From Methanobacteriota archaeon (lineage in GTDB: Archaea; Thermoplasmatota; Thermoplasmata; UBA10834), in contig CP070736.1 in the NCBI GenBank assembly GCA_020347645.1, positions 453,184-507,284 on the forward strand: a stretch of DNA of 54,101 nt, written 5' to 3'. The translations under genes were made by a program, and so were the position numbers. Below are positions 1 to 54,101 of the stretch, piece by piece. The notes beneath the pieces are model-generated. The model made no database searches. It worked only from the letters and a program-made list of their open reading frames with translations, and was not told the DNA's origin. Within the stretch, counting starts at the first letter, position 1; the number at the start of each line of letters is the position of its first letter.

Positions 1-249
1 GTGTTCCTCCTGGAGACATCGTTCGTAGCGCTGCTTGGGATCTTGATGGGAGTCGCCCTCGGCTTGCTCCTGTCGTACAGGCTGTTCGACTGGGGGGGCT
101 TCTCGGAGATCTCCGAGTTCGTGATACCATGGGGCGAGGTTCTGCTCGTGCTGGCGATAGCGTTCGCCGTCACGCTGATAGCGACACTCCCGCCGTCCGG
201 AAGGGCAGCCAAGCTGGCTCCTGCTGAAGCCTTAAGAAGGATAGACTGA
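1..249 (+). CDS. FtsX/MacB-like ABC transporter permease, C-terminal fragment
   Basis: This is the last 82 codons of a gene that starts upstream of the window. Two hydrophobic segments (about residues 5-26 and 43-64) are followed by a short cytoplasmic tail ending PAEALRRID. The P-x-EALR tail after the last membrane helix is typical of FtsX/MacB-type permeases, which act with an ABC ATPase in export or mechanotransmission. The partner ATPase and the periplasmic-type domain would lie outside the window. Family assignment rests only on the tail and topology, so the substrate is unknown. Confidence 0.6.
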   Translation: MFLLETSFVALLGILMGVALGLLLSYRLFDWGGFSEISEFVIPWGEVLLVLAIAFAVTLIATLPPSGRAAKLAPAEALRRID

Positions 250-275
250 TACCTTCAGGGTGGTAGCTACAACAT

Positions 276-284
276 GCATATTAT
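276..284 (+). promoter_or_regulatory. TATA-like box of the riboflavin cluster
   Basis: GCATATTAT is centred about 28 bases before the ATG at 308. That spacing suits a leaderless archaeal transcript starting at the ATG. The alternative GTG at 260 lies upstream of this box and the ATG at 296 has no usable ribosome binding site. Confidence 0.4.
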
Positions 285-307
285 CGGGATGGAGCATGCG
301 CATTTTG

Positions 308-1015
308 ATGGCTTCAGCAGCCGTGCTAAACGCACTCGATTCGCTCAGAAAAGGCAAGTTCGTCCTCGTATACGACGCCGACGGCAGAGAGGAGGAAACA
401 GACATGATCATAGCCTCCGAGCATATCACGCCGGACGCTGTAAGAACGATGAGGAAGGACGGAGGCGGATTGATATGCACGACGGCGGACGCGTCGATAC
501 AGGATGCTCTGGGACTTCCGTTCATGGCGGAGGTCTTCGAAGATCTGGGCCAGAAGTATCCCGTGATGAATGGACTCGCCCCTAACGATATCCCCTACGA
601 TGTGAAGTCCGCCTTCGGAATCACAATAAACCACAGAGACACCTTCACCGGCATAACAGACAAAGATCGAGCCCTCACGATCGCCAAGTTCTCTGACCTC
701 GCCAAGAGAGCCGTGGCGACGGGGGATGGCTGGGGCGTCAAGGAGTTCGGAAAGGGATTCAGAGCCCCAGGTCACGTCCACCTGCTCAACGCTTCAAGGG
801 GAATCCTCGAGAACAGATACGGGCACACTGAACTCTCGACGGCATTGATGATCATGGCAGGTCTCGTACCGTCAGCAACGGTTTGCGAGATGATGGGCGA
901 CGACGGCAACGCCCTCTCAAAGGACAAAGCCTCCGAATACGCGGAGAGGAACGGGATCGGATTCCTGGAGGGAGCGGACATCATCTCTGCCTGGAAGGAT
1001 TTCTGCAAGGGGTGA
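308..1015 (+). CDS. ribB: 3,4-dihydroxy-2-butanone 4-phosphate synthase
   Basis: RibB converts ribulose 5-phosphate to 3,4-dihydroxy-2-butanone 4-phosphate and formate, giving the four-carbon unit of the riboflavin xylene ring. The protein has the family's acidic metal-binding segment (GREEETDMI), the RxxGGG-type element (MRKDGGGLIC) and C-terminal GHTELS, and covers a single RibB domain of about 235 residues with no GTP cyclohydrolase II fusion. I chose ATG 308 because the family begins just before the helix VLNALDSLRKGK and because of the TATA spacing. GTG 260 and ATG 296 are possible. It is the first gene of a ribB-FAD synthase-ribC-ribH run with almost no spacers. Confidence 0.93.
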   Translation: MASAAVLNALDSLRKGKFVLVYDADGREEETDMIIASEHITPDAVRTMRKDGGGLICTTADASIQDALGLPFMAEVFEDLGQKYPVMNGLAPNDIPYDVKSAFGITINHRDTFTGITDKDRALTIAKFSDLAKRAVATGDGWGVKEFGKGFRAPGHVHLLNASRGILENRYGHTELSTALMIMAGLVPSATVCEMMGDDGNALSKDKASEYAERNGIGFLEGADIISAWKDFCKG

Positions 1016-1019
1016 TTGG

Positions 1020-1936
<917 letters not shown>

Positions 1937-1962
1937 GGATCATACGAAGGAGGATGTGATAG

Positions 1963-2376
1963 ATGACTATGAAGTACAGAATTGGCATCGTCTGCAGCGA
2001 GTACAATTACGACTTGACGAAGATGATGCTCGAGAGGGCCAAGGAGCATGCGAGATTCCTGGATGTCGAAGTGGCTAAGGAGATAACGGTGCCTGGTGTG
2101 TTCGACATACCACTGGCATTGAAGAGTCTGCTCAAAGACAAGGAGATTGACGGAGCGGTCGCCATCGGTGCCGTCATAGAAGGGGAGACCGAACACGACA
2201 AGGTGGTAATCGGTCAGGCCGCGCGCAAGATCACGGACCTTTCCGTCGAGTTCGAGAAGCCCGTGGGCCTCGGAATAACCGGTCCTGGCATGAGCAGGCT
2301 CCAGGCCGAAGACAGGGTGGAACGCGCAAAGGATGCCGTCGAGGCCGTGGTCAAGCAGCTGAAGACCTTGAAGTAG
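1963..2376 (+). CDS. ribH: 6,7-dimethyl-8-ribityllumazine synthase
   Basis: RibH condenses 5-amino-6-ribitylaminouracil with dihydroxybutanone phosphate to lumazine, the substrate of the preceding gene's product. Motifs are the substrate-binding N-terminus IGIVCSEYN, the VPGVFDIPLALK segment, the catalytic-loop region IGAVIEGETEHDK and the late GLGITGPGM. A strong ribosome binding site (GGAGG at 1949-1953) lies nine bases before the ATG. The length of 137 residues is normal. It ends in TAG, one of several ordinary amber stops in the window. No riboflavin kinase or pyrimidine-branch gene lies nearby. Confidence 0.95.
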   Translation: MTMKYRIGIVCSEYNYDLTKMMLERAKEHARFLDVEVAKEITVPGVFDIPLALKSLLKDKEIDGAVAIGAVIEGETEHDKVVIGQAARKITDLSVEFEKPVGLGITGPGMSRLQAEDRVERAKDAVEAVVKQLKTLK

Positions 2377-2424
2377 CGCCGAGACGAGCGTGTTGTCTGA
2401 TACCGGAACTTCGGTGCGGATCCT

Positions 2425-4341
2425 GTGGCTGCAGTACGATTGGGAAAGATGCACCTGAGATGGTGCGACAGCTGCAACGTTCCCGTGCTGGAACTGCCAT
2501 CCTGCGGTTCATGCGGTGGCAAAACCAGACAGGTGAAGCTTACGCCTCCTGGCGACGCGAGACCGGCTTTCGAACACGACTTTGAAAAGCTCAGATCACT
2601 CATAGATGGACAGTTTGGCGCTGGTTGTGGTGTTGCTGTTGTGCCAAACGGCCGATTGATGCTCTTGAACAAGGCACCAGACCTGGACAGAATGGATGAG
2701 GTCATTCTGGGCGGCAACGTCGTCGGAGCCGTAAGGTATGACATCAGGAGCGGAGAGAGATTCTTGCCAAGGCCTCGGGCGGCATTGCATATGCAATCGG
2801 TCCTCTCAAGAGGATGGGTGAAGGTCGATGCGGGCGCAGTCAAGGCAATACAGGAACGAAAGGCGAGCGCGCTCGCTGTTGGCGTTATCGAGTGCGCCCC
2901 CGACATCGCGCCCGGAGACGAAGTAATCGTGATCGACGAAGGCGGAGAGGTCGTTTCCGTAGGCGTCTCGAAGATGGCATCATATGATATGATGGCAAGG
3001 AGACGAGGTACCGCCGTGAAGACCAGATGGACCGCGAGCGATGTTGAACGAGTTGCGGATTGGGGACCTGAGGCGTCTTGGGAGAACGCGATAGAGGCCA
3101 ACCGGGAGGCCATCGACAGGCGTGTATCCGAAGCGACCGCGTTCATCAAGAAGTTGGTCAAGGAGCGCGCACTTCCGGTCGCCGTCTCGTACAGCGGAGG
3201 CAAGGATAGCTTGGCAACGCTCCTGCTTGTTTTGGAGAGCGATGTATCGCCCAAACTATTGTTTGTGGACACCGGCCTCGAATTCGAGGAGACCGTGCGA
3301 AACGTGACAGAGACTGCGGAAAGACACTCGCTGGACCTCATTGTCGAGAGTGCCGGTGATGGATTCTGGAACAACGTAGGAGTCTTTGGACCCCCTGCGA
3401 AGGATTATCGCTGGTGCTGCAAGACATGTAAGCTGGGGCCTGCGACGAGGCTCATACAGAAGCATTTCTCCCAGGGAGTGCTATCGTTCATAGGACAGAG
3501 GGCTTATGAGTCGGAAAGCAGAGCCAGGAAAGGGCGTGTATGGAAGAACCCATGGACGCCCAACCAGCTTGGGGCATCTCCCATTCAGAGATGGACGGCG
3601 ATGCATGTCTGGTTGTACCTTTTCGATAGGAGAGCGCGCTACAACGTTCTGTACGAACGAGGATTCGAGCGAATCGGGTGTTTCCTATGCCCGTCGGCGG
3701 ACATGGCTGAGTTCGACCTCGCACAGAAGTCGGCAAAGGATTACGCTCGATGGGAGAAGGCGCTCAAATCGTACTCCGAATCGAAAGGCCTGCGTGAGGA
3801 ATGGTTCCGATACGGCCTATGGAGATGGCGAAGGATTCCCAAGTCCGTATTGGATTCGATAGGGATCGATGAGCTCGTAGCATCGTGCGCAAATGCAGGA
3901 ACGGACGCTTCCTCACCCCTCGAATTCCACACCACCGAGGCTTACAGCCCGTGCGTCGAGGGATTGAGCATGGAGGGAGTCTTTACGCGAACGCTCGACA
4001 TGGACAGGGTTGGAAATCTACTGAATGCGATGGGGGTAGTTACTCTATCTCCAGATAAGAGGATAGCCGAGGTGGCGAAGGTTACCGTGTTCTCCGATGG
4101 CCCTGTGATGATAAAGGCTAACGACGAGGAGAGGCTCAAGACAAAGGCAGCTAAATTGAAGGAGGTCGTCATGAAGGCCACGGGATGTGCGGGATGTGGC
4201 ATATGTGTGGGCAGGTGCCCCAACGGCGCGCTCATTCTGGATGGCCGCGCAAGGATAGATGAGTCATTGTGCGACCACTGTGGATCGTGCTTCGGACCTT
4301 GTCCAGTGGTTGCGTTCAGAGAGAATCAACTCGACATCTGA
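2425..4341 (+). CDS. PP-loop ATPase (PAPS reductase-like) with zinc ribbon, PUA and ferredoxin domains
   Basis: This is a four-part protein. A zinc ribbon has Cys14/17 and 27/30. A PUA-like RNA-binding region spans about 130-200. A PAPS-reductase-family PP-loop domain has SYSGGKDS at about 255-262, with C331-C332-x2-C335 and C419-x2-C422 forming a CC..C/CxxC set like that of iron-sulfur APS reductases. The C-terminus has two [4Fe-4S] motifs (CAGCGICVGRCP and CDHCGSCFGPCP). It belongs to an archaeal family usually annotated as PAPS reductase. The PUA domain points toward RNA thiolation or another RNA modification rather than sulfate assimilation, but this is inference. GTG 2425 was chosen; ATG 2449 would remove only eight residues. 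The 3' end overlaps the convergent neighbour by 16 bases. Confidence 0.85.
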   Translation: MAAVRLGKMHLRWCDSCNVPVLELPSCGSCGGKTRQVKLTPPGDARPAFEHDFEKLRSLIDGQFGAGCGVAVVPNGRLMLLNKAPDLDRMDEVILGGNVVGAVRYDIRSGERFLPRPRAALHMQSVLSRGWVKVDAGAVKAIQERKASALAVGVIECAPDIAPGDEVIVIDEGGEVVSVGVSKMASYDMMARRRGTAVKTRWTASDVERVADWGPEASWENAIEANREAIDRRVSEATAFIKKLVKERALPVAVSYSGGKDSLATLLLVLESDVSPKLLFVDTGLEFEETVRNVTETAERHSLDLIVESAGDGFWNNVGVFGPPAKDYRWCCKTCKLGPATRLIQKHFSQGVLSFIGQRAYESESRARKGRVWKNPWTPNQLGASPIQRWTAMHVWLYLFDRRARYNVLYERGFERIGCFLCPSADMAEFDLAQKSAKDYARWEKALKSYSESKGLREEWFRYGLWRWRRIPKSVLDSIGIDELVASCANAGTDASSPLEFHTTEAYSPCVEGLSMEGVFTRTLDMDRVGNLLNAMGVVTLSPDKRIAEVAKVTVFSDGPVMIKANDEERLKTKAAKLKEVVMKATGCAGCGICVGRCPNGALILDGRARIDESLCDHCGSCFGPCPVVAFRENQLDI

Positions 4342-5207
4342 TGGATTAGGGCTTCCAAAGCGGCTGCGACGTCCGAGGCCCTTGCCCCCCAAGGGACGAC
4401 AGCGATGTTGCCATGCATCTCGAACTGCCCCGTTACCCTGCAGCATTTTGTCAACACGGGTCCGTCGATATTCATGTCCGACAATAGGTCCACGGGGCAC
4501 ATGTTCACCAATCGAGGCTCTATCCCGTATACTGCCTTGAATATCCTTGCTGAGAGGCTGCAGCCGACAAGACACAAACTGCGTATCTCATCCGGCGTTA
4601 GCTTCGGCGTATCGTCTAAATATCCGATGCAGCCGACGCTTTCCAGACCAGAGGCTCTGCAGGGGAACAGCACAGCATCTCCGGGTTGCAGACCGGGCAG
4701 CTCATTCAAGTCCCTCTCAACGACCTTGTACTTGACAAATTCGCTTTGCAGGTAAGTGTCGAGCGCAGTCTCAATGAGTCCTACAAGCTTCGAGGGCGAC
4801 GGGGGAACGACGTCGACTAGGGTTATCTCGAACGGTCGTTTGTCGATGAAGAAGGATACATGCTCGAACTTGCCCCGGACGACGACGCATCTGGTGCCTT
4901 CAGACTCTCTCAAACGCCCCATCCTGGAGGCAGATAGGACATCCACGGTATCATCATCCACGAAGGATGTGTCGACGGGAAGAGACAAGATATCTATGGA
5001 CTTGATTGGCTGAAAGAGATCGTTGACATCTTCCTTCTCGATCTTCGCTACCGCCCATTCCTGGTCTTTGTTCATGGCGATATACTCAGTACGGATGTAA
5101 GCTCGTTTCCCAACCAGGTACTCTCTTATGTTCTCATTCGTGAGGTCGAAATCGACTCGGCTCACACTTACCTCTTTACAATGGTCCGGAAACATGGAGC
5201 ATGACAA
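4326..5207 (-). CDS. Archaeal protein of unknown function with conserved-looking cysteines
   Basis: I do not recognise the family. The product is soluble, about 290 residues, mixed alpha/beta, with no signal peptide. The C-terminal third is rich in Cys and small motifs (FPCRASG, VGCIGYLDD, LCLVGC, NMCPVDLL, TKCCRV), suggesting a metal or redox site. The N-terminal half (YLVGKRAYIRTEY) looks like a small beta domain. Start choice is open: ATG 5207, ATG 5195, or GTG 5165, which lies just behind a GAGGTGA. It is convergent with and overlaps the PP-loop gene, and divergent from carA. Coding is supported by length and consistent amino acid composition, not by homology that I can name. Confidence 0.7.
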   Translation of the reverse strand: MSCSMFPDHCKEVSVSRVDFDLTNENIREYLVGKRAYIRTEYIAMNKDQEWAVAKIEKEDVNDLFQPIKSIDILSLPVDTSFVDDDTVDVLSASRMGRLRESEGTRCVVVRGKFEHVSFFIDKRPFEITLVDVVPPSPSKLVGLIETALDTYLQSEFVKYKVVERDLNELPGLQPGDAVLFPCRASGLESVGCIGYLDDTPKLTPDEIRSLCLVGCSLSARIFKAVYGIEPRLVNMCPVDLLSDMNIDGPVLTKCCRVTGQFEMHGNIAVVPWGARASDVAAALEALIHQMSS

Positions 5208-5437
5208 TCGGACAACGAGTAGATAGAATCAGCGGTAGTCGGATTCGTTCCTCAATATATGGAGATCAACGCAACGACTCACCCAGCGGACGAATGACAT
5301 AAACAGGACTCAATATCGCCAAGACTAGTTGCCAACGGCACATGCTGTCCGAATTCAAGACATGAAGGGCCCTTCGAGTCTGATATCACACAACAAGATT
5401 CTTAACCCATATCAGGGATATCCCGAAGGTCGTGCGA
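5208..5437. other. Intergenic region between a minus-strand unknown gene and carA
   Basis: No gene is visible in this 230-base stretch. An A/T-rich element GATTCTTAAC (about 5396-5405) lies 26-30 bases before the carA start and is a plausible TATA box for a leaderless carAB transcript. On the minus strand a weaker TTCTATCTAC lies about 20-25 bases before the unknown gene's start. No attenuator or riboswitch was recognised. Confidence 0.35.
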
Positions 5438-6508
5438 ATGAAGGGATACCTGGTCCTGGAAGATGGGACGATTTTTGAAGGGAATTCCTTCGGTGCCATC
5501 AAGGACGTTTTCGGGGAGGTAGTGTTCTCCACTGGAATGACAGGCTATCAGGAATCCCTTACGGACCCTTCCTATGCCGGACAGATTCTCGCTTCCTCCT
5601 ATCCCATGATAGGCAACTACGGCATCAACAAGCGGGACAGCCAATCCAAGAAAGTCCAGGTCTGGGGATATGTCGTCAATGAGCTTTGCGATACCCCCAG
5701 TCACCGTTTGTGCGGCGCTACAATGGACGAGTTCCTGCATCGACACGACATTCCTGGGATATCGAACATTGACACAAGGGCGCTGATAAGAAAGTTGAGG
5801 ATGAAAGGTACGATGAAGGGCGCGATAACTTCCTCCTCTCCAGACGACGTCCTTGATAGAATCAGAGGAATGGACGAACCCGACAAGGAGAATCTGGTCG
5901 CGAGGGTGAGCACACCATCCCTCAACTCGTATGTATCTGGGAAGAATCACAGCGTCGTAGTCATGGACTGCGGCGTCAAAGACGGTATCATCAACGAGCT
6001 CCGCGCACGATTCGACGTCCATCAGGTGCCGTTCGACTATACCATTGAGGAGATAAGAGCACTCGAACCCGACGGCGTTTTCGTCACAAACGGCCCCGGA
6101 AACCCGGCACACCAAGAGCTTCGGGAAACCATCGTAGCCACATTGGCCAAACTGAAAGACGAAGTGCCCATGATGGGCATCTGTCTTGGCAACCAGTTGA
6201 TTGCAATAATGCTCGGGGCGAAGACATACAAACTCAAGTTCGGTCACAGAGGCGTGAATCAACCTGTCGGATCGGGTGAGCGCGTTTTCGTAACCTCGCA
6301 GAACCACGGTTTCGCGGTCGATGGCCAGTCTGCCTGCGATGCTGGCTTAGAGGTTACTTTCAAGAACCTAAACGACGACACGGTGGAAGGTATGAGGCAC
6401 TCGGAACTGCCCATATTCTCTGTCCAGTTCCACCCTGAGGCACGGCCTGGCCCACAGGACACGACATTTCTGTTCGACGAATTCGCCAAGATGATGGAGG
6501 AGCCCTGA
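5438..6508 (+). CDS. carA: Carbamoyl-phosphate synthase, small (glutaminase) subunit
   Basis: CarA hydrolyses glutamine and channels ammonia to CarB for carbamoyl phosphate, which feeds pyrimidines and arginine. The N-terminal domain has the FSTGMTGYQE segment. The C-terminal class I glutamine amidotransferase has the nucleophile Cys near residue 249 (MGICLGNQ) and the His/Glu pair near 332/334 (QFHPEA). Length is about 356 residues. ATG 5438 was chosen; GTG 5432 is two codons upstream. The stop overlaps carB by one base (TGATG), so the two subunits are translationally coupled. Confidence 0.96.
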   Translation: MKGYLVLEDGTIFEGNSFGAIKDVFGEVVFSTGMTGYQESLTDPSYAGQILASSYPMIGNYGINKRDSQSKKVQVWGYVVNELCDTPSHRLCGATMDEFLHRHDIPGISNIDTRALIRKLRMKGTMKGAITSSSPDDVLDRIRGMDEPDKENLVARVSTPSLNSYVSGKNHSVVVMDCGVKDGIINELRARFDVHQVPFDYTIEEIRALEPDGVFVTNGPGNPAHQELRETIVATLAKLKDEVPMMGICLGNQLIAIMLGAKTYKLKFGHRGVNQPVGSGERVFVTSQNHGFAVDGQSACDAGLEVTFKNLNDDTVEGMRHSELPIFSVQFHPEARPGPQDTTFLFDEFAKMMEEP

Positions 6509-9500
6509 TGCCCAAGAGGAATGACATCAAGAGAATAATGGTAATCGGTTCAGGGCCGATAGTGATTGGACAGGCGGCTGAATTCGATTTCTCCGGTTCT
6601 CAGGCATGCAAGTCGCTCAGAGAGGAAGGCTACACAACCATACTCGTCAATTCCAACCCTGCTACGATACAAACGGACACAGAAACTGCAGACCACGTAT
6701 ACATCGAACCATTAGATGCTATAACTCTCGAGAAAGTGCTCGGAAAGGAGAATATCCAGGGAATACTCGCCGGCATGGGAGGACAGACGGCATTGAACCT
6801 ATGCTCTGAACTGGCCGAGAAGGGTGTCCTCGATCGGCTTGGGGTTGAATTGCTTGGAACGAAGACGAAGGCAATCGCGCTCTCGGAAGACAGAGAGCTC
6901 TTCAGGAAGACCATGCTCGATCTGAACGAACCCATTCCGAAGAGCAGAACCGTCAGTTCCATCGATGCGGCCAAACAGGCGGTGACGGATATCGGATGCT
7001 ACCCAGTTCTGGTACGCCCAGCGTACACTCTCGGGGGCACTGGCGGCGGCATTGCCCACGATGAGGAGGAGCTTACTCACATAGTTGGTCGAGGACTCAT
7101 CTACAGCAGGATACGGCAGGTGCTCATCGAGGAAAGCGTCATCGGATGGAAAGAGTATGAGTACGAGGTGATGAGGGATGCCAAGGACAATACGATAATA
7201 GTCTGCAACATGGAGAATCTGGACCCGATGGGCATACACACGGGCGAGAGCATCGTTGTCGCTCCCGCGCAAACCCTCAGCGACCCCGACCATCAAATGC
7301 TAAGAACCGCGGCACTGAAGATCATAAGAGCTCTGGAGATCGAAGGTGGCGCGAACATCCAATTCGCGATGAACCACGCAACGGGGGAGTACAGGATAAT
7401 CGAAGTGAACCCGCGAGTGTCGCGAAGCTCCGCCTTGGCGTCCAAGGCTACCGGATACCCGATAGCGAGGGTCGCGGCAAAGATAGCGGTCGGCATGACT
7501 CTCGACGAGATACCCAACGCGATTACCCAGAAGACTTGCTCGGCGTTCGAACCGTCAATAGACTACATCGTCGTCAAGATACCGAGGTGGCCGTTCGACA
7601 AGTTCAGGACGGTCGACCAAAACCTCGGCACCCAGATGAAGAGCACGGGCGAAGTGATGGCGATTGGGCGCAACTTCGAGGAGGCGTTGCTCAAAGCGGT
7701 ACGATCTCTCGAAATAGACAAGGCCGGCTTGGAAGGAGAGAGCTGGAGCGAAGAGACTCTCGAGCAGTTGCTCAAATGGGCGACGGACGCGAGGCTCTTT
7801 GGCATCGCAGAGGCAATCAGACGGGGGATGCCGACGAGGAAGGTATGTGAGCTCACTGGCTGGGATCCGTTCTTCATCGCGAAGCTTGAACGACTGGTGA
7901 GAATCGAGAAGAATCTGATGAATGAGCATGGCCAGGAGTTGATGGCCGTCGCCAAGAGAGCTGGTTTCGGGGACGAATACATATCACGGATTACCGGAGT
8001 CGATACAGGCTCGCTAAGACGGATGAGAAGACAGAACAAGCTCGAACCTACCTACAAGATGGTCGACACGTGCGCTGCCGAGTTCGAGGCTGAAACGCCG
8101 TATTTCTACTCGACATACGAACGTGAGTGTGAGGCCAGATCATCCGACAACCGCAAGATCGTCATAGTCGGAGCCGGACCTATTAGGATAGGACAGGGCA
8201 TAGAATTCGACTACTGTTGCGTGCACGCGTCCCTTGCGTTGAAGGAGGAAGGCGTGGACGCCATCATAGTCAACAACAACCCGGAAACTGTCTCGACCGA
8301 TTTCGACGTGTCCACGAGGCTTTATTTCGAGCCGATAACCGAAGAGGATGTGTTGAACATTATCGAGAAGGAACACGCTGACGGCATAATGCTGCAGTTT
8401 GGCGGCCAGACCGCCATCAACCTGGCGATACCTCTCAAGAAGGCGTTGAGCGGTAGCGGGACGAAGATTCTCGGAACTTCACCCGACTCAATCGACCTGG
8501 CCGAAGATCGCAAGAAATTCTCGAAACTGATGGACGAACTCGGAATCCACCAGCCCAAGTCGGGCACAGGATTCTCATTCGGCGAGGTGCGCATCCTAGC
8601 TGAAGACATAGGCTACCCTGTGCTCATAAGGCCAAGCTACGTCCTTGGTGGACGGGCGATGGAGATAGTCTATAGCGAATCCGAACTAGAGACTTATATG
8701 AAATCCGCTGCGAAAGTCTCCAAGAGCCACCCGATCCTCGTCGATAAGTATCTGACAAATGCGATAGAGATCGACGTGGATGCGGTCTGTGACGGCAAGG
8801 ATGTTTACATAGGCGGCATACTTGAACACATAGAGGAAGCAGGAGTGCATTCCGGCGACGCGACGATGGTACTTCCTCCGCAGACAATCCCCGCCGATGT
8901 GTTGAATGAAATAAGGGAAATAACAAGAAAGGTAGCGCTCTCACTGAACACAAAAGGGCTTATGAACCTGCAACTCGCCTACAAGGATGGAAATGTGTAC
9001 ATGCTAGAAGCGAACCCCAGGGCGAGCAGAACCGTGCCTGTAATATCCAAGGCAACAGGAGTTCCTTTGGCCAAGATCGCCACGAAGGTTATGCTCGGGA
9101 AGTCTCTCGAAGACATGGGACTTAAGGGAGAAGCAGAAATCGAGCACGTCGCCGTGAAGGCGTCGGTCTTTCCATTCTTGAAGCTGCCCGGAGTGGACAG
9201 CATCCTTGGACCGGAGATGAAATCAACTGGAGAGGTTATGGGTATAGACAAGTCGTACCCAGCTGCCGTCTGGAAGGCTCTTGTCGCTTCTGGCCAGAAG
9301 CTCCCTGTCAACGGAAACGTATACATCAGCGTCGGTGATGAGGATAAGGAGAAGGCCGTTTCCGACATAGCCGCCAGATTGGCGACTCTGGGCTTCGGGT
9401 TATTCGCGACGAAGGGAACGGCGCAGCATCTCAGATCGAAAGGATTGGATGTAACGACTGTGTACAGGATATCGGAGAACATCTCGCCGGATGCGCTCTC

Positions 9501-9720
9501 GCTCATGAGGGGGGGCAAGGTCCAGATGATCGTGAACACACCGACCGAATCGTCGGGCGCCAGGAGGGACGGTTACATGATGCGCCGGCTTGCGGTCGAA
9601 TTGGAGATACCAATCTTCACTACCTTAAAAGGAGCCAGCGCAGCGGTCATGGGCATTGAGCACGCCATGACGAAAGCGATTGAGGTGAACGACGTCTCGT
9701 CGTTTCACAATAAAGCGTGA
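6508..9720 (+). CDS. carB: Carbamoyl-phosphate synthase, large subunit
   Basis: CarB makes carbamoyl phosphate from bicarbonate, ammonia and two ATP. Both ATP-grasp halves are present in one 1070-residue chain: the first begins IMVIGSGPIVIGQAAEFDFSG, the second at about residue 550 begins IVGAGPIRIGQGIEFDY. Each has the glycine-rich ATP lid (TLGGTGGG and VLGGRAME) and the metal-ligand ENPR-type segment (EVNPRVSRSS, EANPRASRT). The C-terminal 140 residues form the methylglyoxal-synthase-like allosteric domain. The unsplit form differs from archaea such as Methanocaldococcus, where CarB is divided. It ends 22 bases from the convergent thi4. Confidence 0.97.
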   Translation: MPKRNDIKRIMVIGSGPIVIGQAAEFDFSGSQACKSLREEGYTTILVNSNPATIQTDTETADHVYIEPLDAITLEKVLGKENIQGILAGMGGQTALNLCSELAEKGVLDRLGVELLGTKTKAIALSEDRELFRKTMLDLNEPIPKSRTVSSIDAAKQAVTDIGCYPVLVRPAYTLGGTGGGIAHDEEELTHIVGRGLIYSRIRQVLIEESVIGWKEYEYEVMRDAKDNTIIVCNMENLDPMGIHTGESIVVAPAQTLSDPDHQMLRTAALKIIRALEIEGGANIQFAMNHATGEYRIIEVNPRVSRSSALASKATGYPIARVAAKIAVGMTLDEIPNAITQKTCSAFEPSIDYIVVKIPRWPFDKFRTVDQNLGTQMKSTGEVMAIGRNFEEALLKAVRSLEIDKAGLEGESWSEETLEQLLKWATDARLFGIAEAIRRGMPTRKVCELTGWDPFFIAKLERLVRIEKNLMNEHGQELMAVAKRAGFGDEYISRITGVDTGSLRRMRRQNKLEPTYKMVDTCAAEFEAETPYFYSTYERECEARSSDNRKIVIVGAGPIRIGQGIEFDYCCVHASLALKEEGVDAIIVNNNPETVSTDFDVSTRLYFEPITEEDVLNIIEKEHADGIMLQFGGQTAINLAIPLKKALSGSGTKILGTSPDSIDLAEDRKKFSKLMDELGIHQPKSGTGFSFGEVRILAEDIGYPVLIRPSYVLGGRAMEIVYSESELETYMKSAAKVSKSHPILVDKYLTNAIEIDVDAVCDGKDVYIGGILEHIEEAGVHSGDATMVLPPQTIPADVLNEIREITRKVALSLNTKGLMNLQLAYKDGNVYMLEANPRASRTVPVISKATGVPLAKIATKVMLGKSLEDMGLKGEAEIEHVAVKASVFPFLKLPGVDSILGPEMKSTGEVMGIDKSYPAAVWKALVASGQKLPVNGNVYISVGDEDKEKAVSDIAARLATLGFGLFATKGTAQHLRSKGLDVTTVYRISENISPDALSLMRGGKVQMIVNTPTESSGARRDGYMMRRLAVELEIPIFTTLKGASAAVMGIEHAMTKAIEVNDVSSFHNKA

Positions 9721-9741
9721 ATCCAGGAGATGGACGAGCGG

Positions 9742-10536
9742 TCAACCGGTCTCCTCAAGGCTTTCACTGGCCAGTTGAGCGCCTTTGCGCCCGGACAGCA
9801 ACATCGACCCAAACGTAGGGCCCATGCGAGGAAGACCGTATGTCGCTGAGACAGACATTCCGACCACAATGAGGCCAGGGTGCAAGAAGCCGGTCTTTTC
9901 GACGACCGCGTCCTCGCTCTTTTCGATCCACATAGCCCCGCAGCCAGAGACCTCGAGCAGCCCCCTCTCCTCAAGCTTTCGCGCAACGGAGGCGTCGTGG
10001 CCTGTGCCGTCGATCACCACCTTCGCCTCTATTGAAATCGGGTCGACACACGCGACGGGCTTCGGCAAGTAGGAAATCGGAGACCAGTTAACGACTGCAC
10101 CAGCGACCCTATTTCCGTCCCTCAGAACGACGTCGTCGAATGACACCATGTTCAATACCTTGGCTCCGGCTTCACAGGCAGCAGCTATAAGCTTAGAGCA
10201 AGCGAGAGGGCCGGGTGTAGTATACAAACCGGGTTCGAATTCCCTGCATTTGATGCCCAGCTCAGCGAGTATCTTCTCAGCAGGAGCACGGACAGTTACC
10301 GAATTCATAAGGAAACCGCCCATCCAGAATCCTCCGCCGAGGTAGTTGTTCTTCTCGATTATGACCACTCTTGACCCCTTTCGAGCCAAGTCATAGGCTG
10401 CCATCAGGCCGCTCGGACCTCCGCCAATCACGATGACATCCGTATCCATTATCTCATCCATGTCACGGATAAACTCCGCAACGATGGCCTTCGTAACAGC
10501 TCTTTCAGAAGAACTCTCGAACAACGGCATCGACAC
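9742..10536 (-). CDS. thi4: Thiamine thiazole synthase Thi4, with an active-site-type cysteine
   Basis: Thi4 builds the adenylated thiazole precursor of thiamin from NAD, glycine and sulfur. The Rossmann motif DVIVIGGGPSGLMAA (about 33-47), the GGGFWMGG segment and the GTGHDA motif are clear. At the position of the yeast sulfur-donor Cys205 (before MDP in yeast) this protein has Cys163 in ACVDP. Sulfide-dependent methanogen enzymes have His there, whereas Haloferax volcanii Thi4 has Cys. The sequence therefore predicts a suicidal, cysteine-donating enzyme rather than the sulfide-dependent type. The start follows a TATA box by 30-40 bases. No TPP riboswitch was recognised upstream. Confidence 0.93.
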   Translation of the reverse strand: MSMPLFESSSERAVTKAIVAEFIRDMDEIMDTDVIVIGGGPSGLMAAYDLARKGSRVVIIEKNNYLGGGFWMGGFLMNSVTVRAPAEKILAELGIKCREFEPGLYTTPGPLACSKLIAAACEAGAKVLNMVSFDDVVLRDGNRVAGAVVNWSPISYLPKPVACVDPISIEAKVVIDGTGHDASVARKLEERGLLEVSGCGAMWIEKSEDAVVEKTGFLHPGLIVVGMSVSATYGLPRMGPTFGSMLLSGRKGAQLASESLEETG

Positions 10537-10568
10537 GCACCAGTTTGCAGCTTCCGCAAACTAATTCC

Positions 10569-10577
10569 CGAATATAA
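10569..10577 (-). promoter_or_regulatory. TATA box of thi4
   Basis: Read on the minus strand this is CTTATATTC, centred about 37 bases before the thi4 ATG, giving a predicted transcript start near 10547. A perfect inverted repeat lies just upstream. Confidence 0.45.
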
Positions 10578-10588
10578 GATTTGTTGCG

Positions 10589-10619
10589 TCGTACCATCGA
10601 AGGCGGCCGACTGGTACGA
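10589..10619. repeat. Inverted repeat upstream of the thi4 promoter
   Basis: TCGTACCA (10589-10596) and TGGTACGA (10612-10619) form a perfect 8-base inverted repeat. A further TCG/CGA can pair inside with one bulged base. It sits about 12 bases upstream of the thi4 TATA box, where an archaeal activator or repressor could bind. Confidence 0.4.
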
Positions 10620-10929
10620 TGATGCTGTAAGGGACAATAATAAAGACGGCGCATTTGATGACAATCCAAGGGGCGGAGCATATGAGCTCTGCATCGATGC
10701 CCCGCAAGCGAGGTCATCTGGCTCCGCTCCACCCTCAGAGTGCAGGCAATACGAAATCGTCGCACCCGAAGTCTGCCGAGAATGCGGAGATCGCAAGCGC
10801 CTTGCCGAGGGCGTTCTTCAAGAGCGGGAAATGTCGCGCCAGCGTGGTTGGGCAGAATAAGTCCGTCGAAGACGGCTCTAAGACATGCTCTCCGGACGGA
10901 ACTCAATCCGTTGGTCACCAGATGGGCGC
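10620..10929. other. Intergenic region, with a start-less open frame
   Basis: Between the thi4 promoter and the regulator's stop there is no gene with a normal start. A plus-strand frame stays open from inside thi4 to the TAA at 10858-10860. Over its last 90 codons (from 10588) it has purine-first codons and a CRECGDRK motif, but no ATG, GTG or TTG before the ATG near the end. It could be a decayed gene, a gene with an unusual start, or chance. Confidence 0.25.
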
Positions 10930-11541
10930 TTATGCCTCAATAGGGATACCTGCAGCCTGCTTTATGCGATCATACTTCTCCCGGTACAGTTTCGCGCAGA
11001 CGCCACAGCACAGGTAGTGGGTCTTGCCATCAAGCTTGATCTTGACGCCCTCATCAGTCATCGGATGCCCGCAGTAGTAGCATTTGAGGTGCAAGCCGCT
11101 CTCGTCAGTCAGCGAAGCGCGGGGGAGCTCCTTCGCCGTTCGCAGGATCATGGAGTTGTCCATCTTTGCGATCTCAGAAATCCTAGAAAGCGACCTGACG
11201 AAATTCTGGTATTTACCCTGATCATAGAAAGAAAGGATGCACAATATACGCGAATCCGACAGCACATGGATCTGGCGAACGATTTCGTCATCCTTGATGC
11301 GCTCTACGACGGAGTCAATCTCCGACGGTTTGGCCTCTATGATTGTGGCGACGGATATCTGCCCGAGCATATCCGCGTTTAACAGAATAGAGTATCCTTT
11401 GATCAAACCGCTATTAGTCATGCCCTGCACTCGTGAGCTCACGGTAGGCGTGCTAACACTGATTCTGGAGGAAATCTCCCGGAAAGACGCTCGACCGTCA
11501 GCCTGCAGCTCTCTCAATATCTTCCTGTCCGTCTTGTCCAT
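10930..11541 (-). CDS. AsnC/Lrp-family regulator with C-terminal TRASH metal-sensing domain
   Basis: Residues 1-60 form an AsnC-type winged helix-turn-helix (MDKTDRKILRELQADGR, then SVSTPTVSSRV), followed by a ligand-binding-like domain to about 140. The C-terminus is a TRASH domain with Cys154, Cys157, Cys178/179 and Cys182. TRASH domains bind soft metals in archaeal copper and other heavy-metal regulators, so metal-dependent control is likely. No metal transporter lies next to it; its neighbours are thi4 and a divergent parvulin. Target genes are unknown. Confidence 0.88.
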   Translation of the reverse strand: MDKTDRKILRELQADGRASFREISSRISVSTPTVSSRVQGMTNSGLIKGYSILLNADMLGQISVATIIEAKPSEIDSVVERIKDDEIVRQIHVLSDSRILCILSFYDQGKYQNFVRSLSRISEIAKMDNSMILRTAKELPRASLTDESGLHLKCYYCGHPMTDEGVKIKLDGKTHYLCCGVCAKLYREKYDRIKQAAGIPIEA

Positions 11542-11780
11542 TTCCGATAACCCTGTTAACAGTTGTATGTTCTTGCGGATAGTCTTTTCGATTGAAAGGT
11601 ACGGGGGTAATCAGACCTGTCACACCGGTTTCCGACCATCTGGCACATGCTGAATCGGGCAACCTCGGTTGAATTCCACCGTTCTGTGCATGGGAAATGT
11701 CATCCAAACGCCTGATGAATGTTCGAATCCGAATCACTTTTGCAACAAGTAGTTATCATCGAATCGCCTTCGCAAAAAGC

Positions 11781-12062
11781 ATGACTTCCAAAGTCAACGC
11801 AGCTCATATACTTGTGAAAGAAGAGGCGAAAGCGAACAACCTTCTGACAATGGTTAGAGCGGGTCAGGACTTCACGGATCTTGCGAGAACCCACTCAGAG
11901 TGCCCTTCGGCCAAGGATGGAGGGAGCTTGGGTTGGTTTGGCCGGGGCCAGATGGTGAAGGAGTTCGAAGACGCTGCCTTCGGAGGACGCAAAGGCGAAG
12001 TCGTTGGTCCCGTGAAGACGCAGTTCGGATGGCATCTGATAAAGATTGTTGACGCCAAGTGA
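11781..12062 (+). CDS. Parvulin-type peptidyl-prolyl cis-trans isomerase
   Basis: This is a stand-alone parvulin domain of 93 residues that catalyses prolyl isomerisation in folding proteins. Landmarks are the AAHILVKEE strand, the SECPSAKDGGSLGWFGRGQM segment, F(E)DAAF and the C-terminal QFGWHLIKI, all classic parvulin elements. No signal peptide is present, so it is probably cytoplasmic. An upstream extension of the frame to 11697 exists, but ATG 11781 matches the domain start and lies about 25-30 bases after an A/T-rich TAGTTATC, which suggests a leaderless message. Confidence 0.92.
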   Translation: MTSKVNAAHILVKEEAKANNLLTMVRAGQDFTDLARTHSECPSAKDGGSLGWFGRGQMVKEFEDAAFGGRKGEVVGPVKTQFGWHLIKIVDAK

Positions 12063-12184
12063 CGGTATCGGGGGACCTATAGGGCGACCCTGCAAGACCG
12101 CAAGCCAATGAGCATAGTGCCGGAATGACTTTCGGTAAGGAATGTCAAAGCAGCCATTCATACAAAAGCGCTGTCGAGCGGCCG

Positions 12185-13567
12185 TCACAGCTCTTCCTTG
12201 AGCTCCACACCCAGGTTCGCCATGGATTTCTTGTACGACCTTATCACAGACGTGTACTCTTTCGTCGGCCTGCGACGTCCCGCATCCCAGCATTCCGAGA
12301 GATCCTTCCCCAGCGGCGGGTTGGCGAGCTTGGATTCGTACTTGGCCAGCAGCTTGTTCGCAATCGCATTGGCATCCGACAGCTTCATTCCTGCCACGGC
12401 GTGTCCGACTTCGGCTGATATCCTCGGTTCGACCGGGGTCGTTCGGTCTTCGTATCTGTTGGAGGCCACGCCGACCGATTCTATCGAAAGCCCCGAGCTG
12501 ACTGCAGCGATCACCGATGCGGAAGTCTCGAATAAGCACATAGGAGTGCATGGACCAGCAGATGTGTAGTTCAAGTTCAGACTTATGATGTGGGAATTCC
12601 TGCTGATCGCCTGTCCCGTGGCGCTTATCACCCACAGGAGCTCCCTGCAGCTGCTGGAAACATACCTCAAATGCAACGGGAAAGGCAGGATCCAACTCGA
12701 CTGATACGTGAGTATTCCCATCAGATGATGGGCGACGTTGGAGACGGCTGTACCCTCAGTCCCGCCAGCGTATCCACCCAGCAGAGGTCCCATGCACATA
12801 CTTATGGGGCCGCCCAGCGAAAGGGCGGTCGTTACCTTGTTCAATCTAGCGAAGTCCGTCTTCAAGGGGTCCATACAACAGATCATGTAGGCGTCGGACC
12901 GTCGCATACCGAACTTCGGGTGCAACGCTGCGGCGAAAGCGATGTCCGATTCGGCGGTCGAGAGGGAGTTCATTATCGGTATGCCCTCACGGCCGACCCT
13001 GTTGCATGCTTCCCTGGCGAGGACTGCGTTCCTCATCGCACCCAATATCTCCAACGGCGATGCGGGCCGGATTCTCATGCCGCCGACGCGAGTGATCGCA
13101 GGCGTCGTTATCCCATTCGTCTCAGGTATCTCCGCATAGCCTTCGACGAGGGTAATAAACGATTTGTCGCTGGAACAGGCGCCCCCGCCCGTGCCAAGCA
13201 GACACCACGGAGGTGTTTTGTCGCCGACTTTCCTCCCCCTCAGTTTCCTGCGGTCGCGTCCTTCACCGAGTTCGATCTCCTTAGGGGCCTCTGATATCGC
13301 CCTTCTTATCTCCTCTTCAGAGTACGATATCACCCTCGCTGTGCTTGTGCAGTACGCGCCAACATCGGCAAGGAGTTCGATTGCCGCCTCAAAGACGTCA
13401 TCTGCCAATGAGCCATCGTCGGGAATTGGAGTCTTTTCATTGTATTCTATCCCGTATTCCTTGACCTTCTCCTGCACCTTGGGAGCAAACCGCCGCAACT
13501 GGTAATCCGATTCGCTCATCGGGGTCCCTTCAAGCGCCTTCTCCATGACGTCGAGAATCTGCACCAA
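12185..13567 (-). CDS. MtmB-family methylamine methyltransferase homologue lacking pyrrolysine
   Basis: The protein aligns end to end with monomethylamine:corrinoid methyltransferase MtmB (460 versus 458 residues). Shared blocks recalled from Methanosarcina MtmB include the LGGYAGGTE region (FGGYAGGIE in MtmB), the SAGPCTPMCLFE region (CAGPCTEMCLLE) and the C-terminal PLGKDLSECWD. In MtmB pyrrolysine 202 lies in a GRPGMGV-O-GPETS context; here the matching stretch is GREGIPI-M-NSLST, with Met199 encoded by ATG (minus strand, 12973-12971). No in-frame TAG exists. The start is TTG 13567 or GTG 13564, five to eight bases after the corrinoid gene stop. The substrate cannot be assumed to be monomethylamine. 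Confidence 0.85.
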   Translation of the reverse strand: MVQILDVMEKALEGTPMSESDYQLRRFAPKVQEKVKEYGIEYNEKTPIPDDGSLADDVFEAAIELLADVGAYCTSTARVISYSEEEIRRAISEAPKEIELGEGRDRRKLRGRKVGDKTPPWCLLGTGGGACSSDKSFITLVEGYAEIPETNGITTPAITRVGGMRIRPASPLEILGAMRNAVLAREACNRVGREGIPIMNSLSTAESDIAFAAALHPKFGMRRSDAYMICCMDPLKTDFARLNKVTTALSLGGPISMCMGPLLGGYAGGTEGTAVSNVAHHLMGILTYQSSWILPFPLHLRYVSSSCRELLWVISATGQAISRNSHIISLNLNYTSAGPCTPMCLFETSASVIAAVSSGLSIESVGVASNRYEDRTTPVEPRISAEVGHAVAGMKLSDANAIANKLLAKYESKLANPPLGKDLSECWDAGRRRPTKEYTSVIRSYKKSMANLGVELKEEL

Positions 13568-13571
13568 GATT

Positions 13572-14219
13572 TCACTTCCGTTTGATTAGCTTGTTGGCCA
13601 GCTTAACCGTGGTGGCAGCGTCCTCTCCCCAGCCATCAGCGCCTATTTCCTTTGACCATTGGCCCGTTGTCGGACCGCCGCCGACCATTACTGCATGCTT
13701 CTTCCTGATCTTCATCGAAGTTAAGTAGTCTATGATGTCCTTCTGAGAGCCGATAGTGCTTGACATCAGCGCAGAAGCACCAATGATCTTCGCGTTTGCC
13801 TTCTGAGCCTCTTCCACGAACGTCGCGGTCTTGACATCCACCCCAAGATCCTCGACGTTGAACCCGCTGGCCATGAGCATATTGGATACGATGTTCTTGC
13901 CAATCTCATGGATGTCTCCCTGCACGGTCCCGATCACGACAGTCCCTTTCGAAACGGCCTTATCCTTAGGAATGAGTGGAAGCAGTAGAGACATAGCAGT
14001 CCTCATCGCATCCGCGGCGAGCATCAGTTCCGGAAGATAAATCTCCATCTTCTCGAACTTATCGCCCACATCTTCGATGGCGGGGGAGAGTCCTTTCTCT
14101 ATGGCATTGAGCGGGTCCATGCCCATCTTGATAGCCGCTTTCGCCGCCTTCTCCGCTGCGACTGAATCGTACGACAGTATGGCATCCGCCAAATCCTTTT
14201 GCACTTCCTTCTCATCCAT
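13572..14219 (-). CDS. Methyltransferase cognate corrinoid protein (MtmC/MtbC/MttC family)
   Basis: This small corrinoid protein carries the methyl group between a substrate methyltransferase and an acceptor methyltransferase. The N-terminal helical cap spans about 1-90. The B12-binding Rossmann domain has D102-x-H104-x2-G107 (GDIHEIGKN), with H104 the lower axial cobalt ligand, then GASALMSST and VGGGP. Length is 215 residues, as usual. ATG 14219 is preceded by a strong GGAGGT; the longer upstream frame is not coding. It is the only corrinoid protein visible and lies between two kinds of methyltransferase gene, so it may serve all three. Confidence 0.95.
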   Translation of the reverse strand: MDEKEVQKDLADAILSYDSVAAEKAAKAAIKMGMDPLNAIEKGLSPAIEDVGDKFEKMEIYLPELMLAADAMRTAMSLLLPLIPKDKAVSKGTVVIGTVQGDIHEIGKNIVSNMLMASGFNVEDLGVDVKTATFVEEAQKANAKIIGASALMSSTIGSQKDIIDYLTSMKIRKKHAVMVGGGPTTGQWSKEIGADGWGEDAATTVKLANKLIKRK

Positions 14220-14284
14220 GAATCTACCTCCTATGGCAGGGTTCCGCATTCGCGGTTCTCCCGGCGAAGGAATAATCCTCTTGT

Positions 14285-14293
14285 CATATAAGG
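14285..14293 (-). promoter_or_regulatory. TATA box for the corrinoid protein/MtmB-like pair
   Basis: The minus-strand sequence CCTTATATG lies in a 165-base spacer and predicts a transcript start near 14263, about 45 bases before the corrinoid protein ATG. This would let the corrinoid protein and MtmB-like gene be expressed apart from the upstream MttB-like genes. Confidence 0.4.
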
Positions 14294-14384
14294 GTTCCAG
14301 CAAGGTCTGCCGCACCCTTATCATAGACCAGGGCGGCTGATTCAGGGGATGCCGTCTTCCCCACGCATGCTGGTCCAATAGGAC

Positions 14385-15824
14385 TCAGAAGTCCTTCACT
14401 ATTTGTTTCAGCTTATTGGAGACAGATGCATCGAGCTTTTCCGGCATGTGACTAGATATAATCTTCTCCGCCTTCTCTCCAGCAGCGGCGAAGAGGTCCT
14501 TCTTGCCACCCTCGACCCAGGATTCGAATGACGACATATCCCACAGCGTCGGAAGATAGAATTCTCGGACCCTTTTGAGCGTGTGCATCTCAGAGAGGTA
14601 GTTTCTTCCTATGCCCACCTTCTTTATCAAATCGAGAGATATTGCCTCGTCGCTGACCTCGATGTCTTTCTGCGAATTGATTGCCAAACCAACGATTTCA
14701 TGATCAAGCATCATCTGCTCGTACGAAAGCAAGGTAGAACCATCCGCCAGACCTATTCCATTCATCACCTCGCTACCTGCTGTGATCAGAGGCGAGCACA
14801 GGACAGAGTTCTCTATCGACACGCGGAGACCCGGGATCCTCGAGCTGCCGCCTATGCCACCTGCGGAGCATGGAAGGTCCAGGAACTTCGCCATCTCCAC
14901 ATTGCCAATGCTTATCAGAATCGTCTCGGGCGAGCCCGAGTTGTAGGCGCCCGTCTTGGGGTCCATACTAGACTGGACCGAACCATACAGGAGTGGCGAG
15001 CCGGGTTCGTGCGCCTGCATGGCGCAGGCAAGGGCCATCGTTTCAACATGGTTCACAACGAGACTTCCGGCGATGGTCGCAGGACCGGTTAGCCCCATGC
15101 TTGCCATGCCCGTTATATGCACTGGCACATGGTTCTCCGCCCAAACCATCGCAGCGTCAGTCGCGCCTTCATCAAGAATCAGGGGTGAGACCGTGCAGAC
15201 CATGGCAGACAGATAGTGTCTCTCTTTGAGCTCGTCCTTCGAGCCGACTACCGCCGCGGCCATCTCGACCTGAGCACGGGCCTCCTCAGGCGTCGTCGTC
15301 GACTCGGTTTCTATGTGCTTGGTGGTGTTTTCCATCGCAGTCTCGAGGCCCTTCAGCACATGCGACTTCGATGAGATGTCGTGCGCGACTACCATCGGCT
15401 CATAGATGCTCAGGTATGGCATCCAATCGCCAAGTACTGCCGTCTTCCTGATATCCTCTAGTGTCGACTTTCGCCGCGTCTTGGTCTCATCGTTCCAGAC
15501 AGATATGCCACAGCCGTCCGTGGTGTGGTATTGATGCCTTCGGTCCAGAGGAAGATCGTATTCCTCCGTCCTCCCCGCGAGGACTATCTTGGAGGGTATC
15601 TTCTTGAGCAAGGCGCCTACGAGGTCCGCGGGGCACTTCACGACATTCGTATCTTCGTCGACAACGGCTCCAGCGCGCTTGAGCGATTCTCGGGCAACAC
15701 TGCTGTGGACCTTTATGCCCGTGGTCTCGAGGACGTTCAACGCAGCATCATGTATCTTCTTTCTGTCCGAGTCATTCATGAAGTCTTTTGGCTCCATAAC
15801 CCTGAATCTGTCCGCAAACGACAT
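14385..15824 (-). CDS. MttB-superfamily methyltransferase, non-pyrrolysine
   Basis: This 479-residue protein belongs to the trimethylamine methyltransferase (COG5598) superfamily. It has the N-terminal IHDAALNVLETTGIKV helix pair, a central TIM-barrel and the C-terminal helical tail. Shared superfamily blocks include ENTTKHIETEST and ITAGSEVMNGIG. The reading frame has no TAG, so it cannot contain pyrrolysine. In this respect it resembles MtgB-type glycine betaine methyltransferases, which transfer methyl groups from quaternary amines to a corrinoid protein. Substrate is unknown. A 165-base spacer with a TATA box separates it from the corrinoid protein gene. Confidence 0.9.
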   Translation of the reverse strand: MSFADRFRVMEPKDFMNDSDRKKIHDAALNVLETTGIKVHSSVARESLKRAGAVVDEDTNVVKCPADLVGALLKKIPSKIVLAGRTEEYDLPLDRRHQYHTTDGCGISVWNDETKTRRKSTLEDIRKTAVLGDWMPYLSIYEPMVVAHDISSKSHVLKGLETAMENTTKHIETESTTTPEEARAQVEMAAAVVGSKDELKERHYLSAMVCTVSPLILDEGATDAAMVWAENHVPVHITGMASMGLTGPATIAGSLVVNHVETMALACAMQAHEPGSPLLYGSVQSSMDPKTGAYNSGSPETILISIGNVEMAKFLDLPCSAGGIGGSSRIPGLRVSIENSVLCSPLITAGSEVMNGIGLADGSTLLSYEQMMLDHEIVGLAINSQKDIEVSDEAISLDLIKKVGIGRNYLSEMHTLKRVREFYLPTLWDMSSFESWVEGGKKDLFAAAGEKAEKIISSHMPEKLDASVSNKLKQIVKDF

Positions 15825-15984
15825 ACAAACATCTCCTTCAAAGGAAGGCGAACGCCTCTACAACCTCGAATTGATAGAAAAGTCTTTTCGATTATCTTAA
15901 TGAGGCGGAGTCCAACCACCGTGCGAAAGGGTTTTCTAACTCACGCAATGAGCATGTCCGGGCATTCTATCGGAGCGGTCTTGT

Positions 15985-17418
15985 TCACCCTTTCGCGTCC
16001 TTCTCGTACCTCTCTATAATCTCGTTCCCAGAGCGGACGATTTCATCGTCGAGCGCTGGCACGGTATGCTCCTTCAGGATGCTCTTGGCGATCGCTCTTG
16101 CTTCGGGCACCATGCTGTCCGAGAGAGTTGCCTCCCAACCGAGCGTCTTCTCGTCGAAGAAAAATAGTTCCTTCTTGAAATTCCTCGCAGTGTGTGGATG
16201 CGTCAGGAAGGTGTTGCCGTGTCCGACCTCTTTCACGACATCCAGCGCAATGGTCTCCTCCGATATGGTCACATCCCTCATGTAGGCGCGGACGTTTCTC
16301 CAAACGCTCGCCTCAATTACTGCCTGATCAAACGCGACACCTTTGACCGCATCGATGCCCCCTATCCCGGATACGAGATCCGTATTCGTCATGGTGCTGA
16401 GCGTAATACCTAGTACCGTCGTGAACGGATGCGGTATTCCTGGCGTGTCCATATCGTTTATTCCCCAGTCGCCAACCATTGACGGGATTCCATATCTACG
16501 GGCCATCTGTCCCAGGCCTGCAGCTATGAGTGGCTGCTCGCTCGTCATGTAGTTAATCATACCGGTCTTCATGCTTATGGGAGCGGACGATGAGCAGTAG
16601 ATATGCGGCGAACCTGGAGCCGCGAACTGGGTGATGACGAGGCTCGCCAGGTTCTCGCTGTTCGCATTCGCAATCGTCCCTGCGAGCGTAACCGGGCTGG
16701 AGCCTCCCGAAAGGGACATAGACATGGACATGATAGGTATGCCAGCCTTGACGAGCTCGACCATCCCCTCGACCGCGCCACCTTCGAAGGACAATGGCGC
16801 GATTGAGCAGCATATCACGGAGAACAACGGTCGCTTCCTGAGTTCGTCCTCTCCCCCAGCTATTAGAGAACCGAGTTCAACCTGCTTCCGTGAATCCTCA
16901 GCGCTCATGACGGATACACCGTTCACATGCTTGGTGGTGTTTTGCAGAGCAGTCCAGAGTTCGTGAAGGCCATGTGTGACTTGAGGAACCTCGGTGGCGG
17001 TGATGGAAGTCCATAGAAAGTCGACACCCTCCAGGCCGTCCCCGAGTCGAATGAAGTCGGCGATATCCTTTCGTGTTGATGGTCTCTTCTCGCCAGTGTC
17101 CATGTCGCGAACATATACGCCCAGGCCAGTCGTAGCCGCATACGGGGGACCGCTGGTGGGAATCCGCATGTCGTTCTTGCTGTCCCTCGCGCACAACCTT
17201 ATGTTCCTGGGGGCCTTCTTCAGAGCCTCGTTCACCATCTCCTCTGGTATGCGGGCGACCTTCTTCGAGTAGTCAACATCGGCACCCGAATCGCTCAGCA
17301 TCTTCAGGGTCGAATCGCTGCGAATCATCATTCCGATATCATTCAAGCTCTTCAAGCTCGACTCGTGTATCAGGTCTTGCTCGTCCTTTGAGAGAAAGAC
17401 CACTTTCGCGTTTGCCAT
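15985..17418 (-). CDS. MttB-superfamily methyltransferase, non-pyrrolysine (second copy)
   Basis: This second COG5598 protein of 477 residues is clearly diverged from its neighbour but has the same layout: HESSLKSLNDIGMMI near the N-terminus, QNTTKHVNGVSVMS in the barrel, and the VKEVGHGNTFLTHPHT region before a helical tail. There is no in-frame TAG. ATG 17418 was chosen because the product begins at the family start and a GGAGAG lies upstream; the frame continues to 17499 without homology. It is probably first in the methyltransferase cluster, 156 bases after the exporter gene. Distinct substrates for the two MttB copies are likely but unproven. Confidence 0.9.
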   Translation of the reverse strand: MANAKVVFLSKDEQDLIHESSLKSLNDIGMMIRSDSTLKMLSDSGADVDYSKKVARIPEEMVNEALKKAPRNIRLCARDSKNDMRIPTSGPPYAATTGLGVYVRDMDTGEKRPSTRKDIADFIRLGDGLEGVDFLWTSITATEVPQVTHGLHELWTALQNTTKHVNGVSVMSAEDSRKQVELGSLIAGGEDELRKRPLFSVICCSIAPLSFEGGAVEGMVELVKAGIPIMSMSMSLSGGSSPVTLAGTIANANSENLASLVITQFAAPGSPHIYCSSSAPISMKTGMINYMTSEQPLIAAGLGQMARRYGIPSMVGDWGINDMDTPGIPHPFTTVLGITLSTMTNTDLVSGIGGIDAVKGVAFDQAVIEASVWRNVRAYMRDVTISEETIALDVVKEVGHGNTFLTHPHTARNFKKELFFFDEKTLGWEATLSDSMVPEARAIAKSILKEHTVPALDDEIVRSGNEIIERYEKDAKG

Positions 17419-17574
17419 AGTTACATCTCTCCGCCACTGTGCTCTTTCGGAGGCCTCCGTCAATCCTCTGCACGGGTAATATTCATTTCGACTTCCCAAG
17501 GCGTCATGTTTAAGACCTTTCGCCTTCGCGCTCGGGAAGACCTGTTACTTGTCTGTGTTGAAGTTGTAGCGTCG

Positions 17575-18483
17575 TCACTCACGCCCATCTTTAATCTTGT
17601 CGGTTCTTCCACGCGACAACACGATGTACAACCCCATTATGACTAGAGCCCCGCCGATTATTATCCATGGACCCGGTGTTTCCTCCGGCAGCAACAGAAA
17701 CGCAAGTATGGAAGCACCAACAGGCTCGCCGAGCACGCTTGTAGATACGATGTGCGCTGGGACTTTTTTCAACGCGTAGTTAAACATCGTGTGTCCCAGA
17801 ATCGTGGGCACTATTGCGAGCAGAAGAAACAGGGACAGCTCTCGACCTTCGAGAACGATGAGCGTGTCACCTACGAGCACGGCGGCGATGAGGAGCATAA
17901 GCGCGGAGAACAGGTACACGGAGAAGACATACGGACCAAGAGATATCCGTTGGCGGGCGCGTCGTCCAGACAAGAAGTAGATGCCTGCACACAGACCACC
18001 GAGAAACGCAAGAAGGTCGCCGAACAGGGTGTCGCTTGCTTCGCCATAATCAGCAATTGATATGACGCACACGCCTGAGAATGCTATCACGATTCCAATC
18101 GCTGCGGCCCGTCTAACCTTCTCTCTGAGTAGGAAATGAGACATCCCTGCAACGAACATGGGATGGGCTGTGACGAGTATGACGGAGGTGGACACTAGGG
18201 TCAGGCTCAGGGATACTATCCATAGGCCGAAATGGAACGCCAGCGCGACAGCGCTAAGCGCTATGAGCGTCCACTCGGAGACGCGTAGTTGCCTCAGCTC
18301 CGAAAACCCCCTCGACCATAATATGAACGGGGTCAGCAGCGCACACGTGAATATCAGCCTGTAGAATGCGATAACGAATGGACTGGAATCGCTCCACTTG
18401 ATGAAGATGGAAGCGAAGGAGATGGAGACCATGGCGACGAGCACTGCGGAGTATGCTCTTGACGTTTCGTCGCCGGTCACCAC
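17575..18483 (-). CDS. EamA/DMT-superfamily transporter
   Basis: This is a polytopic membrane protein of 302 residues with about ten transmembrane helices in two repeated EamA units, the typical drug/metabolite transporter architecture. Recognisable pieces are the N-terminal SFASIFIKWS, the repeat-ending helix PMFVAGMSHFLLREKVR and the second-repeat equivalent VSTSVLGEPVGASILAFLLLPE. Such proteins usually export amino acids or metabolites. It starts at GTG after a GGGGGAG. It follows the ACT-domain regulator by 48 bases on the same strand, so an amino-acid-linked export role is a reasonable guess. Confidence 0.85.
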   Translation of the reverse strand: MVTGDETSRAYSAVLVAMVSISFASIFIKWSDSSPFVIAFYRLIFTCALLTPFILWSRGFSELRQLRVSEWTLIALSAVALAFHFGLWIVSLSLTLVSTSVILVTAHPMFVAGMSHFLLREKVRRAAAIGIVIAFSGVCVISIADYGEASDTLFGDLLAFLGGLCAGIYFLSGRRARQRISLGPYVFSVYLFSALMLLIAAVLVGDTLIVLEGRELSLFLLLAIVPTILGHTMFNYALKKVPAHIVSTSVLGEPVGASILAFLLLPEETPGPWIIIGGALVIMGLYIVLSRGRTDKIKDGRE

Positions 18484-18531
18484 GAACCACGCTCCCCCGC
18501 AGGCGTAGACATCATTGGGAAGTCCCAGAGA

Positions 18532-19032
18532 TCAGTAGATCGTCACTCCTTTGACGCCTTTCGCCTGGCGAATCAACGGGATCACTTCAGACGGGACCAT
18601 GCTTTCGGTTACGATGAACAATCTCGGCTCCTCGGAAGTCATAGGGTCGTCGACGATTGCCTGCCGTATGCTAATGTTCGACCGAGATAGTACCTCAGCT
18701 ACGCCCGATATTATTCCTGGTTCGTCGGCATTCATAGGCACGATCTCTATCGCACTCCAACCCATGGCCGAGGCGGCGTTCTTGAGGTGATTGGTCGGCA
18801 GCAGCTGAGAGAAGAACTTCTGGAGCGTTGGATCACCCTTTATCGTTTCGATTGTTGACTTGACGACCCTCCGGTCGACTCCTGCAGCCCTGGCGAGCGC
18901 GGAGTCGGCAATCTGTACTTCGCCACAATAGACATGGCTCCGGTCGATGCGCAATCCATATCTGAGCAGGTATCTTGCGACCTTTGCTTGAGACGGATAC
19001 TTCTCGAAGTAATTCGCAATCTTGTCCCACAT
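18532..19032 (-). CDS. ACT-domain transcription regulator (COG2150-like)
   Basis: The protein (about 166 residues from ATG 19032) combines an N-terminal helix-turn-helix-like region (YPSQAKVARYLLRYGL, then ADSALARAAGVDRRVVKSTI) with a C-terminal ACT domain (ADEPGIISGVAEVLSRSNISI). It matches the archaeal family described as predicted regulators of amino acid metabolism. ACT domains bind amino acids. It is divergent from the aromatic/aspartate operon, and a doubled palindrome overlaps both promoters, so control of that operon and of itself is likely. TTG 19047 is a less likely start. Confidence 0.85.
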   Translation of the reverse strand: MWDKIANYFEKYPSQAKVARYLLRYGLRIDRSHVYCGEVQIADSALARAAGVDRRVVKSTIETIKGDPTLQKFFSQLLPTNHLKNAASAMGWSAIEIVPMNADEPGIISGVAEVLSRSNISIRQAIVDDPMTSEEPRLFIVTESMVPSEVIPLIRQAKGVKGVTIY

Positions 19033-19042
19033 GCCAATCGAT

Positions 19043-19087
19043 GACAATATATGTACAACAATAGATTAATATTGTCACATATTGTAC
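19043..19087. promoter_or_regulatory. Doubled palindromic operator in a divergent promoter region
   Basis: Four ATTGT-type half-sites are arranged symmetrically: GACAATAT (19043-19050), GTACAACAAT (19053-19062), ATATTGTC (19069-19076) and ATATTGTAC (19079-19087). The first and third are an exact 8-base inverted repeat; GTACAA (19053-19058) and TTGTAC (19082-19087) are an exact 6-base one. Half-sites on each side are ten bases apart, one helical turn. The only TATA-like core, TTAATATT (19066-19073), lies inside. The array separates the ACT-domain regulator from the aromatic/aspartate operon. Confidence 0.6.
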
Positions 19088-19180
19088 GCCTTCGCACTGC
19101 CACGGGATAGCAAGAGCCATATAGGTCCTGTGCAATCCGACCGCAGTGACAATGATTAGCACGGTAGGAGTTGAACGACA

Positions 19181-19966
19181 ATGCTGGGAAAGACGATAAG
19201 GCTGAGACGCATCTTCGATCAGAAGAGCGGCAATACGGTTATCGTACCGATGGACCACGGAATCTCCCTCGGTCCGGTCAAGGGAATCGCTGATATCAGG
19301 AGCACAGTCGACAGGCTCTCGAAGGCAGGGGCATCAGCCATCGTCATTCACAAAGGCTTGGTCCCGCACGTAGGTCCCGCGGTGGGGTCATCTCTTGGAC
19401 TCATAGTGCACTTGTCTGCGAGCACCTCGATGTCTCCAGACCCTAACGCGAAGGTGTTGGTTGCGAGCGCCGATGCTGCAGCCTCACTCGGAGCAGACGC
19501 GATATCTATACACTGCAACGTCGGGAGTGACACCGAAGACGAAATGATATCGGACTTCGGACTCATCTCGGACAGGTGCACCGAACTCGGCATCCCTTTG
19601 CTCGCCATGTGTTACCCCAGAGGCAAGAACATCAAGAACCAGTTCGACGTGGATGCGGTCAAACACGCTGCGAGGCTGGCGGCCGAGCTCGGAGCGGACA
19701 TCGTGAAGACGAACTACACCGGCTCGCGGGACTCCTTTAAGGAGGTCGTAAAGGGAACCCCCGTGCCCGTCGTGATAGCGGGCGGACCCAAGATGGACTC
19801 GGACATCGCACTGCTGGAAATGGTCAGCGACGCTATGGCCGCAGGTGCGAAAGGAGTCTCGATAGGCAGAAACGTCTTCCAGCACGACGATGTGGAAGCG
19901 ATTGCCAAGGCGATCGCCAGAGTCGTCTTCGAGGGAATGGCGCCAGAGGACGCTTATAGGCGGTGA
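19181..19966 (+). CDS. aroA': 2-amino-3,7-dideoxy-D-threo-hept-6-ulosonate synthase (ADH synthase)
   Basis: This class I aldolase-fold enzyme condenses L-aspartate semialdehyde with 6-deoxy-5-ketofructose 1-phosphate. It is the first step of the archaeal shikimate route that replaces DAHP synthase. Landmarks are the phosphate/active-site segment PMDHGISLG (Asp25-His26), the Schiff-base Lys176 in DIVKTNYTG, and the C-terminal phosphate-binding GVSIGRNVFQ. Length of 261 residues is normal. A GGAG lies about ten bases before the ATG. It heads the twelve-gene operon. Its substrate aspartate semialdehyde is produced by the asd and aspartate kinase genes at the operon's other end. Confidence 0.95.
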   Translation: MLGKTIRLRRIFDQKSGNTVIVPMDHGISLGPVKGIADIRSTVDRLSKAGASAIVIHKGLVPHVGPAVGSSLGLIVHLSASTSMSPDPNAKVLVASADAAASLGADAISIHCNVGSDTEDEMISDFGLISDRCTELGIPLLAMCYPRGKNIKNQFDVDAVKHAARLAAELGADIVKTNYTGSRDSFKEVVKGTPVPVVIAGGPKMDSDIALLEMVSDAMAAGAKGVSIGRNVFQHDDVEAIAKAIARVVFEGMAPEDAYRR

Positions 19967-19970
19967 CACC

Positions 19971-21002
19971 CTGACCGACCGCCAGGTTTGGATCGGGGCG
20001 ATCTCCCATCCCAGCAGAGAGAGCAGGAAGAAGATCGTCCTGAGTGCATTGGAGAACGGTTTCGATACGATAGTCCTCGAGAAGAAGGATTCGGCATTCA
20101 CGAAGCTCGGGAAATTCAGGACAATCACGCTGTCAGGCAAGACCCTCACTGAGGGCGGCGAGCCCGTCGGAAAGATCGTCGAGATAGCCAAGAAGGAGGA
20201 CGAGTTAAAGGCCAAGCGACTAGCAGAAAAGGGCGAGAGCGTCGTCATCTCAGCGAAGGACTGGAAGATCATTCCTCTCGAGAACCTTATCGTCCATTTC
20301 CAGGGCACAAATGCGAGCCTGTTAATGATGGCTCGAACTGCAGACGAGGCGAAGCTCTTCTTCGAGACGATGGAACATGGTTCCGACGGCGTCGTCTTCG
20401 TTCCCTCAGACACGAAAGAGCTGACAAAGCTGCGAAAGATTATGGAGGCGGGTGCCCCCAAGGTCGACCTCAGAGAGGGCAAGATCGCCGTCCTCCGACA
20501 GTTGGGGCTCGGCGACAGAGTGTGCATCGACACGTGTTCTGTCCTGCGAATCGGAGAGGGCATGCTAATAGGCAATCAGTCTTCGTGCATGTTCCTCATA
20601 CACTCGGAGACCATCGAATCCGAATACGCCGCATCGCGGCCGTTTCGGGTCAATGCTGGGCCGGTCCACGCATACATACTAATGCCAGACGGAAGCACCA
20701 GGTATCTGTCTGAGTTGAGGGGCGGTGAGGAGGTTCTCGTCGTCGATTCGGACGGACATACCAGAAAGGCGATCATTGGACGGACCAAGGTCGAACGAAG
20801 ACCTCTGCTGCTAATTGAAGCGGAAGTCGACGGTTCGAGGTATTCAACCATCGTCCAGAATGCCGAGACGATTCGAGTCTATTCTAAAGGGAAGGTCGTG
20901 TCCGTGTCCAAGCTCAAGATAGGCGATCCGATTCTTCTCAGGCTGGAGAAGGGAGGACGTCACTTTGGGATGTATGTCGAGGAGACTATACAGGAGATGT
21001 GA
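19971..21002 (+). CDS. aroB': 3-dehydroquinate synthase II, CTG start proposed
   Basis: AroB' oxidatively deaminates and cyclises ADH to 3-dehydroquinate using NAD. Characteristic blocks are ALENGFDTIVLEK, GSDGVVFVPSD, GDRVCIDTCSVLRIGEGMLIG, AGPVHAYILMPDG and YLSELRGGEEVL. The frame is open further upstream, but those codons lie inside the ADH synthase gene and look unlike the family. The family N-terminus (RQVWIGAISHPSRE) begins right after a CTG at 19971, which is three bases behind GGTGAC overlapping the previous stop. ATG 19890 would need a 77-base overlap. The CTG start is inferred; the product is certain. Confidence 0.93.
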   Translation: MTDRQVWIGAISHPSRESRKKIVLSALENGFDTIVLEKKDSAFTKLGKFRTITLSGKTLTEGGEPVGKIVEIAKKEDELKAKRLAEKGESVVISAKDWKIIPLENLIVHFQGTNASLLMMARTADEAKLFFETMEHGSDGVVFVPSDTKELTKLRKIMEAGAPKVDLREGKIAVLRQLGLGDRVCIDTCSVLRIGEGMLIGNQSSCMFLIHSETIESEYAASRPFRVNAGPVHAYILMPDGSTRYLSELRGGEEVLVVDSDGHTRKAIIGRTKVERRPLLLIEAEVDGSRYSTIVQNAETIRVYSKGKVVSVSKLKIGDPILLRLEKGGRHFGMYVEETIQEM

Positions 21003-22498
21003 TGATGACGCTCGTAGTCGCTTCTCTTGTTGAGAGAGGCGTTGCCGGAGTATCTCGCTCATCAAAAAGGGCTTTCGATGCAGGCGCAGACTTGGTCGAG
21101 GTCAGGCTTGACCATATCCGAAATATCGACAGGAACGAGCGGCTTATACACGAAGCGAGAGCCGCCGCAGAGGGACCCGCGATTGCGACTTTGAGGTCCG
21201 CAGGAGAAGGAGGGCGATCCCAGTCGAAAGGCAAGGCCAGGCACGCCCTGCTGCGAGAGATTGCAGACGCAGGCTTCGAATACATCGATATTGAATCTGC
21301 AAGAGACGGACCGATGCTAGAGCAGCTCATGTCGTCTGGCAGGCGTTCGAGGACGATAGCATCGTTCCACTTCGCGAAGCCGGCCACGAAGGAGCGGGTC
21401 AGGGTCCGTCTCAAGCGGGGACTTACCGAAGCCGATGTGTCGAAAGTGGCCATGCCCTGCGAAAACGCCGCTCAAGCCGTTGTTCTCGCGGAGCTGGCCT
21501 TGGAGCTGGCAAAGGAGCCCAAGCCCTTCGCTCTGATGGGAATGGGCATCCAAGGACAGCTTACGCGCGCGTGCGCATCTGGAATGGGATCCAAATTCGT
21601 CTATGCTTGTCTCGAAGGACACGAAGCCGCGCCCGGGCAGTTGGAGATACGGACACAGACCCGCCTTCTGGACAAGGACCGCGTTGTTCTCGGCCTGATA
21701 GGACATCCCGTCTCGCACTCGGTGTCAAAACCCATGCAGGAGGCAGCGCTGAGAAGTGCGGGTATGAGTGGCATCTACCTTCCTCTGGACATTCCGCCGA
21801 GATCCATGAATAAGGCGATTGTTGACACGCTCTTCGATATCGGCTTTGATGGTCTCAACGTGACTGTGCCTAACAAGCACAAGGCGTACCTGATATGCGA
21901 CACGAGAAGGTCATCTGCAGAGGCAAGTAAGGCAGTTAACACGCTGTGGAGACGGCGAAGGAAGATTGTCGGAGATAACACAGACCTAATCGGGTTTGGC
22001 AGGCTGCTTGAATCAAAAAAGATACGAGTGGCGGATGCCGAAACCCTCGTTGTCGGAGCAGGCGGAGCGGCCCGCGCTGCGTGCAGGGTCCTCAGCGACA
22101 AGGGGGCAAATGTTACTGTCGCTGCCCGTCGAGCGAAACCTGCAGAAGAAACCGCAAGGATGTGCAGAGGGAGACACAAGGTGATCTCATCGCTCAGAGC
22201 CCCGGGCGAGAGTTATGATCTGGTGGTGAACGCCACACCAATCGGAACCGCGGGCACCGCGGATGAGCGGTCAAATCTGCCAGTTTGCGTATTGCGAAAC
22301 GCTCGAGTCTTCGTGGACCTAGTATACAATCCTTCTGAGACTCTGAGCATGAGGATCGCCAAGAGCCACGGGTGCAAGGTCCACGGTGGGCTGGAAATGC
22401 TGGTTCGTCAGGGAGAGGCCGCCTTCGAGATTTGGACGGGAATATCGCCGGATGTGGCGAAGATGAGACAGGCAGCACGTAAGGCGGTGAGCCGTTGA
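21002..22498 (+). CDS. aroDE: Bifunctional 3-dehydroquinate dehydratase (type I)/shikimate dehydrogenase
   Basis: Residues 1 to about 225 are a type I dehydroquinase: EVRLDHIRNID, the IASFHF strand with the conserved histidine region, and the Schiff-base-type lysine near VSKVAMPC. From about 230 a shikimate dehydrogenase follows: GLIGHPVSHSVSKPMQ, the substrate-binding NVTVPNKHKAY, the Rossmann GAGGAARAACRVL and NATPIGT. The fusion carries out two consecutive steps and is known in plants and some bacteria and archaea. The start lies in a GTGATGATG cluster (20999, 21002, 21005) overlapping the aroB' stop. Confidence 0.94.
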   Translation: MMTLVVASLVERGVAGVSRSSKRAFDAGADLVEVRLDHIRNIDRNERLIHEARAAAEGPAIATLRSAGEGGRSQSKGKARHALLREIADAGFEYIDIESARDGPMLEQLMSSGRRSRTIASFHFAKPATKERVRVRLKRGLTEADVSKVAMPCENAAQAVVLAELALELAKEPKPFALMGMGIQGQLTRACASGMGSKFVYACLEGHEAAPGQLEIRTQTRLLDKDRVVLGLIGHPVSHSVSKPMQEAALRSAGMSGIYLPLDIPPRSMNKAIVDTLFDIGFDGLNVTVPNKHKAYLICDTRRSSAEASKAVNTLWRRRRKIVGDNTDLIGFGRLLESKKIRVADAETLVVGAGGAARAACRVLSDKGANVTVAARRAKPAEETARMCRGRHKVISSLRAPGESYDLVVNATPIGTAGTADERSNLPVCVLRNARVFVDLVYNPSETLSMRIAKSHGCKVHGGLEMLVRQGEAAFEIWTGISPDVAKMRQAARKAVSR

Positions 22499-23361
22499 TA
22501 GGAAAAGCCGCATGTCGCGGTGCGGTAACGATCGTGAACGCCATAGCCTGCGGCAAAGGAGCGGCTTTTGGAATCACGCTGGAGACGGACGTACACTCGG
22601 ACCTAGTCAATGGAGAAGGTCCGATATTGGTCGATGGTGCCGAGGAGGGCGAGGAACTCGTGGGGGGATGCGTGCGGACTGTAATGGACAACGCTGGCTG
22701 CGACCTGGTCCACGGAAAAGTGACGGTGAGGTCGGACATTCCCATCTCCCGCGGACTGAAGAGCAGCAGCGCGACAACGAACGCCGTTGTATTATCAGCT
22801 TCGCGCGCCTTGGGAGCAGAATTGACGGACGAAGACATACTCAACATCGCCATAGACGAATCCATCAAAGCTGGCGTGACGGTCACGGGAGCGTTCGATG
22901 ACGCTGCCGCATGCTTCTACGGAGACATGGTCGTAACGGACAACGCCAAGAGGACCATACTAAAGGTCGACAAGATTGACGAAGGACTCGAAGTCGTCAT
23001 ACACGTTCCGAAAAGGAGGATTTCCAAGGCTGATGTGAGCATTGAAATGTTTGCCAATCATCGGTCCCAATTCGAGGAAGCGCTCCGCCTCGCTCTGAAG
23101 GGAGAATACGCAGCGGCGATGGACCTCAACTCGAGGCTATGCTCGGACGTACTGGACATCTCCAACGAGATAGCGGAAACTGCAAAGGCCAAGGGCGCGC
23201 ACGCCGCTGGCATTACGGGCACCGGCCCAGCCACCGTCGTCTTATGCGACAGAGACAGAGTTCAGGACATGATCGACGCCTTCGGAGAGGGGGACGCCGA
23301 AATCCTGAGGGCAAGACTCAACCATACCTGTTCCAGGGAGGTGGTTCCACGGCTCTTGTAG
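22495..23361 (+). CDS. aroK: Shikimate kinase, GHMP (archaeal) type
   Basis: This archaeal shikimate kinase phosphorylates shikimate but belongs to the GHMP superfamily, not the P-loop AroK family. The N-terminus GAVTIVNAIACGKGAAFGI matches the family. The ATP-binding motif is PISRGLKSSSATTNA (about 83-97), and the C-terminal motif is GITGTGPATVVL. It starts at TTG 22495, overlapping the aroDE stop (TTGA), three bases after GGTGAG. This is the same spacing seen at the proposed CTG starts. It ends in TAG, which overlaps the next gene's GTG. Confidence 0.94.
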   Translation: MIGKAACRGAVTIVNAIACGKGAAFGITLETDVHSDLVNGEGPILVDGAEEGEELVGGCVRTVMDNAGCDLVHGKVTVRSDIPISRGLKSSSATTNAVVLSASRALGAELTDEDILNIAIDESIKAGVTVTGAFDDAAACFYGDMVVTDNAKRTILKVDKIDEGLEVVIHVPKRRISKADVSIEMFANHRSQFEEALRLALKGEYAAAMDLNSRLCSDVLDISNEIAETAKAKGAHAAGITGTGPATVVLCDRDRVQDMIDAFGEGDAEILRARLNHTCSREVVPRLL

Positions 23362-24620
23362 TGAAATCATCAACGGCAAACGGCACTGTCACAGCCCCGC
23401 CATCCAAGTCGTACACCCATAGAGCTATGGTTCTCGGGGCACTCACGGGTTCGAACTTCTCGTTGAAGAAGCCGCTCATGTCGGAGGATACGAAAGCCAC
23501 CCTGGAATCCCTGCAAAGAATGGGTGCTGAAGTTGATATCTATCCCAGCTACCTAAGACTGCGCCTCGAAGAACTGACAGCCCCGGCTGAACCAATCAAC
23601 GCACGCAACTCCGGCACCACCATTCGCCTGTTGACTGCGTTGGCCTCGCTGCTGCCGGCAACGACGACCCTCACAGGCGACGCCAGCCTAACGAAGAGGC
23701 CGATGGGGCCGCTGATGGACGCTCTAACACAGCTCGGCGCCAGCTGTGTGTATATAGGTCAATCTGGAAGGCCGCCGCTGAGAATAAAAGGGCCTATTTC
23801 CAAGACGCATGCGGAAGTCAAGGGTGACGTCAGCTCACAATTCATATCATCTCTGCTGATAGCGTGTACTCAGAAGAAGGAGGATACGAAGCTGAACATC
23901 ACGGGCCAGATCACCTCCAGACCATATGTGGACATCACCCTGGACATGCTTGACCGGTTCGGCGCAAAGGTAGAAGAAAGTCCGTCGGGCTTCGAAATCC
24001 CTGGGAGACAGATCCTTGAAAGGGAATCGTACGCCATCCCAGGGGATTTCTCGTCTGCGGCATTCCTCTTCGCAGCCGCAGCCATTACTGGTGGACGTGT
24101 AGCCGTGAGACAGCTCGACAGTAAGTCGCCGCAAGGAGACAAAGCCATTATTGGACTGCTCGAAAGATTCGGCGCTTCGGTGTCCAGACAACCACATGCG
24201 ACGACGGTCAGCGGAGGCGCTCTCAGAGGAATGGAGGTGAATGTGCGAGCCATACCTGATCTATTCCCGATACTCGCCGTAGTGGGCGCAGTATCCGATG
24301 GCAAAACGGTCTTGAAGGGAGGAGAAAACCTTCGCGTCAAGGAGAGCGACAGAATCGCAACTACTGTCCGATTCCTCCAGGACATGGGAGCCAGAATACT
24401 CCCCAAGGATGACGGCTGCGAGATAATTGGCGTGCCAAGGTTGAATGGCGCAAAGGTGGACACCCAGGGGGACCACAGAATACTTATGGCAGCAACGATT
24501 GCAGCTCTGGTATCCACCACCGACACGGTAATCGAGGACGACGAATCGTACAGGATATCATACCCAGGTTTCATAAGAGACCTGCACCAGCTCGGATGCA
24601 GAGTAGAGGTGAGAAAATGA
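23361..24620 (+). CDS. aroA: 5-enolpyruvylshikimate-3-phosphate synthase
   Basis: EPSP synthase transfers the enolpyruvyl group of PEP to shikimate 3-phosphate. Motifs are the N-terminal APPSKSYTHRAMVLGAL, the NSGTTIRLL segment, the SSQFISSLL strand, the PEP/catalytic-loop region GENLRVKESDRI and the C-terminal DHRILMAA. Length is 419 residues from GTG 23361, which shares its first base with the aroK TAG stop. The longer frame upstream lies inside aroK and is not coding. The gene overlaps aroC by four bases. Confidence 0.96.
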   Translation: MKSSTANGTVTAPPSKSYTHRAMVLGALTGSNFSLKKPLMSEDTKATLESLQRMGAEVDIYPSYLRLRLEELTAPAEPINARNSGTTIRLLTALASLLPATTTLTGDASLTKRPMGPLMDALTQLGASCVYIGQSGRPPLRIKGPISKTHAEVKGDVSSQFISSLLIACTQKKEDTKLNITGQITSRPYVDITLDMLDRFGAKVEESPSGFEIPGRQILERESYAIPGDFSSAAFLFAAAAITGGRVAVRQLDSKSPQGDKAIIGLLERFGASVSRQPHATTVSGGALRGMEVNVRAIPDLFPILAVVGAVSDGKTVLKGGENLRVKESDRIATTVRFLQDMGARILPKDDGCEIIGVPRLNGAKVDTQGDHRILMAATIAALVSTTDTVIEDDESYRISYPGFIRDLHQLGCRVEVRK

Positions 24621-25693
24621 ACACGCTCGGGAACGCTTACAGGATCAGCATATTTGGCTCCAGCCACGGCCCTTTTGTGGGGGCGTCCGCCGAAGGATGC
24701 CCTCCGGGCGAGAAGATCTCCGAGACTGCGATACAGATACAGCTAGACCGAAGGGCCCCGGGCAAGAGCCCCGTTGCCACACCTCGCAAGGAGAGGGACC
24801 GCGTGGAGGTGGTCTCCGGCCTGCTAGACGGCATGACTACCGGCGCGCCCATTGTTGGGTTGATCGTCAACCGGGACTGCGACTCATCCCCTTATGACGC
24901 TTTCAAGAGAGTGCCAAGGCCAGGTCATGCGGATTACACGGCCGCCGTAAAATACAGAGGACACAATGATCACAGAGGCGGCGGACAGTTCTCAGGGCGC
25001 ATGACAGCCGGACTAGTATTCGCGGGAGCTGTCGCGCGACAGGTTCTGGAGAGGCGGAAAATCAGGTTCCTCGCTCAGACAATCCAAATCGGCGACGTCG
25101 CGCTCAGCAAGAGAGTTCCATTCAGCGCGGCTGAGAAGCTGGTGCGAGCTAACGCAGTAGGTTGCGCAGATCGCGAGACCGCGGAACGCATGAAGGACGT
25201 AATCGTAAAGGCCCACGAAGACAAGGATAGTGTCGGGGGAGTCATCAAATGCACCGTGCTCGGAGTGCCTGCGGGAATTGGAGAGCCCTTCTTTGGGTCC
25301 ATAGAAAGCCAAATGTCAGCGATGATGTTCTCCATTCCAGGGGTGAAGGGCGTGGAGTTCGGATCTGGCTTCGCGAGCGCTACGATGAGAGGCAGCGCTA
25401 GCAACGATCAGTTCGTTGTGAAGCGTGGGAAGATAGAGACAAGGACGAATAACTGTGGCGGCGTGCTCGGAGGCATTTCGACCGGGATGCCGGTGGAATT
25501 CAATGTGGCGTTCAAGCCGACATCGTCCATCGCCACGCCGCAGATGAGCGTCGACATTGAAGATATGAAACCTGTCGAACTTGTAGTAAAGGGCAGACAT
25601 GACCCGTGCATCGTTCCCAGAGCAGTGCCGGTCGTCGAGAACTCCGCGGCAGCCGTGATATTGGATGAGATGCTTCAGGGGGGGTTCATCTGA
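24617..25693 (+). CDS. aroC: Chorismate synthase
   Basis: AroC removes phosphate from EPSP to give chorismate and needs reduced FMN. Clear motifs are GSSHGPFVGASAEGCP near the N-terminus, RPGHADYTAAVKYRG, the RGGGQFSGRMTAGLV flavin/substrate segment and KGRHDPCIVPRAVPVVE near the end. At 358 residues it is full length. The ATG overlaps the aroA stop (ATGA), and its TGA overlaps the proposed CTG start of the next gene. It is the last common step before the tyrosine branch encoded directly downstream. Confidence 0.97.
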   Translation: MNTLGNAYRISIFGSSHGPFVGASAEGCPPGEKISETAIQIQLDRRAPGKSPVATPRKERDRVEVVSGLLDGMTTGAPIVGLIVNRDCDSSPYDAFKRVPRPGHADYTAAVKYRGHNDHRGGGQFSGRMTAGLVFAGAVARQVLERRKIRFLAQTIQIGDVALSKRVPFSAAEKLVRANAVGCADRETAERMKDVIVKAHEDKDSVGGVIKCTVLGVPAGIGEPFFGSIESQMSAMMFSIPGVKGVEFGSGFASATMRGSASNDQFVVKRGKIETRTNNCGGVLGGISTGMPVEFNVAFKPTSSIATPQMSVDIEDMKPVELVVKGRHDPCIVPRAVPVVENSAAAVILDEMLQGGFI

Positions 25694-26778
25694 CTGCAGC
25701 GGAAATCGAGTCTCTGCGCGAACAGATAAGCGCGATAGACGAGGAGATTCTATCCTTGGTGGGAAGACGATTGGAGACAGCACAGGAGATTGGCAGGACC
25801 AAACGCAAGGATAACCTTGGCATAAGAGATTCCTCGCGCGAGGAACTCGTCGTAAGAAGTGCCGCCGCCAAGGCCGCAGAGGCTGGTGTCGACAGAAGAA
25901 CCGCCTCCGCGATCATGGAGACTCTGATTGACGCGGCCGTCCACACCCAAGACGAACAGGCGGAGTTACCCCTCGACGGCAGCAGCGCATTGGTCGTAGG
26001 TGCCGGAAAGATGGGGGCTTGGGCCTCGAGATTCCTGTCGAACAGAGGTGCTTCGGTCTCAGTCTTCGACCCGAGGGCTGAATTGGAGGGATACCCTAAC
26101 GTGGAGTCTCCCGAGGAGGTCGCCCGCGAAGCCGACCTGATAGTCATTGCTAGCCCTTTGGGGACCGCTGATTCAGACATGAAGCTGATAATGTCGTCGT
26201 CGCCCTCCGGGGTGATCTTCGACCTGTGCAGCGTCAAGACTCATTTGCGAAAGACATTGCTCGAAGCCGTCAGCAAGGGATTCAAAGTAACTAGCGTTCA
26301 CCCGATGTTCGGACCCAGCACCCCAACGCTGACGGGAAGGAACATTCTAGTTTGCAGCTGCGGTTGTGCGGAGGCTGACGAATCTGCCAGACACTTGTTC
26401 GAACAATCAGGCGCTGAGGTGGTAGAAGTGGCCCTGGACGAGCACGACGAACTGATTGCCTACATCCTTGGTGCGCCTCACCTGTGCGCGCTCTTGTTCG
26501 GACTCGTAGTAGCGAGGTCATCTTATCCTATCGAAGTGCTCAACCCGATTCAGGGGCCGTCATTCTCGAAACTTGCAGAGCTGGCTGACGGCATCGCCGG
26601 CGAGAGCAGACGCGTATATCACGACATCCAGAGACTTAACCCACAATCGGCTTCAGTGCTCGATTCGATGGCGGCCATCATCGATATGCTGAGGGAGGCT
26701 TCACTTGGAGATGATCCCGCGGCCTTCGCCGAGATGATGGACGAGGAAAGGGAGTACTTCAGAAGGTGGTCGAAATGA
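25690..26778 (+). CDS. tyrA: Chorismate mutase/prephenate dehydrogenase fusion, CTG start proposed
   Basis: Residues 1 to about 85 are an AroQ-type chorismate mutase: the first helix ESLREQISAIDEEILSLVGRR carries the conserved active-site arginine and is followed by the second basic segment. From about 98 a prephenate dehydrogenase follows with Rossmann ALVVGAGKMGAW, LCSVKTHLRKT and SVHPMFGPS. The first ordinary start in frame (TTG 25753 or GTG 25756) would remove most of helix 1. CTG 25690 overlaps the aroC TGA (CTGA) and lies five bases behind a run of seven Gs. The pair of activities converts chorismate to 4-hydroxyphenylpyruvate. Confidence 0.92.
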   Translation: MTAAEIESLREQISAIDEEILSLVGRRLETAQEIGRTKRKDNLGIRDSSREELVVRSAAAKAAEAGVDRRTASAIMETLIDAAVHTQDEQAELPLDGSSALVVGAGKMGAWASRFLSNRGASVSVFDPRAELEGYPNVESPEEVAREADLIVIASPLGTADSDMKLIMSSSPSGVIFDLCSVKTHLRKTLLEAVSKGFKVTSVHPMFGPSTPTLTGRNILVCSCGCAEADESARHLFEQSGAEVVEVALDEHDELIAYILGAPHLCALLFGLVVARSSYPIEVLNPIQGPSFSKLAELADGIAGESRRVYHDIQRLNPQSASVLDSMAAIIDMLREASLGDDPAAFAEMMDEEREYFRRWSK

Positions 26779-27842
26779 CGAAAAGAAAGGCGGCGATACT
26801 CGGTTCGAGCGGTATGATAGGACAACGGTTTGCGCACATGTTGCACGACCATCCGTATTTCGAAGTGGTAGCCCACTGTGCTTCCGATCGTTCCCGGGGA
26901 AAGACTCTGGCAGAAATCTGGAAGCTCTCGGACATCGAATTGAATCCGGAGCTGGCCGGGCAGACTATCCGTGGAACGGCGGTTGAGGACCTCGCGCGCG
27001 AAGGAGTCGAAGTCGTGTTCAGCGGCCTCCCATCGGGGGTTGCTGGAGATGTCGAACACGGATGTGCGGAAGAGGGTATGGCGGTGTTCTCCAACGCTTC
27101 GTCCCACAGGACGGATCCGGATACGCCGATCCTTATCCCGGAGATAAATCACCAGCATCTGTCATCCGTCGAGATTCAGAGGAAGCGCAGGAAGAAGGCA
27201 GGATTCATCGTCACCAACGCGAATTGCTCCGTGACTGGGTTGGCCGTGGGGCTCAAGCCGCTTATAGACGCATTCGGCCTGCACCAGTTCAATGTAGCCA
27301 CATACCAAGCGTTGTCGGGAGCAGGTTATCCAGGCGTTCCTTCTGTCGATACCCTGAGCAACATCCTCCCCCACATAGTGAATGAGGAGGAGAAGATGAA
27401 CAGCGAAGGCAGAAAGATACTTGGTGGATTCGAGCAAGGACAGTTTGTCGATTCGCCTGTGAATATACTCGCCAGCTGCACGAGAGTGAACGTTCGAGAC
27501 GGACACCTGGAGGCCGTGTTCGCGAACAAACCGGACATGCCGGACAAGGAAAGCATAGTCTCTGTCCTTGATGGATTTAGCTCGCGGCCTCAGGAGCTAT
27601 CGCTCCCGAGCGCTCCGGAGAAACCCGTAATCGTGCGTCCCGAACCAGACAGGCCTCAGCCTTTGCTGGATTCCTTAGCGGGGAGCCCTAAACGAGCGAG
27701 AGGTATGGCAGTTACAGTCGGCAGAATCAGGACTTCCGCGGACAGCCTGAGGTTCTTCCTGCTGGTTCACAATACAATACGAGGTGGTGCCGGTGGTTCC
27801 GTGCTGAACGCCGAGCTCGCCCACAGGGAGGGAGTCCTATAA
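26775..27842 (+). CDS. asd: Aspartate-semialdehyde dehydrogenase
   Basis: Asd reduces aspartyl phosphate to L-aspartate semialdehyde with NADPH. The NADP-binding N-terminus AAILGSSGMIGQRF, the catalytic Cys151 in TNANCSVTG and the ALSGAGYPGVPS segment place it in the archaeal/fungal subgroup. Length is 355 residues from ATG 26775, which overlaps the tyrA stop (ATGA). The product feeds ADH synthase at the head of the operon, the homocysteine genes directly downstream, and threonine or lysine routes elsewhere. Confidence 0.96.
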   Translation: MTKRKAAILGSSGMIGQRFAHMLHDHPYFEVVAHCASDRSRGKTLAEIWKLSDIELNPELAGQTIRGTAVEDLAREGVEVVFSGLPSGVAGDVEHGCAEEGMAVFSNASSHRTDPDTPILIPEINHQHLSSVEIQRKRRKKAGFIVTNANCSVTGLAVGLKPLIDAFGLHQFNVATYQALSGAGYPGVPSVDTLSNILPHIVNEEEKMNSEGRKILGGFEQGQFVDSPVNILASCTRVNVRDGHLEAVFANKPDMPDKESIVSVLDGFSSRPQELSLPSAPEKPVIVRPEPDRPQPLLDSLAGSPKRARGMAVTVGRIRTSADSLRFFLLVHNTIRGGAGGSVLNAELAHREGVL

Positions 27843-29047
27843 CAAGGTCTAAGAAGGCCCATAGCAGCGATTCACGGGCAAAGAGTTTCGATCACATCCG
27901 CAAGAAGGCGAGCGACGGAGAGGCTGTGGTCATGACTGCGATGGAGTTCAAGGAGTTCGTCGCGACGAACGGCGTGAGAAAGGCGGCGAAGGAAGTCGAC
28001 ATAGTCACGACTGGAACATTTGGGGCGATGTGTTCCTCAGGCGCATATTTCAACCTAGGACATGCAGACCCGCCGATAAAGATCCACAGAGCATGGATGG
28101 ACGGCATACCCGCCTATGCTGGCTTGGCTGCAGTCGATCTCTACCTCGGGGCGACCGAACTCGATGAGTCGAACAACATCCTACACGGTGGCGCTCATGT
28201 CATAGAAGACCTGGTCAAAGGAAGGGCGGTCAGGTTGAAAGCAACGGCCTACGGCACGGACTGCTACCCTATGAAAGAGATGGACACCTATGTCAGCCTC
28301 AAGACGATGAACCAAGCGGTCATGATGAATGTACGCAACGCCTATCAGAACTATGCGGCTGCTGCAAACTCCTCAGGGAAAACCCTGTACACCTACATGG
28401 GAAAGCTCCTGCCCGAACTCGGGAACGCAACATACTCGAGTGCGGGGGAGATTTCTCCCCTGCTCAACGATCCCTACTACAGGACCATCGGTGTAGGCAG
28501 CAGGATCTTTCTCGGCGGCGGAGAAGGGTTCGTAGTGTGGGAAGGCACGCAGTTCAATCCGGGTGTCGCGCGCACCCCAAGAGGGGTTCCTAAGAGACCC
28601 GCAGGAACGCTTGCGGTGATGGGGGACCTCAACGGAATGTCGCAGGACTTTCTTAAAGGACTCACATTCACACGTTATGGCACTTCACTGGGCGTAGGGG
28701 TAGGCATCCCCATACCGATACTCGACGAGGACCTGGCCAGCGCATGTGCAGTGACGAACGACAAGATATTCACTGCGATATTCGATTACGCCGAGCAGAA
28801 ACGATCGCGATCTGTCCTCAAGGAGGTGTCCTACGCCGACCTTTCGTCAGGCAGGGTTACCATCAAAGGGAAGGACGTGCCGACATCCCCCCTGTCTAGC
28901 ATATACAAGGCGAGGCAGATAACCGAGCTCCTGAAGAAGAGGATCCTGGACGGTAGCTTCGTCGTCACCGAACCCGTCCAGAGACTGCCGCTCAAGAAAT
29001 CAATCAACACACTCGATGTTAGGAGCGAGAAGGAGGCGATGAAATGA
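27839..29047 (+). CDS. Homocysteine biosynthesis protein (COG1900/DUF39), ATA start proposed
   Basis: The protein belongs to the COG1900 family shown in Methanosarcina acetivorans to be needed for making homocysteine directly from aspartate semialdehyde and sulfide. Signature pieces are VDIVTTGTFGAMCSSGAYFN with a conserved Cys, the AYGTDCYP segment with the second one, and VVWEGTQFNP. The first ordinary start is GTG 27926, but the family N-terminus (SFDHIRKKASDGEAVVMTA) extends upstream. The only candidate reaching it is ATA 27839, overlapping the asd TAA and preceded by AGGGAGGGAG. The NIL-ferredoxin partner follows with a four-base overlap. Confidence 0.88.
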   Translation: MTRSKKAHSSDSRAKSFDHIRKKASDGEAVVMTAMEFKEFVATNGVRKAAKEVDIVTTGTFGAMCSSGAYFNLGHADPPIKIHRAWMDGIPAYAGLAAVDLYLGATELDESNNILHGGAHVIEDLVKGRAVRLKATAYGTDCYPMKEMDTYVSLKTMNQAVMMNVRNAYQNYAAAANSSGKTLYTYMGKLLPELGNATYSSAGEISPLLNDPYYRTIGVGSRIFLGGGEGFVVWEGTQFNPGVARTPRGVPKRPAGTLAVMGDLNGMSQDFLKGLTFTRYGTSLGVGVGIPIPILDEDLASACAVTNDKIFTAIFDYAEQKRSRSVLKEVSYADLSSGRVTIKGKDVPTSPLSSIYKARQITELLKKRILDGSFVVTEPVQRLPLKKSINTLDVRSEKEAMK

Positions 29048-29445
29048 AGACCAAGCTCGTGCTCAACTTCAACCCCGAAGCGTCCAATCTGCCGATCACG
29101 CACAACCTCATAGCCGAATATGGGTTGCTGGTGAACATACTCAGAGCCGAGATAGACGAGATCGGCGGCAAGATGGTAATCGAAGTATCTGGAGACGACG
29201 ACAGCACCAACAAAGGCGTGGAATATCTCAAGAAAGCGGGTGTTGGCGTGCGGCCCTTCAAGGAGGGTGTCAGGAGGAACGATGAGATTTGCACCCACTG
29301 CGGCGTTTGCGTTTCCATATGCCCGACCAGCGCCCTGATTCTCGACCACGAAACACGAAAGGTTACGTTTGTAGAAGAGAAGTGTGTGGCGTGCGGTGTT
29401 TGCATCGACGCATGTCCTCCCCGCGCCATGGAGATCCTGATATGA
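29044..29445 (+). CDS. NIL-domain ferredoxin (homocysteine synthesis partner)
   Basis: The first 75 residues form a NIL domain (LNFNPEASNLPITHNL, VNILRAEIDEIGG), and the C-terminus has two [4Fe-4S] clusters: CTHCGVCVSICP and CVACGVCIDACP. In methanogens this protein works with the COG1900 protein in sulfur incorporation into homocysteine. It probably supplies electrons or carries sulfur on an iron-sulfur cluster. ATGA overlaps link it to both neighbours. Confidence 0.94.
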   Translation: MKTKLVLNFNPEASNLPITHNLIAEYGLLVNILRAEIDEIGGKMVIEVSGDDDSTNKGVEYLKKAGVGVRPFKEGVRRNDEICTHCGVCVSICPTSALILDHETRKVTFVEEKCVACGVCIDACPPRAMEILI

Positions 29446-30227
29446 GCGACTTCACCACGACCAGATTCGAAATAGGCGATACAGCCGTCACAATAGCAGC
29501 AGATGCAATCCATGTTCCCCATGCGGTTGATGCGATATTGAACGCCCGAGCTGAAATCGAGCGGAAGATATCCAAGGACCCTTTCTTCCTGACGACCTTC
29601 GAACCGTACGAATGCGCACGGACGGACGGCGAGGCCGTAAGACGCATGTGTGAGGCTTCCAGAGCTGCAGGTGTCGGACCTATGGCAGCGGTCGCGGGAG
29701 CGATAGCGCAAGCCGGTCTCGAGGCCATGGCCGCCAACGGATGCGGCCACGGCTGGGTTGACAACGGAGGAGATATCGCTCTCGTGCTCGAGAAGCCGGC
29801 AATCATCGAAATCTACTCAGAGCCGGGCGCGAGCGAGGCTGCTGCGCTTGAGATGGAGCCCGAGGGGGAAATCGTTGGAGTCTGCTCCTCAAGTGGTAGA
29901 CTCGGTCACTCCATCAGCCTCGGAGAATCAAATGTATCGGTCGCTATCGGGGACTCGGCGGTCCTTGCGGACGCTGTCGCCACTGCAATCGGCAATGGCA
30001 TTCGCAGAGAAGAGGATCTCGAAACGTGCCATGAGCCATTCAGACATTTGAGAGGACTCAGGGGCGGACTCGTCATGTTCGACGATTCTGTCAGCATGTG
30101 GGGCCGTGTCCCTAGAATCGTCGAGGTCGAGCACAACCCATATAGGATAACGGCACACAGCAGGATGTCGGCCGTTGTCAACGCAGAGAACGCCTCTTGC
30201 GAATCGAAAGACAAGGTGATACACTGA
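29442..30227 (+). CDS. UPF0280 family protein (ApbE-related, homocysteine synthesis)
   Basis: UPF0280 (COG2122) proteins resemble the FMN transferase ApbE and were linked genetically to homocysteine formation from aspartate semialdehyde in methanogens. Recognisable segments are GVGPMAAVAGAIAQAGLEAM, NGGDIAL and SSGRLGHSISLGE, typical of the ApbE-like fold. Length is 261 residues from ATG 29442 (ATGA overlap). Placement beside COG1900 and the NIL-ferredoxin makes a complete three-gene module. The exact reaction is unresolved. Confidence 0.93.
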   Translation: MSDFTTTRFEIGDTAVTIAADAIHVPHAVDAILNARAEIERKISKDPFFLTTFEPYECARTDGEAVRRMCEASRAAGVGPMAAVAGAIAQAGLEAMAANGCGHGWVDNGGDIALVLEKPAIIEIYSEPGASEAAALEMEPEGEIVGVCSSSGRLGHSISLGESNVSVAIGDSAVLADAVATAIGNGIRREEDLETCHEPFRHLRGLRGGLVMFDDSVSMWGRVPRIVEVEHNPYRITAHSRMSAVVNAENASCESKDKVIH

Positions 30228-31588
30228 AGATAATGAAGTTCGGGGGTACGTGTCTCGGTACGGAAGACACCCTGAGGAAGACGGCTAGGGTAATCAAGGC
30301 AGAAGGAGACGACAAGATAGTGGTGGTCTCAGCGGCATCAGGCGTCACGAACTCGTTGAAGGAACTGATATCAAAGCCGATGCAGGAGAGCGAGATCGAC
30401 GATTTCCTGCTCAGATTGAGGCTTCGACATGTTGACCTTCTGCCCAAACGGAACGGCGCCTCGAGAAAAGAGGCACTCGAAATGATTGAAAAGAAGATCA
30501 CCAAACTCGACAGACTGCTATACGGGGTTATGTACACGGAAGAACTCACCCCGAGAACCTCAGACCTCATCCTGAGTGCGGGGGAGCGACTCGGAGCAAT
30601 CATTGTAGCAGCTCGCCTATCTCATCTGAAGCTCGACGCGGTTCCGATGGAGACAGACGCTCTCGGACTCGTAACCAATAATCAGCACTTGAACGCCGTC
30701 GCGAACCTGTCAGAATGTGAGAAGAATCTGAAACCGACTTTGGAGAGCGCGGTGAAGAGGGGCATTTTGCCGGTCGTGACGGGGTTCTTCGGAATCACCA
30801 AGAACGGCCACGTTTCGACTTTTGGGAGAAGCGGCACAGACTACTCAGCGTCGGTGATCGCGCACTCTATGAAGTCAGGACCCATAGAGATCTGGAAGGA
30901 TGTGGACGGATTCATGAGTGCCGACCCGAAGATGGTCAAGAACGCATTCCTCCTCGACCGGCTTTCATATGAGGAGGCGGCGGAGTTGGCGTACTTCGGC
31001 GCTCAGGTACTGCATCCTCGAGCCGTACAGCCCGCACGACTTCGAGGCATAGAAATCGTGGTGAAGAACCTCTACTACCCCAAATCACCTGGAACCGTCG
31101 TCGGAAATAGCAGGGCTACGAGGAAGGACGTCATCAAGAGCGTTTCGTACGTGCCCAAAGTCGCCACGCTGAAGATATACGACACCGGTGCGGGGTACAA
31201 ATCCGGATTTCTGTCCGATATTTCGACGTGTTTGACCAAAGAGGGTATCAACCTCTTCTCTGCCACGACTTCACAGACCTGCGTCGCAGTGATCATCAAC
31301 GAAAGCGACGCGTCAGCGGCCAAGAAGGCAATGAAGGCCCACATCGCGGGAGTGGGGGAGAGCTTTGAAATCGAAGAGGGAAGGGCCCTCGTATGTGCTG
31401 TCGGCGAAGGACTCGGGCATTCGAAGGGCGTGGCAGCCCGCGTGTTTAAAGCGGTCGCGTCGAAGGATGTGAACGTGGAATTGATATCCGCAGGGGCGTC
31501 GACCGTCGCATACCATTTCACAGTCGACCACAAGGATCTGAGGAAGACGGTAACAGAAATCCACAAGGAGTTCTTTGGCTACGTCTAG
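30224..31588 (+). CDS. lysC: Aspartate kinase, CTG start proposed
   Basis: Aspartate kinase phosphorylates aspartate and feeds Asd. The amino acid kinase domain has IMKFGGTCLG at the N-terminus, STFGRSGTDYSASVIA and the EIWKDVDGF segment. Two ACT domains (from about residue 305) likely mediate feedback inhibition. CTG 30224 overlaps the UPF0280 TGA and is three bases after GGTGAT. It gives a start of the usual family form, a few residues before MKFGGT. ATG 30233 would start within that strand. The gene ends in TAG and closes the twelve-gene operon. Confidence 0.94.
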   Translation: MKIMKFGGTCLGTEDTLRKTARVIKAEGDDKIVVVSAASGVTNSLKELISKPMQESEIDDFLLRLRLRHVDLLPKRNGASRKEALEMIEKKITKLDRLLYGVMYTEELTPRTSDLILSAGERLGAIIVAARLSHLKLDAVPMETDALGLVTNNQHLNAVANLSECEKNLKPTLESAVKRGILPVVTGFFGITKNGHVSTFGRSGTDYSASVIAHSMKSGPIEIWKDVDGFMSADPKMVKNAFLLDRLSYEEAAELAYFGAQVLHPRAVQPARLRGIEIVVKNLYYPKSPGTVVGNSRATRKDVIKSVSYVPKVATLKIYDTGAGYKSGFLSDISTCLTKEGINLFSATTSQTCVAVIINESDASAAKKAMKAHIAGVGESFEIEEGRALVCAVGEGLGHSKGVAARVFKAVASKDVNVELISAGASTVAYHFTVDHKDLRKTVTEIHKEFFGYV

Positions 31589-31963
31589 GCGACATTGACG
31601 CTGACATCTCGTGACTACTCCGAACCGAAGTCTATCCAACCATATACTATAGACGCCATCAAGCAAGAGGACCTTGTGACGGACAGGCGGATTCAGAGAC
31701 GACAAGATCAATGACATCCTTGAGAGTTGGAAATAGCGAACAATGCGAATATCGTCAAGATTTCGTTCAATGTGGAGTTACGAGTAATCCCCCATGTTCT
31801 GTGTATCCCCGCAATGCGAATGCCGAATCGCGAAATTTGGCATCTTGCACGGAATACGGTTTTCGCCCAGCGATGTCGAGTATCGTACCTTCCTTACGAA
31901 ACGGGTAAATAAGCCACCGACTCTACACCGCAGGCTGGGAACAGATAGGGGGAGTCATAGAAA
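31589..31963 (+). promoter_or_regulatory. Intergenic region and promoter of the peptide-binding protein gene
   Basis: No gene is supported in this 375-base stretch. TAAATAA (31906-31912) is a good TATA box with a predicted start near 31935. AGGGGGAG (31947-31954) is a strong ribosome binding site nine bases before ATG 31964. No T-rich terminator is obvious directly after the aspartate kinase gene. Confidence 0.5.
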
Positions 31964-34720
31964 ATGAAAGTCATAAAATGTGAGTCTAGTGTGAATGAAA
32001 GACTAATGAGGTCAAGAATTCTGTACAGCGCAGATCGATCACGCGTCGGCATGGTTGTCGCAATCAGCGCTATACTCATGTTGTCGACCTTTGTGGCATT
32101 GCTCAATAGTGCGAGTCAGAATGTCGGCGGAGTACAAGACGAACCTCACGTGATCAGTGTTGGAACCGTGCTGGAACCCGACGATTTCAATCCTTTCGCG
32201 ATGACTACAGGAATATCATACACGGTTCTTTGGATAACTCATGATTTCCTTTATACAGCGGGACCGGATATGGGTCCGTACGGGCAACTTGCCTATGACC
32301 ACAGTATAAGCGAAGATGGTCTAGTATGGACCTACTATCTTCATGAGGATTCATACTGGCATGACAATGAGACGGTGACGGCGGAAGATGTCGAATTCAC
32401 TTTCAACATGATAATGAGGAATGAAAAGGACTGTGCCCTACTTGGCGGGTACCTCGCGAACGTCACTAAAGTCGAGGCAACGGGAGAATATACGGTCCAG
32501 ATCACTACAGACGTGAAGAAGGCCACCATGCTTTCAATTAACATCCCAATCTTGCCGGAACACTTGTGGAGCGCTGTCGAAGAGGCAGGAAAGATCAAAT
32601 CGGTTGATATGTGGGACCCAAATTACTTCCCGGATGGTCCTGTTGGATCTGGTCCTCTTATACTGGACGAATACTCGAAGGCGCAGGACTTCATTAGATT
32701 GCTCAAGTTCGAGAAGTACAACAAGTTTGAAGAGTATAATTTTAGACCTGTGAATGTCGATGAAGTGTTGTTCAAGATATACAACCTCGAGGATACGATG
32801 GTGACTGCCCTGAAATCAGGACTTATCGACGTTGCTATGGGCATCCCACCCACTCATTGGGATAGCACCATAGAAGATGATAACATAGAAGGACAAGACA
32901 TAAATGTTCTGGATATGTGCGATTTCGGATTCAACTGCGCCTCAGAAGAATTGAGGACGTCCCTGAATGATAGGGGCCAGCGCAACTTCCCGAAAGCCAG
33001 CGAGAATATCGATGCCGCAAACATGTCAATCAGAAAGGCCGTGGCCATGTCCATAAACAAGACCCAAATATTGGATGAGATAATGAAAGGTCACGCTGAT
33101 ATGGGCGATTCTATGGTTCCGACCGCCACACCATTCTGGCACTACTACGTTCCCGAAGAGGATGTGTTTCCGTTTGACATCGCAGCTGCAAACGAACTTC
33201 TCAATAACTCTGGATACGGTCAATTCGATGATGATGGCGTCAGGATGAACGAAACGAGCGGGAAGAGGTTGGACTTCGACTTCTACTACATCAGTCAGAC
33301 CTTGGTGGATCAGCTGGCAGCTGAGAAAATCACGGTTTGGCTAGAGCAGATCGGCATCAACGCGCCGCCAATAGGTGTCCCGGAGGGCAACCTGTATACA
33401 ATGTGGTTCGGCTTGGAGTATGATATGTTCATATGGAACTGGCAGCCAGACCCGGATCCGTCGTTCATCCTCTCCGTGCTCACCACAGATGAGATTCCAG
33501 AAGAATCTACAGACATAACCGCATGGTCTGATGTATACTACTCCAACCCGGTTTACGACCAGCTCTATTTGGATCAGAATGCCGAGACTAACATCACCAA
33601 GCGTCAGGAGATAGTCCACCAAATGCAGCGAATTGCCTACCTGGATTGTCCATACGTCATACTCTACTACCCACATGACTTGATAGCCTACAGGACGGAC
33701 AAATACACCAACTACCCGGATATGACCGCCAATCCGGGGATGGCGCCAGACTGGATATGGTTCTACTTCGAGGTCTTCCCGGCCGGCGCCAATATACCGC
33801 CATCAGCCGATGCTGGCCCTGATAGGACTTGCGTACTCAACCAAACACTGGAATTCACGGGAGAAGCTTCGGACCCAAACGATCCGTTTGACACTCTGGA
33901 ATGGAGTTGGACATTCGAGGATGCCGGTGAAGAGTACACCAAGACGGGACGGACTGTGAATTACACATTCGAGAACCTTGGAGAAGTAGTCGTCACGCTG
34001 ACCGTCACGGATCCAGACGGAGCAAGTGATTCTGATTCGCTGGTGGTGACTGTTACCGAACAGGATCCGAATTCCGGATGGTTGAAAGGCTATGTACTCA
34101 CGCCGGATGACGATCCGGTTGTTGGAGCCGAAGTGAAAGCAGATACTTTCATCCAAGAGTCGGGAACCACGGGCCTCTATGAGATGAGCCTCGTCGCTGG
34201 AAATTACACCGTGACAGTTGAAAAGGATGGTTACTCAAATGATACCGATGAAGTGACCATTGTGGCCAACGAAACCGTATGGCTAAACTTTACGCTAACT
34301 GCGACCGCGGGAAGCATAAAGGGTTATGTGTATGACCTGGAAACGGACGACCCGATTTCGGATGCTACTGTCACAATTGGCGTCGGAAAGGAATTCTTCT
34401 CGACTGAAACGGGGTACTTCGAGTTCCTCAACCTGGATTCAGGTACATACAACGTAACAGCAAGCAAGAGTGGTTACGACTCCAACACGACAAATGCCAC
34501 TGTGGTAGCCGGAGAAACGACGGACATAGTCATCTACTTGGAGCTAAAGGAATCCTCCGGAGGGCTTTCAACGACAGCAATGGCCATCATTGGGGTGATA
34601 TTGGTGATCATTGCCGCAGCTACTGTTGCGATGTTGATGGAGCGCCGCAAGAAGGGACCATCATCCTCAGAGGACGAACCATTTCAGCAGGAAACAGACT
34701 CACAATCGGACGACAAGTAA
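31964..34720 (+). CDS. Membrane-anchored peptide/nickel-type ABC solute-binding protein with PKD and carboxypeptidase-regulatory-like domains
   Basis: The 918-residue protein has a hydrophobic anchor at about 29-50 and a family 5 solute-binding domain (about 65-600, with the EPDDFNPF opening and the DSYWHDNETVTAEDVEFTFN region). A PKD domain (about 605-690: SADAGPDRT, WSWTFED, VTLTVTDPDG) and two carboxypeptidase-regulatory-like beta domains (GYVLTPDDDPVVGAEV; GYVYDLETDDPISDATV) follow. A C-terminal transmembrane helix (about 870-892) precedes a charged tail. It probably captures oligopeptides outside the cell, held away from the membrane by a stalk. It looks more A/T-rich than the aromatic operon. 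Permease genes follow after a 600-base gap. Confidence 0.9.
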   Translation: MKVIKCESSVNERLMRSRILYSADRSRVGMVVAISAILMLSTFVALLNSASQNVGGVQDEPHVISVGTVLEPDDFNPFAMTTGISYTVLWITHDFLYTAGPDMGPYGQLAYDHSISEDGLVWTYYLHEDSYWHDNETVTAEDVEFTFNMIMRNEKDCALLGGYLANVTKVEATGEYTVQITTDVKKATMLSINIPILPEHLWSAVEEAGKIKSVDMWDPNYFPDGPVGSGPLILDEYSKAQDFIRLLKFEKYNKFEEYNFRPVNVDEVLFKIYNLEDTMVTALKSGLIDVAMGIPPTHWDSTIEDDNIEGQDINVLDMCDFGFNCASEELRTSLNDRGQRNFPKASENIDAANMSIRKAVAMSINKTQILDEIMKGHADMGDSMVPTATPFWHYYVPEEDVFPFDIAAANELLNNSGYGQFDDDGVRMNETSGKRLDFDFYYISQTLVDQLAAEKITVWLEQIGINAPPIGVPEGNLYTMWFGLEYDMFIWNWQPDPDPSFILSVLTTDEIPEESTDITAWSDVYYSNPVYDQLYLDQNAETNITKRQEIVHQMQRIAYLDCPYVILYYPHDLIAYRTDKYTNYPDMTANPGMAPDWIWFYFEVFPAGANIPPSADAGPDRTCVLNQTLEFTGEASDPNDPFDTLEWSWTFEDAGEEYTKTGRTVNYTFENLGEVVVTLTVTDPDGASDSDSLVVTVTEQDPNSGWLKGYVLTPDDDPVVGAEVKADTFIQESGTTGLYEMSLVAGNYTVTVEKDGYSNDTDEVTIVANETVWLNFTLTATAGSIKGYVYDLETDDPISDATVTIGVGKEFFSTETGYFEFLNLDSGTYNVTASKSGYDSNTTNATVVAGETTDIVIYLELKESSGGLSTTAMAIIGVILVIIAAATVAMLMERRKKGPSSSEDEPFQQETDSQSDDK

Positions 34721-34722
34721 AC

Positions 34723-34755
34723 CTTTTCCTAAAAACCTCTTTTCGTATTTTATTC
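34723..34755 (+). terminator. T-rich terminator candidate
   Basis: Repeated T-runs (CCTTTTCC, CTCTTTTCG, ATTTTATTC) begin three bases after the peptide-binding protein stop. Archaeal terminators are often such T-stretches without a hairpin. This would separate the binding protein transcript from the permease genes. Confidence 0.45.
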
Positions 34756-35324
34756 AGCAATCAGCGAAGCTTCGATGGAAGGCTAGCTGCCTGTTTCAAG
34801 TTCCTGCAAATCTTCGAACAGGTTGCGGAGGTTCGAGATAGTAAGCCTGCGTACAATAATGGCGTCTGCAGAAACTGTATTGAGATGATGACACTGATAA
34901 ACAATGGCCAGCAATTCATGTCACAGGCGTAGAAATCCAGCGATGAAAGCCTACAGAAATGTAAGGGGCAACTAATACATAGAGGAGCGGCGTCCGTCGT
35001 TCAGATTCCGATTGTGGAATTAATCGATTCAGTAAAGGTTGAATGAGAATTCGATTGGACCCATCGACTACCGTGATATCGATTTGGATAACAATTAAAT
35101 ACCATTGTACTGGTTACGGCCAGTGTCAAATAATTGGGGGATCGGACCAACTACGCTTGTCGGGGAATCTTGATGCGCATCAATACGGATTCTGCAGTGG
35201 ACGAACTGGCCTGTGGACTTCTGCCAAAGCCGCAGATTCACACGACGATATCGTTTGAAGGTGATTTCGGAGAGGAATAGTGAGACGAATGCGGAAGCGT
35301 GTTCGAAGAAATGGGTGATAGCGG
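34756..35324 (+). promoter_or_regulatory. Long leader/promoter region of the permease genes, with a perfect palindrome
   Basis: No gene is supported here. ATTAAATACC (35094-35103) is a plausible TATA box and predicts a leader of about 200 bases before GTG 35325. TTGATGCGCATCAA (35170-35183) is a perfect 14-base palindrome about 70 bases past the TATA box, a possible operator. GGTGAT lies five bases before the GTG. Confidence 0.35.
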
Positions 35325-36308
35325 GTGAAGCACGGAACGAAGATTCTAGCGAGGAAGATCTTCAATTCGATAATCACCCTACTGCTTGTTATCATCATCA
35401 ACTTTATCCTTTTCCGTATGATGCCCGGCGACCCGATCAATTTCATGGTTCCTAATGACCCGAGAATCCCCCATGAGTACAAGCTCGAACTCATAGAGAA
35501 GTATGGTTTGCGAGATCCGTTGCTCGAGCAGTTCTTTACTTATTTTGAGGATGTGTTGACTCTGGACTTTGGAGATTCGTTCATCTTCACTAACACTCCT
35601 GCCATGGACATCGTAATAGAAAATCTAAAATGGACTCTTGTACTCACAGGCACCTCCTCGATATTGATGATAGTGATAGGAATGACCATAGGCATCTACG
35701 CTGCCTGGAAACGAGGAAGTTCTTTCGACACCGGATCTTTGGCGTTCTCACTATTCTTCTATGCTATGCCAACTTTCTGGCTGGCGATGATGCTTATAAT
35801 CGTCTTCGCGTTGCATTGGGAGTTATTTCCCCCCGACAGCGCTTTAACTTATGGAGAGACCTTTGAATTTTCTATAAGCTCAATCGTAGACTTGCTACGT
35901 CATCTCGTCCTCCCCGCAACATGCCTGACTCTGGTGAGCATAGGTGCATTCGTTCTGATTATGCGTGGCTCGCTTATTGATGTAATGACGGAAGAGTATA
36001 TCACGACTGCAAAGGCAAAAGGCCTGACCGATTCAGAAACTCTCAAACACCATGCCGTGCCAAATGCGATGCTCCCGATGGTCGCGCTGATTGCCATAGA
36101 TATCGCGTACATAGTAGGCGGTGCATTCCAGACGGAATACGTGTTCAACTATCCAGGGATTGGTTGGACAACAATAGATGCGGTTTATAAAAGCGACTGG
36201 CCCATTCTCCAGGCAGCATTCTTTCTGATTGCGTTGGCAGTGATAGTCGCCAATCTGATCGCAGATATCCTCCTTGTTTACATGGACCCGAGGGTAAAAA
36301 TGGGGTGA
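35325..36308 (+). CDS. dppB: Peptide/nickel-type ABC transporter permease, DppB-like
   Basis: This is an inner permease subunit of 327 residues with six or so membrane helices. The N-terminal helix and RMMPGDPINFM are typical of DppB/OppB proteins. The EAA loop that contacts the ATPase is visible as ITTAKAKGLTDSETLKHHAVPNAMLP. It would form the channel with DppC for substrates delivered by the binding protein upstream. GTG 35325 is the start. Its stop overlaps the next gene's GTG (GTGA). Confidence 0.93.
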   Translation: MKHGTKILARKIFNSIITLLLVIIINFILFRMMPGDPINFMVPNDPRIPHEYKLELIEKYGLRDPLLEQFFTYFEDVLTLDFGDSFIFTNTPAMDIVIENLKWTLVLTGTSSILMIVIGMTIGIYAAWKRGSSFDTGSLAFSLFFYAMPTFWLAMMLIIVFALHWELFPPDSALTYGETFEFSISSIVDLLRHLVLPATCLTLVSIGAFVLIMRGSLIDVMTEEYITTAKAKGLTDSETLKHHAVPNAMLPMVALIAIDIAYIVGGAFQTEYVFNYPGIGWTTIDAVYKSDWPILQAAFFLIALAVIVANLIADILLVYMDPRVKMG

Positions 36309-37300
36309 TTGGAATCGATGCAATTGACGACAGAGAAGGACGCGGGAGGCGTTTCCTCATTCCAGCATTCTCAGGGCCCACCAGGGAGAAGCTTGCGCTT
36401 CTAAAGAAGAAGTCAACACAGATCTGGAAAACGTTTAGAGGAAATACTCTAGGTATGGTGGGCTTCGCAATTCTGATAGCTTTCCTCATCATGGCCATAT
36501 TCGCGAGCCAGATAATGTGGATTCTATCACTTATTGCTGGCTGGGACCACGCATATGATCCTTTCGAGGAGGTAGCGGAGGTCGGCAGTGGAATACCTCC
36601 GTCATCGGAGCATTGGCTCGGCACGGACACTAGAGGAATGGATATCTTAAGCAGAGTTATTCATGGCTCCAGAGTATCTCTGCTCGTGGGAATAGTAGCC
36701 ACGGTTGTTTCAATGGGGCTGGGCACGGCAGTGGGACTGCTCAGCGGTTACTGGGGGGGATGGAAAGATGAAGTTCTTATGAGAATTACCGATGTCTTCC
36801 TCGTATTGCCCTGGCTCGTCCTAATGATAGTTCTGGCATCCGTCCTTCCAGGGGGACCGACGGTGGGGAAGGTGATTTTTGTCATCGGCATCACTGGATG
36901 GTCAGCTACGGCAAGGATAGTTCGCGCTCAGGTCTTTTCAGTCAAAGAAAGGGCCTTCGTCGAAAGAGCACGCGCAATCGGTGCTGGCGATATTCACATT
37001 GTCGGTAGGCATGTATTCCCAAATGTCTTTCCGTTGGTTTTCGCCAATGCCGTTCTCACCATCGCTCTGGCAATCCTCTCTGAGAGCACACTCAGCTTCA
37101 TAAGATTAGGACCCCTCGCAACCGACGTTGTGACTTGGGGCAACATGCTTGATGACGCCATCACAGCAGGTGCAATGGCGAACGAACTATATCTCTGGAT
37201 ACTAGTTCCTGGATTATGCATCGTATTTGTTGTTCTGGGATTCACTTTCGTAGGCTATGCGCTCGACGAGATCTTCAATCCAAAGCTTAGAAGCCGATAG
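36305..37300 (+). CDS. dppC: Peptide/nickel-type ABC transporter permease, DppC-like
   Basis: This second permease subunit has 331 residues. The cytoplasmic N-terminus precedes a helix at about 50-72; the HWLGTDTRGMDILSRVIHGSRVSL segment is diagnostic for DppC/OppC. The EAA loop reads FVERARAIGAGDIHIVGRHVFPN. GTG 36305 overlaps the dppB stop. No ATPase gene follows: the next genes are convergent redox enzymes. The transporter's ATPases must be elsewhere or shared with another system. Confidence 0.93.
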   Translation: MIGIDAIDDREGRGRRFLIPAFSGPTREKLALLKKKSTQIWKTFRGNTLGMVGFAILIAFLIMAIFASQIMWILSLIAGWDHAYDPFEEVAEVGSGIPPSSEHWLGTDTRGMDILSRVIHGSRVSLLVGIVATVVSMGLGTAVGLLSGYWGGWKDEVLMRITDVFLVLPWLVLMIVLASVLPGGPTVGKVIFVIGITGWSATARIVRAQVFSVKERAFVERARAIGAGDIHIVGRHVFPNVFPLVFANAVLTIALAILSESTLSFIRLGPLATDVVTWGNMLDDAITAGAMANELYLWILVPGLCIVFVVLGFTFVGYALDEIFNPKLRSR

Positions 37301-37403
37301 CAGCGTGAATCTTACGGCTATCTCGCGTCTTGCATCGTATGTCGCATAGTAGCGCGTGCAAGTCGACATCTTTGGTTTGCCATTATCGACCGCCCGTAAT
37401 CGT

Positions 37404-37451
37404 CGCAAAGTAAATCTGTCTTTGCGAGGGATTCCTGAACCTATCAGGAAT
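37404..37451. terminator. Tandem stem-loops between convergent operons
   Basis: Two short hairpins lie between dppC and the molybdoenzyme gene: CGCAAAG (37404-37410) with CTTTGCG (37420-37426), and ATTCCTGA (37431-37438) with TCAGGAAT (37444-37451). Neither has a T-run. They could help end transcription from either side. The rest of 37301-37555 holds nothing recognisable. Confidence 0.3.
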
Positions 37452-37555
37452 TGCTCGTATCTGCTGATTGCCGCTACGATGTCTAGTTCGAAGCAACCGC
37501 CAACTACGTCATCAAGAAAGCTTCTGCGACTATCTACGACCCCTCTCGATTTCTG

Positions 37556-39499
37556 TCAGAGAATCTCCACAAACGTGGAGTTCAGTGCCGAACACTGGTC
37601 GTATCGTTGGACGTAATCCGTCGTAACGAAATTCACATTCGTGCCGCCCGACAGCTTGGGCCACAATGCAGAGTAGCATAGGAGCACACCCTCCGGCACT
37701 TTCTCGGAGAGCTCCGCTTTGGCTTGTAACTCGCCGAACTCATTCCGAAGGGTGATCTGCGATTCGGGCTCAATCCCTTCGTTCGCGGCGTCTCTCGGGT
37801 TCATGTACACAATGGGGGCGACCTCTCGCCGCCTGTCGTGGTACTGTGACCGACAGAGCAACTGATGCACGGGGGAAATCACCTGATAAGGGAACCGTCC
37901 CCGGACCTCAACATGGATAGGTAGTCCACCGATGCCTTCCTCCTCAGCCAAGGAGGAGTAAAGCTCGATCTTGCCGCTCGGAGTCTCGTAGGTCGTCCTG
38001 TCCGGAACCTTGAATCTGAGAAAACCTTTCTTAGTGAGTGTATCGTATGTGCCTTCAACTGCTCTGCTGTTCGATATGAGAGTCCGGGCAATCTTTTCGT
38101 CACCCTCGAATAGCTCTCTATGCGACAGCCTCATCTCAGCAGCCAATGCACGAAACATGTCAGAATTGCACTTCGATTCTCCCAAAGGCTGGATTGCCTT
38201 TTCGTTCAAAGATAGGTATTGGTGGAAGTATGAGGTGTTGATATCGAAATGCTCGAAAAAAGTGGTCGCAGGAAGCACTATGTCGGCATAGTCTGCTGTA
38301 TCTGTAACGAAGAGGTCGTGCACGACGACGAATAGATCTTCACGCAAGAATTCCTTTCTCACGAGTCGCTGGTTGGGCAGCGTCGCAAGCGGGTTCGAAC
38401 CGTACACGAACAACATCTTTGCCTTACCAGATGCCAGAGTTCTTCCAAGATCCACCATTCCGTGCTCCTCTCTTATCCGCGATTTGAGGGAAGTCCCCCT
38501 GAGATAGTCCATATCGAAGTCGGCTAGGTCGTTGCTGTAGTAGAAACCACGCTTCTCTCCGATCATCGCGGGCAGCAAGCTTATGGCCCGGATCATATCC
38601 CCGCCGTTCCTGTTCCGCTGCATGCCGTATCCCATCATAATACAACTTGGACGCATCGACGTGTAGTCGCCGATGAAGTCCTCTATCTCCCCAATGCCAA
38701 GACCCGTGATTCTTGAGATGCTTCGCATATCGAACTTCTTTACAACCTCGGTCAATTTTTCGAATCCGACGGTATTGAGCCGCAGGAACTCGCTGTTGAC
38801 CAACCGGTTTTCAATAAGGTGGTTGATGCTGCCAAGCGCGAGAACCGCATCGGTTGTAGGCCGTATCTGCAGGTGAACGCCTGCCTCGGCCGTAGCTGTC
38901 TGGATTGGATCGATGACGTAGATCTTAGCTCCCGCCTTCTTCGCCTTCTTGATGATATCGAATCCGTGCGGGCTGGACCACGCAGGGTTCATGCCCCAAA
39001 CGACTACCAGCCGACATTTCTGAATCTCATCTGGAAGCATCCCCAGGGAGGAGCCGTAAACCAGCTCCAGCGCTCGATCGCCCGCGTTCGAACAAATCGT
39101 CTCCGTAACCTTCGCCGCTCCTATCGCATTGAAGAACCTATTCGGAAAATTCCTCTGGATGAGCCCCATGTTGCCCGCATGACCGAATTGAAGAATCGAG
39201 TGCGTGCCGAATTCTGCAGACCTGTTTCTAATCTCTTTCGATATCTCCTTTAGTGCATCTGGCCAGGATATGCGCTCAAACTGTCCTTCGCCCTTCTTGC
39301 CAATGCGCTTCACCGGATGAAGCAATCGATTCTTCGAGTAGACGTATTGGGGCATGCTTCTGCCCTTAGGACATAGATTCCGTCCGGTGAATGGGTGCTT
39401 CGCATTGGCTTCAACAGAATGCAGTTTCTCCGCACGGACACGGGCAATCATGGAGCAGGTGTCATAGCAGTCCCTAGGACAGGAGTTGAACAAGTACAA
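37556..39499 (-). CDS. Molybdopterin-dependent oxidoreductase (DMSO reductase family)
   Basis: This 647-residue protein has the family layout: an N-terminal [4Fe-4S] site with Cys7, Cys11, Cys15 and Cys43 (SCPRDCYDTC, NLCPKG), molybdopterin-binding domains (VVWGMNPAWSSPHG, YGSNPLATLPNQRL), and the C-terminal guanine-dinucleotide-binding barrel. The stretch at the usual metal-ligand position reads TICSNAGD, so neither formate dehydrogenase nor nitrate reductase is indicated. No signal peptide is present. TTG 39499 lies seven bases after GGAGGG, and the Cys motif begins right after it. The longer frame to 39601 lies upstream of the TATA box. Electron partner and substrate are unknown. Confidence 0.9.
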   Translation of the reverse strand: MYLFNSCPRDCYDTCSMIARVRAEKLHSVEANAKHPFTGRNLCPKGRSMPQYVYSKNRLLHPVKRIGKKGEGQFERISWPDALKEISKEIRNRSAEFGTHSILQFGHAGNMGLIQRNFPNRFFNAIGAAKVTETICSNAGDRALELVYGSSLGMLPDEIQKCRLVVVWGMNPAWSSPHGFDIIKKAKKAGAKIYVIDPIQTATAEAGVHLQIRPTTDAVLALGSINHLIENRLVNSEFLRLNTVGFEKLTEVVKKFDMRSISRITGLGIGEIEDFIGDYTSMRPSCIMMGYGMQRNRNGGDMIRAISLLPAMIGEKRGFYYSNDLADFDMDYLRGTSLKSRIREEHGMVDLGRTLASGKAKMLFVYGSNPLATLPNQRLVRKEFLREDLFVVVHDLFVTDTADYADIVLPATTFFEHFDINTSYFHQYLSLNEKAIQPLGESKCNSDMFRALAAEMRLSHRELFEGDEKIARTLISNSRAVEGTYDTLTKKGFLRFKVPDRTTYETPSGKIELYSSLAEEEGIGGLPIHVEVRGRFPYQVISPVHQLLCRSQYHDRRREVAPIVYMNPRDAANEGIEPESQITLRNEFGELQAKAELSEKVPEGVLLCYSALWPKLSGGTNVNFVTTDYVQRYDQCSALNSTFVEIL

Positions 39500-39555
39500 G
39501 GTAGTGCCCTCCTTCGATGGGTCCGCGGCTCTTCTATCCTCTAGGATTCTTCGAG

Positions 39556-39565
39556 AATTTATAGG
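39556..39565 (-). promoter_or_regulatory. TATA box of the molybdoenzyme gene
   Basis: On the minus strand this is CCTATAAATT. The predicted transcript start is near 39534, leaving a leader of about 35 bases with a GGAGGG before TTG 39499. This supports the internal TTG start and separate expression from the nitroreductase gene upstream. Confidence 0.5.
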
Positions 39566-39634
39566 TTGGCCGCAACCCCTTGCGGCCAGCATGACGGACA
39601 TGAAACGTGCCTGAAGACCATCGTACTCGATATT

Positions 39635-40138
39635 CTACTTCCAGTCCTTTCCCCATCCATCCGACATGATCAATTCCGATAGCTGCTTCCTTTTACGAGA
39701 GGAGGGTGCGTCAGCGGGATATCCCAACGTCAGACATATGGATGCTTCGTATCCTTCCGGTATGTTCAGCAGTCTCTTCACACCCTCCGGATCGAAATCG
39801 CCGATCCAACAAGTCCCGAGTCCTAGCTCAACTGCGCGGAGGGTAACATGGTCCAAGGCGATTGTAGTATCGATCACAGACATCTCATCACCGGGTTTCG
39901 AGACGCCTATCAAGTACGCCGAGCACGCACCCACGAAGCGCTGGTTGCCGGATACCGGGACTAGTCTCTCGAGCAGCGCACGATCTGTGACGACAATGAT
40001 GTTCCAGTTTTGCGCGTTGTTCGCGGACGGCGCCAGCCGAGCTGCATCTAAAACCTTTTCCAGAAGCTCAGCTGGCAGATTTCTTCTCTCGTAATTCCTA
40101 ATGCTCCTCCTCGATTCAATTGCAGTCGCCACATCCAT
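39635..40138 (-). CDS. Nitroreductase-family FMN protein
   Basis: This is a compact nitroreductase-fold flavoprotein of 167 residues. It has the N-terminal AIESRRSIRNYE, the LAPSANNAQNWNIIVV FMN-binding region and the C-terminal GLGTCWIGDF and LGYPAD. Such enzymes use NAD(P)H or other reductants for nitro compounds, quinones or flavins, so the actual substrate is open. Its ATG is three bases behind GGTGAT, the same geometry as the proposed CTG starts elsewhere. It follows the flavin reductase gene by four bases and is probably in one transcript with it and gcvH. Confidence 0.9.
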   Translation of the reverse strand: MDVATAIESRRSIRNYERRNLPAELLEKVLDAARLAPSANNAQNWNIIVVTDRALLERLVPVSGNQRFVGACSAYLIGVSKPGDEMSVIDTTIALDHVTLRAVELGLGTCWIGDFDPEGVKRLLNIPEGYEASICLTLGYPADAPSSRKRKQLSELIMSDGWGKDWK

Positions 40139-40142
40139 GTAA

Positions 40143-40658
40143 TCACCCTTTACCTATCTGCGCACCGATGGTTCGGTAATCCCCCCAATACAGGATCATC
40201 TTGCTCTTGTCATAGGACTTCCGCTTCCTCGCAGCCACAATCTCTCCGATGAACCACGTATGGTCTCCGGTTTCGATTTCGTGAGTCTTGACGCATTCCA
40301 TGTTGACGGGACACTCCGCTATAAGAGGTGCGGACACTTTCTCGCCCTTCTCTCTTGTTAGTCCAGCCGCCTCGAACTTGTCCACATTCCTACCCGATTT
40401 CGCGCCGCATACCTTGACCGCACGGAGCATCGAGGCGTCTGGAATGTTCACAGCAAAGTCTCTGCATCCTCTGAAGAGTCCGTAGCTATACCGTTCCGGT
40501 GCGATCCCCACTCCTATCAGCACCGGAGAGAATGAAAACACGTGACACAGCGCAAGTGTGATTATGTTGTCCTTCTGCCCTTTGACAGTACCGAGTACGA
40601 CGGGAAAGCCAGAGAAGACATCTCCCGCGTCGTCTGGAGACAGTTTCTGTTTGTCCAT
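40143..40658 (-). CDS. Flavin reductase-like FMN-binding protein
   Basis: This is a split-barrel flavoprotein of the flavin reductase-like family (about 171 residues). Recognisable pieces are the FPVVLGTVKGQKDNIITLAL strand region, SFSPVLIGVGIAPERYS and the ECPVNMECVKTHEIETGDHTWFIGEI segment. ATG 40658 is preferred; TTG 40676 adds six residues. It sits between gcvH and the nitroreductase gene. The two flavoproteins may form a reductase pair, but the partner is not shown by the sequence. Confidence 0.88.
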   Translation of the reverse strand: MDKQKLSPDDAGDVFSGFPVVLGTVKGQKDNIITLALCHVFSFSPVLIGVGIAPERYSYGLFRGCRDFAVNIPDASMLRAVKVCGAKSGRNVDKFEAAGLTREKGEKVSAPLIAECPVNMECVKTHEIETGDHTWFIGEIVAARKRKSYDKSKMILYWGDYRTIGAQIGKG

Positions 40659-40679
40659 CAACCCACACCTGACCAAATC

Positions 40680-41063
40680 TCACTCGCCGAGCATCCTCCG
40701 ATAGTCTTCTGCAGACATAAGTGACGATGCCTCGGCAGCGTCATTGACCTCGATGACAGCTATCCAGCCTTCGCCGTACGGATCGGTGTTCAAAAGCTCT
40801 GGCGAGTCGATAAGCTTGTCGTTCGCTTCCTTTACGACTCCCGAAATAGGGGCGAATACCTCTGAAACAGTCTTGACAGATTCAAGATTCGCCATCACCT
40901 CTCCCGCGTTCATCTCCTTCCCAACGGATGGTAGCTCCACAAACACAATTTCAGTGAGCTCATTCTGAGCGTGGTCGGTGAGACCTATCTTAGCCAGCTT
41001 TCCTTCGATTCTAACATACTCGTGATCCTTGGTATACCTGAGATCTGCCGGAATCTTGGACAT
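40680..41063 (-). CDS. gcvH: Glycine cleavage system H protein
   Basis: This is a lipoyl carrier of 127 residues. The lipoylated lysine is Lys64 in LESVKTVSE, with the family's YTKDHEYVRIEG start and the GWIAVIEV end. It shuttles the aminomethyl group among the glycine cleavage enzymes, none of which lie in this window. A GGAGGAGG and a TATA-like TTATAAATC lie upstream. H proteins without P, T and L neighbours can also serve in lipoate assembly or other redox systems, and here the neighbours are flavoproteins. Confidence 0.95.
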   Translation of the reverse strand: MSKIPADLRYTKDHEYVRIEGKLAKIGLTDHAQNELTEIVFVELPSVGKEMNAGEVMANLESVKTVSEVFAPISGVVKEANDKLIDSPELLNTDPYGEGWIAVIEVNDAAEASSLMSAEDYRRMLGE

Positions 41064-41148
41064 ATCCCGCCTCCTCCCAATTCAGATGGATGAGTTTGGC
41101 CAGATTTATAACTTATCTTCTTGACGAAGAGAGCGCCATCAAAGGTCT

Positions 41149-41646
41149 TCATCGCGAGGCTGCGCCGGTAAAGAGGAGGACTATCGCCAGTGACAGCACA
41201 CATAAAGCAGCATTCACGACGACATCATCGTATTTGAACGGTCCACAATACCAACGTCTCGAAAACGGGTGGAGCAGCTTGGTGCCGCGACGGGTCATTG
41301 CATCTTCCGCTGCGTGGACAAACGCCGAGAGAAACACAACAATGACAGAGGTTGGAACTGATATCTCAACGATCGACTCTATGACTGGCACCATCGTTGC
41401 GATATGTAGTACAGGCAGCGACGCTGCGGAGAACAGGATCGAAGCGCCAAGACTGTGGGACCATGCCGATCTATGAGCGTCCCTACACAGCGGCGCGAAA
41501 AGGACATCAATATCCGGAGCAAGCCCCGCCGCTCCCCCGATCATCAACAGCTCGAACCCTCCGTCTAGTGCGCGGATAGCGACAGCTCCGATAGCCATCC
41601 CAGTGAGAAGATGCGTCGCTCGCTTCGTGTGTGCACCCCATGCCAT
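41149..41646 (-). CDS. YdjM/DUF457-like membrane-bound metal-dependent hydrolase
   Basis: The roughly 165-residue protein has about four membrane helices and the scattered histidine/aspartate pattern of the family: an N-terminal THLLTG, GGAAGLAPDIDVLF, HRSAWSHSLG and FVHAAEDAMTRRGTKLLHPF. These residues probably bind a metal at the membrane. ATG 41646 was chosen because it lies about 26-30 bases from a TATA-like TCAATATC and begins at the family start. The specific reaction is not known. Confidence 0.82.
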   Translation of the reverse strand: MAWGAHTKRATHLLTGMAIGAVAIRALDGGFELLMIGGAAGLAPDIDVLFAPLCRDAHRSAWSHSLGASILFSAASLPVLHIATMVPVIESIVEISVPTSVIVVFLSAFVHAAEDAMTRRGTKLLHPFSRRWYCGPFKYDDVVVNAALCVLSLAIVLLFTGAASR

Positions 41647-41771
41647 TTGCCCGGCGAAGTGACTATTGCGTGCTACGATATTGAAACTTGTCCAACCCTG
41701 AACTTCCCTCATACGTAGCAAGAATTATTACCGGCGACCCTGATAGCTCGCCGAACAAGGTGGTTAGGCAA

Positions 41772-42890
41772 ATGAACAAGCAAAGCCTGGTGTTTCTTGA
41801 GGAGCTTGCGAACAGCTTTGGACCCGCGGGGTTCGAGAAGGAGCCTACGCGAATAGTGAGAGACTACATAAAGAAGTATTCCGACTCGGTCTCAATGGAT
41901 GGGTTGGGATCTCTGCTCTTCACGAAGAAGGGCAATTCAGACAAGCCCGTCGTCCTTATTCCAGGACATGTCGATGAAGTCGGATTCATTGTATCGTCCA
42001 TCAACAAGCTAGGATATCTGACGTTCAACCCTCTCGGCGGATGGTTCGATCAGGTCCTGCTGGGGCAGCGTGTGAAGGTGAGGACGGTCAATGGTCTGAT
42101 TCCTGGAATCATAGCTGCGAAGCCGCCACACTTGCTGCCCGCAGAGGAGAGGTCCAAGGTTGTGGTCAAGGAGAAGATGTTTATAGACATCGGGGCCTCG
42201 AACGAGGATGAAGCGAAGGAAATGGGCGTTCGGATAGGCAACCCGGTAATGCCTGACTCTACATTCTCGACCATGAAGAAGAAGGTGTACAGGGATGGCA
42301 AGAGGAAGGGGTCGGACACCATTGCCACAGGCAAGGCATTCGACGATCGCATAGGGGCGTTCATCGCTGCTGAGGTAGTAAAGACCCTCAAGGAAAAAAG
42401 GATCGCCCATCCCAACACAGTCGTCGGAGCAGCCACCACTCAGGAAGAAGTAGGCCTCAGAGGCGCCAGGACGGCAGCCTATGTCGTTAAACCCGATGTC
42501 TGCCTCACACTCGAAGTCGACATCGCAGGTGATGTGCCCGGAATCGAAGCGAACGAAGCCCCTGCGAAGATGGGGGAAGGGCCATCGATAACCACGTACG
42601 ACTCTTCGATGATACCAAATCAGGAACTTCTCGAGTTTGTGCTCGGCGTTGCAGACAAGACCAAGATACCGTATCAATTGTCACAGATCGCGAGAGGAGG
42701 AACGGACGCCGGAATCATACACATCTCGAACGCGGGCTGCCCGAGCCTCGTTATAGGTGTGCCGACCAGACACATCCATGCCCATGCGGGGATGCTGAGC
42801 CTGGCAGACACTGAGAATGCGGTCAGACTGTTGGTCGAAGTGATCAAGAAGCTGGACAAGAAGACCGTCCGCGGATTCACCGATCTTTGA
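41772..42890 (+). CDS. M42-family metalloaminopeptidase/deblocking peptidase
   Basis: M42 (TET-like) peptidases form large cytoplasmic complexes that trim peptides. Metal and catalytic motifs are visible: GHVDEVGFIV, the bridging Asp in AFDDRIGAFI, the catalytic glutamates in TTQEEVGLRGA, the EVDIAGDVPG segment and the late His in PTRHIHAHAGM. Length of 372 residues fits. ATG 41772 matches the family start; the longer frame upstream is not needed. The family also includes proteins annotated as endoglucanases, but peptidase is the better-supported role. Confidence 0.94.
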   Translation: MNKQSLVFLEELANSFGPAGFEKEPTRIVRDYIKKYSDSVSMDGLGSLLFTKKGNSDKPVVLIPGHVDEVGFIVSSINKLGYLTFNPLGGWFDQVLLGQRVKVRTVNGLIPGIIAAKPPHLLPAEERSKVVVKEKMFIDIGASNEDEAKEMGVRIGNPVMPDSTFSTMKKKVYRDGKRKGSDTIATGKAFDDRIGAFIAAEVVKTLKEKRIAHPNTVVGAATTQEEVGLRGARTAAYVVKPDVCLTLEVDIAGDVPGIEANEAPAKMGEGPSITTYDSSMIPNQELLEFVLGVADKTKIPYQLSQIARGGTDAGIIHISNAGCPSLVIGVPTRHIHAHAGMLSLADTENAVRLLVEVIKKLDKKTVRGFTDL

Positions 42891-42907
42891 GCGCCAAAGG
42901 TGCACAC

Positions 42908-43546
42908 ATGAAGAGGCCTCTCGACCCGATACAGGGCAAGAACCTTGCGGAGTCTAAAGCCGCGCTGGCTAGACACGGCGTGGTGATCATCCGCAGTGTG
43001 GAAACCGATCTGGAACCAGCTATGATGTCTGCTGCCAGGAATTCGATCTCCTCCTCGCCGGAGATATTGGACGAAATGACCGACGAGCAACTGGACAGGT
43101 TCATGGATGGTTTGAGGAAGGCTGCCATGAAGTCGGCTGAGGATCTGCAGGAGTTGTACACGAGATTGCTCACCCAGCTAGGCACTGAGTACATAATAGA
43201 CCTTGTCAAGGAGCTGGACGGGATAGAGAAGCTGTTCACATGGGATAGGGTGTCAAGATCAGTCGAACCGGTCAACAAGAGGCTGACCAGGAAAGGCTTC
43301 CCACCGATACGATTGTCTCAGGCGGAGGATGTCTCGGAATCATTGTCCGCGGAACTGGAGGGGAAATGGCCCATCGCATTCGAGAGATTCAGAGGGTTGG
43401 CTGTCGAGGCGGCCAGGCAAATCGGGGGAGAAGAGCCGAAGAAGGCTAGACCTAGATCAAGCGGGAGAAAGGCACCTTCCAAGAAGGCTCCATCTAGGCA
43501 GAGTGTGGAAAAACCGAAAAAGAGTGCAGCAAAAAGGAAGAGGTGA
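42908..43546 (+). CDS. Unknown helical protein with a lysine/arginine-rich C-terminal tail
   Basis: I do not recognise this 212-residue protein. Residues 1-165 are predicted to be mostly helical and charged (DEMTDEQLDRFMDGLRKAA, ELYTRLLTQLG). The last 40 residues are disordered and strongly basic, with SGRKAPSKK-type repeats like histone H1 tails, which suggests nucleic acid binding. ATG 42908 follows GGTGCA by three bases; TTG 42887 would overlap the M42 stop. It overlaps or touches the dUTPase gene and may be co-transcribed with it and the peptidase. Confidence 0.75.
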   Translation: MKRPLDPIQGKNLAESKAALARHGVVIIRSVETDLEPAMMSAARNSISSSPEILDEMTDEQLDRFMDGLRKAAMKSAEDLQELYTRLLTQLGTEYIIDLVKELDGIEKLFTWDRVSRSVEPVNKRLTRKGFPPIRLSQAEDVSESLSAELEGKWPIAFERFRGLAVEAARQIGGEEPKKARPRSSGRKAPSKKAPSRQSVEKPKKSAAKRKR

Positions 43547-43554
43547 CCCCAAAG

Positions 43555-44067
43555 ATGGCCGTACTCTCCGATTCCGACATTGTCAGCCTCCTGCGGGAAG
43601 ACACTCTGAGGATTGAGGGTTTTCGCGAGGAGAATCTCACACCCAACGGGTATGATGTCACCGTGGACGAGGTGTGGGTGCCAGGCAATGGCTCCCGTTT
43701 CAGGGAAGGCACCGCTGAGATTCCAGGTCGAGAGTGGTTCGTAATAGGTACCAAGGAATTTCTCGAATTGCCTCCCAACATTGTTGGCGAGATATGGATA
43801 AGAACCACCTGGATGAGAAAGGGCATATTGTCCTCTTTCGGGCGAATAGATGCAGGATTCAAGGGCAATCTGACCTTTTCTGCATTCAATGCATCCTCAT
43901 CACCAACGAGCATGCCCATCGGAGAGAGATTCGCTCAAGTGGTCTTCGAGGAGATGCGCTCGACGGCGACGAAGGCGTACGACAGGAGATCGGGGAACTA
44001 TCAGGGACAGCGGGGCATTACCCTTTCCGCAGCCGATCATCAGAGGAACTCCAGGTCGAAGGCGTAG
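43555..44067 (+). CDS. dut: dUTPase, archaeal dCTP deaminase-like family
   Basis: This 170-residue protein has the trimeric dCTP deaminase/dUTPase fold: VLSDSDIVSLL, LTPNGYDVTVDEV, IRTTWMRKGILSSFGRIDAGFKG with the dUTPase-type Asp99. The position of the deaminase catalytic glutamate (LTLE in bifunctional Methanocaldococcus enzyme) reads LTFS (Ser109). Loss of that glutamate points to a dUTP pyrophosphatase rather than a dCTP deaminase. GTG 43543 is an alternative start overlapping the upstream stop. The end overlaps the convergent trm5 by 28 bases. Confidence 0.85.
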   Translation: MAVLSDSDIVSLLREDTLRIEGFREENLTPNGYDVTVDEVWVPGNGSRFREGTAEIPGREWFVIGTKEFLELPPNIVGEIWIRTTWMRKGILSSFGRIDAGFKGNLTFSAFNASSSPTSMPIGERFAQVVFEEMRSTATKAYDRRSGNYQGQRGITLSAADHQRNSRSKA

Positions 44068-45044
44068 AAGTTGAGGGAGGGGGAGTAGCTCTTCACCTTG
44101 CGCTGAGCCAGGGGTTTCAGAACTCTTCCCTCCTTCATGGCCACCGCCCTCATATCGTTCATACGGCTTTCAAGCTCAGCCTCTTCCATTATCATATAGA
44201 AGTGTACGACTCCTCCTGGCTTCAATGCCCTAATGGCTTCTGGCAGGAACTTGTGGGCGTTGTGCGGAAGGTTCATGATGATCCTATCCGCCCTGCCGAG
44301 CTTAGCCACCTCTTCCCGCGCATCTCCGAGAATGGGTTCCACGCGTACGGCCTTATTCAATTGAATGTTCTCCTCAAGGTATTTGACTGCGTCTGGATTG
44401 GAGTCGATTGCGTAGACGGTTTCGGGCTTGCGCGTTTTGGCAATCAGTATTGAGAACGGACCGATTCCGGCGAACATGTCAATCACGGTTTCACCATCCT
44501 CTACCTGCTCGGCCACGATCACTCTCTCTGCGGCAAGTCTCGGAGAGAAGAAGACTTTGGACACATCCATCCTGAAAGTGAGGCCGTATTCCCTGTGGAC
44601 GGTCTCCATAGCCTTTGTACCCGCAACGACCTTGACACCCCTGGTCCTGAATTCATCTACGACGCCGACGTCGAGGCACACGGTCTGAATTGATTTCTGT
44701 GTCGCAATGATTGCCTGCCCGATCTCGTTCGCGAAAGGAAGCACCTCATCGGATATCTTCACAATGGCTATCGAGCCGAGGACATCGTACGATGACGGGA
44801 GATACCTTCTGAGCTCGTCTGGCAAATCGACGAGGACTCTGAAATCCTTGATATGATCATCCGTCTCTTCGAATTCGTGAGTCTCAATCGGAAATCCGAG
44901 ATCCAGTCTCTGTGACACAGGCAAGTAGACGTGCTTGACATCCGAGCGTATCTGCAGACCCTTTCTCAGTACACCCTTGGAGACGAGCCTGCGCCTCACG
45001 GGCTCTGCCTTCTTCTTGGGAACCACGATGCAGAGGGATTTCAT
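44040..45044 (-). CDS. trm5: tRNA (guanine37-N1)-methyltransferase Trm5
   Basis: Trm5 methylates G37 next to the anticodon, preventing frameshifts. The protein (334 residues) has the N-terminal D1-type domain, the D2 segment (GLTFRMDVSKVFFSPRLAAER) and a class I methyltransferase domain with DMFAGIGPFSI and the NLPHNAHKFLPEA catalytic-pocket motif. The related wybutosine enzyme Tyw2/Taw2 is similar, but the NLP motif favours Trm5. The minus-strand TATA-like CTTATCTATC lies about 25 bases upstream, so the message is probably leaderless. It overlaps dut at the 3' end. Confidence 0.92.
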   Translation of the reverse strand: MKSLCIVVPKKKAEPVRRRLVSKGVLRKGLQIRSDVKHVYLPVSQRLDLGFPIETHEFEETDDHIKDFRVLVDLPDELRRYLPSSYDVLGSIAIVKISDEVLPFANEIGQAIIATQKSIQTVCLDVGVVDEFRTRGVKVVAGTKAMETVHREYGLTFRMDVSKVFFSPRLAAERVIVAEQVEDGETVIDMFAGIGPFSILIAKTRKPETVYAIDSNPDAVKYLEENIQLNKAVRVEPILGDAREEVAKLGRADRIIMNLPHNAHKFLPEAIRALKPGGVVHFYMIMEEAELESRMNDMRAVAMKEGRVLKPLAQRKVKSYSPSLNFYAFDLEFL

Positions 45045-45141
45045 ATCTACAACAAATCAGCATCTGAGATAGATAAGGGCTGGGGTGGACGAGCCGGAGA
45101 AGAATACAATTACCTCCACAGGCAATCCCTCCATAGATAAC
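45045..45141. promoter_or_regulatory. Compact divergent promoter between trm5 and dph5
   Basis: GATAGATAAG (45067-45076) can be read as a TATA-like element on both strands. On the minus strand it lies about 25 bases from the trm5 ATG (leaderless). On the plus strand it predicts a start near 45098, before ATG 45142. Confidence 0.35.
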
Positions 45142-45939
45142 ATGGCCGAGAAGGAGCACGCCGGGAGACTAGCACTTGTGGGGTTGGGCCTCTGCGACGA
45201 GAAGGACATCACTGTACGAGGGATGGAGGAGATAATGAGTGCGGACAACGTCTTCGCTGAGCACTACACATCGAGGCTTAAGGAGGGCTCGATATCGAGG
45301 CTATCGAATGCCATCGGGAAGGAAATCGTTATGCTTCCCAGGAAGGAAGTCGAAGAAGGATCTCGCATCATCGATTCATGCAGGACGGGACGAACTGCCT
45401 TCCTGGTCGGGGGGGATCCATTGACAGCCACCACGCACATCGACCTCCGGTTAAGAGCCTTGCAGGAGTCGATTGAAACCGTAGTCGTCCACGCCTCTTC
45501 CGTGCTGACCGCAGTGCCCGGATTGCTTGGACTGCAGCATTACAAGCTGGGCAGAACGACGACGCTTCCGTTCCCTCAGAAAGGATATCTCCCAACGAGT
45601 CCCTACGAGATCATTGTCGAGAACCTTGCCCGCGGACTCCATTCGCTGGTGTTGTTGGATACGAACTCGGCTGACGAGGGCAATATGACGGCGAACGAGG
45701 GGATGGAAGTGCTCCTGGATATGGCAGGCAAATCCGATGGACTTGCGAAACTAGATGAGGATACGCTAGTTGCTGTCGTTGCGAGAGCGGGGGCTCCTGA
45801 TTGCGTCATAGCTGCGGGGAGGATGACCGACATGCGAACACGTTCTTTCGGACTCCCGCTGCACACGATTGTTATTCCTGGTCGGCTTCATTTCATGGAG
45901 GAAGAGGCTCTTAAGGCATTCGCAAATCTTAGAACATGA
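45142..45939 (+). CDS. dph5: Diphthine synthase
   Basis: Dph5 methylates the modified histidine of elongation factor 2 in diphthamide synthesis. It is a tetrapyrrole methylase-fold protein: LALVGLGLCDEKDITVRG at the N-terminus, FLVGGDPLTATTH, VPGLLGLQHYKLGRTTTLPF, VLLDTNSADE and the C-terminal HTIVIPGRLHFME. Length of 265 residues from ATG 45142 is normal. GTG 45085 would add an unconserved 19-residue extension. Diphthamide is restricted to archaea and eukaryotes, so this gene supports the archaeal origin of the window. Confidence 0.95.
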   Translation: MAEKEHAGRLALVGLGLCDEKDITVRGMEEIMSADNVFAEHYTSRLKEGSISRLSNAIGKEIVMLPRKEVEEGSRIIDSCRTGRTAFLVGGDPLTATTHIDLRLRALQESIETVVVHASSVLTAVPGLLGLQHYKLGRTTTLPFPQKGYLPTSPYEIIVENLARGLHSLVLLDTNSADEGNMTANEGMEVLLDMAGKSDGLAKLDEDTLVAVVARAGAPDCVIAAGRMTDMRTRSFGLPLHTIVIPGRLHFMEEEALKAFANLRT

Positions 45940-46030
45940 ATGTCCTTGATTCCGGCGCTTTCTGAAAGACATCCTCCGATCGATGCCGTGAATGCCGTCG
46001 CTTCGGTGAGAGAACAGAAGTGCTGACGCC

Positions 46031-46960
46031 TCAAGACTTCCTCAAAAGGATCACACTGACTCGAATCTTGTCTCTGAGAGATAGATCACCGTAGCTCCCA
46101 TGAATGATCTTCTTACTGCCGAGTCGTTGCCGGACCTGCTTGACTATGTCTTCCTGCTCTCGATCCCATGGATCGGCTGCGGAGTAAACGACGAATGCGG
46201 TCTCTATGTCGCACAGATCGAAATCAAACCAGGGAGACTGGAAAGCCTCCTCGACTGCACGTCGGACCCTGTCGTCCCCTCTTCCAATACCCAGGCCGAA
46301 GCGTCCGAAGCGTCCATCGCCAACCATATCTCTTATTCTCATCGCGTCCTGTCTTCCCATGACCATTGTCATGTCGAGCATCGGTCGGTGCATTATTCCA
46401 TTCATAACAGTGAATGCCTTGGACAACGGAAGGGATGGAACCAGATCTGACAATGCGTCGTTGCCAAAAACGACGCAGGCATCGGTATAGGAGCATATCC
46501 TTTCTAGGCATTCCGTCGCAAACTCTCTGCGTCGCTCGCTCTCTGCGGAGAATGGCGATGCGACCAGGGCAACGGACCGTGTCCCTCTGCTCTTTGCCAG
46601 TTGTCCAAGAACTGCGGTCCCCAGACTGCCAGTAATGCCTCCCAACCCTGTCATCAAGAATGCGATATCGACGCCATCGAAGTGGCTATAGATGTCGCTG
46701 CCCACGACGGAAGGAGATTGGCTTAGGATGGCTGAATCTGTATGATACAACCCCACAAGTCTCTGTTGAGAAATCAGCAGATGCTCGGATGCGCCGGAAC
46801 GCTCGATATCCGCCTTCGAGGTGGAAACCGCCACGGACGGTATCTCGGAACAAGTAATCATGTTGCACCCAGCGCTACCGACGCCGAATACCTTGGCCTT
46901 TATCCGGCCATCGCCTGAAGGCTGAGATAGAGCTTCGATATCGCCTGCCATCTGACGCAT
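46031..46960 (-). CDS. Divergent FtsZ/tubulin-superfamily protein
   Basis: This 309-residue protein has an FtsZ-like GTPase fold: T1 loop KVFGVGSAGCNMI, T4 glycine loop MTGLGGITGSLGTAV (GGGTGTG in FtsZ), and SPFSAESERRRE followed by FGNDAL (FtsZ PF..E..rR, N-D). The FtsZ region holding INLDFADVRTVM is replaced by a different stretch near GRQDAMRIRDMV, so the NxDxxD hydrolysis motif is not recognisable. It probably binds nucleotide but may hydrolyse it poorly. It could be a regulatory or shape-related paralogue. ATG 46960 or 46951 lies about 25 bases after ATAAAT. Confidence 0.8.
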   Translation of the reverse strand: MRQMAGDIEALSQPSGDGRIKAKVFGVGSAGCNMITCSEIPSVAVSTSKADIERSGASEHLLISQQRLVGLYHTDSAILSQSPSVVGSDIYSHFDGVDIAFLMTGLGGITGSLGTAVLGQLAKSRGTRSVALVASPFSAESERRREFATECLERICSYTDACVVFGNDALSDLVPSLPLSKAFTVMNGIMHRPMLDMTMVMGRQDAMRIRDMVGDGRFGRFGLGIGRGDDRVRRAVEEAFQSPWFDFDLCDIETAFVVYSAADPWDREQEDIVKQVRQRLGSKKIIHGSYGDLSLRDKIRVSVILLRKS

Positions 46961-46976
46961 CCATACAGATACGCCG

Positions 46977-46982
46977 ATTTAT
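46977..46982 (-). promoter_or_regulatory. TATA box of the FtsZ-like gene
   Basis: The minus-strand ATAAAT, within AACATAAATCG, predicts a transcript start near 46954, at or between the two candidate ATG codons. The message is therefore probably leaderless. Nothing else was recognised in 46961-47147. Confidence 0.45.
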
Positions 46983-47147
46983 GTTTCACGGCTGCTTGCT
47001 ATGTGGCTCCGTGCAGGCAATAAGCTCAATATGGTGGGCGGTATTCGAGTGAAGAGGGAGAGCGGAGAGGTCTATGTCGCCGGACATTCATCCGGCCTTT
47101 CAAGACGACCGAATGTCACGCCCGTGATTTCAAAGGAAGGATGTATC

Positions 47148-48260
47148 ATGCGATTGGTGCACATATCAGACACACATCTGGGATTCTTCGCCTATTCACG
47201 GTCTGACCCAGACATGGGCATCAATCAGAGGGAAGCCGATTTCTATCGCGCGTTCGCCAGAGCCGTTGACAGAATCATGGAAATAAAACCGGACATTGTG
47301 GTCCATGCGGGAGACCTCTTCGATGGTGTAAGGCCTCAGAACAGGGCGATCGATTTCGCAATTAGACAGCTCATCAGGCTATCCGAATCTGGTGTGGAGA
47401 TCGTGCTGATCAGCGGAAACCATTCGACACCCAAGATGAGGGAGACGGGGAGCATATTCCGCATATTCGAACACTTGAATGGCATCCACCCTATACACGA
47501 GCCGGGAATCTCCGAGGTGACGGTGGGGGACTTGACAATTCATGCAATCCCCCATTCGACTACCCCGTCCATGATGGACGTTCTGCCTCGATTGAAGCTC
47601 TCGCGAGATTCGCGATATAATGTGCTGCTCGTGCATGCCGGAATCGAAGGTTCCAGCAGGTACCGAACCGACCATATAAACCAGCAGATGATCGCACTTG
47701 GGACGATTCCAGCAGACCTTGATTACGTAGCACTCGGGCATTATCACGAATTCGCTAAGGTGCGAAAGGGCATGTTCTACTCCGGCTCGATCGAACGGCT
47801 TGGATTTGGTGAGGTGGGACAGAAGAAGGGCATCGTGGAAGTGGACCTCGCGCGTGGGAACACTCAATTCCATGAACTCGGCACCAGGAGCATGTTCGAC
47901 ATTGAGTCGGTAGATGCAGGCGACTTGTCTGGAATCGAAGTCTTCAGCGAGGTGAAATCCAGGCTGGAAGAAGTCCCTCTCGAGGGCGCAATAGCACGGT
48001 TGTCCATCAAGAATGTGCGGCCAGAGGTGGCACGCTCGCTTGATGTATCATCTTTGAAGAGACTGGCTTTGGACGCGCTCCATTTCGACCTAAAGATCGA
48101 ACGAAAGGATGGAGACATGCATGGTGAAGCGAGAGATCCCTCGATCGGCCCTCTGGAACGGGAGTACGTGGAGTACGTAAGAGGGTTGAACATCGCTGAG
48201 GATAGGAAGAAACGCTTGCTTAGCCTCGGAACATCATATTTCGCGGAGGGTACGGAATGA
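47148..48260 (+). CDS. mre11: DNA double-strand break repair nuclease Mre11
   Basis: Mre11 is the nuclease of the Mre11-Rad50 repair complex. The five phosphodiesterase motifs are present in order: HISDTHLG, HAGDLFDG, ISGNHSTP, VLLVHAG and LGHYHE. The C-terminal helical part that contacts the Rad50 coiled coil follows. The length of 370 residues from ATG 47148, with GGAAGGA upstream, fits. The frame continues upstream to 47001 but shows no conserved residues. It overlaps rad50 by four bases. Confidence 0.96.
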   Translation: MRLVHISDTHLGFFAYSRSDPDMGINQREADFYRAFARAVDRIMEIKPDIVVHAGDLFDGVRPQNRAIDFAIRQLIRLSESGVEIVLISGNHSTPKMRETGSIFRIFEHLNGIHPIHEPGISEVTVGDLTIHAIPHSTTPSMMDVLPRLKLSRDSRYNVLLVHAGIEGSSRYRTDHINQQMIALGTIPADLDYVALGHYHEFAKVRKGMFYSGSIERLGFGEVGQKKGIVEVDLARGNTQFHELGTRSMFDIESVDAGDLSGIEVFSEVKSRLEEVPLEGAIARLSIKNVRPEVARSLDVSSLKRLALDALHFDLKIERKDGDMHGEARDPSIGPLEREYVEYVRGLNIAEDRKKRLLSLGTSYFAEGTE

Positions 48261-50680
48261 GGATTGAATACCTGGAGCTGAGGAATTACAGGAAATTCAA
48301 AGACCTCAAACTCCAGTTTCCGGACGGCATCGTCGGCATCCTCGGCTTGAATGGCTCCGGAAAGACGACTATAATCGAAGCGGTCGCATGGGCCCTCTTC
48401 GGAAACGAGGAAGAGGTGGTCCGCACAAATAGGGAAAGCATCCGGTTCTCGAATTCTGGTCCCCACGATACTGTGAAAGCTGTACTCGAGTTCGAACTCG
48501 ACGACAAAGAGTACAGAGTCAACAGAGAGATGGGTGGCCGAAGCCTCTCCATGAAAGCCTCTTTGCATTCAGGTGGGGAGGTCATAGCTGAAGGTGATAA
48601 AGCCGTTAGGGCTGCCGTCCAAAGGCTAATCGGGATGGACTACAAAGCGTTCTTCACTTCCGTTTTCGCGCGTCAAAAAGAGCTCGATGATCTGCAGGAG
48701 ATGCAACCTGCGAGGCGCAAGGAGACAGTGTTGAGGATGCTGCGCATCGATGGTCTCGATGCCATAATCCGGTCGATAAGGGCGGACAAGAATTCCGCTT
48801 CGGAGAGAATCCGCGGAGCCGAAGCGCTCCTCTTTGACGAGGATGGAAACGACCGTGAGTCTGCAGCAGCGGACAGACTTGGCTTATCCATAAAGGAAGC
48901 CGCCGATGCGGAGAAGGATCTTGAAATGGCTAAGGAGGCTGCCGACACCCTCTTGGGAAGAGTTGCTGAGGCCCGCAAACGCAGAGACGCGCTGAGAAAG
49001 GATGTGGAAGCGCTCAATGTGACCAGCGCGAGACTAGAAGCAATCAGGAGATCATTGAACGACAAGAGAGTGGCGGACGAGGCGTCTGGCAAGAGAATCC
49101 TAGAGCTGGAACACGCTCTCGACAAGTTGCCCGAACTCGAACATGCCGAGGGTGAATGGAATAAGGCGTCGATCGAGAAGGATACTATGGAGCGCGAGAA
49201 GGAGCGTTTCGATAAGCGCGAGCATCTTCGGAGGGACATCGAAACAATCGATGCTGAGACCAAAGCCCTTGCTGAAAGAATTACAGGGCTCGGAATGCTC
49301 CGGCACGATGAGGAGGATGCCAAGGCCAATATCGAATCCGCAAGCAGGGACCTGAAGGAATCGGCATCGCAGAGAGAGAGACTGGCGAAGAAGATTGCTG
49401 CGTCCAATGCCAGAATCGCTGAGTGGAGGGAAGGTCTTGATAGGCACGCCAACCAACTCGCTGAAATCAAGGACGCTGGAGAGCGTGGGACCTGTCCGAC
49501 ATGCGAGAGGCCGCTTGGGGAATCATATTCCATGTTGGTGGACAAGATCGAAGGGGACATCGCTTCCGCGAAATCCCAGATTGAGGAAGAGGAAGGATTG
49601 CTGTCGAGCGCGCGGAGTAATCTCAGCTCACTTGAGAACAGGGTCGTCGCACTGGAGAAGAAGCTCGAATATCAGGAGAAGAGAATGGCAAAGCTGAGAA
49701 GTGATTCAGCCAAGAAGGAATCGTTCGAAGACGAGCTCAGGAGGACGAAGGTCAAACGAGAAGATAGGATGCGTGTCATCAATGAAATGGGAGATATTCC
49801 ATACTCGTCCGAGAGACACGAAGCTGCTAGAAAGACTGTAGAGGAATTCAACACAAGACATGAAGAATTTCTGAAACTCGACGACAAGCGGAATCAGTTC
49901 AAACGTGCCAAATCAGAGAGAGATGAACTGCGCGCATCTGTCAAGCTACTGGAAAAGGAAGAAATGGATACCTCAACAATGGTGGAGAAGCTCAGCCCGC
50001 GGAAGGCTCTCTACGAGGGGGTTCTAGAGGAGTATGATAATAGGAACGAGGAATTTGTGACGGCGAAAGATCAGGTGGGAAACGCGAAAGCAGTCAGGGA
50101 GAGAGCCAAAGGCGACTGTGAAGCGGCGAAACGGGAACTCAGAGCCATTCAGAAATCCAAGGAAACCGTAGAGCAACACAGAAAACGTGTGGACGAGCTT
50201 GGAGCTCTGGAAGAGGTTTTCGTAAACTTCAAGGATCATCTGATCAGCAGGATAGCTCCGACACTAGGAGACTTCACATCGGGAATCCTCGATCTTATGA
50301 CTGATGGCAAGTACGACAGAGTCTCTCTCGACGACAACTACCAGATGAGCGTTGAAGACGGGGGGACATTCCATCCGTTGGATCGGTTTTCGGGAGGAGA
50401 GGCGGACATAGCAAACCTGAGCCTGAGGCTGGCGATATCTAAGGTAGTCGCCGAGAGAACCGGAACGAATCAAATCAACTTCCTCATACTCGACGAGATA
50501 TTCGGGTCGCTCGATCCAAGCAGGAAGAGGAGTGTTATGATTGCGCTATCGGGCCTTTCTTCCCAGTTCAGACAGGTCATGCTAATCACGCACGTAGATG
50601 ACATCAAGGACCTGCTAACGAATGTGATTAGCGTCGAGGAGCTCCCCGACGGGACAAGCACTGCCAAGATTGTCAGCTGA
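48257..50680 (+). CDS. rad50: DNA double-strand break repair ATPase Rad50
   Basis: Rad50 is the SMC-like ATPase that tethers DNA ends. Walker A is GLNGSGKTT (about 30-38), and the Q-loop region is SVFARQKELD. Long coiled coils flank the zinc hook Cys413-Pro-Thr-Cys416. The signature FSGGEAD (about 711-717) and Walker B LILDEIFGSLD (Asp746-Glu747) lie in the C-terminal lobe. At 807 residues it is a normal archaeal size. The ATGA overlap couples it to mre11. HerA and NurA, often adjacent in archaea, are not here. The last eight bases overlap the convergent DUF72 gene. Confidence 0.97.
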   Translation: MRIEYLELRNYRKFKDLKLQFPDGIVGILGLNGSGKTTIIEAVAWALFGNEEEVVRTNRESIRFSNSGPHDTVKAVLEFELDDKEYRVNREMGGRSLSMKASLHSGGEVIAEGDKAVRAAVQRLIGMDYKAFFTSVFARQKELDDLQEMQPARRKETVLRMLRIDGLDAIIRSIRADKNSASERIRGAEALLFDEDGNDRESAAADRLGLSIKEAADAEKDLEMAKEAADTLLGRVAEARKRRDALRKDVEALNVTSARLEAIRRSLNDKRVADEASGKRILELEHALDKLPELEHAEGEWNKASIEKDTMEREKERFDKREHLRRDIETIDAETKALAERITGLGMLRHDEEDAKANIESASRDLKESASQRERLAKKIAASNARIAEWREGLDRHANQLAEIKDAGERGTCPTCERPLGESYSMLVDKIEGDIASAKSQIEEEEGLLSSARSNLSSLENRVVALEKKLEYQEKRMAKLRSDSAKKESFEDELRRTKVKREDRMRVINEMGDIPYSSERHEAARKTVEEFNTRHEEFLKLDDKRNQFKRAKSERDELRASVKLLEKEEMDTSTMVEKLSPRKALYEGVLEEYDNRNEEFVTAKDQVGNAKAVRERAKGDCEAAKRELRAIQKSKETVEQHRKRVDELGALEEVFVNFKDHLISRIAPTLGDFTSGILDLMTDGKYDRVSLDDNYQMSVEDGGTFHPLDRFSGGEADIANLSLRLAISKVVAERTGTNQINFLILDEIFGSLDPSRKRSVMIALSGLSSQFRQVMLITHVDDIKDLLTNVISVEELPDGTSTAKIVS

Positions 50681-51566
50681 AACCGCCGAGAGTCATCTGG
50701 TCCTGGATGTCTATGTCCTTCGCCTCATGCGCTATCGCAAGCAAATCCATCATCTGAAACGCATTCTTTACCGATTTTGCCCTGCCGTGGTTGTTGAAGT
50801 AGATGCGTGCCTTGTCACAGTTAGCTATCATTTCATCGAGTCGGGGTTTCCATGATTTCAGTTGCTCGGAGGTATAAAGGTAATCATACCTGTTTATCCT
50901 GTAGTCGTGTTCGGCTTCGTCCCTGAACCATAGGTCATAGTTTCTACCATGCAGACGTACGTATGCGTCCTTAGATGTCAGCGATCTTGTGATGGGGAAT
51001 CCGGGACCGTCAACAATCACGTTGGCAACATTAAACTCCTGCAAAACCTCGAGTGCGTCGGATACCACTTCGTTTCCTCTCTCGTTCAGCCAGCTGCGGT
51101 GACGGAACTCCACCGCATAGGAATGGAGGTCTGTGTCCAGCAGCTGAAACAATGCCCTGAGCTTGCCAAGGCTGGCAATGCCGTCGAACCTGAAATGGGG
51201 AGAAAGCTGAACCAGCACCCCACCCAGCAAGTTCGCGTCGGAGAGCGGCTTGACGCAAAGATTCTCGAAACTCGCTGCCAGGGAGGCAGCCTTTCCAGAG
51301 GCATCCTTCAGGATAGACTCGTGCGTGATCATCTGCGGCAATTTGACTGAGAACTCGAAGCCTGGCCTCTGTGAGCCCTTTTCGACCCACGACTTCACGA
51401 CAAACTCGTTCGGAACGCGATAGAACGTCGAGTTGATTTCCACTGTCGAGAAGAATCTTGAGTAGTAAGCGAACCATTCGCTCTTCCTGTTGGCAATTTC
51501 CGTTGGGTAGAACCGGCCCACCCAATCGTCGTAGGACCACCCGGAGCAGCCTATCAGTGCTGCCAT
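50673..51566 (-). CDS. DUF72 family protein
   Basis: This 297-residue TIM-barrel-like protein of the YecE/DUF72 family has the typical start IGCSGWSYDDWVGRFYP, VEINSTFYRVP, FEFSVKLPQMITH, AVEFRHRSW and the late YVRLHGRN and IYFNNHGRAKSVKNAFQM. Function is unknown; a nuclease or sugar-related role has been guessed for the family. It overlaps rad50 at its 3' end. The ATG lies 26 bases after a clear TATA box, so the message is leaderless. Confidence 0.93.
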   Translation of the reverse strand: MAALIGCSGWSYDDWVGRFYPTEIANRKSEWFAYYSRFFSTVEINSTFYRVPNEFVVKSWVEKGSQRPGFEFSVKLPQMITHESILKDASGKAASLAASFENLCVKPLSDANLLGGVLVQLSPHFRFDGIASLGKLRALFQLLDTDLHSYAVEFRHRSWLNERGNEVVSDALEVLQEFNVANVIVDGPGFPITRSLTSKDAYVRLHGRNYDLWFRDEAEHDYRINRYDYLYTSEQLKSWKPRLDEMIANCDKARIYFNNHGRAKSVKNAFQMMDLLAIAHEAKDIDIQDQMTLGGFS

Positions 51567-51587
51567 CGGTTTTATAATGCTACCGGG

Positions 51588-51596
51588 CTATAAAAA
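51588..51596 (-). promoter_or_regulatory. TATA box of the DUF72 gene
   Basis: On the minus strand TTTTTATAG is centred 26 bases before the ATG, the expected distance for a leaderless archaeal transcript. Confidence 0.55.
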
Positions 51597-51645
51597 CGAT
51601 TGCAGCGCAGTGATTCAGAAAACGCTATATCCGACCATATGCCTT

Positions 51646-51654
51646 GATATATTC
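51646..51654 (+). promoter_or_regulatory. TATA box of the candidate structured RNA
   Basis: GATATATTC is centred near 51650 and predicts transcription from about 51675, exactly where the closing helix of the downstream RNA structure begins. Confidence 0.45.
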
Positions 51655-51671
51655 AACCTATCCCTCGCGCC

Positions 51672-51865
51672 CATACGGCGTTGTGGGGTAGGCAGTCGTG
51701 CGCCGCATGGGCCCCCCTGCGAATCCCGGTGTGCCATCGAGACGTGTACAGGGAACAAGTCGGTGCACAACACCAACCCCCAGGAGGGTCAGGGCGGCGA
51801 GACTGCGCTCGCAAGCAATGAACCGCACTGTTACGCCTGGGGGACAATCTCTATGGGCCGTAACC
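51672..51865 (+). ncRNA. Candidate structured non-coding RNA with a three-way junction
   Basis: This GC-rich stretch has no convincing reading frame but folds by simple pairing. TACGGC (51674-51679) pairs with GCCGTA (51857-51862). GTTGTG (51680-51685) pairs with CACAAC (51766-51771). CCCCCAGG (51777-51784) pairs with CCTGGGGG (51836-51843). Nested stems include CCCTG/CAGGG in the first arm and GCGG/CCGC in the second. ACA follows the second arm directly, as in H/ACA guide RNAs, with 17 bases between the upper stem and ACA. I could not match it to SRP RNA or RNase P RNA signatures. Boundaries are set by the helix and the TATA box. Confidence 0.5.
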
Positions 51866-51956
51866 TTCGCTGCGATCGCATTGGATAACTCAATTGACAC
51901 GAAGCAGTCTATTGAAGAATTCTTGCATTACAGCCTGCCTGGGCAGAAGCGAGACC

Positions 51957-52041
51957 ATGGTCGGGTGAGGAAATACGTGCTGTGTTTTTCAAGGAGCGTT
52001 AGCCGATGCGATATGCATTACGATGACTGCATCCCGACCAT
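51957..52041. repeat. Nine-base inverted repeat in the region before the M28 peptidase gene
   Basis: ATGGTCGGG (51957-51965) and CCCGACCAT (52033-52041) are perfectly complementary and enclose 67 bases with a small inner hairpin ATGC-GATAT-GCAT. No gene is supported between the candidate RNA and the peptidase start. It could be a further RNA element or a DNA-binding dyad. Confidence 0.35.
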
Positions 52042-52088
52042 CTGAGGCTCGCGCGCGGACCTTAGGCTGACAGAAGATGGCTATGCAT

Positions 52089-52097
52089 ACAAATATC
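52089..52097 (+). promoter_or_regulatory. TATA box of the M28 peptidase gene
   Basis: ACAAATATC is centred about 25 bases before ATG 52118. With no ribosome binding site before that ATG, a leaderless transcript is expected. Confidence 0.5.
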
Positions 52098-52117
52098 GTC
52101 AAGGGAATCACCCCCCA

Positions 52118-53269
52118 ATGCCCCTCAGTTCGTCTGGCAATCATCCCGCACATATGATTCCTCGATTTGGAGCGAGAATCGAGAAGGCGGGAGCAATCCA
52201 TTTGGCAGTGACAATCGCAATCGTCCTCGCAACCCTCATGGCGCCTGTGACCGGCGCGCACGGAGGAAAATGCGAATCCGCGAATTGGATTTCCGATGTG
52301 CTGGGTGATGTGAGTGGCAGCGAGATCATCAACATTGTTGTAGGGCTTGAGTCCTTCGGCACGAGAGACTTCCACACAACATCCGCGACGGAGGCGGCTA
52401 ACTACATCCACGGGATATTGAGCGACATGGGAATATCCACCCATCTCCAGGAATTCGAAGTGGACGGAATTGTCTCAGCCAATGTAGTTGCAGTACTAAA
52501 CCCCGAATTGGCTGAGGAAGGCGTCTATGTCATCGGAGCCCATTACGATTCAGAGAACTCTCTGGTGACAAACCTCTCGGAGGCGGAGAACATAACCGCA
52601 CCGGGGGCGGATGATAATGCATCTGGTGTCGGAGTCATGCTGGAGATGGCTCGCATTCTATCTGGATTGGATTGCGAACTCCCGACCGTGAAGTTCGTTG
52701 CGTTCGGAGCAGAGGAGACGGGGTACGACTACTCTGGAGGAAAAAGCGGCAGCACTGAATTCGCCAAATCCGAAGTCGAGGCCGGTGTGCAGTGCATGGG
52801 CGCTTTCGTGCTGGACATGGTGGGCTACCGAACGACACCGCAAAGCAGAGCGACGATAGTCAGCAATTCCGCCAGCGACTATCTCGCTAGTTCAATCGTG
52901 AGCACGGCATCGGAGCTCAATCTTGACATTGCGTTTGAAATAGAATCCAACGAGTCTATAAGATACAGCGACCATAGCTCATTCTGGATTCAGGGATATC
53001 CGAGTGTGCTCATGATAGAAGAATTGAGCCAGCCCACGCTCTTCCCGGTCAACCCTTATTATCACTCATCAGAGGATACATCAGACAAGCTCTCCGAGGA
53101 ACAGATGGTCGTTGTGACAAAGGCACTGATTGGAGCGCTGCTGAACCTGACAGGCCAGGGAGAGCTTTCATACACCCCCGCCTACTATGGAGTAGTAGCT
53201 GCAGCCGCGATAATAGTCACGATCATGATATTGCTGCTGCTGCTCAAAAGGTGGAAAAGGGAAATATGA
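52118..53269 (+). CDS. Extracytoplasmic M28-family aminopeptidase, membrane anchored
   Basis: This zinc peptidase of 383 residues has a signal-like helix (about 26-47, ending near VTGAHG), the peptidase domain and a C-terminal transmembrane helix (about 357-376) with a basic tail. Zinc and catalytic residues are His142-x-Asp in GAHYDS, Asp165 in GADDNASG, Glu199-Glu200 in FGAEETG, the Asp in LDMVGY and the His in YYHSSED. It probably digests peptides outside the cell, which would suit the peptide-binding ABC components encoded earlier in the window. It overlaps the NUDIX gene by four bases. Confidence 0.93.
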   Translation: MPLSSSGNHPAHMIPRFGARIEKAGAIHLAVTIAIVLATLMAPVTGAHGGKCESANWISDVLGDVSGSEIINIVVGLESFGTRDFHTTSATEAANYIHGILSDMGISTHLQEFEVDGIVSANVVAVLNPELAEEGVYVIGAHYDSENSLVTNLSEAENITAPGADDNASGVGVMLEMARILSGLDCELPTVKFVAFGAEETGYDYSGGKSGSTEFAKSEVEAGVQCMGAFVLDMVGYRTTPQSRATIVSNSASDYLASSIVSTASELNLDIAFEIESNESIRYSDHSSFWIQGYPSVLMIEELSQPTLFPVNPYYHSSEDTSDKLSEEQMVVVTKALIGALLNLTGQGELSYTPAYYGVVAAAAIIVTIMILLLLLKRWKREI

Positions 53270-53718
53270 ATACGTTTAGCGACGCAAGTGCCCGGGAATA
53301 CCCAAAACACCCGCGGGTAGGCGTCGGTGTCGTCGCGATCAAGGATAACAAAATACTCCTAGTGAAAAGAGCATTTGAGCCTGGCGCAAACAAATGGAGC
53401 ATTCCAGGCGGCATGGTTGAAGTGGGAGAGCGGCTATCGGACGCCGGGGTGAGGGAGACCGAAGAAGAGACTGGAATCCGCGTACAAATGCTCGAACTAA
53501 TAAGCGCATTCGACATGATCGATTTTGACGATGAAGGCAAGGTCAAATACCATTACGTGCTCGTGGATTTTCTTGCACGACCCACAGGTGGCGACGAGAA
53601 GCCCAGCGAGGAAATCACAGATTTGAAATGGGTTTCGTACGAGACTGCCAAGGACATGGATCTTACGGAAACAGCGCGGAGAGCACTATCAGAGTTGTTC
53701 GGACTTGATTTCACTTAG
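53266..53718 (+). CDS. NUDIX hydrolase
   Basis: This is a single-domain NUDIX pyrophosphohydrolase of 150 residues. The complete Nudix box runs from Gly49 to Ile71 (GMVEVGE, then RETEEETGI), with the preceding WSIPGG. It resembles ADP-ribose or nucleotide-sugar pyrophosphatases, but the substrate cannot be told from sequence. ATG 53266 overlaps the M28 peptidase stop (ATGA); GTG 53251 is a less likely start. It ends in TAG. Confidence 0.93.
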   Translation: MNTFSDASAREYPKHPRVGVGVVAIKDNKILLVKRAFEPGANKWSIPGGMVEVGERLSDAGVRETEEETGIRVQMLELISAFDMIDFDDEGKVKYHYVLVDFLARPTGGDEKPSEEITDLKWVSYETAKDMDLTETARRALSELFGLDFT

Positions 53719-53740
53719 GTATATGGGTGTCGGGCGGAAT

Positions 53741-54101
53741 TCAGGAAAACTTCGAGGATGTTGAAGATCCCTTCTCGGCCTTGGAGGTCTTCAGTACCAT
53801 GACTGGGACATCTACGGACCGGATTATCCTGTCGTATACCGCTCCGAATAGGGTCCTCTCGATAGTCCTCTGCGGGCTTGCACCCATCACAAGGAGATCG
53901 ACGCCAGGCGATCGTTCCAACACAGCACCCACGACGGATTTCGATCGAACGAGATTGATTTCGGCGGGCACGTGCACACGGTCGCACATCGTCTTCAAAC
54001 GATCGGCATTACCCTTGAAGAGCTCCAGTTGCGAGTCGTCGGTTATCACGGCCAATATCTCGATTCTAGCACCATATTCCTTTGCGATGGGAAGAGCGAG
54101 C
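53741..54101 (-). CDS. Universal stress protein (UspA family), truncated by the window end
   Basis: The frame is open to the last base, so the N-terminus lies beyond the window. Visible parts match UspA: ALPIAKEYGARIEILAVIT, VDLLVMGASP and the C-terminal strand DVPVMVLK. The usual nucleotide motif GxxGx9GS is altered here to GASPQ...FGAV, so it may be a non-ATP-binding type. The 19 residues after VMVLKTS are serine- and lysine-rich. Confidence 0.88.
   Translation of the reverse strand, partial: LALPIAKEYGARIEILAVITDDSQLELFKGNADRLKTMCDRVHVPAEINLVRSKSVVGAVLERSPGVDLLVMGASPQRTIERTLFGAVYDRIIRSVDVPVMVLKTSKAEKGSSTSSKFS

Follow-up and report, generated by a model that had tools for sequence, protein, structure and literature searches.

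HgcG (Pab40, Pf7 or Afu-4; RF00064) is a three-hairpin archaeal H/ACA guide RNA, and the Haloferax RNA HP1/HP2 (Hvo1 and Hvo2) has two such hairpins with a long spacer between them (PMC2584109). The Pf7/Pab40/Afu-4 RNA and the Haloferax HP2 hairpin have been assigned to the equivalent of Escherichia coli 23S rRNA uridine 1915 (PMC2584109), as have the motifs Pa40.3, Af4.3 and Hvo2 (PMC4652768, PMC2584109), and the second Haloferax hairpin is assigned both L1956 and L1958, corresponding to 1915 and 1917 (PMC4652768); haloarchaeal 1956 is equivalent to E. coli 1915. The first Haloferax hairpin targets L2621, equivalent to U2586 (PMC2584109). Pab160 (RF02796) has the single-hairpin H/ACA shape.

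We analysed a window, a stretch of 54,101 nt of DNA from a Thermoplasmata archaeon, in which a structured RNA had been predicted from the sequence at positions 51672–51865. We consider it highly probable (roughly 0.93) that this region encodes an H/ACA guide RNA that is a divergent homologue of HgcG, has its own promoter, and carries in its third hairpin a guide for U1915 that is probably its only or main one. The whole RNA is placed at 51652–51846 on the forward strand, with an approximate 5′ end, on the basis of DNA homologues, their alignment and a covariance match at 51691–51846. The original prediction of a structured RNA that has an H/ACA guide hairpin for its second arm was right as far as the sequence tells, and the RNA is recognizable as one of an already known kind, a Thermoplasmata homologue of the three-hairpin guide with lineage-specific decay.

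Relation to HgcG and distribution in the Thermoplasmata

No Rfam family scores above its gathering cut-off anywhere in the window, and RF00064 has no match at E≤10 to the window copy in a search of 561 bases at the locus. Among weak matches there, the best is to Pab160 (20.6 bits, E-value 0.77, positions 51777–51846); hairpin III fits its shape, but the 47.4-bit cut-off is not reached and the guide strands differ, so that the likeness is one of form only. In the Rfam comparison that had been proposed, four loci of relatives were also covered and score 21.8–42.1 bits against RF00064. Two sister-genus loci align along the whole 276-position model of RF00064 (L009: 42.1 bits, E-value 6×10−9; L007: 37.8 bits, E-value 1.2×10−7), L014 aligns over positions 58–271 (28.9 bits), and L003, from the window's own genus, scores 21.8 bits (E-value 0.01). 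The label 'unassigned' in the original prediction can therefore be replaced: the region is identifiable as a conserved non-coding RNA and a divergent homologue of HgcG. The window copy is tied to the sister-genus matches by DNA that is 86–91 % identical to it within the genus, and by a covariance match with an E-value of 8.6×10−22. The features shared with HgcG are three hairpins in a row, collinear with the model in sister genera and other families, kink-turns, ACA boxes, and a hairpin III that fits uridine 1915 of helix 69 by complementarity; unlike HgcG, the window copy has a first hairpin without pocket or ACA and a score under the gathering cut-off. Since only two of its hairpins keep the H/ACA form, we speak of a divergent homologue and not of a full member of the family.

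Within the class, RF00064 matches 54 of 150 genomes (each at least 70 % complete) at E≤0.05, and at this threshold none of the seven genomes of the window's genus. Just one of the 150 passes the gathering score of 77 bits, which is a curation threshold and not a biological feature, and none of 14 named control genomes matches, so this search is not a sensitive one. A model of our own, R1, was built from hairpins II and III of 25 sequences (alignment A3), none of them from the window's family, leaving out the lower stem of hairpin II, which was misaligned between families. R1 has a single match in the window, the one at 51691–51846 already mentioned (90.2 bits; its E-values are rough), and finds the RNA in 230 of 300 Thermoplasmata genomes and 70 of 91 genera. 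This is thus a conserved RNA gene, assigned to a known family, that the Rfam cut-off mostly misses. The genomes with no R1 match include ten of family f18, 96–99 % complete, in which the RNA is apparently lost or too divergent (G042, G051, G059, G067, G081, G087, G093, G099, G110 and G114), and 50 others. At the DNA level, 21 of 60 genomes searched contain the region: that of the window, 18 further members of the same family, and two from a different family whose matches span little beyond hairpin III. A pattern scan of named genomes returned 21 contigs, all titled as Thermoplasmata, Thermoplasmatota or Euryarchaeota archaea (one as 'uncultured euryarchaeote'). A title-level search of the literature found no title about H/ACA guide RNAs in Thermoplasmata; one review mentions Thermoplasma acidophilum twice (PMC3608112).

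Hairpin III and helix 69 of 23S rRNA

Hairpin III occupies 51777–51846. Like hairpin II it has an internal pocket enclosed by a lower stem (51777–51784/51836–51843) and an upper stem (51790–51797/51823–51830, with one R.R mismatch), and its ACA box lies directly 3′ at 51844–51846, so that the second-arm H/ACA hairpin ending in ACA, including its 8 bp helix, stands as first described. The kink-turn at 51799–51821 contains the tandem sheared pairs G51799.A51821 and A51800.G51820; across 83 aligned RNAs the G.A pair is present in 80 and the A.G pair in 82, and an ANA box follows in 80 (ACA in 74, ATA in 4, AAA in 2). This set, whose alignment was fitted to the model, omits duplicate copies of the same RNAs as well as L019, L120, L187 (identical in its RNA to L186) and L204, whose copy has an insert some 50 bases long; L019, which is cut at a contig end, is also absent from alignment A2, and L120 from both A2 and A3.

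The guide strands originally placed at 51785–51793 and 51827–51835 were in nearly the right place, and the limits supported here are 51782–51791 and 51830–51834. The 5′ guide, AGGAGGGUCA, pairs with UGACCCUCUU (23S positions 1917–1926) and the 3′ guide, GUUAC, with GUAAC (1910–1914), the complete site being GUAAC-UA-UGACCCUCUU, in which the predicted target uridine is 1915 by alignment to E. coli rrlB. There is no rRNA match in the genome's own assembly, which is 65 % complete, and targets were therefore read in relatives. This site ranks first in all eight 23S loci of the family, at −26.3 kcal/mol, with the runner-up at −20.87 or weaker (energies are an in-house stacking sum, and the 23S scan included rRNA flanks). 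On the rRNA of G005, a genome of the same genus, no shuffled guides did as well in two trials (0/300 and 0/150), a strict-pocket version gave 1 in 150, and the class-consensus guides gave 2 in 300. The rRNA target called for by the original prediction would, by complementarity, be U1915, and hairpin III probably guides its modification.

The geometry of the hairpin bears on the details of this pairing. The published H/ACA rule places the kink-turn 10 layers from the pocket and the ANA box 14–15 nt after it (PMC4652768); a hand count on the window gives 10 layers (51791–51800/51820–51829) and 14 nt (51830–51843). Applying the 10-layer rule yields a 10/5/9 fold with three unpaired target bases instead of two, and for a two-base spacer one pair next to the pocket would have to open. 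Three unpaired target bases are an anomaly, yet a third has been proposed in one fold for Haloferax Hvo2 (Hvo2a) at the same site (PMC4652768). Two other registers were considered. The first, AGGGUCAGG/ACUGUUACG over a short upper stem, has its best 23S site at UGACGG[UA]UCUGAA in four loci, with a flanking site in one of the four, and the second involved U1939 and helix 69; both were dropped when the longer guides gave U1915 with 15 pairs.

The same genome encodes Cbf5 (378.8 bits) and a protein of the eL8/L7Ae family (152.8 bits). By analogy with the known family, we infer that transcription, RNP assembly and modification take place at this locus: the RNA would be transcribed from its own promoter, L7Ae would bind the kink-turns and Cbf5 the ACA boxes, and the pocket of hairpin III would pair with helix 69 and set U1915 in the active site of Cbf5, which would convert it to pseudouridine.

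Hairpins II and I and a possible turnover of rRNA targets

Hairpin II lies at 51698–51772, with a lower stem at 51698–51704/51762–51768, an upper stem at 51715–51719/51749–51753 seen in the fold and in the pairing of relatives, and an ACA box at 51770–51772. Both stems are well kept in 17 relatives (115 of 119 cells paired in the lower and 85 of 85 in the upper). Its kink-turn (51721–51747) consists of A51722.G51746 and G51721.U51747; the A.G pair is found in all 83 RNAs, whereas the other is G.A in 60 and G.U in 18, and the G.U is also seen in the 18 family rows of another alignment. In the class as a whole AUGGGU and CAACCCC are the guide strands, and they fit the A-loop as GGGGUUG-UUC-GCCCAUU at −27.8 kcal/mol, and no shuffle in 300 did as well when consensus guides were set on the rRNA of G027 and G048. 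This is a difference from HgcG, since hairpin II carries A-loop guides of this type in most of the tabulated RNAs of the class, and the RF00064 consensus carries AACCC, which fits U2586, without them.

The most likely target of hairpin II in the class is U2554. Its neighbour U2555 is possible as a target; the guide base opposite U2554 varies, however (A 37, C 3 and U 3 times, n=43), and family f14 keeps hairpin II with A at 2555 (three genomes with the RNA read, and four more rRNAs), and for these reasons U2554 is preferred. Yeast presumably has a pseudouridine at the equivalent position. Guide and rRNA match at position 2551, where the third base of the guide is A in all 47 genomes with U2551 and G in all four with C2551 (f14 and f26), an agreement in 51 of 51 genomes with both bases read; for the other 32 of the 83 tabulated RNAs no rRNA was read for the comparison of 2551 and 2586. 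A fifth RNA with the guide G comes from G213 of family f31, whose own rRNA gave no A-loop match, and four of six f31 genomes searched have an A-loop match, each with C2551. The families with C2551 may share one ancestral change.

In the window the 5′ guide AUGGGC (51707–51712) is complementary to 23S 2557–2562 (GCCCAU), and the 3′ guide, AACCC in 52 of the 83 RNAs, is reduced to ACAA (51755–51758) followed by G. With the 3′ strand reading ACAAGU, only three or four pairs are left beside the target, and shuffling gave guides as good in 61 of 150 and in 67 of 300 trials; sister-genus guides (of the G010/G016 type, on G012 rRNA) keep four pairs and beat 150 of 150 shuffles. The 3′ guide appears degraded, and the hairpin looks worn out and decaying. 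The hairpin II guides have an A-loop site in seven of the eight family 23S loci (none in L067, from G008). An alternative, which we regard as unlikely, is that hairpins II and III both work, so that in this genus, as elsewhere, U2554 (or U2555) is served by hairpin II, the six Watson–Crick pairs of AUGGGC offsetting the short 3′ guide. The A-loop is indeed still the best rRNA site for the window's hairpin II guides (−15.3 and −17.5 kcal/mol), the lower stem is paired in 35 of 35 cells in five relatives of the genus and the upper stem in 85 of 85 cells in 17 family relatives, and one more pair than in the window suffices for the sister-genus guides to outdo their shuffles. Against this stand the few pairs left beside the target, the frequency with which shuffles equal the window guides, the G.U pair in the kink-turn, and an energy of −2.6 to −4.8 kcal/mol on our own simple stacking sum, where −6.0 kcal/mol for the 5′ duplex is described as discriminant on the RNAsnoop scale (PMC4652768). 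We therefore return to hairpin III as probably the sole or main working guide, since the 3′ guide of hairpin II is degraded and the first hairpin, as follows, has neither pocket nor ACA.

At the place of hairpin I the window has a 5′ hairpin (51657–51692) with the stem CCTATCCC/GGGGTAGG and small internal loops only; its fold has no pocket and no ACA follows it. All 12 sequences from two sister genera have an ACA after hairpin I, compared with none of six from the window's genus, and hairpin I is, to judge from these features, lost as a guide in the window RNA. We restrict the claim of a lost pocket to the window copy, because in L003, of the same genus, a larger internal loop still seems possible by eye. 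In many other families the hairpin I strands CGAAG and GCAAG can pair with 23S GCUUGC-UA-CUUCG, which contains U2496, and two versions of these guides were equalled by 2 and 0 of 300 shuffles, with guides and rRNA taken from different genomes and the position read from an alignment block. U2510 was the best site for sister-genus hairpin I, yet 50 of 300 shuffles were as good and we make no claim for it. When the small loops within the 5′ hairpin of the window were tried as guides, 121 of 300 shuffles equalled them.

These comparisons lead us to a tentative proposal, for which we would put the odds a little below even: that the targets of HgcG in Thermoplasmata turn over with the rRNA, hairpin II being directed at U2554 and not at the haloarchaeal U2586 and being tracked by the compensatory exchange of U for C at 2551 with A for G in the guide, hairpin I being directed at the peptidyl transferase centre uridine U2496, and both being on the way to loss in the window's genus, so that its RNA is becoming a one-target relic that retains the other two hairpins. 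The predicted 23S pseudouridine sites for the class are 1915, 2554 and 2496, and guide–target co-evolution can be tested directly where individual hairpins are lost and the rRNA sites have changed as well. Within the window's family, all nine tabulated genomes for which rRNA was read have C at position 2586. The idea that AACCC was lost because U2586 became C is only suggestive, there being few independent events and AACCC pairing with the A-loop as well: among 21 tabulated genomes with C2586 it is absent from 16 and present in 5, and among 30 with U2586 it is present in 26 and absent from 4, all of family f6 (G025, G037 and G104, outside the table of 83 RNAs, have U2586 with AACCC).

That the RNA is structured for another job (processing, chaperone or antisense), and resembles an H/ACA RNA by appearance only, would accommodate a 5′ hairpin that is no guide in the window copy, but it is very improbable, given that the stems are less conserved than the pockets, ACA boxes, kink-turns and guide strands, and that guide and rRNA agree at 2551 in all 51 genomes with both read.

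Several other features of the 23S genes were noted. In f1, f2, f14, f18, f26 and parts of f9, f10, f23 and f29, U is replaced by C at position 2586, which corresponds to the haloarchaeal pseudouridine site L2621. The A-loop of f14 (L042, L207 and L208) reads GGGGCUGUACGCCC; the site is very conserved, and the changes are U2551C and U2555A. The residues equivalent to A2503/U2504 of E. coli (peptidyl transferase) vary naturally: the window's genus, among others, has CU, two genera of its family have CC, f14 has UU, and AC occurs in f9 and some other groups (loci L042, L044, L045, L048–L050, L054–L056, L058–L062, L065, L068 and others). The 23S gene is about 250–285 bases longer in L056, L059, L061 and L065, about 700 in L053 and L054, and has small inserts in L052, L057 and L064; these insertions are perhaps archaeal rRNA introns.

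Conservation of the fold, promoter and gene neighbourhood

The folding energy of the region is unremarkable (z −0.48), and its 8 helices of at least 6 bp, the longest being 8 bp, compare with a mean of 5.5 (SD 2.0) in shuffles, 35 of 100 of which contain a helix of at least 8 bp; both values lie within the range of shuffled sequence, and the case for a real RNA is made by conservation and covariation. The structure is paired in 87.3 % of cells, whereas shuffles reach 70.2 % and slid structures no more than 45.6 %, 144 cells are altered on both sides (48.2 in shuffles), and the covariation measure is 0.492 (0.180 in shuffles). A weaker measure, the number of pairs with change on both sides, is 20 against 17.4, a value of 20 being reached by 23 of 500 shuffles, and RNAalifold, unaided, on 43 sequences gives 19 pairs, of which 15 have compensatory change. 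The compensatory changes that the original prediction hoped to see in relatives are thus present. Chance folding in G+C-rich intergenic DNA, or membership of a coding sequence, such as the 103-aa frame that runs across the gene, would agree with the energy and helix count, but we regard it as already refuted by the covariation, and conservation that stops at the ACA and class-wide occurrence count against it too.

Three helices of 6, 6 and 8 pairs had been proposed to form a three-way junction. The 8 bp helix, the lower stem of hairpin III, pairs without exception in the 17 relatives (136 of 136 cells). The two 6 bp helices, identified by assumption among the 8 helices of at least 6 bp, fare poorly: 51674–51679/51857–51862 is paired in 42 of 102 cells in the same relatives and 13 of 30 in five of the genus, and 51680–51685/51766–51771, which takes bases from the stem and ACA of hairpin II, in 63 of 102 and 8 of 30. 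The three-way junction was therefore rejected on conservation.

Upstream of the RNA lies a TATA-like element with an A-rich BRE before it, GAAAACGCTATAT, at 51618–51630 on the forward strand, which bears out the TATA box first reported; all 18 family loci that extend upstream of the RNA have an AAA-n-TATA(A/T) counterpart (the window and 17 others, L019 being cut off at a contig end). From the usual archaeal promoter spacing, transcription would start at about 51652. The alignment is conserved across the promoter and the three hairpins and stops at the ACA at 51846, so that the 3′ boundary of 51865 was wrong. A DUF72 gene adjoins the RNA at 17 of the 18 loci L001–L018, and also in family f9, and an M28 peptidase gene lies on its other side at 17 of the 19 loci L001–L019, some of which are cut by locus ends. 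The window has only 271 bases between the RNA and the M28 gene (51847–52117), with no HExxH frame among the listed open reading frames, whereas in L002 a 239-aa frame with the motif VVYHEMLHGV (HExxH) lies between the two on the reverse strand (L002:1675–2394). We note also that the RNA gene is overlapped by two frames, of 103 and 115 aa (window 51577–52045), which could mislead gene callers.
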